From an uncultured Pseudoflavonifractor sp. (GTDB taxonomy: Bacteria; Bacillota; Clostridia; Oscillospirales; Oscillospiraceae): a stretch of 36,407 nucleotides of DNA. The stretch is from contig CANRZY010000009.1 of the NCBI GenBank assembly GCA_947644625.1, positions 1-36,407 of the forward strand. The letters are read 5' to 3'. Shown piece after piece: positions 1-36,407 of this stretch. A program made the position numbers and the translations under genes. How positions within the stretch are numbered: position 1 is the stretch's first letter; every line of letters begins with the position of its first letter. The notes beneath the pieces are model-generated. The model had not been told where the DNA came from and did no database searches. It was given only the letters and a program-made list of their open reading frames with translations.

Positions 1-36
1 CTCCGGCTTTCGAGACATCCCTTCATAAGCAAGGGA

Positions 37-77
37 AAAACGCCCGGCGGGCGGAGGCGCCGTCCGCCGGGCGTTTT
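37..77 (-). terminator. Rho-independent terminator of the LivJ-like gene
   Basis: Inverted repeat aaaacgcccggcgg (37-50) / ccgccgggcgtttt (64-77) just downstream of the minus-strand stop at 95; T-run on the minus strand. Confidence 0.8.
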
Positions 78-94
78 CATTTTCGGAAAAGCGT

Positions 95-1279
95 TTACTT
101 CACAGTCTGGGTGGTCTCCAAAGCCCAAGCGTTGTTGGCGGTATCCGCCACCTTGATGTAGGCGGTATCCCGAATGGCGTCCCCGGTGGCGTCAAAGGCG
201 ATGGCCCCGGACACGCCGGTATAGGTCACACCCGGCAGAGCGGCCTTCACGTCGGCGGCGTTGATGCTGCCAGCGGCCTTCAGAGCCTCCAGGGCGGTGT
301 AGTAGGCGTCGTAGCCCATGGCGGTGACGGCGGCGATGGTATCGTTGCCGCCGTTGTTGGTCATGGCGGTGGAATCCTTGGATAGCCATTCCTTGATGCC
401 GCTGTCGAACTCAGGGGCGCCGCCCTCCTGATAGAAGGTGGAAACAAAGAGCTGGACCTTGGAATTTTCAGCGGCCTCCAGCACCATATTGTTATCCAGA
501 GTGTCGGAGCCCAGAATGGGAGTCTCCAAGCCCATAGAGGCAGCCAGCTTCACGATCTGGGTGGAGTAGGCGATGGACACGGGGCAGAAGATCACGTCGC
601 AGCCCTCGGCCACAGCCTTATTGAGGTAGGTGGAAAAGTCGGAGGTGTTGGTGGGGAAGGAGTCCTTCACCACGTCCCCCTGGAAGGCCTGCTCAAAGAA
701 GGTCAGCAGGCCCTGGTCATAGTCGTTGCCCAGCTCGCCCAGCAGGTAAGCCTTTTTGGCGGAGAACTTCTCCTGGGCGAAGTTGGCAAGGACGGTGCCC
801 TGGAAGGGATCCAGGAAGCAGATACGGAAATAATAATCGTTGCCCGCAGTGACGCCGGGGTTGGTGCAGGTAACGCCGATGGCGGCAAGACCGGCCTCCT
901 CAAAGGTGGGACCGCCGGCAATGGACACGCCGGAGCCGTAGGAGCCCAGCACCAGGGCCACGTCCTTGCCCACCAGCTCAGCGGCGGCGGTGGGAGCCTT
1001 GGCGGCGTCGGAGCCGTTGTCGGCGTAGACCAGCTCTACCTTGTAGGTCTCGCCGCCCACTTCCACGGTGGGGGTCTCCTGGTTGGCATACTGCATACCC
1101 AGCATCTCCTGCTTGCCGCCCGGTCCGGAGTCTCCGGTGGAGGGCTCGAACACGCCGATCCGAACCACCTTTTCGCCGGAGGCGGCGTCCTTCCCGTTCT
1201 CCTTGGTCCCGCCGCCGCAGGCGGCCAGACCCAGGATCATGGCGGAGGTCAGGAGCAGGGACAAAACTTTCTTTTTCAT
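95..1279 (-). CDS. ABC transporter substrate-binding lipoprotein, branched-chain amino-acid (LivJ/Peripla_BP_6-like)
   Basis: MKKKVLSLLLTSAMILGLAACGGG lipoprotein signal; VRIGVFEPSTGDSGPGGKQEMLGMQYA, LVLGSYGSGVSIAGGPTFEEAGLAAIG typical of LivJ-type binding proteins. Confidence 0.9.
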   Translation of the reverse strand: MKKKVLSLLLTSAMILGLAACGGGTKENGKDAASGEKVVRIGVFEPSTGDSGPGGKQEMLGMQYANQETPTVEVGGETYKVELVYADNGSDAAKAPTAAAELVGKDVALVLGSYGSGVSIAGGPTFEEAGLAAIGVTCTNPGVTAGNDYYFRICFLDPFQGTVLANFAQEKFSAKKAYLLGELGNDYDQGLLTFFEQAFQGDVVKDSFPTNTSDFSTYLNKAVAEGCDVIFCPVSIAYSTQIVKLAASMGLETPILGSDTLDNNMVLEAAENSKVQLFVSTFYQEGGAPEFDSGIKEWLSKDSTAMTNNGGNDTIAAVTAMGYDAYYTALEALKAAGSINAADVKAALPGVTYTGVSGAIAFDATGDAIRDTAYIKVADTANNAWALETTQTVK

Positions 1280-1351
1280 AATGGCATCCTCCTCTTTCCC
1301 TTACGGACCTTGTCCACACACGACGAACATTTGTCCGTAAATTTAAACTTC

Positions 1352-1380
1352 ATTATAGCAGGGTGCAAAAGAAATTGCAA
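1352..1380 (-). promoter_or_regulatory. Sigma-A-type promoter for the LivJ-like gene
   Basis: Minus strand TTGCAA (1380-1375) - 17 nt - TATAAT (1357-1352), with TGC before the -10. Confidence 0.65.
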
Positions 1381-1451
1381 GAAAAAAATATACGGATTTC
1401 ATTTTGTCCCCCTTTGGCTTTTTGTGGATTCCGCCTGGCCCCCTTGTCCGG

Positions 1452-1480
1452 TTGCAATTTTGAGCGGGCTTTGATACAAT
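1452..1480 (+). promoter_or_regulatory. Sigma-A-type promoter for queH
   Basis: TTGCAA (1452-1457) - 17 nt - TACAAT (1475-1480), about 28 nt before the ATG at 1509. Confidence 0.65.
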
Positions 1481-1508
1481 GGGAGCATACGAAAAAGGAA
1501 GTGGTCTT

Positions 1509-2060
1509 ATGAAGCTTTTGCTCCATATCTGCTGCGCTCCCTGCTCCGTGGCCTGTATCAAGCAGCTTCGGGAGGAAGGAATCGAACCTGTGGGGCTTTG
1601 GTATAATCCCAACATCCATCCCTTTACCGAGTACCGCGCCCGGCGAAACTGTCTCAGGGAATATGCCCAGAGCATCGGCCTGGAGCTGGCGGAGATAGAC
1701 GAGTACGGCCTGCGTCCTTTTGTCCAGGCGGTGGCAAGCAACATTGAAAACCGCTGCTCCTACTGCTACGCGGTGCGGCTGAATGAAACGGCCCGGTATG
1801 CCGCCGAACATGGCTTTGACGCTTTCTGTACCACCTTAACGGTAAGCCCCTATCAGAATACCCCCCTGATTTTTGAGACAGGGGAAAAGCTGGCGGCGCA
1901 GTACGGGGTGAAGTTCGCCCCTTATGATTTTTCTCCCCACTATCGGCAGGGGCAGACCGAGGCCAGGGAATTGGGGCTCTACATGCAGAAATATTGCGGC
2001 TGCGTCTTCAGTGAAGAGGACCGGTACTGCAAAAAGAAGAAAAAGAAGGCGGAGGGCTAA
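1509..2060 (+). CDS. queH: Epoxyqueuosine reductase QueH (DUF208 family)
   Basis: MKLLLHICCAPCSVACIKQLREEG, YNPNIHPFTEYRAR, RCSYCYAVRLNETA, TTLTVSPYQNTPLI; ATG at 1509 (in frame with the 1479 ORF) preceded by aaggaagtgg. Confidence 0.92.
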   Translation: MKLLLHICCAPCSVACIKQLREEGIEPVGLWYNPNIHPFTEYRARRNCLREYAQSIGLELAEIDEYGLRPFVQAVASNIENRCSYCYAVRLNETARYAAEHGFDAFCTTLTVSPYQNTPLIFETGEKLAAQYGVKFAPYDFSPHYRQGQTEARELGLYMQKYCGCVFSEEDRYCKKKKKKAEG

Positions 2061-2095
2061 CGCTCTTCGCCTTCTCTTTTTTTATGATAGAAAAA

Positions 2096-2127
2096 CAGCG
2101 CCCGGCGGCTCCGAAAACCGCCGAGCG
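2096..2127 (-). terminator. Terminator of the XRE gene at 2128
   Basis: GC-rich stem agcgcccggcgg..ccgccgagcgct followed on the minus strand by a T-rich stretch. Confidence 0.65.
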
Positions 2128-2370
2128 CTATTTGATTTCCTGTTCCAGAGCGTCAAATTCCGGGGTGGAGAAAAACTCTCCCAAGGTGATCTCAAGACCG
2201 TCACAGAGTTTTTTGATGGTCACTGCACCTGGATTTTGACTTTCTCCATTCAAAATACTTTTGATTGTTGATTGTGGTACTGCGGCAATATTGCTTAACC
2301 CGTTTGGCGTAATATGCCGCTCGTTACACAGTTGAACGATGCGATTGACGATTGCCGCACGGGTATCCAT
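2128..2370 (-). CDS. Small XRE-family helix-turn-helix regulator
   Basis: MDTRAAIVNRIVQLCNERHITPNGLSNIAAVPQSTIKSILNGESQNPGAVTIKKLCDGLEITLGEFF: typical Cro/C1 HTH. Confidence 0.88.
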   Translation of the reverse strand: MDTRAAIVNRIVQLCNERHITPNGLSNIAAVPQSTIKSILNGESQNPGAVTIKKLCDGLEITLGEFFSTPEFDALEQEIK

Positions 2371-2387
2371 AAGCAACGCCCCTAAGA

Positions 2388-2476
2388 TGATATATCACTA
2401 TCATAGAGGATTTGCATTTTCCATGTTAGTGATACTTCACTAACATGGAAAAGTGTGGTAACATAGTGATATATCG
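2388..2476. promoter_or_regulatory. Divergent intergenic operator region with three related palindromic sites
   Basis: tgatatatca (2388-2397); perfect 16-bp inverted repeat ttttccatgttagtga-tact-tcactaacatggaaaa (2417-2452); tgatatatcg (2467-2476). Outer 13-bp IR gatatatcactat (2389-2401) / atagtgatatatc (2463-2475). Confidence 0.75.
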
Positions 2477-2492
2477 TTTTGGAGGTATTATC

Positions 2493-2741
2493 ATGGACCA
2501 GCACATCGAGAATCTGTTCGAAAAGGCTCCGCCCTTTGCCGCCGGAGAGCTGTCCTTCCACCCGCTCTATACCCAGTACAGCGTTGCCGCCCAGACCCTG
2601 GAGGACATGATGGCGGAGTGCTTCGGCGGGGAGGTGGCCCGGCTTATGGAGGAATACGCCGCCGCCCAGTTTGAGCTGGAACGCTTTCATTGTCTCCACT
2701 TCTTTTATCAGGGATACCTGGCGGCAAAGGCGGAGGGCTAA
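2493..2741 (+). CDS. Small DUF6809-like protein of unknown function
   Basis: 82-aa ORF MDQHIENLFEKAPPF...ELERFHCLHFFYQGYLAAKAEG preceded by ttttggaggt; C-terminal aromatic/FxxG pattern resembles the protein at 14424. Family name from memory. Confidence 0.6.
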   Translation: MDQHIENLFEKAPPFAAGELSFHPLYTQYSVAAQTLEDMMAECFGGEVARLMEEYAAAQFELERFHCLHFFYQGYLAAKAEG

Positions 2742-2753
2742 GCCCTCCGCCTT
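2727..2753. terminator. Palindrome overlapping the stop codon of the DUF6809-like gene (possible terminator)
   Basis: aaggcggagggct-a-agccctccgcctt: 13-bp perfect arms with one central base; no strong U-run. Confidence 0.5.
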
Positions 2754-2769
2754 GCTTGGTCATAAGCTT

Positions 2770-5700
2770 TTATTTCTCCGTGTAAATACGGACGTCGTCA
2801 ATGTAGGAAGTCAGCATCTCGCCTTTATAGCTGTTGCAGGAAAATTGAAGAAGCCCCACACTCTCCTGCACCGTACGCAGCGGATATGTGCCCAGCAGTT
2901 TTCCATCCAAATAAAAGTGCATGTCCGCCCCGTCGATAATCATGCCGACGGTGTACCATACGCCCGTTTTCGGCTTGGCGACCTCTACGCGCGTCCCCGA
3001 CCCCGCTGTTTTATATACCTTCAGCGAGCCGCCCTCCAGGATCGAACCACAAATGGGGTCCTCCGTTTTCTCCTGCTGAAAAACGGCGGGAGCGGCATAG
3101 TAGCTGATGGTAGTATCAGAACGGATCTTTGCTTCAACGTACACCTTACCCGATGTGGAGACGCTGTCAAAACTTCTGAGGGCCTCCACATACAGCCGGG
3201 GCGTCTGCTGCTGCTTGGTCTGGACAAGCTTCAGGTATTGATTCCCCGCGTCCCCGGCCAGCTCTATCGTTCCGGCGTCCCCTTGGCAGGTATCAAAGCT
3301 CCACCCCTCCAGGTCAGCCAATTCCGCAGCCTCATCAAAGGTATCGTTGACGATATAGTTTCGTTCCACAAGGGCGTCAATGGCCGCCGTGATCCGGTCG
3401 GCGCAATCTCTCATGTCCTCAGGACCGCAATCCATACCGGTCTGAACCGCAGTTTGCAGCGCCGCATAGCTGTCGACGGTGTAATCCTCCCCATCGCACC
3501 CTTCCGCCGCTGCCAGCGCGTCCTCCAAGGCCTTCTGGGCGCCCGCATCAATTGCCGTTACCGTTATGGTAGCTTCCACCTTTGTATCCAGCCCTGCCAG
3601 CACGCCGTTTACCGTGACAGTACCGGCGGAGGCAAACTGCTCCCCGGTCAAACCGGACCAATCCGCCATTGCGTACCCATGACTTCCGTCGGCGTATTCT
3701 ACCGCGACAAACAGCGGCAGATCTCCGGGGATCTGCCCCTCCGTGGTTGAACACGCAACCGCGGCTACGCTCACGAGCTCCGGCGCCGTTGGGCGCTGCT
3801 CTTTTGTCAGAGCCTCAAACATTGCCTGGGCAATCATGGCATAGCCTTCGCACTGCATAACGCCGCCCGTTACCGGACCATAGCCATGCACACCGTCAGG
3901 AAACTGTGTATCAGGAGCCTCCGTGCCGCCCTGCGCGCCTGTAGCGCTCTTTGTCGCTTTCTGCACATCCACATATCCGGAATCCGTAATCAGCGCGATC
4001 TGCTTTTGAAGAGGAACAACATAATCATTCAACCGGTTCAATGTGGTCGTGTTGCTGGTCTTGAAATAGGTTGCGGAGGTCGCCACGTAGATTTGAACGT
4101 CAGGGTTGGCGTCCTGATAGCTCTTAATTAGGCTCAGTGCGTCGGGAACATAGTCAGCCTGATACTTGGTCCAATTTTCATCCTTACAGTCGTTTGTCCC
4201 CAGCATCAAAAGCACGATGTCCGGCTGATAGGCCAGGCTGGCCTGATACTCAGGCTTTTCGCCGGTGGTATACCCCGCCGCCTCTTTGCCGTTATTTCTT
4301 GTGCCGTTGTTTACCATTGTAGCGGCATTCCGGCCAAAATTTTGGACCTCATAGGTCTTGCCGGTTGTCTCTTTGGCGTCGTCCAGCAGCCTTTGAAGCA
4401 TGGCGGGGTACGTCTTGTCCGCGTCCACCTGCCCGCTCGACGTACCGTCATTGCCATAGGTGATACTGTCTCCGATGCAGGCAATCTTGATTTTATCGGG
4501 ATCATCGGGCTCTTCCGATCCCGTCCCCGCTTCCTGATAGACCCGGACGTCGTCTAAATAGAACGTCCCGTTTCCGTTCTTGTAATCATCAGAATAGAAC
4601 CGAAGCAGACCTATGGTATCTGCGGTATTGCGCATGGGATGATCTCCGCCAAGCTGTTCCCCGTCCAGATAGATCTGTATTTTTCCGCCGTTGATAATCA
4701 TACTAAGCGTATGCCACGTTGCGGTTTTAAAGCTGCCAACCGTTTTTTGGCTGCTGCTTCCCGCCGTGCTGTACACATTTACTTTGTTGTTTTGCAGGAT
4801 AGCGGCGCAGAGGATCGTACCGGGATAGGTCTGCCTGTTTTGAAACACAAAGGGCGCGCCATAGAAGGTCGCCGCCGTGTCGGAGCGTACCTTCGCCTCA
4901 ATATACATCTTACCAGAGGTCTCCGGAAAGCTTCTGAGCGCTTCTACCGACTTTGACTTTTCCTGTGTTGTCTGCGCAAGCTTCAGGTATTTGTTGCCGC
5001 CGTCCTCCTCCAGCGTCACCGTACCGACGGTCTCAATGAACTCCCAGCCCGCGTTCTCCAGGGCCGTCAGGTCGCTCGCGTCGTCAAAGCGGTCGTCGAC
5101 GATGTAGGCCCCTCTCTCTACCAGCGCGCTTATGGCGTTGGTGATCTGCGTGGCGGCAGCCCCCATGGCCTCCAGTGTGGCGGCCTCTTCGCCAGCTTTC
5201 ACCGCCTTTTTCAGTACCGCGTAGCTGTCCACCGTGTAGGAATCCGCCTTACAGCCTGCCGCTTCCTCCAACGCCGCCTCCAGGGCCTTCTGCTGGGGCG
5301 AATCCTCCCCCGATACGGTCACCACAGCCTTCGTGGAAACCTCCAGCCCCTTCAGCTTTCCCGTCACGTTTACCGTACCCACGGCGTCAAATCCAACTCC
5401 ATCCAGGGACCATTCCACCTGGGCGACGCCGGCGCCGCCCCCTTCATAGCTCACAGCTACAAAATCCGGCAGCTGCGGGCTCACGCCCAAAAGCGTAGAA
5501 CAGGCGTAGTCCACCGTCCGGGTAATGGCGGGCGCTTTGGGAACATCCGTCTTTGCCATAGCGTCGCCTATGGCGCGCGCAAGGATGGAATAGCCCGCCG
5601 CTTTGGGATGGACATTATCAAAGAACAGTTCCGTGGAAACGGCGGGGATGGCGGTATGGGTATCAATAAAGCCCACATCCGCAATCAGCGCGGCCTGTTT

Positions 5701-8700
5701 TTGAAGGGGCACCACCTGCTCATGGACCACGTCCGCCTGGATGTCAAAGCTGTTGCTTCCCGCCACCGGAGAAGCTGCCAGGTAGACCTTGGGGTGGGAG
5801 GGCAGGTCCTGATAGCTCTTAATAAGCTTCAGCGTATCGTCAATAAATTCCGTCTTCTGGGCATCCCAGTTATAGGGCTTGGAATCGTTGGTACCAAGCA
5901 TGATTACTACGATATCCGGCTGGAACTCCCGGCTTTGAGTATACTGGGTCTGAAATGCGTACCCTTTTTTCGCGTTATTTTTATCAATACCATCATACAG
6001 CATGGTAGCGCCGCTTATCCCGAAATTTCGTACGTCATAATTGTCGCCCAGATAAGTTTGCAGCTGTCCGTGAAGCTGCTCCTTTTCCGTTTTACCTTCG
6101 GTCGTAACGATCCGCTTGGCTTCGGTGATACTGTCTCCTACACAGGCCACCTTGATTTTGGCCACCGTCAATTTTCCAGTGGCCTGGATGCTATACGTAT
6201 TTGTTATCCCATTTGGAAGCCTCAAATCACTGGTAAAGCTGTATGTCCCAGCCGCACCGGCGTTGTAAGCGTCACAGGTCCACCCGACAGCCTCCATCTC
6301 CTGCCAGGAATCGTCGCCCAGCTTTACTCTCACCCTCGCAGGAAGAGCGGCTATCGCATCGTCCAGCGCCGTCCCAAGCGGAACCTCTGCCGTCACAGGG
6401 GCCGCATAGGAAACGTCGTTGTCGTCGGTAACGATCCCAAAGGATTCCTGATAAACGTTCAAATCATCCAGATAGAAAATACCCTTCGGACGGCTTGTGT
6501 CTTTATCATCAGAATAAAACCGCAGCATACCAAGCGTGGTCAGCGGATTACGCATGGGCAGGTCTGTCGCTATCCGCTCCCCGTTTACAAATACCTGCAT
6601 TTTTTGCGTCCCACTGTCCACGATCAGGCTGATAACGTCCCATTCTCCACTCTTAAAGGTACCGACCTGCTTCATGGAGGAGCTGCCCGCCTTATATGTG
6701 GCCATGATTTTTCCATCGTCGCGCAACGCAAGCGCTCCAAGGATCGTAGCAGAATCCTTGTTCTCGTACAAATATGGCGCGCCGTAGAAGGTTTTGGGCG
6801 TATCGGAGCGGACCTTTGCCTCAATGTACACCTTTCCGGAGATCTCTGTAAAGCTCCTTCTCGCCTCGACGGAGGCAGCTTTTTCCGTCTGTGCGATCTT
6901 CAGGTACTTGTTATCATCGCCCTCCAATGTTACGGTACCGTTGGTTTCAATAAATTCCCAACCATCCAACTCTCCACGCGTATCGACCTGAAAGTCGTCT
7001 ACGAGGATATTTTTCCGCCTTACCAGCATATCCGCCGCATTCTTCAACGTATTTACAAGGCCGACCGCCTGCTGCTCCCCGCCAACGCCGCTTTCCACAA
7101 TGGCTTCCGCCTGCCGGATCGCCGCCAGCACCGGGGCGTAGCTGTCGACGGTATATTCCCCGCCGTTCAGTCCCTTCGCCGCTTCCAGAGCGGAATTCAA
7201 TTCCCGCAGAGTTTCAGCGGATATAGGGATCTGTCTTGTTCCTTGCAGCTCGATCTCAAAAATAGAGGCGTTTCCGCTGTTGGTGGAGTTTCCTGACACG
7301 TTAACGCGCACATACCGCGCACCCACATTGTTTAAAGCGTCCTCCACAACGCCGGCTGTTGTATTATTGGAGCGGTCCACTACCTGCGTATAGGTTTCCC
7401 CATCCAAACTGGTCTCGACGGTGTACTTGTACGCGCGGCTGCCGCTGACAAACCAGCTTATGCCGATCCCGGTCAAGCTATAGGGCTCTCCCAGGTCCAC
7501 CTGGATCCACTGGGGATAGGAACCTCCGTTTGCCGCCCAGCGTGTATCAGGGTTTCCGTCAACGACGTACTCAGCCAGATTGCCGTTCTGGGACTCAGTG
7601 GAGGAAGCGGTCACCTTCAGTTTACGGTACTGCTTTACCTCCAGGATCGCCTGCTGAAGGGCCTCATAAGCCGTCAGCTTCTCTCCACGGGAGGCAGTTG
7701 TCAGGTCGATCTGCTTATACCGGTCATAAACCGGCACAAACCGGTCAATGGACGCTTGGTCATAGGGGGAAATGGGAAGCTCCGACGCAGCAAGGATAGA
7801 CCCGCACTCATCAAGGGTCGCCTGGAGCAGGGCGTCAATATCCCGCAACATCTCAACACTCCTCACCGCGCCCGCCAGCTGGGCATAGCCCCGGCGCACA
7901 GCGTCGGCCCCAGACTGACTCAGCGCCCTTTCTGCCTGGGCAAGCGCGTTTTCCAGGATCTCCTTCCCGGTGGGATCGCTCTCCTGGGAGGCCATGGCGG
8001 AGACCTCTTCCATATAAGCCTTCAGGACAGCCCCCGGCATAGAAAGAAGCTTGGGGGTCTCTCCCGCGTCCCGGTTATACACCGAATGATAGCTTTCCGC
8101 CGGGCCCTGGTTGGACGTACGCAGTCCGCCGGTATTGATCACGATACGGTCCACCGACACCCCCGCGTCCACCATATACAGCTTGACCATATGATAACCC
8201 CTGTCGGGCACATGGATGGTTCTGGTCAGCCGTTCGATCCCGTTTGTAACGTTTGTCTCCCAGGCCGTATTGTCCGAAACATGATTGCCTGAGAACACCA
8301 CCGGCTCGCCGTCGTCCACACCAATAGCCAGCCGCTGCCCCACCTCGTCCAGAGAGGGAACGCGGTAAACCGTGGTTTCAAAATCGCCCGCGGTCTGGAA
8401 GTAAACCGGATAGGTCAGGTAAGGCGCGCTCTTCACGTTATCCGCATAGTTCGGCGTACCCATGGGTCCTGCCGAAACCGAGGCTCCCGATCGGCCCAAC
8501 CCGTCAAACGCGAAAAATCCGACATCGCCGTCCTTGACGCAATCCGTATAATGCTCCGCCTCGATAGCCACATAGCCGTTGGCCTCTCCGTAGCCATTGA
8601 GCTGCTCCCGGACCAGGGCAGGATTGTTTACCCGCACCGCGATCTCTTTTGTTCCGCCCGCGCCCTGAATGGTCAGGGTGGCGGTCTGGTCTCCCGCCGG

Positions 8701-11700
8701 GAGAGTGGCCCAATCAATGGTGACAAACAGGCGCAGCTCATCATAAACCGTGCCCTCAGCCTCCGAAAGCTTTACCCAGGGCTGATCCGCCGCCGCCGTA
8801 AAAGCAAAGGCCTTCCCGCCCAGGTTAAATACGTCCACATAGCGGGTATCGTGCTGATAGGCAGAGAAGTCCAGAGCGCTGTCCTCCGCCTGCTCCATTT
8901 CCCCCTCCACAACAACGCCCAAGCCGCTGAGATAGGGCACGCTGGTTATAGCCGCCCCCTTCGGCTTTGCCGGGGCGATATTGGAATGGAGGAAATTGCC
9001 CGACTCCATAATGCCGTCCCATTTCCCGTCGGAAATGCGTTTATTGTAGTGGTCCTTGGCGTCGTCCTCCTGGGTCTGGGCCCAGTCGATCAGCTGGGTA
9101 TACAGGTTTGCCGCGGCGGTACGCCCCTGGCTGCTGTAGAGCTGGCTCTTCTGGGCGTAGTAATACTTCAGGTTATTATAATAAGACGCCTCAATGGGGT
9201 ACACCACATGCTGATAGAAGGCATCCCCCTGGGTTTTGTCCAGTCCGTTCAGAACGGCGGCGGCCCGTCCAAACAGCTCCTGATAATCGGCCAGGCGCTG
9301 CATGGATTCATCGCCGTAATTGACCGGGTCATATACCGCGCCGCGGGAATCGCTGAGGGTGGTATGCTCAGGCTTGCGGGAATAATTCAGGTGATAGTAC
9401 TCCCGCAGGATCTGCCCCACCTCAGCGCTGTCCGCATCGGGGAACCATTTCTCAGAAAGCTCCTGGAAAAAGCTGTCCCCGCCGTCCTGGCCCATCAGGT
9501 TGTCTGCCGTCCATTTCTCCATATCCCAGGCAATATCCAGGAAGAATTGCGCGCCCTTCTCATAGGGCTTGATATCGCCCACATTCAGCACCCAGAGCTG
9601 CTGTACTCCGGCCTCATAGGCCTTGCTCATCTCACTGAGGATCAGTGCGGGGGGAACGGAATCCATCCACAGATAGCCCTGCCTTCCGTTATACTGCAGA
9701 TGGTAGTATACGCCGTTCCCGCCTTCCCGGGCCTGTTCCTCCGCCGTGGGGAAATGCCGGATAAAGCCTTGGTTATCCTCCGCCCACACGATCGTCGTAT
9801 CCTCGGGCAGCTTCAGGCCCAGGTTATAAAGGGGCAGGACCTCTTTGTAGGGGACAAAGATGGGGAAGGACTCCTCGTTGGCGTCCTTCATCATTTCCAC
9901 CTGGCTGTCCACCACCGCCTGGAGCACATCCCGCTTTTCTTGATCGGTTTTCGCGTTGGCCGTCCGGAACCCGCTGTCATGCAGGCCCCGCATTCCCAGG
10001 GTGTAGGAGACCGGCACATCCTTATACCAGTCGATCCCCTGCCGCCAATAGGCGTCAATAAAGCCCCGGTTTTCGGTTATGCTGTAATCATACTTGGGGA
10101 AGCCGTATTTACCGGCGTTGTCGTTCATCCAGTTGTCGACCTTATTGCTTTTTCCCACGACCTCGGTCTGTGTCTTTCCTTCAAAATAACCCTGCGTCTG
10201 CAGGTAGTCAAACCAGTCCGCCGTGCCGTTCATCATCATGGGTTCGCAGTGGCTCGTGCCCACCACGACGCCGTATTCGGCCGCCAGCTGCCGGTTTTCG
10301 GGATATTTATTGAAATGCGCCACCGGGCCAAGACGGGGCTCGGAATGCATGGCGGTCCATAAATAGTTTGCCCTCAGACGCAGCAGCAGCTCATAGACCT
10401 TTTTGTAGGTCTCCGGCCCGATATTGTTTACGGGGTCGTTCCCGTTCTTTGTCCAGGCATACAAGCTTTGTTCGTCGTTAATGAAAATGCCGCGGTATTT
10501 GACAGAGGGCTCCCCCTGCACCTTGAGAGGCTCTGAAATAAAGACCCGGTTTTTCACCTCGGGCAGGATATCCCCCCAATAGTACCAGGGAGATACGCCA
10601 ATCTGTTCGGAAACATCGTAGATCCCGTAAATCGTGCCCCGCTTGTCGCTGCCCGCGATGACCAGCGCCCTGTCTACGCCCTCCATGGGCTCATCCACGA
10701 TCTTAATGATGTAGCTTTCCCACTTTCCCTCCAGATCCCTGGCCTCATCCAGCTTCCCAGCGGCCATCAGCTCTCCGATCATCTGACTGTTTTCCACCGA
10801 GCCCACGATAATGGCCAGGCCGGACAGCTCCGAGCGGTCATGCCGGACAAGGGGCTTGACCTCCGTGACCCGCTCTACATCCAACTGCAGATCCCCCACG
10901 GCACGGACGACCTGTTTATAGTCCGTCTCCTCCACATAAATATCCGGGACCGTAGTCCCCTGAAAGAGGACAAAGGCGCCCTCCGGAATCGGCTTTTCCG
11001 TTACGGTCACGGAAAATTTCGCGGTCCCATCCTCATACCCGTCGGCGGACGCGGTGACCGTCACAAGGGAGGTCCCCGGCTTTTTTCCGGTGACCCGAAC
11101 GGTATGTCCGTCCACCATGACGGAAACCACACCGGTATCGCTGCTGGCGGCAGTCAGTACGGCATTCTCCGGAACGGTAGTAAAGCGCACTTCCGCACTT
11201 TCCTCCTCCGGCAGGTCCTTTATGTCTCCGCCGCCCTGGATGGATACCGCTCCGGTAGCGCTTGATCCTGTGTCGGTATCCTTATCGCTCTCCTGGGGAC
11301 TGGGTTTCGGCCTTATCACCTGAGTGTCGGCGGGCGTCTGGATATGTTCCACCTTGGCGTTCCCGACCATCTCCACCGTTACCTTTTCGGCGTTCTCCTG
11401 GACCTTGAGCGTTGTAATACTGCTCTTTCCGGTAATCTTCACCTGTACGCCGTCCGCGCTTACGATCACAGAGTCAGCCTCGGTGTCCTTCAGCTTTACC
11501 GCTCCCTGTCCAGCGCCTCCGCCAATCAGCAATGTCCCCACTACGGTCCCGCTGACAGTAACTCCACCGGACGCCACCAGCACGAGTCCGGTCCCATTGT
11601 TCCCGTCCAGCGTATAGGTTCCAGGCTTCGCGATATAGGCGCTGATCGAACGGTTCAGGATGGTGACCACCTCAGCCCGGCTTATATCCTTCAGCGGCGC

Positions 11701-12249
11701 CAGACGCCCTTCAGAGGTCCCCTCCACGATCTTAGCCTCCATCAGCGCCGCCACGGCGCCTTTTGCCCAGTCCGCGACCTGTTCCCCGTCGGCAAAGCGA
11801 TCCACCGGCAGGTTTTCCACCGGCTCGATTGCCAACGACCGCGCAATCACCACCATGGACTCCTGACGGCTGATCCGATCATTTGGACGGAAAAGACCGC
11901 CGCTTCCCACCATGATCCCGGCCTCGGCGCATTTCAGCACCGCCTCGGTATACCAAGCGTCCCCCTCCACATCCGCGAAGGGATTGGAGGTCTGTTTCGT
12001 CAGCTTCAGCAGATTGGAAATGACCTGTGCCACCTCCGCGCGGGTAATGGGATCCCCTGGGCGAAACCTTCCATCGTATCCCTTCATGACCCCGTGCTGG
12101 TTCCAGGTCTCAATAGCCTGTTCCGCCCAATGCCCCTTTATATCAGCAAAGCTTTCCCCATTGCCCGGCGCGGCCACGGCTGGAACCATTCCCAACAGTA
12201 TGACCAACACCAAAAGCATGGATACCATTCGTTTCAACTGTTTTTTCAT
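2770..12249 (-). CDS. Giant (~3159 aa) secreted SLH-anchored multimodular CAZyme: SLHx3, Ig-like, GH115 alpha-glucuronidase, CBM32 (F5/8C), 2 SGNH/GDSL esterases, 3 LamG-like and several FIVAR-like modules
   Basis: ATG at 12249 with aaggaggagctccca upstream, then signal peptide MKKQLKRMVSMLLVLVILLGMVPAVAA. SLH motifs FADIKGHWAEQAI; GH115-like AIIVGSVENSQ..GSDKRGTIYGIYDVSEQIGVSPWYYWGD..YRGIFINDEQSLYAW; GDSIT/GTND/DxVH twice. Confidence 0.9.
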   Translation of the reverse strand: MKKQLKRMVSMLLVLVILLGMVPAVAAPGNGESFADIKGHWAEQAIETWNQHGVMKGYDGRFRPGDPITRAEVAQVISNLLKLTKQTSNPFADVEGDAWYTEAVLKCAEAGIMVGSGGLFRPNDRISRQESMVVIARSLAIEPVENLPVDRFADGEQVADWAKGAVAALMEAKIVEGTSEGRLAPLKDISRAEVVTILNRSISAYIAKPGTYTLDGNNGTGLVLVASGGVTVSGTVVGTLLIGGGAGQGAVKLKDTEADSVIVSADGVQVKITGKSSITTLKVQENAEKVTVEMVGNAKVEHIQTPADTQVIRPKPSPQESDKDTDTGSSATGAVSIQGGGDIKDLPEEESAEVRFTTVPENAVLTAASSDTGVVSVMVDGHTVRVTGKKPGTSLVTVTASADGYEDGTAKFSVTVTEKPIPEGAFVLFQGTTVPDIYVEETDYKQVVRAVGDLQLDVERVTEVKPLVRHDRSELSGLAIIVGSVENSQMIGELMAAGKLDEARDLEGKWESYIIKIVDEPMEGVDRALVIAGSDKRGTIYGIYDVSEQIGVSPWYYWGDILPEVKNRVFISEPLKVQGEPSVKYRGIFINDEQSLYAWTKNGNDPVNNIGPETYKKVYELLLRLRANYLWTAMHSEPRLGPVAHFNKYPENRQLAAEYGVVVGTSHCEPMMMNGTADWFDYLQTQGYFEGKTQTEVVGKSNKVDNWMNDNAGKYGFPKYDYSITENRGFIDAYWRQGIDWYKDVPVSYTLGMRGLHDSGFRTANAKTDQEKRDVLQAVVDSQVEMMKDANEESFPIFVPYKEVLPLYNLGLKLPEDTTIVWAEDNQGFIRHFPTAEEQAREGGNGVYYHLQYNGRQGYLWMDSVPPALILSEMSKAYEAGVQQLWVLNVGDIKPYEKGAQFFLDIAWDMEKWTADNLMGQDGGDSFFQELSEKWFPDADSAEVGQILREYYHLNYSRKPEHTTLSDSRGAVYDPVNYGDESMQRLADYQELFGRAAAVLNGLDKTQGDAFYQHVVYPIEASYYNNLKYYYAQKSQLYSSQGRTAAANLYTQLIDWAQTQEDDAKDHYNKRISDGKWDGIMESGNFLHSNIAPAKPKGAAITSVPYLSGLGVVVEGEMEQAEDSALDFSAYQHDTRYVDVFNLGGKAFAFTAAADQPWVKLSEAEGTVYDELRLFVTIDWATLPAGDQTATLTIQGAGGTKEIAVRVNNPALVREQLNGYGEANGYVAIEAEHYTDCVKDGDVGFFAFDGLGRSGASVSAGPMGTPNYADNVKSAPYLTYPVYFQTAGDFETTVYRVPSLDEVGQRLAIGVDDGEPVVFSGNHVSDNTAWETNVTNGIERLTRTIHVPDRGYHMVKLYMVDAGVSVDRIVINTGGLRTSNQGPAESYHSVYNRDAGETPKLLSMPGAVLKAYMEEVSAMASQESDPTGKEILENALAQAERALSQSGADAVRRGYAQLAGAVRSVEMLRDIDALLQATLDECGSILAASELPISPYDQASIDRFVPVYDRYKQIDLTTASRGEKLTAYEALQQAILEVKQYRKLKVTASSTESQNGNLAEYVVDGNPDTRWAANGGSYPQWIQVDLGEPYSLTGIGISWFVSGSRAYKYTVETSLDGETYTQVVDRSNNTTAGVVEDALNNVGARYVRVNVSGNSTNSGNASIFEIELQGTRQIPISAETLRELNSALEAAKGLNGGEYTVDSYAPVLAAIRQAEAIVESGVGGEQQAVGLVNTLKNAADMLVRRKNILVDDFQVDTRGELDGWEFIETNGTVTLEGDDNKYLKIAQTEKAASVEARRSFTEISGKVYIEAKVRSDTPKTFYGAPYLYENKDSATILGALALRDDGKIMATYKAGSSSMKQVGTFKSGEWDVISLIVDSGTQKMQVFVNGERIATDLPMRNPLTTLGMLRFYSDDKDTSRPKGIFYLDDLNVYQESFGIVTDDNDVSYAAPVTAEVPLGTALDDAIAALPARVRVKLGDDSWQEMEAVGWTCDAYNAGAAGTYSFTSDLRLPNGITNTYSIQATGKLTVAKIKVACVGDSITEAKRIVTTEGKTEKEQLHGQLQTYLGDNYDVRNFGISGATMLYDGIDKNNAKKGYAFQTQYTQSREFQPDIVVIMLGTNDSKPYNWDAQKTEFIDDTLKLIKSYQDLPSHPKVYLAASPVAGSNSFDIQADVVHEQVVPLQKQAALIADVGFIDTHTAIPAVSTELFFDNVHPKAAGYSILARAIGDAMAKTDVPKAPAITRTVDYACSTLLGVSPQLPDFVAVSYEGGGAGVAQVEWSLDGVGFDAVGTVNVTGKLKGLEVSTKAVVTVSGEDSPQQKALEAALEEAAGCKADSYTVDSYAVLKKAVKAGEEAATLEAMGAAATQITNAISALVERGAYIVDDRFDDASDLTALENAGWEFIETVGTVTLEEDGGNKYLKLAQTTQEKSKSVEALRSFPETSGKMYIEAKVRSDTAATFYGAPFVFQNRQTYPGTILCAAILQNNKVNVYSTAGSSSQKTVGSFKTATWHTLSMIINGGKIQIYLDGEQLGGDHPMRNTADTIGLLRFYSDDYKNGNGTFYLDDVRVYQEAGTGSEEPDDPDKIKIACIGDSITYGNDGTSSGQVDADKTYPAMLQRLLDDAKETTGKTYEVQNFGRNAATMVNNGTRNNGKEAAGYTTGEKPEYQASLAYQPDIVLLMLGTNDCKDENWTKYQADYVPDALSLIKSYQDANPDVQIYVATSATYFKTSNTTTLNRLNDYVVPLQKQIALITDSGYVDVQKATKSATGAQGGTEAPDTQFPDGVHGYGPVTGGVMQCEGYAMIAQAMFEALTKEQRPTAPELVSVAAVACSTTEGQIPGDLPLFVAVEYADGSHGYAMADWSGLTGEQFASAGTVTVNGVLAGLDTKVEATITVTAIDAGAQKALEDALAAAEGCDGEDYTVDSYAALQTAVQTGMDCGPEDMRDCADRITAAIDALVERNYIVNDTFDEAAELADLEGWSFDTCQGDAGTIELAGDAGNQYLKLVQTKQQQTPRLYVEALRSFDSVSTSGKVYVEAKIRSDTTISYYAAPAVFQQEKTEDPICGSILEGGSLKVYKTAGSGTRVEVAKPKTGVWYTVGMIIDGADMHFYLDGKLLGTYPLRTVQESVGLLQFSCNSYKGEMLTSYIDDVRIYTEK
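3800..4500 (-). other. SGNH/GDSL esterase domain 2
   Basis: KIKIACIGDSITYG; VQNFGRNAATM; IVLLMLGTNDCK; FPDGVHGYGPVTGGVMQCEGYAMIA. Confidence 0.83.
5550..6168 (-). other. SGNH/GDSL esterase domain 1
   Basis: KIKVACVGDSITEA; VRNFGISGATM; IVVIMLGTNDSK; FFDNVHPKAAGYSILA: all four SGNH blocks present. Confidence 0.85.
7240..7615 (-). other. F5/8 type C (CBM32-like) module
   Basis: VTASSTESQNGNLAEYVVDGNPDTRWAANGGSYPQWIQVDLGEPYSLTGIGISW...ARYVRVNVSG: canonical discoidin-domain pattern. Confidence 0.85.
8115..10980 (-). other. GH115 alpha-glucuronidase catalytic plus C-terminal region
   Basis: YYWGDILPEVKNRVFI, VKYRGIFINDEQSLYAWTKN, LRLRANYLWTAMHSEPRLGPVAHFNKYPENRQLAAEYGVVVGTSHCEPMM, VAIEAEHYTDCV..: family recognised from these motifs. 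Confidence 0.85.
11640..12155 (-). other. Three SLH (S-layer homology) domains
   Basis: FADIKGHWAEQAIETWNQHGVMKGYDGRFRPGDPITRAEVAQVI; FADVEGDAWYTEAVLKCAEAGIMVGSGGLFRPNDRISRQESMVVI; FADGEQVADWAKGAVAALMEAKIVEG..PLKDISRAEVVTIL. Confidence 0.92.
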
Positions 12250-12274
12250 TGGGAGCTCCTCCTTGTTTTTAATT

Positions 12275-12325
12275 ATTATCATTTCTCCCTTCGGGGAGAA
12301 ATGATAATGCTCTAGAGCATTATCA
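12275..12325 (-). promoter_or_regulatory. Overlapping palindromes in the 5' leader of the giant gene
   Basis: attatcatttctccc-ttcg-gggagaaatgataat (12275-12308) overlaps the perfect 24-bp palindrome tgataatgctctagagcattatca (12302-12325). Confidence 0.85.
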
Positions 12326-12507
12326 CGCTTCATGTCACATATACATGAAAGTTGTTTTTTATTATACCATCGTGGCCCATCACCGTCCACTAGTATACTA
12401 CCACATTTTTACCCACTTTTTTTGTGCATAATAACAATTTTGGCTTTCTTATTTTATGGCCTAACAGCATTATATATAAAGAAAATGAGCGCCTCTTGCC
12501 CATAAAA

Positions 12508-12541
12508 AAGAGCGTCGGCTCCTGCGGGAGCCGACGCTCTT
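12508..12541 (-). terminator. Strong rho-independent terminator (minus strand)
   Basis: aagagcgtcggctcc-tgc-gggagccgacgctctt; on the minus strand followed by TTTTTTATG. Confidence 0.8.
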
Positions 12542-12567
12542 ACCTGTTATATTCTTTTTGTCGGCAA

Positions 12568-12712
12568 TACCTTCGCTTGACAAGGGCAGACACGGTTTTG
12601 CAGGACCCAAGCCGCACCCCGCAGGCGGGCTGTCCCCCGGCAAGGGGGAGAACGCCGCCAGCGCACCCTTTGGGGTCCTCTGGGGCGTGTTTGCCCTTGT
12701 CAAGCGAAGGTA
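12568..12712. repeat. Nested palindromic element
   Basis: taccttcgcttgacaagggcagacacg (12568-12594) and cgtgtttgcccttgtcaagcgaaggta (12686-12712): 27-bp inverted repeat with one mismatch; inner aggaccc (12602-12608)/gggtcct (12673-12679) and tccccc (12633-12638)/ggggga (12644-12649). Confidence 0.85.
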
Positions 12713-12755
12713 CAGCCTTATGATGTAAGCCGCTTCCCCAATTTGTAAAAACGCC

Positions 12756-13667
12756 CTATATCGGCCGGAGCTTTTTCCTGACCGCCTCAAACCATTCCGG
12801 CAGCGGGCACTCCACCTCCACCCGCCGCCCTGTCCGGGGGTGGGCAAAGCTCAGCTTTTTTGCGTGGAGACATTGGCCCGCAAGGCCGGGATAGGGCTTT
12901 TTCGCTCCGTAGACCGTATCCCCCAGCAGGGGATGGCCCAGAGAGGCCAGGTGGACCCGGATCTGGTGGGTCCGGCCCGTCTCCAGGCGGCACTTCAAAT
13001 AGGTATAGCCGGAATAGCGCTCCAATACCTCCCAGTGGGTCACCGCCCGCTTGCCTCTTTCCCGGTCAACGGCCATCCGTTTTCGGTCCGCCGGGCGCCG
13101 GGCGATGGGGGCGTCCACCGTGCCGCCGTCCTCCCGAAAGCCTCCCACGGCAATGGCGTGGTACTCCCGGTAAAGACTGTGGTCCTCCAGCTGTCCGGCC
13201 AGGGACAGGTGAGCGCCGTCGTTTTTGGCGGCGATGATAAGCCCTGAGGTGTCCCGGTCGATCCGGTGGACAATGCCGGGGCGCAGCTTTCCGTTGATTC
13301 CGGACAGGCTATTTTCGCAGTGATATAACAGAGCGTTTACCAAAGTGCCGTCGGGGTGCCCCGCCGCCGGATGGACTACCATACCCACCGGCTTATTGAC
13401 CACGATCACATCCTCATCCTCATAAGCCACGTCCAGGGGGATATTCTGAGGAAGAGCCTCCACAGGTGCGGGAGCGGGAAGCGCCACAATATAGACCTCT
13501 CCGGGAATGGTTTTTCGATTCTTCTTTACCGGCTCTCCGCCGCATTCTACCGCCCCGTCCTCCAGCAGCTTTTGAGCCCCGGACCGGGTCAGCTCCGGGA
13601 CCGTCCGGGCCAGAAACTGGTCGCACCGTTCCCCCGTCCGGTCGGCGGTAAGCTCAAGCCGGGTCAT
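12756..13667 (-). CDS. rluD: RluA/RluD-family 23S rRNA pseudouridine synthase
   Basis: S4-like N-terminus MTRLELTADRTGERCDQFLARTVPELTRSGAQKLLEDGAV; VVNKPVGMVVHPAAGHPDGTLVNALLYH; IVHRIDRDTSGLIIAAKN; THQIRVHLASLGHPLLGDTVYG. Start overlaps the lspA 3' end. Confidence 0.92.
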   Translation of the reverse strand: MTRLELTADRTGERCDQFLARTVPELTRSGAQKLLEDGAVECGGEPVKKNRKTIPGEVYIVALPAPAPVEALPQNIPLDVAYEDEDVIVVNKPVGMVVHPAAGHPDGTLVNALLYHCENSLSGINGKLRPGIVHRIDRDTSGLIIAAKNDGAHLSLAGQLEDHSLYREYHAIAVGGFREDGGTVDAPIARRPADRKRMAVDRERGKRAVTHWEVLERYSGYTYLKCRLETGRTHQIRVHLASLGHPLLGDTVYGAKKPYPGLAGQCLHAKKLSFAHPRTGRRVEVECPLPEWFEAVRKKLRPI

Positions 13668-14130
13668 GGCCGCCCTCCTTGTCCTTGTCCTTGTCCCACA
13701 GCAGCAGCACATAGAAGACCATGAGAAAGCCTCCCGCCACCACGCAGATATCCGCCACATTGAAAACGGCAAAGTCCATGAAGGTGGTCTCAAACATATC
13801 GGTGACAAAGCCCAAAAGGGCCCGGTCAATGAGGTTTCCCACCGCTCCGGCCAGAATGAGGGAGAGGGACAGCTTTCCCCAAGCGCCGGGAAAGTAGTTC
13901 TTTGCCAGCAGTACCGCCACCACGATGGAGGCCCCCAGGGACACCAGGGTGAGGAGCCAGGTCATACCGGAAAAGCTGGAAAAGGCGGCCCCGGTATTTT
14001 GGGTGTAGGTCAGATCTATCAAATGGGGAATAAAGGGGATGGACTCTCCCAGGGGGATGGAGGAGCGGACCCACCACTTCACCAGTTGGTCGAGCCCAAC
14101 CAGGCAGATCGGAAGAATATAATACAGCAT
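13654..14130 (-). CDS. lspA: Lipoprotein signal peptidase (signal peptidase II)
   Basis: LDQLVKWWVRSSIPLGESIPFIPHLIDLTYTQNTGAAFSSF; LILAGAVGNLIDRALLGFVTDMFE; FAVFNVADICVVAGGFLM. Confidence 0.95.
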   Translation of the reverse strand: MLYYILPICLVGLDQLVKWWVRSSIPLGESIPFIPHLIDLTYTQNTGAAFSSFSGMTWLLTLVSLGASIVVAVLLAKNYFPGAWGKLSLSLILAGAVGNLIDRALLGFVTDMFETTFMDFAVFNVADICVVAGGFLMVFYVLLLWDKDKDKEGGHDPA

Positions 14131-14134
14131 GGCT

Positions 14135-14329
14135 TCACTCCTTGTCCGTCCGGCCCAGGAGATAATCTGTGGTCACGTCAAAGAAATCCGCAAGGGCGAT
14201 TATCCCCGAAATACTTGGCTCCCGGTCTCCTGCCTCATAATATTGGTAGGAGCGCGTTGACACTCCAACACATTTTGCGCAGGACGCTTGCGTTTTTTTT
14301 CTTATTTTCCGTATTTCACGCAGGCGCAT
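14135..14329 (-). CDS. Small XRE-family HTH regulator
   Basis: MRLREIRKIRKKTQASCAKCVGVSTRSYQYYEAGDREPSISGIIALADFFDVTTDYLLGRTDKE. A TTG start at 14344 (aaggag upstream) is an alternative. Stop lies 4 nt before the lspA ATG. Confidence 0.88.
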   Translation of the reverse strand: MRLREIRKIRKKTQASCAKCVGVSTRSYQYYEAGDREPSISGIIALADFFDVTTDYLLGRTDKE

Positions 14330-14358
14330 ATAAAAGGGTGTCAAAATAAAACATCTCC

Positions 14359-14387
14359 TTGACATGAACCTAAGGTTCATTTATAAT
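14359..14387 (+). promoter_or_regulatory. Consensus sigma-A promoter with a palindromic operator in the spacer
   Basis: TTGACA (14359-14364), 17-nt spacer, TATAAT (14382-14387); palindrome atgaacct-a-aggttcat at 14364-14380. Confidence 0.85.
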
Positions 14388-14423
14388 AGTGAATGTGAGG
14401 TTCGCTGTTTTGGAGGGGAGCAT

Positions 14424-14663
14424 ATGGATGATATTCTAGCCTATCTGGAAAGCATTACCCAGCCCGACAGCATGGGGCCGGAGCATTCGGCGCTACTGCA
14501 AAAGGCCATCGCCCTGGAAGCCTCCATACAGGAGGCTCTTTCCCCGGAATATCTGGACCGGCTCTCCGAGGCCCAATGCGACATTCTCCGCGTTGAGCGC
14601 CGGGAGTGCTTCTCCCGCGGCTTCCGCCTGGGCGTCCAGCTACTGCTGGCGGCTCTGGAATGA
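14424..14663 (+). CDS. Small DUF6809-like protein of unknown function
   Basis: MDDILAYLESITQPDSMGPEHSALLQKAIALEASIQEALSPEYLDRLSEAQCDILRVERRECFSRGFRLGVQLLLAALE; ggaggggag RBS; FxxGFRLG C-terminus typical of the small family I recall as DUF6809. Confidence 0.65.
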   Translation: MDDILAYLESITQPDSMGPEHSALLQKAIALEASIQEALSPEYLDRLSEAQCDILRVERRECFSRGFRLGVQLLLAALE

Positions 14664-14669
14664 ACCTGT

Positions 14670-16418
14670 TTACGAGATCTCCTGGGCCCTGCACAGCCGG
14701 GCAAATTCGCCATCCTTGGCCACCAGCTCCTCCCAGGAGCCCAGCTCCACCACCCGGTTATCATCAATGACGGCGATCCGCCCCGCTGAACGGACGGTGG
14801 ACAGCCTATGGGCAATGATAAGGGTCGTCCGGCCACGGGCCAGCTCGTCAAAGGCCCCCTGGATCTTCTGCTCGGTCACCGTGTCCAGAGCGGAGGTGGC
14901 CTCGTCCAGGATCAGTACCGGAGGGTCCTTTAAAAATATCCTGGCAATGCTCACCCGCTGCTTTTGTCCCCCGGAGAGCATGACCCCCCGCTCGCCCACA
15001 TAGGTTTGAAAGCCCTGAGGCATGGCCATCACATCGTCATAAAGCTCGGAGCGCTTGGCGGCAGCGTAAACCTCCTCCTCCGTGCACCCCGGCTTTCCGT
15101 AGGCAATATTGTCGAAGATCGTCCCAGCGAAAAGGAATACGTCCTGCTGGACCACGCCAATATTTTTCCGCAGTCCGGAAAGGGTCAGCTCCCGCACGTC
15201 CCTGCCGTCCACCCGGATGGAGCCGCTGGTCACGTCATAAAACCGGGGGATGAGCTGACACAGAGTAGATTTCCCCCCTCCAGAGGGTCCTACCACCGCC
15301 ACCGTCTCCCCGGCGGGAATGTGAAGCTCTACCTCCTCCAGCACGTTGGGCTTATCGGGGGCGTAGGAGAAGGTCACCTTGTCAATGTCAATATCCCCCC
15401 GCAGAACGCCGGGATCCACCGCGTCCGGGGCCTCGGCCACCTCAGGCTCGGTACGCATCAGCTCCACAAACCGGGAAAAGCCCGCCATGCCCTGCATAAA
15501 CTGCTCCACAAAGGCGGAAAGCTTGCGGATGGGGGTGATAAACGTGGTGACATAGAGGGAGAAGGTCACCAGATCCACATAGTCCATGGTCCCCCGGATG
15601 ATGAAAAGGCCTCCGGCGGCAATGACCAGCACGGGAAGGATCCCCATGCAGAGCTCCATGCCCGCGTGGTAGGTAGCCATAGCCTTGTAATAGTCCCGTT
15701 TGGCGTCCCGGAACAGCTCGTTGGAGGCCCCAAACTTCCGTTTTTCCTCCTCCTCGTTGGCAAAGGCCTGGGCGGTGCGGATCCCGGAAATGGAGGATTC
15801 CACCTCTCCGTTGATGATGGCCAGCTTCTTTTTTACCTCCACGGAGGCCCGGCTCATCCGCCGCCGCTGGAGCACGGTAAAGGCAAGGAAAATAGGGACC
15901 ACGGCGAAGACGATCAGGGCCAGCTCCCACCGGACGGTAAGCATGATAAAAAACGCCCCCACCAGGGTGACGGTGGAAATAAAGAAATCCTCCGGCCCGT
16001 GATGGGCAAGCTCGGTGATCTCAAAAAGATCTCCGGTGACCCGGCTCATAAGCTGACCGGTGCGGTTTTTATCAAAAAAGGAAAAGGACAGGGTCTCCAT
16101 GTGGTGGAAAAGGTCCCGGCGGATATCCGTCTCGATCCGGGCCCCCAGCAGATGGCCCCAATAGCCGATGATATAGGAAAAAAGGGCCTTCAGGAGATAA
16201 GCCAGGAGCAAAATGCCCATCAGGGCAAAAAAGGCGTTGAACAGTCCCTGGGGCAGCAGCTCGTTCAGAGCGGTCCGGGAGGCGATGGGAAAAAGAAGGT
16301 CAATGAGGCATACCCCCAAAGCGCAGGCCATATCCAGAAGGAAAATAGCCATATGGGGCTTATAGTAGGACAGGAAAATGGCAATGTGGCTTTTGCGCTT
16401 CATCTCTTGGGTTGTCAT
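14670..16418 (-). CDS. ABC exporter (fused permease and ATPase, MsbA/MdlB-type)
   Basis: TM region plus [58 protein letters not shown]. Confidence 0.93.
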   Translation of the reverse strand: MTTQEMKRKSHIAIFLSYYKPHMAIFLLDMACALGVCLIDLLFPIASRTALNELLPQGLFNAFFALMGILLLAYLLKALFSYIIGYWGHLLGARIETDIRRDLFHHMETLSFSFFDKNRTGQLMSRVTGDLFEITELAHHGPEDFFISTVTLVGAFFIMLTVRWELALIVFAVVPIFLAFTVLQRRRMSRASVEVKKKLAIINGEVESSISGIRTAQAFANEEEEKRKFGASNELFRDAKRDYYKAMATYHAGMELCMGILPVLVIAAGGLFIIRGTMDYVDLVTFSLYVTTFITPIRKLSAFVEQFMQGMAGFSRFVELMRTEPEVAEAPDAVDPGVLRGDIDIDKVTFSYAPDKPNVLEEVELHIPAGETVAVVGPSGGGKSTLCQLIPRFYDVTSGSIRVDGRDVRELTLSGLRKNIGVVQQDVFLFAGTIFDNIAYGKPGCTEEEVYAAAKRSELYDDVMAMPQGFQTYVGERGVMLSGGQKQRVSIARIFLKDPPVLILDEATSALDTVTEQKIQGAFDELARGRTTLIIAHRLSTVRSAGRIAVIDDNRVVELGSWEELVAKDGEFARLCRAQEIS

Positions 16419-16563
16419 GGAGGGCCTCCGTATCTTGATATTCGCAGAATCCAGTATATCCCAAAAAGAGGAAAAATGCAACTGCGGGGCTTCGGAGCTT
16501 ATTGCCTGAGGCCCAAAACTATGCTACAATACACCTGACTTTTACCGGAAAGGAAGCTTTTCC

Positions 16564-17748
16564 ATGAACGATATCATCCTTTTGAAGCTGGGCGAGCTGG
16601 TCCTCAAGGGCCTGAACCGCCACAACTTTGAAGAACAGCTTATGCAGAACGCCAGACGGCGGCTCCAGCACTGCGGGGGCAAGTTCAAAGTATATACCAA
16701 ACAGTCCATCACCTATGTGGAGCCCACGGAGGATTCCTGCGACGTGGACGCCGCCTTTGAGGCCATGAAGAAGATCTTCGGCGCGGTGGGGGTGTGCCGC
16801 AGCAGGGCCTGCGAGAAGGACAAGGACGCCATGCTTGCCGCCGTCCGGGAGTTTCTGGCCCCCCAGTTGGCGGCGGCCAAAACCTTCAAGGTGGAGTGCA
16901 AGCGCTCCGACAAGACCTTCCCCCTCAATTCCATCCAGCTTGCCCAATATTTAGGCGGCGAGCTGGACGAGGCCTATCCCCACCTGACCGCCGATATGCA
17001 CCATCCCGACCTTACCGTCTATGTAGAGGTCCGGGACGACGCCGCCTTTGTCCACGGGGACGTGGAGCCCGGCGCGGGCGGGCTGCCTGTTGGCATGGGC
17101 GGCCGGGCGGTAAGCCTTCTCTCCGGGGGGATCGACTCCCCCGTGGCCTCCTGGATGATGGCCAAGCGGGGGCTTTCTCTGGAAATGGTCCACTTTTTCT
17201 CCTACCCCTATACCTCAGAGGAGGCCAAGCAGAAGGTGTTGGACCTGGCAGGGCTCCTCACCCCCTGGACAGGGCGGCTGGTAGTCCATGTAGTCCCTTT
17301 TACCGCCATTCAGGAGGAGCTGCGGCGGAGCTGTCCGGAGGAATATTTCACCATTCTTATGCGCCGGTTTATGATGCGCATTGCCGCCCAGGTGGCAAAC
17401 CGGGTGGGGGCGGAGGCCCTTATTACCGGGGAGAGCCTGGGTCAGGTGGCCAGCCAGACCATGGAGGCTATGCACTGTACCGGAGCCGTCACCGACCTGC
17501 CCATTTTCCGCCCGGTGGTGGGAATGGACAAGGAGGAGATCGTCCGCATTTCCCGGAAGATTAACACCTTTGAGACCTCCATTCTTCCCTACGAGGACTG
17601 CTGCACCGTCTTTACCCCCAAGCACCCCAAGCTGAAGCCGACTCTGAAGCAATGCGAGGAGGCGGAGGCCGGCCTGGATGTGGAAGGTATGGTGACGGCG
17701 GCTGTGGAGGGGATCGAACGGGTCCGGATCGGCTGGGGAGAAGCATGA
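16564..17748 (+). CDS. thiI: tRNA 4-thiouridine synthase ThiI (no rhodanese domain)
   Basis: MNDIILLKLGELVLKGLNRHNFEEQL; AVSLLSGGIDSPVASWMMAKRGLSLEMVHFFSYPYTS; ITGESLGQVASQTMEAM; PYEDCCTVFTPKHPKLKP. Confidence 0.95.
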   Translation: MNDIILLKLGELVLKGLNRHNFEEQLMQNARRRLQHCGGKFKVYTKQSITYVEPTEDSCDVDAAFEAMKKIFGAVGVCRSRACEKDKDAMLAAVREFLAPQLAAAKTFKVECKRSDKTFPLNSIQLAQYLGGELDEAYPHLTADMHHPDLTVYVEVRDDAAFVHGDVEPGAGGLPVGMGGRAVSLLSGGIDSPVASWMMAKRGLSLEMVHFFSYPYTSEEAKQKVLDLAGLLTPWTGRLVVHVVPFTAIQEELRRSCPEEYFTILMRRFMMRIAAQVANRVGAEALITGESLGQVASQTMEAMHCTGAVTDLPIFRPVVGMDKEEIVRISRKINTFETSILPYEDCCTVFTPKHPKLKPTLKQCEEAEAGLDVEGMVTAAVEGIERVRIGWGEA

Positions 17749-17764
17749 TTTTATAAACGCAGAA

Positions 17765-17802
17765 AAGGACCGTCTTCCCCGGAAGACGGTCCTTCTCTTT
17801 TT
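17765..17802 (+). terminator. Terminator of thiI
   Basis: aaggaccgtcttcc-ccgg-aagacggtccttctcttttt. Confidence 0.85.
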
Positions 17803-17887
17803 GTCAGACTCGCCCCCATTTGGCATATTCAGAAACTTTAACAATGCCATTTAAGCAAATACTGGCTATTTTGGATATAATATTGCT

Positions 17888-17916
17888 TTGATTTTTCCTT
17901 TTATGGCGTGTATACT
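17888..17916 (+). promoter_or_regulatory. Sigma-A-type promoter of the SLH protein gene
   Basis: TTGATT (17888-17893) - 17 nt - TATACT (17911-17916), TG before the -10. Confidence 0.6.
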
Positions 17917-17969
17917 GGGCCCTGTTCAAAAGGGCCGTGAATGCCCTTTCCATGAAAGGAGTACATGTG

Positions 17970-19757
17970 ATGAAAAAAAATAAGTTGATGCCTTTTGTTC
18001 TGAGTGGGGCAATGCTCCTTTCCCTGGCAAGCCTTCCCGCTACCGCCACAGGCAAGGAGCCTGTGGACTTCGGCGATATGGAGGGCCATTGGAGCGCCGA
18101 GGCTGTAGACCGCTGGTCCGGCTCCGGGATCTTCCGGGGAGATGAAAACGGCAACTTTTTGCCGGATAAGGAAATGACCCGCGCCGAGTTTGCCCAAATG
18201 CTGGTCAACCTGATGGGGTATCCGGTCAAGGCGGAAAACAAGTACGCGGATGTTCCCGCCGACGCCTGGTACGCAGACGCGGTCCTGAAGCTGACCGCCG
18301 CCGGGGTCATGGAGGGAGATGGTTCCAACGCCATGCCCAACGCCCCCATCAGCCGGGAACAGGCCGCCGTGCTGCTGTGCCGGGCCCTGAGCCTGAAGAG
18401 CAGCGATGAGGCGAAGATCCTTTTTGACGACGCCTACCAGGTCTCCAGCTGGGCCAGGGACGCCGTGGCCGCTCTGGCGGAGCGGGATATGATCGCGGGA
18501 GTGGGAGAAAACAACTTTGCCCCCGCCCTGAATATCAACCGCGCCAGCGTGGCCCAGATGGTAAGCAATATGGTCTCCGCCTACGTGACCGAGGAAGGCG
18601 CTTCCGTGACCGGGGAGCAGAAGGGGATCGTCATAGTCGCCGCCGCGGATGTAACGGTGGAGAACGCCGTCCTTGCCGAGAGCCTGATCCTGGCCCCCAA
18701 GGCCTCCGGCTCCACTCTGACCCTAACCGGGAAGACTACGGCCGCCCAGGTGGTCCTGGCCGCCCAGGGCGGAAAGGTAATGGTGGAAAAGGACGCCTCT
18801 GTTAAGCGGGTCTTTGTAGAGGCCCCCAAGGCCGAGCTGACTGTAGCCGGAACAGTGGAGAACGTCACCGTAGCCGCCTCTGCCGCCGAAGCGGTCCTCA
18901 CCGTGGAAAAGGACGGCGTTATTGCCAATGTGGAGACCGCCGCTGATAAGGTGGCCGTGAAGGGCCCCGGAAAGATCGCCAGCCTTACCGTTACCAAGGG
19001 CGAGGGAGTCACCGTCAGCGAGGAGACCGTAGTCGATAAGGTGGTGAACCAGTCCAGCCACTCCGTCTTTGTAGGCAGGAAGGAGCTGAAGCCCGGCGCT
19101 TTTATAGGGGAGGATAGCTCCTCCGGCAGCGGCAGCGGTGGCTCCGGCGGCGCTTCCTCTTCCTCCGACACAATCTCGGTGACCTATGTGATTGGCAACG
19201 ACACTACGATCTATGCCGTTGCCAGGGGCGGCAGCGTAAGCGTTCCCGCCCTCCCTGCGGATGAGGAATATTTCTATACCGGTAAGTGGACCTATACTCT
19301 GGGCGGCGACACCGCCGTTTACGAGGCCCAGTCCGGCGATACCATTGAGAACGTGACCGCCGGGCTTACCCTCACCGCCCAGGCCTACGAGGTAAAGGCC
19401 GCCACCCCGGCGAAGCTTACTTATGCCTGCGAAAACGACGCCCTTCTTATTACGGCGGAAGGGAAGGACAAACTCATTATGAATACCTATGAGGTGGGCA
19501 ACGACGCCGGGATCGTGGAGATCGGGATGAAGTACACCGTCCCTGAAAATGCCAAAGGGCTGGCCGTTGCCGACACGCTGGAAGCTCTGCGCGCCGCCCA
19601 GCCGGAGGCTCCTGCCCCCACCGCCGTTACCGTACCCTTCGGCAAGGAGGGAGCGGTGGTAAAATACCTGCTGTGGACGGATAAGCAGGGAGAGATCCTG
19701 GCTGTGGAGAAGATCACGGTACAGCTTGCCGTTGATCCCACACGGCCGGAGGAATAA
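17970..19757 (+). CDS. SLH-domain cell-surface protein with repetitive beta-rich stalk and Ser/Gly linker
   Basis: MKKNKLMPFVLSGAMLLSLASLPATA signal; three SLH repeats (FGDMEGHWSAEAVDRW; YADVPADAWYADAVLKL; FDDAYQVSSWARDAV); hydrophobic/T/V repeats; EDSSSGSGSGGSGGASSSSD linker. Confidence 0.88.
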   Translation: MKKNKLMPFVLSGAMLLSLASLPATATGKEPVDFGDMEGHWSAEAVDRWSGSGIFRGDENGNFLPDKEMTRAEFAQMLVNLMGYPVKAENKYADVPADAWYADAVLKLTAAGVMEGDGSNAMPNAPISREQAAVLLCRALSLKSSDEAKILFDDAYQVSSWARDAVAALAERDMIAGVGENNFAPALNINRASVAQMVSNMVSAYVTEEGASVTGEQKGIVIVAAADVTVENAVLAESLILAPKASGSTLTLTGKTTAAQVVLAAQGGKVMVEKDASVKRVFVEAPKAELTVAGTVENVTVAASAAEAVLTVEKDGVIANVETAADKVAVKGPGKIASLTVTKGEGVTVSEETVVDKVVNQSSHSVFVGRKELKPGAFIGEDSSSGSGSGGSGGASSSSDTISVTYVIGNDTTIYAVARGGSVSVPALPADEEYFYTGKWTYTLGGDTAVYEAQSGDTIENVTAGLTLTAQAYEVKAATPAKLTYACENDALLITAEGKDKLIMNTYEVGNDAGIVEIGMKYTVPENAKGLAVADTLEALRAAQPEAPAPTAVTVPFGKEGAVVKYLLWTDKQGEILAVEKITVQLAVDPTRPEE

Positions 19758-19770
19758 TCAGAAGGCCGAA

Positions 19771-19820
19771 AAAAGGAGCGCCGGACCCGTTAAAAGGGTC
19801 CGGCGCTCCTTTTTTGGGGG
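19771..19820. terminator. Bidirectional-looking terminator
   Basis: aaaaaaggagcgccggaccc-gttaaaa-gggtccggcgctcctttttt. Confidence 0.88.
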
Positions 19821-19925
19821 AGAGATAAAGGAGAAAATCGGAGGCCTCCCTTTTCGTTTTTGGGATTTTGTGGTATACTACATCTTAATCTCATTATGCC
19901 ATCCTTTTTCAAGGAGGTCCTTCTT

Positions 19926-21185
19926 ATGTCTCATACCGCCGAGCTGATCGCCGTGGGGACCGAGCTGCTGCTGGGAAACATCGCCAACACGGACGCCCAA
20001 ACCCTCTCCAAGGAGCTGTCCGCTCTGGGGATCAATGTTTTTTATCATACCGTGGTGGGAGACAATCCCCAGCGGCTCCAGGCCGCCGTGGAGACCGCCA
20101 GAAGCCGGGCCGACCTTATTATCACCACAGGCGGGCTGGGCCCCACCTGCGATGACCTGACCAAAAATGTACTCTCCCAATGCTTTGGGAAAAAGCTGGT
20201 CTACAACCGGGAGGCCGCCCTTCGGATGGAGGCCTACTTCCGCAAACTCCACCCGGAAAGCGGGAAAATGACCGAAAACAACTATCAGCAAGCTTACCTT
20301 CCCGAAGGCTGCGTTCCCTTTCAGAACGACTGGGGCACCGCCCCCGGCTGCGGCTTTGAGTCGGATGGGATCCGGGTGGTCATGCTCCCCGGTCCCCCCA
20401 GCGAGTGCGGACCCATGTTCCGGGAACGGGCGATCCCCTTTCTCCAGGACTGGACTGACGGGGCCATCGTCAGCCGCACCCTGCGGATCTTCGGCATGGG
20501 AGAATCCTCTGTGGAGGCCCAGCTCCGGGAGCATATGAACGCCATGCGCAACCCCACCCTGGCCCCCTATGCCAAGGAGGGGGAGGTGGAGCTGCGCCTT
20601 ACCGCCAAGGCCACAGACGCCGACGCCGCCCTGGAGCTGATGGCCCCGGCAGAGGCGGCCCTTCGCAAGCGTTTTGGAGATCTGATCTACGGCGTGGACG
20701 TACCCTCTCTGGAGCATGTATGCCTGGAGCTTTTAAAGGAAAAGGGACTTACCGTCTCGGTGGCGGAAAGCTGCACAGGGGGCCTTTTGGCCCAGCGCTT
20801 TACAGACCTTCCCGGCGCCTCCTCCGCTTTTAAGGGAGGGGTGGTAAGCTACTGGGGCCAGGTAAAGCATGATGTTTTGGGGGTCCCCAACGATCTACTC
20901 TTCCAATACGGCGCCGTCTCCGCCCCGGTGGCCAGGGCCATGGCCGAGGGGGTGCGGACCCTGACCGGCTCCGACCTTGCCCTGGCCGTTACCGGGGTGG
21001 CGGGGCCCGACCCTGACGACAGGGGAAACCCGGTGGGACTGGTATATGCCGCCATAGCGGGCCAGGGGGAGACCTATGTCCGGGTCATTCACGCCGCCGG
21101 CAGCCGGCAGCGGATCCGATACACCTCCGCCAGCCACGCCCTTGACCTACTGCGGCGGCGGCTCACGGGGCTGGAGATGGGGTAA
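19926..21185 (+). CDS. cinA: CinA, competence/damage-inducible / nicotinamide-nucleotide amidase family
   Basis: MSHTAELIAVGTELLLGNIANTDAQTLSKELSALGINVFYHTVVGDN; TTGGLGPTCDDLTKN; VSVAESCTGGLLAQRFTDLPGASSAFKGGVVSY. Confidence 0.95.
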   Translation: MSHTAELIAVGTELLLGNIANTDAQTLSKELSALGINVFYHTVVGDNPQRLQAAVETARSRADLIITTGGLGPTCDDLTKNVLSQCFGKKLVYNREAALRMEAYFRKLHPESGKMTENNYQQAYLPEGCVPFQNDWGTAPGCGFESDGIRVVMLPGPPSECGPMFRERAIPFLQDWTDGAIVSRTLRIFGMGESSVEAQLREHMNAMRNPTLAPYAKEGEVELRLTAKATDADAALELMAPAEAALRKRFGDLIYGVDVPSLEHVCLELLKEKGLTVSVAESCTGGLLAQRFTDLPGASSAFKGGVVSYWGQVKHDVLGVPNDLLFQYGAVSAPVARAMAEGVRTLTGSDLALAVTGVAGPDPDDRGNPVGLVYAAIAGQGETYVRVIHAAGSRQRIRYTSASHALDLLRRRLTGLEMG

Positions 21186-21239
21186 AGGGTCGAAACGGAG
21201 CTTTCCCTCCAAAAGCTTCCTCTAAGGCTTGCCTTTATC

Positions 21240-21268
21240 TTGACATTTCTCCCAAAATCGGTTATTCT
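21240..21268 (+). promoter_or_regulatory. Sigma-A-type promoter of the blaI-like gene
   Basis: TTGACA (21240-21245) - 17 nt - TATTCT (21263-21268). Confidence 0.6.
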
Positions 21269-21311
21269 AAAGCATGATAGACACATAAAATGAGGAATCG
21301 AGGGGTCCTAT

Positions 21312-21647
21312 ATGTCTGACTACGCCAGCCGCCGCATTTCCGAAGCGGAGCTCTCTGTGATGGAGGCCCTTTGGGATACGGGTACGGCTATGACCGCCAA
21401 GGATCTACAGATCATGTTAAAGGAGCGCCGGGACTGGGAACGTACCACGGTGCGTTCTCTGCTGACACGGCTGCAAGAAAAAGGCTCCGTACAGGTATCC
21501 AAGGAAAATGACGTTGCCACCTATTCCCCCGCCTTTACCAAGGAGGAGTATGGTTGGGATCTGGCCGAGGTACTGGTCTACCGCCTCTATAACGGAAACG
21601 CCGCCTCGCTGGTGGCCGCTCTGAAGTCCCACGGCCTGATGGGCTGA
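21312..21647 (+). CDS. BlaI/MecI/CopY-family transcriptional regulator
   Basis: RRISEAELSVMEALWDTGTAMTAKDLQIMLKERRDWERTTVRSLLTRLQEKGSVQVSKENDVATYSPAFTKEEY: classic BlaI winged helix. Confidence 0.9.
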   Translation: MSDYASRRISEAELSVMEALWDTGTAMTAKDLQIMLKERRDWERTTVRSLLTRLQEKGSVQVSKENDVATYSPAFTKEEYGWDLAEVLVYRLYNGNAASLVAALKSHGLMG

Positions 21648-21663
21648 CTGTTTCAAGCTTATA

Positions 21664-21712
21664 ACGCGGCGTATTTTTGCAAAGAAAAATACGCCGCGTT
21701 ATTCTTTTTGTG
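21664..21712 (+). terminator. Terminator of the blaI-like gene
   Basis: aacgcggcgtatttttgcaaagaaaaatacgccgcgttattcttttt. Confidence 0.85.
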
Positions 21713-21807
21713 CATAAAATCATTGATTTTCCCCGGCCAAACGTGTATAATAGCAAGCCGTGTAAGATTTTTTATTTTTTAACGCAAAAGATTTGAGGTG
21801 CGTCAAT

Positions 21808-23634
21808 TTGCAGAACGAGAAATTGAGAAATGTGGCTATTATTGCCCACGTAGATCACGGCAAGACCACGCTGGTGGATGAAATGCTCAAGCAGGGCGGC
21901 ATCTACCGGGAGAACCAGGCCACCGTGGACCGGGTCATGGACTCAGGAGACCTGGAGCGGGAGCGTGGCATTACCATCCTGGCCAAGAATACCGCCGTCC
22001 ACTACAAGGATACCAAGATCAACATTGTGGATACTCCGGGCCACGCCGACTTCGGCGGCGAGGTGGAACGGATCCTGAAGATGGTCAACGGCGTTATCCT
22101 GCTGGTGGACGCCGCTGAGGGCCCTATGCCCCAGACCCGTTTTGTACTGAGCCGCGCTCTGGAACTGGGCCACCGGGTCATTGTGGTGGTCAACAAGATC
22201 GACCGGCCCGACCAGCGGATCCATGAGGTGGTGGACGAGGTGCTGGAGCTTCTCCTGGACCTGGACGCCACCGACGAGCAGCTGGATTCCCCCATGCTGT
22301 TCTGTTCCGGACGGCAGGGCACCGCCAGCTATTCCCCCGACGCCCCCGGCGTCGACCTGACCCCCCTTTTTGACACCATTCTGGACTATATTCCCGCCCC
22401 CCAGGCGGACGAAGCCGCCCCCTTCCAGATGCTGGTCAGCTCCATTGACTACAACGAGTTTGTAGGCCGGATCGCCGTGGGCCGGATCGAGCGGGGCACC
22501 ATCCATCAGAACGACGAGATCGCGGTATGCAATTTTCACTCCCCCGACTCTCCGCCCCAGAAGGCTAAGGCCACCGCCATTTACCAGTTTAACGGCCTGG
22601 GAAAGGTCCCCGTCACTGAAGCGACCGCAGGCAACATCATTGCCATGAGCGGTATTGGAGATATTACCATCGGCGACACCATCTGCGCCCCCACCGCCGT
22701 GGAGCCCATCGAGTTTGTAAAGATCTCCGCCCCCACCATGGAGATGACCTTCTCGGTAAACGACTCCCCCTTCGCCGGACGGGAAGGCAAATTTGTCACC
22801 TCCCGGCAGCTCCGGGAGCGGCTGTTCCGGGAGACTCTGAAGGATGTGTCCCTCCGGATATCCGAGGTGGAAAACTCCACCGACTCCTTTAATGTGGCGG
22901 GCCGGGGAGAGATGAGCCTTTCCATCCTCATGGAGACCATGCGCCGGGAGGGCTATGAGTTCCAGGTCTCTCCCCCCCGTGTCCTCTTCCAGGAAATCGA
23001 CGGCAAAAAGTGCGAACCCATTGAGCGCCTGGTGGTGGACGTTCCCGCCGATTGTGTGGGAAGCGTCATTGAGGCCATTGGCAAGCGCAAGGGCGACATG
23101 CTGGACATGACCCCTGTGGGCGACCGGATGAAGGTCCAGTTTTTGGTCCCCTCCCGCGGCCTTTTTGGTTACCGCAATGAATTTCTGACCTCCACCAAGG
23201 GGGAAGGAATTATGGCCTCCGTCTTTGAGGAATACGCCCCCATGAAGGGAGAGATCGCCCGAAGAAACACGGGAAGCCTGGTGGCCTTTGAAACGGGGGA
23301 GGCGGTGACCTACGGCCTCTTTAACGCCCAAGAGCGGGGCGCCCTCTTCATCGGGGCCGGCACTCCCGTTTACGCCGGTATGATCGTGGGCGAGTGTCCC
23401 AAGCAGGAGGACATCTCCGTCAACGTCTGCAAAAAGAAGCAGTTGACCAATATGCGGGCTTCCGGTTCCGACGACGCCCTCCGGCTGGTGCCCCCCCGTC
23501 AGATGAGCCTGGAACAGGATCTGGAGTTTTTGGCCGACGACGAGCTTTTGGAGTGTACCCCGGAAAATCTTCGGCTCCGCAAGCGCATTCTGGACCACAG
23601 CGCCCGGATGCGGGAGGCCAGCAAGAAGAAATAA
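21808..23634 (+). CDS. typA: TypA/BipA ribosome-associated GTPase
   Basis: LRNVAIIAHVDHGKTTLVDEMLKQGG; DSGDLERERGITILAKNTAVHYKDTKINIVDTPGHADFGGEVER; TTG start at 21808 after gaggtg. Confidence 0.95.
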   Translation: MQNEKLRNVAIIAHVDHGKTTLVDEMLKQGGIYRENQATVDRVMDSGDLERERGITILAKNTAVHYKDTKINIVDTPGHADFGGEVERILKMVNGVILLVDAAEGPMPQTRFVLSRALELGHRVIVVVNKIDRPDQRIHEVVDEVLELLLDLDATDEQLDSPMLFCSGRQGTASYSPDAPGVDLTPLFDTILDYIPAPQADEAAPFQMLVSSIDYNEFVGRIAVGRIERGTIHQNDEIAVCNFHSPDSPPQKAKATAIYQFNGLGKVPVTEATAGNIIAMSGIGDITIGDTICAPTAVEPIEFVKISAPTMEMTFSVNDSPFAGREGKFVTSRQLRERLFRETLKDVSLRISEVENSTDSFNVAGRGEMSLSILMETMRREGYEFQVSPPRVLFQEIDGKKCEPIERLVVDVPADCVGSVIEAIGKRKGDMLDMTPVGDRMKVQFLVPSRGLFGYRNEFLTSTKGEGIMASVFEEYAPMKGEIARRNTGSLVAFETGEAVTYGLFNAQERGALFIGAGTPVYAGMIVGECPKQEDISVNVCKKKQLTNMRASGSDDALRLVPPRQMSLEQDLEFLADDELLECTPENLRLRKRILDHSARMREASKKK

Positions 23635-23648
23635 GGGAGGTCTCCTGA

Positions 23649-24026
23649 ATGAATCAAACCATTGCCACCGTTTCCGCTCCCGCCGCCGTAGGCCCTTACT
23701 GCCAGGCTAAGTTGTGCGGAAACACCCTCTACACCTCTGGTCAGTTGGGTCTGATCCCCGCCACCGGCAAGCTGGCAGAGGGAGGGATCGAAGCCCAGGC
23801 CCGGCAGGCTCTGGAAAACATCGGAGCCGTTCTGAAGGAGGCTGGCATGGACTACGCCGACGTTGCCAAGACCACCTGCTTTCTGGCGGACATTCAGGAT
23901 TTTGCCGCTTTTAACGGCGTATACGCCCAGTTCTTCCAGGGCGACGTTCCCGCCCGCTCCTGTTTTCAGGTAGCGGCCCTTCCCCTGGGCGCGCTGGTGG
24001 AGATCGAGTGTATCGCGGTAAAATAA
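23649..24026 (+). CDS. ridA: RidA/YjgF-family reactive intermediate deaminase
   Basis: AAVGPYCQAKLCGNTLYTSGQLGLIPATGKLAEGGIEAQARQALENIGAVLKEAG; PARSCFQVAALPLGALVEIECIAVK. Confidence 0.94.
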   Translation: MNQTIATVSAPAAVGPYCQAKLCGNTLYTSGQLGLIPATGKLAEGGIEAQARQALENIGAVLKEAGMDYADVAKTTCFLADIQDFAAFNGVYAQFFQGDVPARSCFQVAALPLGALVEIECIAVK

Positions 24027-24038
24027 ATTGGATCACAG

Positions 24039-24072
24039 AAAAGCTCCCCGCCATTGGCGGGGAGCTTTTTTA
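24039..24072 (+). terminator. Terminator of ridA
   Basis: aaaagctccccgccattggcggggagctttttta. Confidence 0.85.
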
Positions 24073-24106
24073 GGACCGGTTTCAAAGCGGTACAGGGTCG
24101 AAGGCC

Positions 24107-24134
24107 GGGCGGATAATATCCGCCCCTACAAAGA
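24107..24134. repeat. REP-like short palindrome, copy 1
   Basis: gggcggata-a-tatccgccc (24107-24125) followed by ctacaaaga; related to 26937-26965. Confidence 0.6.
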
Positions 24135-24174
24135 GAGGGAAGGAGCGCATAAGGGCGGTAGGCCCCAGCGGCAA

Positions 24175-25338
24175 TTATGCGGTCTTTTTCAAAAGTCTTT
24201 CATGGCCAAACACCATCAGTACCAGCAGCGCCAGCAGGAAGAGGGGCAGCAGCCCCACCCCCACATGGTTCGCCAGCACCCCGAAGAGAGGCGGCATGAG
24301 GCAGGAGCCCACATAGGCGCTGGCCATCTGGACCCCAATAATGGCCTGGCTGCGCTCCGCGCCGAAGAAGGCGGGGGTAGAGTGGATGATGCTGGGGTAG
24401 ATGGGAGCGCAGCCCAGCCCCACCAGCACCAGACCCGCCACCGCCATACCCGGCCCCGCCGGGATCAGAAGGGCGGCGGCTCCCACCAGGATAATGGCCT
24501 GGCCCAGCCGGATCATCTGGTGGTCCCCCAGCTTAAAGGTAATAAATCCGGATACAGCCCGGCCCAGGGTAATACCCAGGTAAAACATTCCCGCGCAGCC
24601 TGCCGCCGTCTCCGCATCCATCCCCCGTTCCAGGGTCAGGTAACTCCCCGCCCAAAGGCCCGCCCCCGACTCCAGGGCGCAGTAGCAGAAAAATATAGCG
24701 ATGATGGCCCAGACTCCGGGGATGGCGAAGATCTCTTTCAGAGAAAGGGGCCGGTCCGCCCCATTTTCCTTTTCCTCCGCCCCCTCCCCGCCTTTGCCCT
24801 TCCACAGGGGAAGGGTGAGGACCAGCAGGGCGGTAAGAAGGACCTGGATAAGTCCAATGATGCGGTAGCCCATATTCCATCCCAGGCCCCCGGTAAGGGC
24901 CCAGCCCATAATGTAAGGCCCCGTAGTGGCCCCGATCCCCCACATACAATGGAGCCAGCTCATATGGCGGCTTGCGTAGTGGAGGGCCACATAGTTATTG
25001 AGGGCGGCGTCTACGCTTCCCGCCCCAAGACCATAGGGGACGGCCCACAGGCAGAGCATCCAGAAGGAACCGCTGGCGGAAAAGCCCCAAAGGGCTGCCG
25101 CAGTGAGGCCCACGCTGACAGCGGTGACCTTTCCCGGTCCAAAGCGCCGGGTAAGCCGGTCGCTTTGAAGGCTGGAAACGATGGTCCCCAGGGAAATAAT
25201 CATGGAGATGGCCCCGGCATAGGACACCGGCACCCCAAACTGGGGATACATGGTGGGCCAGGCCGAGCCCAAAAGGGCGTCGGGAAGACCCAGACTGATA
25301 AAAGACAGGTAGATCATAACCAAGAGAAGATGGACCAT
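24175..25338 (-). CDS. MFS transporter
   Basis: Twelve-TM-like protein MVHLLLVMIYLSFISLGLPDALLGSAWPTMYPQFGVPVSYAGAISMI; SDRLTRRFGPGKVTAVSV motif. Confidence 0.88.
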   Translation of the reverse strand: MVHLLLVMIYLSFISLGLPDALLGSAWPTMYPQFGVPVSYAGAISMIISLGTIVSSLQSDRLTRRFGPGKVTAVSVGLTAAALWGFSASGSFWMLCLWAVPYGLGAGSVDAALNNYVALHYASRHMSWLHCMWGIGATTGPYIMGWALTGGLGWNMGYRIIGLIQVLLTALLVLTLPLWKGKGGEGAEEKENGADRPLSLKEIFAIPGVWAIIAIFFCYCALESGAGLWAGSYLTLERGMDAETAAGCAGMFYLGITLGRAVSGFITFKLGDHQMIRLGQAIILVGAAALLIPAGPGMAVAGLVLVGLGCAPIYPSIIHSTPAFFGAERSQAIIGVQMASAYVGSCLMPPLFGVLANHVGVGLLPLFLLALLVLMVFGHERLLKKTA

Positions 25339-25416
25339 AGGAAAACTCCTTCCCTGTTTTTTCACGCAGTATCATACCACCCGGAGCATTTTGGCGCAAT
25401 GGGCTCATTCCACGAA

Positions 25417-25453
25417 AAACCGCCCGGTATCCAAAGGGATACCGGGCGGTTTG
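25417..25453 (-). terminator. Terminator of the M20 amidohydrolase gene
   Basis: aaaccgcccggtatcc-aaa-gggataccgggcggttt; T-rich on the minus strand. Confidence 0.8.
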
Positions 25454-25466
25454 GCCTTTCACAAAC

Positions 25467-26912
25467 TCAGTCGGGCACCACCGGGACCGCGTCGGCGGGG
25501 GTGGGGCAGGTGTAGCCTTGGACGGTGGCCTTTTCAAACTCCGCCCTGGCTTTTTGGAGCAGCTCAGGCTTTTCCAGCAGGTCGATGGCCCCCAGGGCCA
25601 TGACCTTTCCGGCATGGACCGCCGCCTTATGGCCGATGGAGGTGCCGCCCACCGACACGTTCTGCCAGCTGTGGCCGGGCGCGCCGTTGGCGAACACCGC
25701 CACATGGACCTGAGCGGTGGGGGTGAGCCAGCTTACGTCTCCCACGTCGGTGGACCCCGGCTCAAATGCCTCCCCCTGGTAGAGGGGCAGAAGGAAATCG
25801 TTGATGGCGTGGCCGCTCTTTTTCCGGAGAGCCTTTACCTCCTCGGCAATGGCGGGGTCGTTCTTGGCTCCCGTGCCGGGAAGGGCGGTATCCCCGCCGG
25901 GATAGGTCTTGCCCAGGGCGTCCATGTAGGCGTACTCCTCCTCGGTGTAGGTGGGAACGCCGATAGCCCGGAAATTTTCGTAGAGGATGGATTCCAGGGT
26001 ATGGTTGGGCACCGTGTCGGCCAGGCCGTCGATGAATTTTTTCTCAAAGGTAGTCCCCGTCATAAGGGCGGCTCCCTGGGCGATATCGTCCACCCGCTTC
26101 TGAAGCTCCACCGCCTCGGAGACATGGTTGGAGCGGACCATATAGAGGACGCTGGCCTTGGGCTGGACCACATTGGGGCTCCGGCCTCCCGCGTCGGTAA
26201 TGGCGTAGTGGATCCGGGCCTTGCTGGACATATGCTCCCGAAGGAACTGCACTCCCACGTTCATCAGCTCCACCCCGTCCAGCGCGCTGCGGCCCATCTC
26301 CGGGTCTCCGGCGGCGTGGGAAGCGATCCCATGGAAGGTATATTGGGTCTGGATGCAGGAATTGGAGGAGCCGGTCTCCACCTCATTGGCGTCGGAGGGA
26401 TGCCAGGTAATGGCGGCGTCCAGGATCTTCCACAGCCCATCCCTGGCCATAAAGGCCTTGGCTGCGCCCCCCTCCTCGCCGGGACACCCATAGAGGGTGA
26501 CGGCGCCGGGGGTATGGGTCTTCTCCAGATAAGCCTTCAAGCCCAGAATGGCGGCCAGGGCTCCGGCTCCCAGCATATTGTGACCACAGCCGTGGCCGCA
26601 GCCTCCCGCCTCCGCCTCTTCCTTTTGAAGCCCTCCCGCCTTCTGAGACAGGCCGGACAGGGCATCGTACTCAGCCAGGATCCCGATGTGGGGCTTCCCG
26701 CTTCCAAAGGAGGCGGCGAAAGCGGTGGGAATGTTACAGATCCCCTTTTCTACGGCAAAGCCTTCCTTCTCCAGGACCTCACAGAACTTTTCCGCCGACT
26801 TGAACTCCATCAGAGAAAGTTCGGCGTATTCCCAGACGGCGTCGGAGACCTGGGCCACCAGCGCGGCCTTGGCATCAATGGCGTCAAGGGCAATTTGCTT
26901 GTTTTTGTCCAT
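25467..26912 (-). CDS. M20 family amidohydrolase (AbgB / p-aminobenzoyl-glutamate hydrolase-like)
   Basis: IGILAEYDALSGLSQKAGG; GGCGHGCGHNMLGAGALAAILGLK; YGCPGEEGGAAKAFMARDGLW; STDVGDVSWLTPTAQV. Confidence 0.9.
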   Translation of the reverse strand: MDKNKQIALDAIDAKAALVAQVSDAVWEYAELSLMEFKSAEKFCEVLEKEGFAVEKGICNIPTAFAASFGSGKPHIGILAEYDALSGLSQKAGGLQKEEAEAGGCGHGCGHNMLGAGALAAILGLKAYLEKTHTPGAVTLYGCPGEEGGAAKAFMARDGLWKILDAAITWHPSDANEVETGSSNSCIQTQYTFHGIASHAAGDPEMGRSALDGVELMNVGVQFLREHMSSKARIHYAITDAGGRSPNVVQPKASVLYMVRSNHVSEAVELQKRVDDIAQGAALMTGTTFEKKFIDGLADTVPNHTLESILYENFRAIGVPTYTEEEYAYMDALGKTYPGGDTALPGTGAKNDPAIAEEVKALRKKSGHAINDFLLPLYQGEAFEPGSTDVGDVSWLTPTAQVHVAVFANGAPGHSWQNVSVGGTSIGHKAAVHAGKVMALGAIDLLEKPELLQKARAEFEKATVQGYTCPTPADAVPVVPD

Positions 26913-26936
26913 AGGGTAAACACTCCTTTGGAAATC

Positions 26937-26965
26937 GGGCGATTCATAAATCGCCCCTACAAAGA
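26937..26965. repeat. REP-like short palindrome, copy 2
   Basis: gggcgatt-cata-aatcgccc (26937-26956) followed by ctacaaaga. Confidence 0.6.
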
Positions 26966-27077
26966 ATAGGCCTCTATTGGGGGTGATCCCATTGCCAGGG
27001 CGCGCCGAGGCGTCGCGCCCTGCGGATCGTGTCTTTAAGTGGTTCCTCTGTGGGCCGTGACGCCCCTGGCGCGCCCC

Positions 27078-27869
27078 TTACAGCACCTTGCTCAGGAAAT
27101 CTTGGAGCCGGGGGTGCTTGGGATGTTCAAAAATATCGGTGGGGGAGCCCTCCTCCAGAAGCTTACCTCCGTCCATAAAGAGGACACGGTTGCCCACCTC
27201 GCGGGCAAAGCCCATCTCGTGGGTCACCACCACCATGGTCATTCCCTCCTTGGCAAGGCCCTTCATCACATCCAGCACCTCCCCCACCATCTCAGGATCC
27301 AGGGCGGAGGTGGGCTCGTCAAAGAGCATCACGTCAGGCTCCATCGCCAGGGCCCGAACGATCGCCACCCGCTGCTTCTGCCCGCCGGAGAGCTGGATGG
27401 GATAGGCTCCCGCCCGGTCCTTCAGCCCCACCCGGTCCAGAAGAGCCAGAGCCTTCTCCTCGGCCTCCTTTTTGCTCATGCCCTTGACCTTAACGGGGGC
27501 CAGGGTCATATTGTCCAGGATGGTCATGTGGGGAAAGAGGTTAAAGTGCTGAAAGACCATCCCCATCTTCTGCCGGTGCTGGTCCACATCCACCTTGACG
27601 GTAACGGTCCGCCCGGTGGAATCCTCCGCCTTGGTATATTTCTTTTTGGTGATATCCACGCCCTCAAACAGAATGGACCCGGCGGTGGGATCCTCCAGCA
27701 GATTAAGAGAGCGCAGGAAGGTGGACTTCCCGGAGCCGGAGGGGCCAATGACCACTGCCACGTCCCCCTTGTTGATATCCACGGTGACTCCGTCCAGAGC
27801 CTTGATGGCCCCCCGGTTATAATATTTTTTCAGATCCTTGACCTCAATGATCTTACCGGACGTCGCCAC
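27078..27869 (-). CDS. Polar amino-acid ABC transporter ATP-binding protein (GlnQ-type)
   Basis: [72 protein letters not shown]. Probable GTG start overlapping the permease 3' end. Confidence 0.94.
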
Positions 27870-28662
27870 GGCGCATCCTCCTCTCTGCATAAGCGATAAG
27901 CTTGCTGGTGGGGAAGCACAGGCAAAAGTAGATCCCCGCCGCCACGATCAGGGGCTCCATAATGATGTAAGTAGCGCCCTTTACCGCGTTGACCGCCGCC
28001 ATAATGTCGGCCACGCCGATGGTCCAGACAATGGCGGACTCCTTGATAATGGTGACAAACTCATTGGCAATGGCGGGCAGAATGTTCTTCAGGGCCTGGG
28101 GCATGATGATGTAGCGCAGATTCTGAAGCTGCTTAAGGCCAAGGGACCGGGCCGCCTCCGTCTGGCCTCCGTCCACCGACTGCATACCGGAGCGGATGAT
28201 CTCGCACAGGTAAGCCGCCGAGTTAATGCCCAGAGTCACCGCTCCAGGAAGAAACCGGTTAAAGGCAATAAAGCCGAAGAGCTTGAAGGCGGGCAGCTTA
28301 ATGGCGTTGAAGACGCCATAGTAAATGATCCAGATCTGGACCAGCACAGGGGTGGATCGAATGATCTCCACATAGGCGGTGGCCAGAAAGCTGAAGGGAT
28401 TAAAGCGGCCCATGTGATAAAGAAAGCCGGAATCCAGCTTCAGTCCCTCCTTATCCCGCTCAAAAAAGCCAAAGACCTTGGGGAAGGCGTGGGCAAGCAT
28501 CAGAAAGGGACGAAAATTGCTCATTCGCATTACCGCCAGCACCAAGGCCAGGGCAAAGCCGATAAGCACGGTACACAGGGAGAGCAAAACGGTAACGCCG
28601 ATCCCCTCCTTGAACATTTGCAAAAAGGGCAGGATCCTGGGAAAATTTTCTATTTTGATCAC
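27853..28662 (-). CDS. Polar amino-acid ABC transporter permease (HisM/GlnP-type)
   Basis: [78 protein letters not shown]. Confidence 0.94.
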
Positions 28663-28752
28663 GGGCGGCTTTCTCCTTTCGCTTTCTAGCCAAGATAGGC
28701 CGATCCCTCCCCGGATGGGCAGGGGAGGGATCGGGCGGATATGCAGGGAACC

Positions 28753-29670
28753 TTATTTCTCGTCCTTGACGATCTCGCCGTCCACCAGGGAGGCGGTCTC
28801 ACCGCTGGCCAGCTCATTAGCCTCGGCCACGAACTTGTCCATGCTGCCGTCCTCCAGAGCGGCCTTGACAGCCAGATTCACCGCCGCCAGAAGGGCGGGA
28901 TTATCCTTCTGTACGCCCACGGCGGAACCCGCCACATCATAGGGCACGTCCAGAGCAATATACAGCTCAGGGTAGTTTTTGGCGTAGCTCTCAGCTACAG
29001 CGGTCTCAATGTAGGCGCCGTCCAGCTTGCCGGCCAGCAGCTCGGCAATGATGTCGGTGACCTTGGCCAGCTGGATCTTGGTGGCGTCGGGGCTGTTCTC
29101 CTCCATAAGCCCCACCTGGATGGAGCCGGTCTGCGCGCCGATCTCGTATTCGGGCTTGTTGGTGGAGGCCAGGTCGGGGAACAGGTCCTTGTTGGACTGG
29201 ACGCAGCAGAAGGACTGTCCGCCCAAGTAGTAGATATCAGAGAAATCCATGATGCCCTCCCGGTCGGGATCCGGGCTCAGGCCGGCCATGCCCAGGTCGG
29301 CGGACTTATTCTGAAGCTCCATCAGTACGCCGTCAAAGTCAATGGGTACGATCTCCAGCTCCAGCCCCAGGTAGTCGGCGATATAGCCGGCAAAGGCGGG
29401 GTCAAAGCCGGCGATGTGGGGCTCGCCAGATTCATCGATGGCGTAGAACTCATAGGGGGCAAAGTCGGGGCTGGTGGCCACCGTCAGCTTGCCGTCAGTG
29501 ACCGTCTTAACAAGAGGCTTCAGCTCCTCAATGGTCATCTCACTGTAATCCTTGTTCCCCTCCTCCGTAGGGGCGGAGGTGGGGGTGGTTCCGCCGCCGC
29601 AGGCGGTGAGGAGGGACAGGCTCATAACAGCCGCCAGAGCCATGGCTGTGATCTTCTTCCAATTTTTCAT
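28753..29670 (-). CDS. Amino-acid ABC transporter substrate-binding lipoprotein (copy A)
   Basis: Lipobox LLTACGGG; GKLTVATSPDFAPYEFYAIDESGEPHIAGFDPAFAGYIADYLGLELEIVPIDFDGVLMELQ. Confidence 0.93.
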   Translation of the reverse strand: MKNWKKITAMALAAVMSLSLLTACGGGTTPTSAPTEEGNKDYSEMTIEELKPLVKTVTDGKLTVATSPDFAPYEFYAIDESGEPHIAGFDPAFAGYIADYLGLELEIVPIDFDGVLMELQNKSADLGMAGLSPDPDREGIMDFSDIYYLGGQSFCCVQSNKDLFPDLASTNKPEYEIGAQTGSIQVGLMEENSPDATKIQLAKVTDIIAELLAGKLDGAYIETAVAESYAKNYPELYIALDVPYDVAGSAVGVQKDNPALLAAVNLAVKAALEDGSMDKFVAEANELASGETASLVDGEIVKDEK

Positions 29671-29700
29671 TTCCTATGCTTCCTTTCCTTTTGGATGTAT

Positions 29701-29734
29701 GTATAATTATACGCACACAGGAGCCGGTATGCAA
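29701..29734 (-). promoter_or_regulatory. Promoter with palindromic operator over the -10 (copy A)
   Basis: Minus strand TTGCAT (29734-29729) - 17 nt - TATAAT (29711-29706); palindrome gtataattatac 29701-29712. Confidence 0.7.
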
Positions 29735-29847
29735 CCCCTTTTTTCTCGTCGAATTATACAAAGCGTTGGTTTTCCTTCCGCTCTTCCTGTGCTAATCTGT
29801 CAATTTTGTATATTTGAAACGAATACCTGTTTGCATATTCCGTATAC

Positions 29848-30801
29848 TTATCCCTGGGTGTTTCCCTGCTCATCCAGCAGGCCCTCGTAAATGTTTCCGG
29901 TGGCCTGCTCCATGGCCTCCTCCTTATACTGGGCCACCAACCCCTGGTCCACAGCAGACTCAATGGCTAGGTTCACCGCCGCCAGAAGGGCAGGGTTGTC
30001 CTTGACCACTCCGGCGCAGGTCCCGGCAAAATCGTTGGGAACATCCAGGACAATGGCGATCTGGGGATAGGTGGAATGGTAAGCCTCGGCAGTATCCATG
30101 GCCATATAGGCTCCGTCCAGCTTGCCGGAAAGAAGCTCACTGACGATGTCTGTGACCTTTCCCAACTGAATAATTTCCGCGTTGGGACTGAACTGGTCGG
30201 CAAAATCCGACTGGATGGAGCCGATCTGAGCGCCGATCTGATACTGGGGATCGTTGGTGGCCTCCAGAGTGGGGAAGCTGCCCTTATTCTCCTCCAGGCA
30301 AATGAAGCACTGGTTGCTCTCCGGGTCCACCTCGTAGGGGACGGTAAAATCCATGATCCCCATCCGCTTGGGGTCGGCGGCCAGCCCCGCCAGGGCAATA
30401 TCGGCGGCCTTGTTCTGGATCTCCATCAACACGCCGTCAAAATCAATGGGCACGATCTCCAGCTCCAGGTCCAGATAGTCGGCAATATACCCGGCCAGGG
30501 CCACGTCCATTCCCGCCAGAGAGGGGGTCCCATCCTCCCCGATCACATAGAACTCAGCGGGGGCGAAATCGGGGCTGGTCACCATCGTAAGCTTTCCCTC
30601 ATTTACCGTCTGGAGGAGGGGCTTTAGCTCCTCAATGGTCATCTTGTCATACTCCTTTTCCACTTCGGCAACGGGGGCTGTGGGATCGGCGCTGGGAGCG
30701 GTGGTCTCCTGGCTTTGCCCGCCGCAGGAGGTAAGCAGAGAAAGGCTCACAGCGGCGCCGAGGCCCAGAGCCAATATTTTTTTCACAGTCAGGTATTTCA
30801 T
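29848..30801 (-). CDS. Amino-acid ABC transporter substrate-binding lipoprotein (copy B, paralogue)
   Basis: MKYLTVKKILALGLGAAVSLSLLTSCGG; GKLTMVTSPDFAPAEFYVIGEDGTPSLAGMDVALAGYIADYLDLELEIVPIDFDGVLMEIQNKAAD. Confidence 0.93.
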   Translation of the reverse strand: MKYLTVKKILALGLGAAVSLSLLTSCGGQSQETTAPSADPTAPVAEVEKEYDKMTIEELKPLLQTVNEGKLTMVTSPDFAPAEFYVIGEDGTPSLAGMDVALAGYIADYLDLELEIVPIDFDGVLMEIQNKAADIALAGLAADPKRMGIMDFTVPYEVDPESNQCFICLEENKGSFPTLEATNDPQYQIGAQIGSIQSDFADQFSPNAEIIQLGKVTDIVSELLSGKLDGAYMAMDTAEAYHSTYPQIAIVLDVPNDFAGTCAGVVKDNPALLAAVNLAIESAVDQGLVAQYKEEAMEQATGNIYEGLLDEQGNTQG

Positions 30802-30832
30802 GGTCATGCACTCCTTTTCCTCTTGGGGATAT

Positions 30833-30866
30833 GCATAATTATACAGTTTTAATTTATAAAATGCAA
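30833..30866 (-). promoter_or_regulatory. Promoter with near-palindromic operator over the -10 (copy B)
   Basis: Minus strand TTGCAT (30866-30861) - 17 nt - TATAAT (30843-30838); gcataattatac 30833-30844. Confidence 0.7.
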
Positions 30867-31023
30867 GCCTTTCTTTGTTGTCGTTTTTCACAAAAACAGC
30901 TTATCCCCTTTCTCATCAATTGTCCTAATCACCTTTTTCACATATATTTACTGCATATTGATGCGAATAATATTCATATCAATTGCCGGCAGAGCCCTCA
31001 TCCAAGGATCGGGCTTTATAAAA

Positions 31024-31068
31024 AGGCGGGGACAAGGCAAACCACCACGGTTTGCCTTGTCCCCGCTT
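31024..31068 (-). terminator. Terminator of the RibD_C gene
   Basis: gcggggacaaggcaaacc-accac-ggtttgccttgtccccgc; T-run on the minus strand (CTTTTTATA). Confidence 0.85.
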
Positions 31069-31114
31069 ACCGCCATGACATTTTCAGGAGAAATCGCCTG
31101 TGGAACCGAAGTTG

Positions 31115-31795
31115 TCAGCGGACCACCTGGTAGCGCAGTCTGAGGTATGAGTTTTCTAAGACTATGCATTCCCGCAGCTCTAATATGCCTAATTGGGCCA
31201 ATTCATCTTTTGTCCGCAAAGAATTCCCGTCGATCAGCGTAGGGGTGTCCCTGCCGCCAATTAAAACCGGAGCAACCACAATATCAATATAATCAAGCAG
31301 CTTTTCCCGAAGAAACAGCCCATTCAGAGTACCACCGCTTTGTATGGTAAGCCTCTGGCAGCCATATTCCGACTTCAGTTTTGTAAGGACGTCAGGCAAA
31401 GACAGCCCGTTTTGGAAAATGATATGAAGATTGTCCTCATTTACCCCAAAGGCCGGGTGGTCCGCGTTGGATGTAACCAGCACAAACTCTTTTGCGCGGG
31501 CGCAAAAATAGCGGATCCCATGTTCGGTCAAATGAATGTTGTCGATCATTACAAAGGAAACAGGCGTTTTATCCGGCATTTCTTTCCGGTTGACGCCCAT
31601 CTTTTCCTGTACCCTGCCGGAGTTGAGTGACCACAGATCGGTTGTCTGCTCTATCTCATAATACTGATGCAGCCCCTCCTGAACGCCCTCAATTTGGGGA
31701 AAATCTTTGTCTACATCCAAATCGTCTGTGGCCCCTGTGCTGATTTTTCCGTCAACGGACATAAGCATAAATAACGTTGTGACCGGTCTGTCCAT
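31115..31795 (-). CDS. RibD C-terminal domain / dihydrofolate-reductase-like reductase
   Basis: MDRPVTTLFMLMSVDGKISTG; RLTIQSGGTLNGLFLREKLLDYIDIVVAPVLIGGRDTPTLIDG. Confidence 0.88.
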   Translation of the reverse strand: MDRPVTTLFMLMSVDGKISTGATDDLDVDKDFPQIEGVQEGLHQYYEIEQTTDLWSLNSGRVQEKMGVNRKEMPDKTPVSFVMIDNIHLTEHGIRYFCARAKEFVLVTSNADHPAFGVNEDNLHIIFQNGLSLPDVLTKLKSEYGCQRLTIQSGGTLNGLFLREKLLDYIDIVVAPVLIGGRDTPTLIDGNSLRTKDELAQLGILELRECIVLENSYLRLRYQVVR

Positions 31796-31846
31796 TTTAT
31801 CCCTCCTAATCCCAAGCTTTCAACAACGCTTATCACAAAGAAATAC

Positions 31847-31880
31847 CCGCCGAAAAGCAATTCTCGGCGGGTATTGGTTT
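31847..31880 (-). terminator. Terminator of the cytidylate-kinase-like gene
   Basis: aatacccgccgaaaagcaattctcggcgggtatt. Confidence 0.75.
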
Positions 31881-31934
31881 CCTTTATCATTGGTCACAGG
31901 CTACCCAAGGCGGGAGCCCATGCCGATCCTTTAT

Positions 31935-32543
31935 TTAACCCTTACAAAACTCCAGGATCACCCGGACCGCCGCGTCTACCCCGTGGAGAGAGGAGCTGAC
32001 GCACAGGTCATAGCTTTCGGCGGCGCCCCATTTCCGGTCGGTGTGGAAGCTGTAGTAGGAGGCGCGGGTCTTATCCATCTTCCGCAGCTTCTCCTCCGCT
32101 TCCTTTTCCGTTACCCCGTCGCGATGGATCACCCGCTGTAGGCGGGCGTCATGGCCGGCGCAGACAAAGACCCGCACCAGTCCCGGCTTATCCCGGAGGA
32201 TATAATCGGCGCAGCGGCCCACAATAACACAGCTTCCCTTGGCGGCCACCGACAGCACCGCCTCCCGCTGGGCGTTGGCGGCCAATTGCTCCACCGTGTT
32301 CCCCGGCATACCCGGAGAAATGCGCTGCTGCCCCATGACCAGAGAGTAAAGAAAGCTGTTGGTGGGTTTTTCGTCGTAGCTCTTCAAAAACTCATGGCTC
32401 AGGCCGCTTTCCTGGGCGGCCACCGCCAGGATCTCCTTATCATAATAGGGGATCTCCAGCGCCTGGGCTACCTTCTTTCCGATCTCCCGGCCCCCGCTGC
32501 CAAACTGCCGACCAATGGTGATATAGAGTTCCGCCATATCCAT
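31935..32543 (-). CDS. Cytidylate kinase-like family protein
   Basis: ELYITIGRQFGSGGREIGKKVAQALEIPYYDKEIL; GSCVIVGRCADYILRDKPGLVRVFVCAGHDARLQRVIHRDGVTEKEAEEKLRKMDKTRASYY. Confidence 0.9.
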   Translation of the reverse strand: MDMAELYITIGRQFGSGGREIGKKVAQALEIPYYDKEILAVAAQESGLSHEFLKSYDEKPTNSFLYSLVMGQQRISPGMPGNTVEQLAANAQREAVLSVAAKGSCVIVGRCADYILRDKPGLVRVFVCAGHDARLQRVIHRDGVTEKEAEEKLRKMDKTRASYYSFHTDRKWGAAESYDLCVSSSLHGVDAAVRVILEFCKG

Positions 32544-32597
32544 CGCCCTCCTTTGGTATTTTTATTATAGCACAAAGTTCAGGGAAAGGGAAACAAA

Positions 32598-32633
32598 ATA
32601 TGGGAGCCTCTCCCAAAGGAGAGGCTCCCATAT
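32598..32633 (-). terminator. Terminator of oppA
   Basis: tatgggagcctctcc-caaa-ggagaggctcccata; TTTTG on the minus strand. Confidence 0.8.
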
Positions 32634-32650
32634 GTCAAGCTTTCTTTTCC

Positions 32651-34441
32651 TTACTTCGTGCAGCGGTCAAAGAAGAAGTAGCCCAGGGGGGTGTAGTACA
32701 TACCCTTCACATCAGAGTTGAGCATATACTTCTGGGTGTAGAAGTAGATGGGACCCAGAGCCCAGTCCTGGCCCATGATGATGTCCTCCGCCCTGTGCAT
32801 AGCGGCCATACGGGCCTCGGGATCGGCGGTGGACTTGGCCTCGTTGATGGCGGCGTCGTAGTCAGGATTGCTGTACTGAGCGTCGTTGTTGCCGCCGCCG
32901 GTGAGCCACATATCCAGGAAGGAGATGGGGTCGTTATAGTCGGCGATCCAGCCGTTCCGGGCGATCTGGTAGTTGCCCTCTTTCCGGGTCTCCAGGAAGG
33001 CGGCCCACTCCTGGTTCTCCAGCTTCACCTCAACGCCCAGAGCGGTCTGCCACTGCTGCTGAAGGGCCTCACCGATCTTCTTGTGGTTGTCGGAGGCGTT
33101 GTAGAGATAGGTGACAGTGGGGAAGCCCTCGCCGTTGGGATAGCCGGCCTCAGCCAGGAGCTGGCGGGCCTGCTCGCAGTTCTTCTCATACTGGGCGTCG
33201 TCAGTGGCGGGCGTCCAGTAGTCGCCGCCCTCAGCGCGGAAGTCAGGGCCCACGCCGGCCACGCCGGAGGGCACAAAGCCGGAGGCAGGGACCTGGCCGG
33301 TCTGGGTCACGTTCTCCACGATATACTGGGCGTCGATGGCCAGGGTGAAGGCCTGACGAACCTTGGGGTTATTAAAGGGAGCCTTCTCCACGTTGTAGCA
33401 GACGTAGTAGGTGCCGATGTAGGGCACGATCCGCAGATCGCCGCTGTTGAGCAGAGAGGGGATCTCGTCCACGGGCATATCCTCGATAAAGTCCAGCTCG
33501 CCGGAATTGAAGCCGGTCAGCATGGCGTTGTTGTCGTCCATCAGCTTGAAGGTGATGGTATCGGGGCCCAGCTTGTCATAGTCATAATAGTTCTCGTTCT
33601 TGGCCATAACGATCTGGCTGTTGTGCTCCCACTGGGTCAGCGTGTAAGCGCCGTTGGAGATGTAAGTGCTCACATTGTGGGTCCAGCCGTCGGGATCGGC
33701 GCTCACCACATCCTCCCGGACAGGGAAGGCGGCGGGGAAGGCACAGATCTCCAGGAAGTAGGGGCAGTCGTAGGTCAGGGTAGCCACGAAGGTCTTGTCG
33801 TCGGGAGCCTCCACGGCCAGAGTGTCGGGATCGGCGTACTCCTTGATGACAGGCTGGCCGTCTTCACCCAGAACCACATTACCCTGAGCGTCCTTCTCAG
33901 GAATACCACCGTTGATCTCGGCGTAGCCCTTGACCATGTCGATCATGTAGCAGTAGTCGGCGGCGGTGGCGGGGGTAGCCAGACGCTTCCAGCTGTACAC
34001 GAAGTCGCCGGCGGTGACGGGCTTGCCGTCAGACCACTTGATGCCGTCCCGGAGCTTGAAGGTGTAGGTGACGGTGCCGTCATCGTTGACCACCTTCTCA
34101 TAGCTCTCCGCCTGACCGGGGACCAGCTCGGCCAGGTCGCAGTCCTCAACGCCGTCCACCAGCTCGCCGGAATCGGCCCAGCGGTAGAGGCCCTCGAACA
34201 TGTGGCCGGTCATGATGGCGCCGTCCACGGCGGAGTTCAGGGCAGGATCAATGGTCTGGGGCTCAGAAGCCACGTTGACGTTCAGGTTGAAGGGACCGTC
34301 AGCGGGAGCCTGAGTCTCGACTGTAGCCTGGCTTTCCACAGGAGCCGGGGTAGGGGTGGTCTCGGTGGTAGTGCCACCGCAGGCCGCCAGCAGACCCAGC
34401 ACCATAGCAGAGGCCAGTGCAAGAGAAACGAGCTTCTTCAT
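32651..34441 (-). CDS. oppA: Oligopeptide ABC transporter substrate-binding protein (OppA/SBP_bac_5)
   Basis: MKKLVSLALASAMVLGLLAACGG; NVNVASEPQTIDPALNSAVDGAIMTGHMFEGLYRW; YTFKLRDGIKWSDGKPVTAGDFVYSWKRLATP. Confidence 0.93.
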   Translation of the reverse strand: MKKLVSLALASAMVLGLLAACGGTTTETTPTPAPVESQATVETQAPADGPFNLNVNVASEPQTIDPALNSAVDGAIMTGHMFEGLYRWADSGELVDGVEDCDLAELVPGQAESYEKVVNDDGTVTYTFKLRDGIKWSDGKPVTAGDFVYSWKRLATPATAADYCYMIDMVKGYAEINGGIPEKDAQGNVVLGEDGQPVIKEYADPDTLAVEAPDDKTFVATLTYDCPYFLEICAFPAAFPVREDVVSADPDGWTHNVSTYISNGAYTLTQWEHNSQIVMAKNENYYDYDKLGPDTITFKLMDDNNAMLTGFNSGELDFIEDMPVDEIPSLLNSGDLRIVPYIGTYYVCYNVEKAPFNNPKVRQAFTLAIDAQYIVENVTQTGQVPASGFVPSGVAGVGPDFRAEGGDYWTPATDDAQYEKNCEQARQLLAEAGYPNGEGFPTVTYLYNASDNHKKIGEALQQQWQTALGVEVKLENQEWAAFLETRKEGNYQIARNGWIADYNDPISFLDMWLTGGGNNDAQYSNPDYDAAINEAKSTADPEARMAAMHRAEDIIMGQDWALGPIYFYTQKYMLNSDVKGMYYTPLGYFFFDRCTK

Positions 34442-34506
34442 TGTTTTTTCCTCCAATTCAAATTTGTATCTTCACGCCCCGGAAGGGGCCTTGATACCAA
34501 AAGAGC

Positions 34507-34558
34507 TTCTGTCCCACTTTAAGTGGGACAGAACGTGAAATGGCCCAGGCCATTTCAC
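34507..34558 (-). promoter_or_regulatory. Two tandem perfect hairpins in the oppA leader
   Basis: ttctgtcccactt-t-aagtgggacagaa (34507-34533) and gtgaaatggcc-ca-ggccatttcac (34535-34558). Confidence 0.8.
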
Positions 34559-34680
34559 TTCAGTAAAGCGTCAAAATTTGAACGGGCATTATTATAGCAC
34601 AGGTTTCGGGGATTGTAAAGGAAATATTAACATATCCCCCCTGACCGGAGGATTCCATAGCAGATCCCCACAAAAAAGCG

Positions 34681-34750
34681 TAGGGGAGGGGCTTACCCCT
34701 CCCGCTATACTCGTCATATTTCCATCGGGAGGGGCAAGCCCCCTCTCCTA
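34681..34750. repeat. Imperfect inverted repeat between oppF and oppA
   Basis: taggggaggggcttacccctcccg (34681-34704) vs cgggaggggcaagccccctctccta (34726-34750). Confidence 0.65.
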
Positions 34751-34765
34751 TACAATAGCAATGCC

Positions 34766-35806
34766 TTATTGATCCAATAAATGGCAGGCAGCCCAATGGC
34801 CGGGCTGGTGCTCCTTAAATTCCGGGGCGCACTGGGCGCATTTCTCCGAGGCGTAGGGGCACCGGGTATGGAACCGGCAGCCGGTGGGCGGATTCATGGG
34901 GGAGGGGATGTCTCCCTCCAGCACGATCCGCTGCCGGGAACGGCTCACCTCCGGGTCAGGCACCGGCACGGCGGAGAGAAGGGTCTGGGAATAGGGGTGG
35001 AGGGGGTTCTTATTGAGCTCGTAGCTCTCAGCCAACTCCACCAGGGAACCCAGATACATGACGCCGATCCGGCTGGAGATATGGCGCACCACGGAAAGGT
35101 CGTGGGCAATAAAGAGGTAGGTGAGCCCCAGATCCTGCTGCATATCCTCCAGCATATTCACCACCTGGGACTGAATGGACACGTCCAGGGCGGAAATAGG
35201 TTCGTCGCAGACAATGAACTCCGGCTCCACCGCCAGGGCCCTGGCAATGCCCACCCGCTGCTGCTGGCCGCCGGAAAACTCGTGGGGGAACCGGTTGGCG
35301 TGTTCGGTATTCAGTCCTACCCGGTCCAAAAGCTCCTTGATCCGCTCGGTACGCTCCGCGCGGGTCTTACACAGGCCGTGAATGTCGATGGCCTCGCCGA
35401 TGATCTCTCCCACCGTCATCCGGGGATCCAGAGAGGCGGCGGGGTCCTGAAAGATGATCTGCATCTTCCGGCGCATGGGGAACATATCCACCGCCTTAGG
35501 CCGGGGCACGCTCTTCTTTCCCAGAACGCTCTTTCCCTCCGCCGTCTCCTTCCGCTCAAAGGGATACTCTCCCTGATAGATGGTCTCGCCGTTATAGACA
35601 ATCTGACCGGAGGTGGGCTCGTGAAGCCGGAGGATGGTGCGGCCCAGGGTGGTCTTGCCACAGCCCGACTCTCCCACCAGGCCCAGGGTCTCTCCCTTAT
35701 TGATAAAAAGGGATACGTTTTCCACCGCCTGGACGCCGGGGCCTTTGACCCCTTTGACGGGAAAGTATTTATAGAGGTTTTTTACCTCCAGCAGTTTTTC
35801 AGCCAT
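34766..35806 (-). CDS. oppF: Oligopeptide ABC transporter ATP-binding protein OppF
   Basis: [81 protein letters not shown]-terminal [14 protein letters not shown]. Confidence 0.95.
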
Positions 35807-36407
35807 CCTTCTTCCCCTCCTTCTCCTTCAAGGCCTCCTGGACCCGCAGCCAGCAGGCGGAGCGGTGGTTCTCTCCCACCTCCACATAGGGGGGCATCTT
35901 CTGAAGGCACATCTTCATGGCGTAGGGGCACCGGGGAGCGAAGGGACAGCCTTCCGGGGGATTGAGCATATCCACGGGAGTCCCTTCAATGGGAATAAGC
36001 CGTTCGTGGTTGTCCGCGTCCACTCTGGGCATGGACCGAAGAAGCCCTTCGGTATAGGGGTGGGCGGGGGAGTAGAAGATGTCGTTCACCGGCCCCTGCT
36101 CCACCATCTTCCCCGCATACATAACGCAGACCTTATCGCAGATCTCGGCCACCACGCCCAGGTTGTGGGTAATGAAGATGATCCCCATATGGGTCTTCTT
36201 CTGAAGGTCCTTCATCAGCTCCAGGATCTGGGCCTGGATGGTCACGTCCAGGGCGGTGGTAGGCTCGTCGGCAATGAGCAGCTTGGGGTGGCAAATAAGG
36301 CCCATGGCGATCATCACCCGCTGGCGCATACCGCCGGAGAGCTCGTGGGGATACTGCTTCATCCGCTGCTCCACGTTGTTGATCCCCACCATGGTCAGCA
36401 TCTCCAT
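35799..36407 (-). CDS. oppD: Oligopeptide ABC transporter ATP-binding protein OppD (partial; N-terminus outside the window)
   Basis: [67 protein letters not shown]; overlaps the oppF start by 8 nt. Confidence 0.94.

Follow-up and report, generated by a model that had tools for sequence, protein, structure and literature searches.

Glycoside hydrolase family GH115 divides into a half of xylan-active enzymes and a half whose sole characterised member, BtGH115A of Bacteroides thetaiotaomicron (PDB 5by3), acts on decorated arabinogalactan, not xylan. The four other structurally known GH115 enzymes that we compared are all xylan-active. The family is described as inverting in its release of (methyl)glucuronic acid. 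Mutagenesis of one xylan-active enzyme, BoAgu115A, has shown that D206, R328, D332, E375 and H422 matter. The position numbered Asp-424 is Asp in the xylan enzymes and Ser in BtGH115A, whose alpha-linkage claim in arabinogalactan is disputed, so that the substrate linkage of the lone characterised member of its half is in question (PMC9063842). Among glycan esterases, the FjoAcXE glucuronoxylan esterases carry the serine motif GNSI (PMC9105624).

The DNA analysed here (the window) is a stretch of 36,407 nucleotides from an uncultured Pseudoflavonifractor sp., from a draft assembly of 135 contigs that is 89% complete. Judged by its relatives and its enzyme set, the bacterium is probably a clostridium of gut origin. 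A 3159-aa open reading frame (P0001) covers 2770..12249 of the minus strand, stop codon included. It starts with an ATG at 12249, ahead of which lies a ribosome-binding-site-like AGGAGG, and ends with a stop codon at 2770-2772. The original prediction gave this frame without a strand; it is confirmed as one continuous frame with no internal stop. The leader has two adjoining perfect palindromic hairpins (12275-12325), with a TATAAT-like box on one side and the start codon on the other; they are a possible regulatory site. Just upstream of the gene, at 12563-12717, inverted-repeat arms of 32 nt that are 91% complementary and 91 nt apart resemble a small mobile element. Searches of the window for Rfam families and tRNAs found nothing, and a whole-protein scan of viral contigs gave no match.

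All features of the protein that follow lie on the minus strand. A secretion signal can be read by eye at residues ~1-27 (MKKQLKRMVSMLLVLVILLGMVPAVAA; 12169..12249), and downstream of it Pfam finds three SLH repeats (residues 33-200; 11650..12153; 1e-33) with the motifs TRAE, SRQE and SRAE. The predicted Ig-like domain (residues ~340-418; 10996..11232) is recognisable by sequence reading and has no significant Pfam match. Next come a GH115 glucuronidase of the five-domain type (residues ~425-1385; 8095..10977), called from Pfam, PDB comparison and a model, and a CBM32, or F5_F8 type C, module (residues 1546-1666; 7252..7614; Pfam 5e-26) that matches AlyQ and chitosanase CBM32.

The tail has the order LamG–SGNH–LamG–SGNH–LamG, with Big_4 and FIVAR-like linkers between. 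LamG-like module 1 (residues ~1741-1935; 6445..7029) is followed by a Big_4 domain (residues 1950-2006; 6232..6402), SGNH esterase 1 (residues 2036-2221; 5587..6144), a Big_4-like plus FIVAR-like linker (5125..5532; Pfam and repeat family D2), LamG-like module 2 (residues 2376-2585; 4495..5124), SGNH esterase 2 (3886..4479), a further Big_4-like plus FIVAR-like linker (3415..3852; Pfam and DNA repeats) and LamG-like module 3 (residues 2946-3159; 2773..3414). The LamG boundaries come from Pfam and self-comparison. Pfam matches in the tail are Laminin_G_3 three times (1e-19), Lipase_GDSL_2 twice (5e-37) and Big_4 three times (6e-14), and domain scores across the protein are all well over chance level. 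The tail is internally duplicated: LamG modules 1 and 2 are 57% identical (40-57% for all LamG pairs), the two SGNH modules 42%, and the coding region holds in-register DNA repeats. Neither the duplication nor the linkers figured in the original prediction. Its list of SLH, GH115, CBM32 and three LamG modules in one polypeptide held up, with Pfam matches for each, and the HMM check that it proposed for GH115 and SGNH likewise returned both. Its joining of surface anchoring with a predicted glucuronidase and predicted esterases in a single polypeptide is also supported, by the domain calls, the catalytic residues and the structure models.

Both GH115 Pfam families are matched, the catalytic Glyco_hydro_115 (PF15979; residues 578-962; 9364-10518; 8e-100) and the C-terminal GH115_C (PF17829; residues 1219-1385; 8095-8595; 2e-38), and PDB comparison matches the module to SdeAgu115A, BtGH115A, AxyAgu115A, BoAgu115A and wtsAgu115A. 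The five residues that matter in BoAgu115A correspond to D592, R754, D758, E803 and H850 here and are all kept, as is K802. The Asp-424 position is occupied by Q852, and Gln is rare there. The AlphaFold model of the module has a pLDDT of 81. Its best Foldseek matches are 4zmh (E 2e-78) and 6nps, with TM 0.84-0.85; against 5by3 the TMt is 0.89.

The half of the family to which the module belongs was assessed by signature and by trees. A signature of 16 active-site columns, drawn from an alignment of 134 GH115 sequences, sorts these sequences into groups, and the 3159-aa protein reads BtGH115A-like, its DHCERLHDKEENYHQN being near the DHCERVHDKEDNYHSN of BtGH115A and unlike the xylan-active DHHERDGDKEDNYHDN. 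The HC..RxHD signature with a residue other than Asp at 424 is present, as in BtGH115A; the xylan-type Asp-424 signature is absent, with Q852 and an LHD motif instead. A quick GH115 tree gives the same two-way split with support 100. In a careful tree, built from 67 rows, the split has support 100/100 and the protein falls outside the xylan half, in an 11-row clade with enzymes of Streptomyces, Paenibacillus and Lachnospiraceae (97/98). In AU tests, placement on the xylan side was not rejected on the quick tree (p 0.565) and was marginal on the careful one (p 0.063). As evidence, the signature and the tree overlap in part, because the diagnostic columns sit inside the tree alignment. From its sequence, the module likely belongs to the non-xylan half. 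Near GH115 genes of this half, GH92, fucosidase and GDSL proteins are among the common families; near xylan-half genes, GH67, GH10, UxaC and UxuA are. GH67, GH10 and UxaC are absent among the 25 commonest neighbour families on the non-xylan side, and GH43 is common on both. Since these tallies cover the 25 commonest families at selected loci and mix real with possibly spurious ORFs, we take them as supportive.

The catalytic residues are S2040, G2080, N2121, D2211 and H2214 in SGNH1 (Pfam and model) and S2595, N2686, D2785 and H2788 in SGNH2 (Pfam and motif alignment). Blocks I, III and V (GDS, GTND, DxxH) are kept in both. The block-II Gly of the oxyanion hole is Gly in SGNH1 and Ala in SGNH2; the claim of two complete SGNH domains stands for Ser, Asn, Asp and His in both. 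The SGNH1 model (pLDDT 91) has carbohydrate acetylesterase folds among its matches. Fold search and sequence profile show a resemblance to Est24, arylesterases and Axe2 at ~20-25% identity, and the fold matches include sialate O-acetylesterases at 17-18%. These matches support SGNH1 as an acyl esterase, probably carbohydrate-directed, but do not support a named CE family; the SGNH substrate is not readable from sequence. An assignment as a glucuronoxylan acetylesterase of FjoAcXE type was dropped, since the serine motif here is GDSI, not GNSI. Relatives of SGNH1 in same-family genomes form a tandem pair in L193 and are joined to GH3 in L194 and L195.

The Ala in SGNH2 and Q852 in the GH115 module, together with the numerous binding modules, might indicate a protein that is mainly an adhesin, binding glycans with its catalytic modules decayed. 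We regard this as very improbable, as the mutagenesis-critical GH115 residues and the Ser/Gly/Asn/Asp/His set of SGNH1 are all intact.

Xylan, the lead substrate of the original prediction, fares less well. A machine debranching acetylated glucuronoxylan would agree with the activity of the four xylan enzymes, with the best fold matches of the GH115 model (4zmh and 6nps), with AU tests that leave the xylan side open, and with an SGNH fold search that returned acetylxylan esterases, Axe2 for example. The active-site signature and the careful tree both point away from it (although the AU p of 0.063 is not decisive), as does the GDSI motif. Moreover, GH10 and GH43 had no match across the assembly (89% complete), in an enzyme set of host-glycan type, which makes a xylan specialist unlikely; overall we consider glucuronoxylan an unlikely target. 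GH43 is also the family of exo-beta-1,3-galactanases, so that full use of arabinogalactan is unsupported too. The assembly does encode the glucuronate isomerase UxaC, and freed glucuronate should therefore be usable.

Other giant SLH proteins of the same genome carry GH20 with CBM32, twin PL8 modules, GH89 with three CBM32, GH84 with GH2, or a pectate-lyase-like fold, and by their domains appear to be mostly host-glycan enzymes. The twin-PL8 protein (L154, G000:C23; 947-10135, plus strand) has 3063 aa with both lyase modules in one chain, and in its Big_4 and LamG parts it is similar to the 3159-aa protein's tail. The GH84 and GH2 protein (L156, G000:C8; 571-12513, plus strand) has 3981 aa and three CBM32; similar giants are those with GH89 (L155) and GH20 (L152). 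The window itself holds a second SLH protein (17937-19757, plus strand), of 606 aa with no further recognised domain, between thiI and cinA.

These sister giants raise a reading in which the 3159-aa protein belongs to a mucin or glycosaminoglycan set, its GH115 removing uronic acid and its SGNH modules deacetylating animal glycans, and the sialate O-acetylesterases among the SGNH fold matches would fit. We think this unlikely: the identity of SGNH1 to those esterases is just 17-18%, and a GH88, looked for with the PL8 products in mind, was not found in the assembly. The reading is further weakened because, to our knowledge, alpha-linked D-glucuronic acid is not established in mucins or glycosaminoglycans. 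In a broader form, with the protein still part of a host-glycan surface set, GH115 would act on an animal or microbial acidic glycan with alpha-linked glucuronic acid, or on a linkage new to GH115, and the SGNH modules would clear away blocking acyl groups. This we hold to be quite improbable, and we know of no animal or microbial glycan of that kind with alpha-linked glucuronic acid.

The reading that we prefer, and to which we give an even chance, is that of wall-anchored trimming by GH115 and SGNH of an acidic branched glycan, galactose-type over glucuronoxylan. The SLH repeats, whose anchoring goes with a pyruvylated wall polymer (csaB), would hold the secreted protein on the cell wall, and the CBM32 and LamG modules would keep the glycan chain close to it. 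The GH115 module would hydrolyse (4-O-methyl)glucuronic acid off the glycan, and one or two SGNH modules would take acyl esters off the same or a neighbouring chain. The freed glucuronate would be imported and enter catabolism via UxaC. We infer that both enzyme types are active and cooperate, with acetyl the probable leaving group. Judging by the active-site type, an acidic polysaccharide of galactose type, in the arabinogalactan or gum class, is a likelier target than glucuronoxylan; the mention of arabinogalactan and gum arabic in the original prediction thus appears the better fit. Counting against this reading are the AU results (p 0.063 and 0.565), the single characterised member of this half of the family with its disputed linkage, the rare Q852, and the lack of a GH43 match, in an assembly of 89% completeness.

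The gene lies in a variable slot. Its conserved border is an rluD-like pseudouridine synthase (12756..13829, minus strand; homology and synteny), and in two sister species the other border is a solute-binding protein of branched-chain-amino-acid type (95..1279, minus strand; synteny). Sister species keep rluD and lspA, and two keep the solute-binding protein. Between rluD and the solute-binding gene, one sister (G959) has an SLH subtilisin-like protease and another (G1031) no recognised SLH protein; in a third (G916) an SLH leucine-rich-repeat/transglutaminase protein adjoins rluD. The slot compared was window 2770-12755, against L218, L220 and L221. It has the look of a site at which surface proteins are exchanged. 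GH115 is present in one of 16 genus genomes, the other 15 being without it, and was not found in any sampled same-family genome. This patchy spread and the exchange slot suggest that the gene was gained by transfer, though in GC content the gene (0.566) differs little from the window (0.576). The same rarity, in a draft of 135 contigs, could point to an assembly or binning artefact fusing separate genes or genomes. We consider that extremely improbable: the frame is open over 9.5 kb, rluD is 74-84% identical to that of genus members, and sisters show synteny for lspA, rluD and the solute-binding protein. Because the flanks are syntenic, the artefact was dropped.

The complete architecture was not found in any other locus compared, and we found no account of a GH115-SGNH or SLH-GH115-SGNH protein in the open-access papers searched. 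The original prediction likewise knew of no description of the exact architecture, but partial versions do occur in other genomes. GH115 and SGNH share a chain in two of them, G151 (L158) and G076 (L162), with GH115 then an SGNH module as here. L158 has 2201 aa up to the contig end, with a C-terminal SGNH after GH115; in L162 the SGNH, truncated by the contig end, is partial and scores under the Pfam cut-off. Both differ in having one SGNH and no LamG or SLH detected within the sequence up to the contig end, and the GH115 of L158 has the xylan-type signature, unlike the 3159-aa protein. Paenibacillus sp. HB172176 has an SLH-anchored GH115 of the same subclade (L082; 6614-15943, plus strand), a single polypeptide of 3110 aa that also carries GH43, but GH43 replaces SGNH and SLH is C-terminal.

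Among characterised enzymes, BtGH115A shares the HC..RxHD signature, the non-Asp residue at 424 and the half of the tree, but is a shorter single enzyme without SLH or SGNH and has Ser, not Gln, at 424. The xylan-active SdeAgu115A and AxyAgu115A have the same five-domain fold and are the best model matches, yet carry the xylan-type signature with Asp-424 and no fused esterase or anchor. Xyn10B of Caldicellulosiruptor lactoaceticus is reported to be likewise extracellular, multidomain and SLH-carrying (PMC6556019); this xylanase differs in catalytic family and substrate. CpGH89 of Clostridium perfringens (PMC3313936), a large multimodular host-glycan enzyme, represents the family of one sister giant; its catalytic family is not that of the 3159-aa protein, and S-layer homology is not mentioned in that paper. 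Beside these, the 3159-aa protein would bring debranching and de-esterification together in a single chain bound to the wall, and its bacterium otherwise seems equipped for animal glycans. With the related Streptomyces, Paenibacillus and clostridial proteins it is a candidate for settling the role of the non-xylan half of GH115. It is a real multi-enzyme protein, and an unusual variant of a known enzyme style.

Follow-up and report, generated by a model that had tools for sequence, protein, structure and literature searches.

In SinR/SinI, a small protein serves as the dedicated antagonist of an XRE repressor, SinR, which possesses an interaction domain and controls a regulon; the two genes run in the same direction. 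The CI/MOR switch of TP901-1 places a repressor gene and the gene of a small partner divergently within less than 1 kb, with an operator overlapping the promoter of the partner, and MOR, which itself binds DNA, has been proposed to bind the HTH domain of the repressor (PMC7250872). In the phage TF-smORF modules, an HTH gene is again divergent from a small-protein gene; there the factor is an activator, a separate prophage cI is the target that the small protein inactivates, promoter specificity resides in the recognition helix, and the modules are orthogonal within one cell (PMC10432266). Here we analyzed a pair of genes that is divergent as in the two phage systems, encoding an XRE protein and a small DUF6809 protein. 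It forms locus 2 of a window of 36,407 nucleotides, the whole stretch of DNA that was analyzed. The pair seems not to have been described before, and DUF6809 (PF20648) is named in no open-access paper that we found, subscription papers lying outside the scope of the search.

Architecture of the locus 2 pair

The genes and candidate regulatory sites of locus 2 (14135-14663) and of its two flanks are as follows.

13654-14130, minus strand: lspA, for lipoprotein processing (Peptidase_A8, E 1e-37), with the XRE stop codon 4 bp away
14135-14344, minus strand: putative XRE repressor gene, 69 amino acids, HTH only, TTG start
14359-14387, plus strand: consensus promoter of the DUF6809 gene, TTGACA-N17-TATAAT, sigma-70 score 12/12
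14364-14380: candidate operator O1, ATGAACCTAAGGTTCAT, a perfect 8+8 palindrome overlapping the -35 element and the spacer
14390-14403: candidate operator O2, TGAATGTGAGGTTC, an imperfect 14-nt direct copy of O1
14424-14663, plus strand: DUF6809 small protein gene (protein P0001), 79 amino acids, acidic, matching PF20648
14670-16424, minus strand: ABC transporter gene (ABC_membrane/ABC_tran), bordering the cassette on its other side and converging on the DUF6809 gene

An earlier note on this DNA had placed here a second XRE gene divergent from a second DUF6809-like gene, and open reading frames and Pfam matches confirmed both genes and their positions. P0001 matched PF20648 with 35.5 bits (E 1.8e-8), above the Pfam gathering cutoff of 27 bits. 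Its neighbor matched HTH_3 with 40.7 bits, likewise above the cutoff, and thus belongs to the XRE / Cro-CI HTH proteins; its nearest solved chain is 7t8i, the ICEBs1 Xre regulator. Translation of DUF6809 starts at the ATG at 14424, which is preceded by the Shine-Dalgarno motif GGAGG (14412-14416). The XRE start is most likely the TTG at 14344, because the alignment of orthologues begins there; for the same reason, an ATG at 14380, inside the operator, was dropped. At the other end of the gene, the last codons (GAC AAG GAG TGA, for DKE and stop) overlap the lspA Shine-Dalgarno sequence AAGGAGTGA, which exists at empty sites too. No phage genes were found around the pair, its flanks being lspA and the ABC transporter gene.

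The promoter proved to be the full consensus that had been claimed, with TTGACA at 14359-14364, a 17-nt spacer, and TATAAT at 14382-14387. It is the sole 12/12 site within the 36-kb window, and 1,760 shuffled versions of comparable intergenic regions never reached this score. The earlier note had further described the spacer as being itself the palindrome. The palindrome, ATGAACCT-A-AGGTTCAT, is indeed perfect, and its extent had been given one base out: O1 runs from the final base of the -35 element to one base short of the end of the spacer. Even if 3 mismatches are allowed, the expected number of such patterns is 0.03 per window, and a chance origin of the promoter and the palindrome was rejected by the shuffles and the expected counts. 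O2 is 79% identical to O1 and lies 25 bp downstream, at about the expected transcription start; a half-site AGGTTC noticed previously at 14398-14403 is real and part of this imperfect copy. In its own genome, O1 is a single site, with one weak extra site at 3 mismatches. Binding of XRE at O1 would be expected to block the promoter fully.

Recurrence, operators, and gain and decay of the pair

The window holds another such pair, designated locus 1.

2128-2370, minus strand: XRE/HTH_26 gene (HTH_26, 34.7 bits, above the cutoff)
2417-2452: inverted repeat with perfect 16-nt arms, a candidate operator
2493-2741, plus strand: DUF6809-like gene, 82 amino acids

The locus 1 small protein scored 14.7 bits against PF20648, under the 27-bit cutoff, and gave no BLASTP match to P0001. 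Relatedness of the two small proteins had been set beforehand as a test of the system, and in a leave-one-out HMM search the locus 1 protein (E = 4.2e-9) was the only other significant match among the 233 open reading frames of the window; by this profile evidence, it is a true though distant DUF6809 homologue. A near-consensus promoter is absent from locus 1. The draft genome (1.9 Mb) contains six DUF6809 matches, and a divergent HTH gene stands opposite in 6/6. One of these paralogues (L003) has a like design with another operator, TTGACA-TGCGCATTTTTTATGCG-TATAAT, which is unique in the genome at 0 mismatches and has one 2-mismatch site. The latter, at 29698-29715 of the window, precedes a gene for an amino-acid-transport-like binding protein and may be a -10 palindrome that arose by chance. 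Elsewhere in the window, positions 2770-12390 form a 3206-aa open frame with SLH-like motifs at its start, which by eye resembles a multidomain surface protein of great length, parts of it glycosidase-like and GDSL-like. Between this giant gene and a pseudouridine synthase gene, the intergenic sequence at 12470-12712 is repeated, in part in inverted form, and contains a strong hairpin.

Of 150 genomes sampled from the host's family, 68 carried DUF6809, often in several copies, and XRE-DUF6809 pairs reached six per genome; CE91-St43 is one isolate with such pairs. Among 195 distinct DUF6809 genes, part of which had been collected with a profile built from paired genes, the HTH neighbor was divergent upstream in 93, same-strand upstream in 0, same-strand downstream in 1, and convergent downstream in 3. 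Paired genes amounted to 13/68 in the Pfam-search picks (3/30, 4/19, and 6/19) and to 70/108 among genes retrieved with P0001 or the wide alignment A2; the divergent orientation bias is independent of this sampling caveat. The tabulation of neighbors thus bore out an enrichment for HTH genes, and a strictly divergent one. Pairing clusters on the DUF6809 tree (21 changes versus 64 when shuffled), many DUF6809 genes are unpaired, most notably those that match Pfam best, and no XRE-DUF6809 fusion protein was found. In the cases inspected, unpaired genes often adjoin integrase, resolvase, or TnpV-like genes, names that were read from the sequences and not taken from a family search. Six XRE-less DUF6809 genes (L007, L009, L036, L037, L045, and L053) are followed at 17-139 bp by an integrase-like gene; the position just upstream of an integrase is where an excisionase gene is expected.

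A promoter scoring at least 10/12 was located within 120 bp of 82% of 93 paired versus 7% of 99 unpaired DUF6809 genes, the corresponding values in shuffles being 3% and 1%. Inverted repeats over the promoter (score of at least 8) occurred in 37.5% versus 2% in shuffles, centered in the spacer or directly after the -10 element. The operators vary between pairs and are common to XREs with the same recognition helix, and their similarity grows with recognition-helix identity, including within bins of equal background identity. This correspondence assigns the palindromes to their linked XRE and supports the earlier suggestion of a recurrent divergent XRE/DUF6809 system whose operators differ between loci. 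Since the O1 and L003 operators are unique in the genome, the repressor probably controls its own locus alone. As matched repressors and operators in which a recognition-helix code is visible, the pairs form a natural set that could serve as orthogonal parts. The base following the -10 element is A in 44 of 72 pairs, which makes the -10 element pseudo-symmetric; E. coli and Salmonella have bidirectional promoters with such an element (PMC12825309, PMC10268837). A dispersed intergenic repeat of 70-90% identity flanks several pairs from different genomes on the side of XRE (L003:945-1184, L228:1443-1830, L225:3393-3673, and L230:3181-3325).

At the ABC-lspA junction, the pair is present in the window, in L234, and in L239, the last of which is without the ABC gene. 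It is absent from five congeners (L233, L238, L241, L243, and L244), in which the ABC gene is directly upstream of lspA, and decayed in two others, one retaining a truncated XRE only (L235) and the other a trace only (L236). Copies at unrelated sites align solely from the XRE stop to the DUF6809 stop (e.g., L136/L137 and L188/L201), which points to a unit of the two genes alone, some 540 bp in size; copying of this unit by recombination is possible. The insertion separates lspA-rluD from the upstream ABC gene (window 14131-14150; L234, L235, and L236), because the XRE C-terminus reads through the lspA Shine-Dalgarno sequence, and it may have placed lspA-rluD under the XRE transcript. Where a site is shared by two relatives (L130/L168, L130/L197, and L005/L100), the flanks are 80-96% identical, and the XRE 5' half, the operator, and DUF6809 drop to about 42-70%; the divergence is milder for L042/L044, L214/L217, and L035/L174. 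Candidate causes of this diversification in place are an arms race, avoided cross-talk between copies, and cassette exchange.

Proposed mechanism and competing readings

The residues following the HTH in XRE number only 10 at the median, and DUF6809 has a mean net charge of -5.9, negative in every paired copy. In paired relatives, dN/dS ranged from 0.06 to 0.47 for DUF6809 and from 0.03 to 0.44 for XRE, and by these ratios both proteins are under purifying selection. No HTH match was found in DUF6809; a PDB profile search returned chance-level matches only, and the DNA mimic ocr weakly matched 1 of 113 members (E 0.0075). Paired DUF6809 proteins had no match to toxin, defence, phage, or NCBI families, and neither P0001 nor its close alignment gave a match in phage, plasmid, and viral-contig searches.

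The sequences compared show the architecture and recurrence of the pair, the match between operator and recognition helix, the privacy of the operators, insertion as well as decay, and purifying selection, and the best explanation for these findings would be a self-contained two-gene switch with a private repressor and with DUF6809 as a candidate antirepressor, to which we give an even chance. The bare-HTH XRE would bind O1 and O2, in and just past the near-consensus promoter, and would thereby very probably shut off DUF6809. It would also repress itself, which we consider fairly likely, because the XRE start falls in the same interval as the operators. With no sensor domain and no other genomic site, relief would have to come from loss or dilution of the repressor or from another protein. 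The small, acidic DUF6809, linked to XRE at every one of these loci, is the most economical candidate for such a protein and, acting as the antirepressor of its own XRE, would complete a double-negative, two-state switch; this step, modelled on MOR and CI (PMC7250872), is proposed tentatively, as falling somewhat short of an even chance. The scheme gives the Pfam family DUF6809 a testable function in dominant gut bacteria.

The tentative grading reflects how the two genes are exchanged. Trees of XRE and DUF6809 pairs correlated with r=0.375 (1000 permutations, at most 0.113), and DUF6809 outpaced XRE in evolutionary change in 94-100% of comparisons. L096 and L100 have DUF6809 in common (84%), and not XRE (53%) or the operator; L005 and L103 have XRE (81%) and the operator in common, and not DUF6809 (32%). 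L130 and L166 likewise combine one operator with different DUF6809 proteins. This pattern suggests that XRE and its operator are exchanged as one block and DUF6809 as another, a partial exchangeability that argues against tight one-to-one recognition and weakens the antirepressor step. Against the switch explanation count, in addition, the DUF6809 genes that sit beside integrase or TnpV-like genes with no adjacent XRE and the lack of a near-consensus promoter at locus 1.

Independent exchange and the faster evolution of DUF6809 would suit a reading in which XRE merely silences DUF6809, and the released protein inactivates another protein elsewhere, the target being, for instance, a mobile element's repressor or recombination factor, whether the element is incoming or resident. 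The integrases, resolvases, and TnpV-like genes adjoining other DUF6809 genes are in line with this, as is a Vibrio phage small protein that is divergent from an HTH gene and inactivates a third protein, cI (PMC10432266). We regard this reading as rather unlikely: the loci share no conserved third component, and relief of the sensor-less XRE would be left without explanation.

More improbable is a toxin-antitoxin-like arrangement, in which DUF6809 would be harmful and XRE would silence and perhaps neutralise it. Its genes are divergent instead of forming one operon (6/6 in this genome and 93/195 in the sample, with a same-strand HTH gene in 1), unpaired DUF6809 genes lack an adjacent antitoxin, no toxin or defence family was matched, and DUF6809 is the partner that evolves faster, which would be unusual for a toxin whose target is conserved. 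What speaks for such an arrangement is that genomes hold many copies, that one site shows both gain and decay, that autoregulation, as we infer, is private, that the partner is HTH only, and that a strong promoter occurs only where the repressor is present. That the pair is a non-functional remnant of the immunity region of a phage or an integrative element, as the XRE matches to phage and ICE repressors and the empty and decayed sites might suggest, is highly improbable in view of the purifying selection on both genes, the intact promoters, and the finding of neither surrounding phage genes nor matches in phage, plasmid, and viral collections.

Comparison with described systems

The switch proposed here differs from TP901-1 CI/MOR in that DUF6809 has no HTH match, no phage is present, and no third, in-gene operator was seen. 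A phage lysogeny switch (CI/Cro or CI/MOR) has a repressor and, divergent from it, a second DNA-binding regulator, with both promoters carrying operators, and is located in a phage or prophage; DUF6809 was not recognized as such a regulator, and the pair is flanked by lspA and the ABC gene, with no phage or viral-contig match. Relative to the TF-smORF modules, the operator over a consensus promoter suggests repression, and neither a cI nor a prophage was seen. Unlike SinR, the XRE protein here is HTH only and has one site, and its gene is divergent from DUF6809. The pair resembles type II toxin-antitoxin systems in being a small, multicopy, apparently autoregulated set of two genes of patchy distribution, and it departs from them in its divergent genes, a strong promoter for the partner alone, and no toxin family match.

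The pair would work like a minimal repressor/partner switch and fails at least one defining test each of the phage switch and the toxin-antitoxin operon. It is possible, if doubtful, that such pairs represent a new class of micro-switch, portable and hypervariable, which would allow a single cell to hold several orthogonal switches of two states: cassettes of half a kilobase, devoid of mobility genes, located at gene ends in gut Clostridia and diversifying in place as phage immunity regions do.
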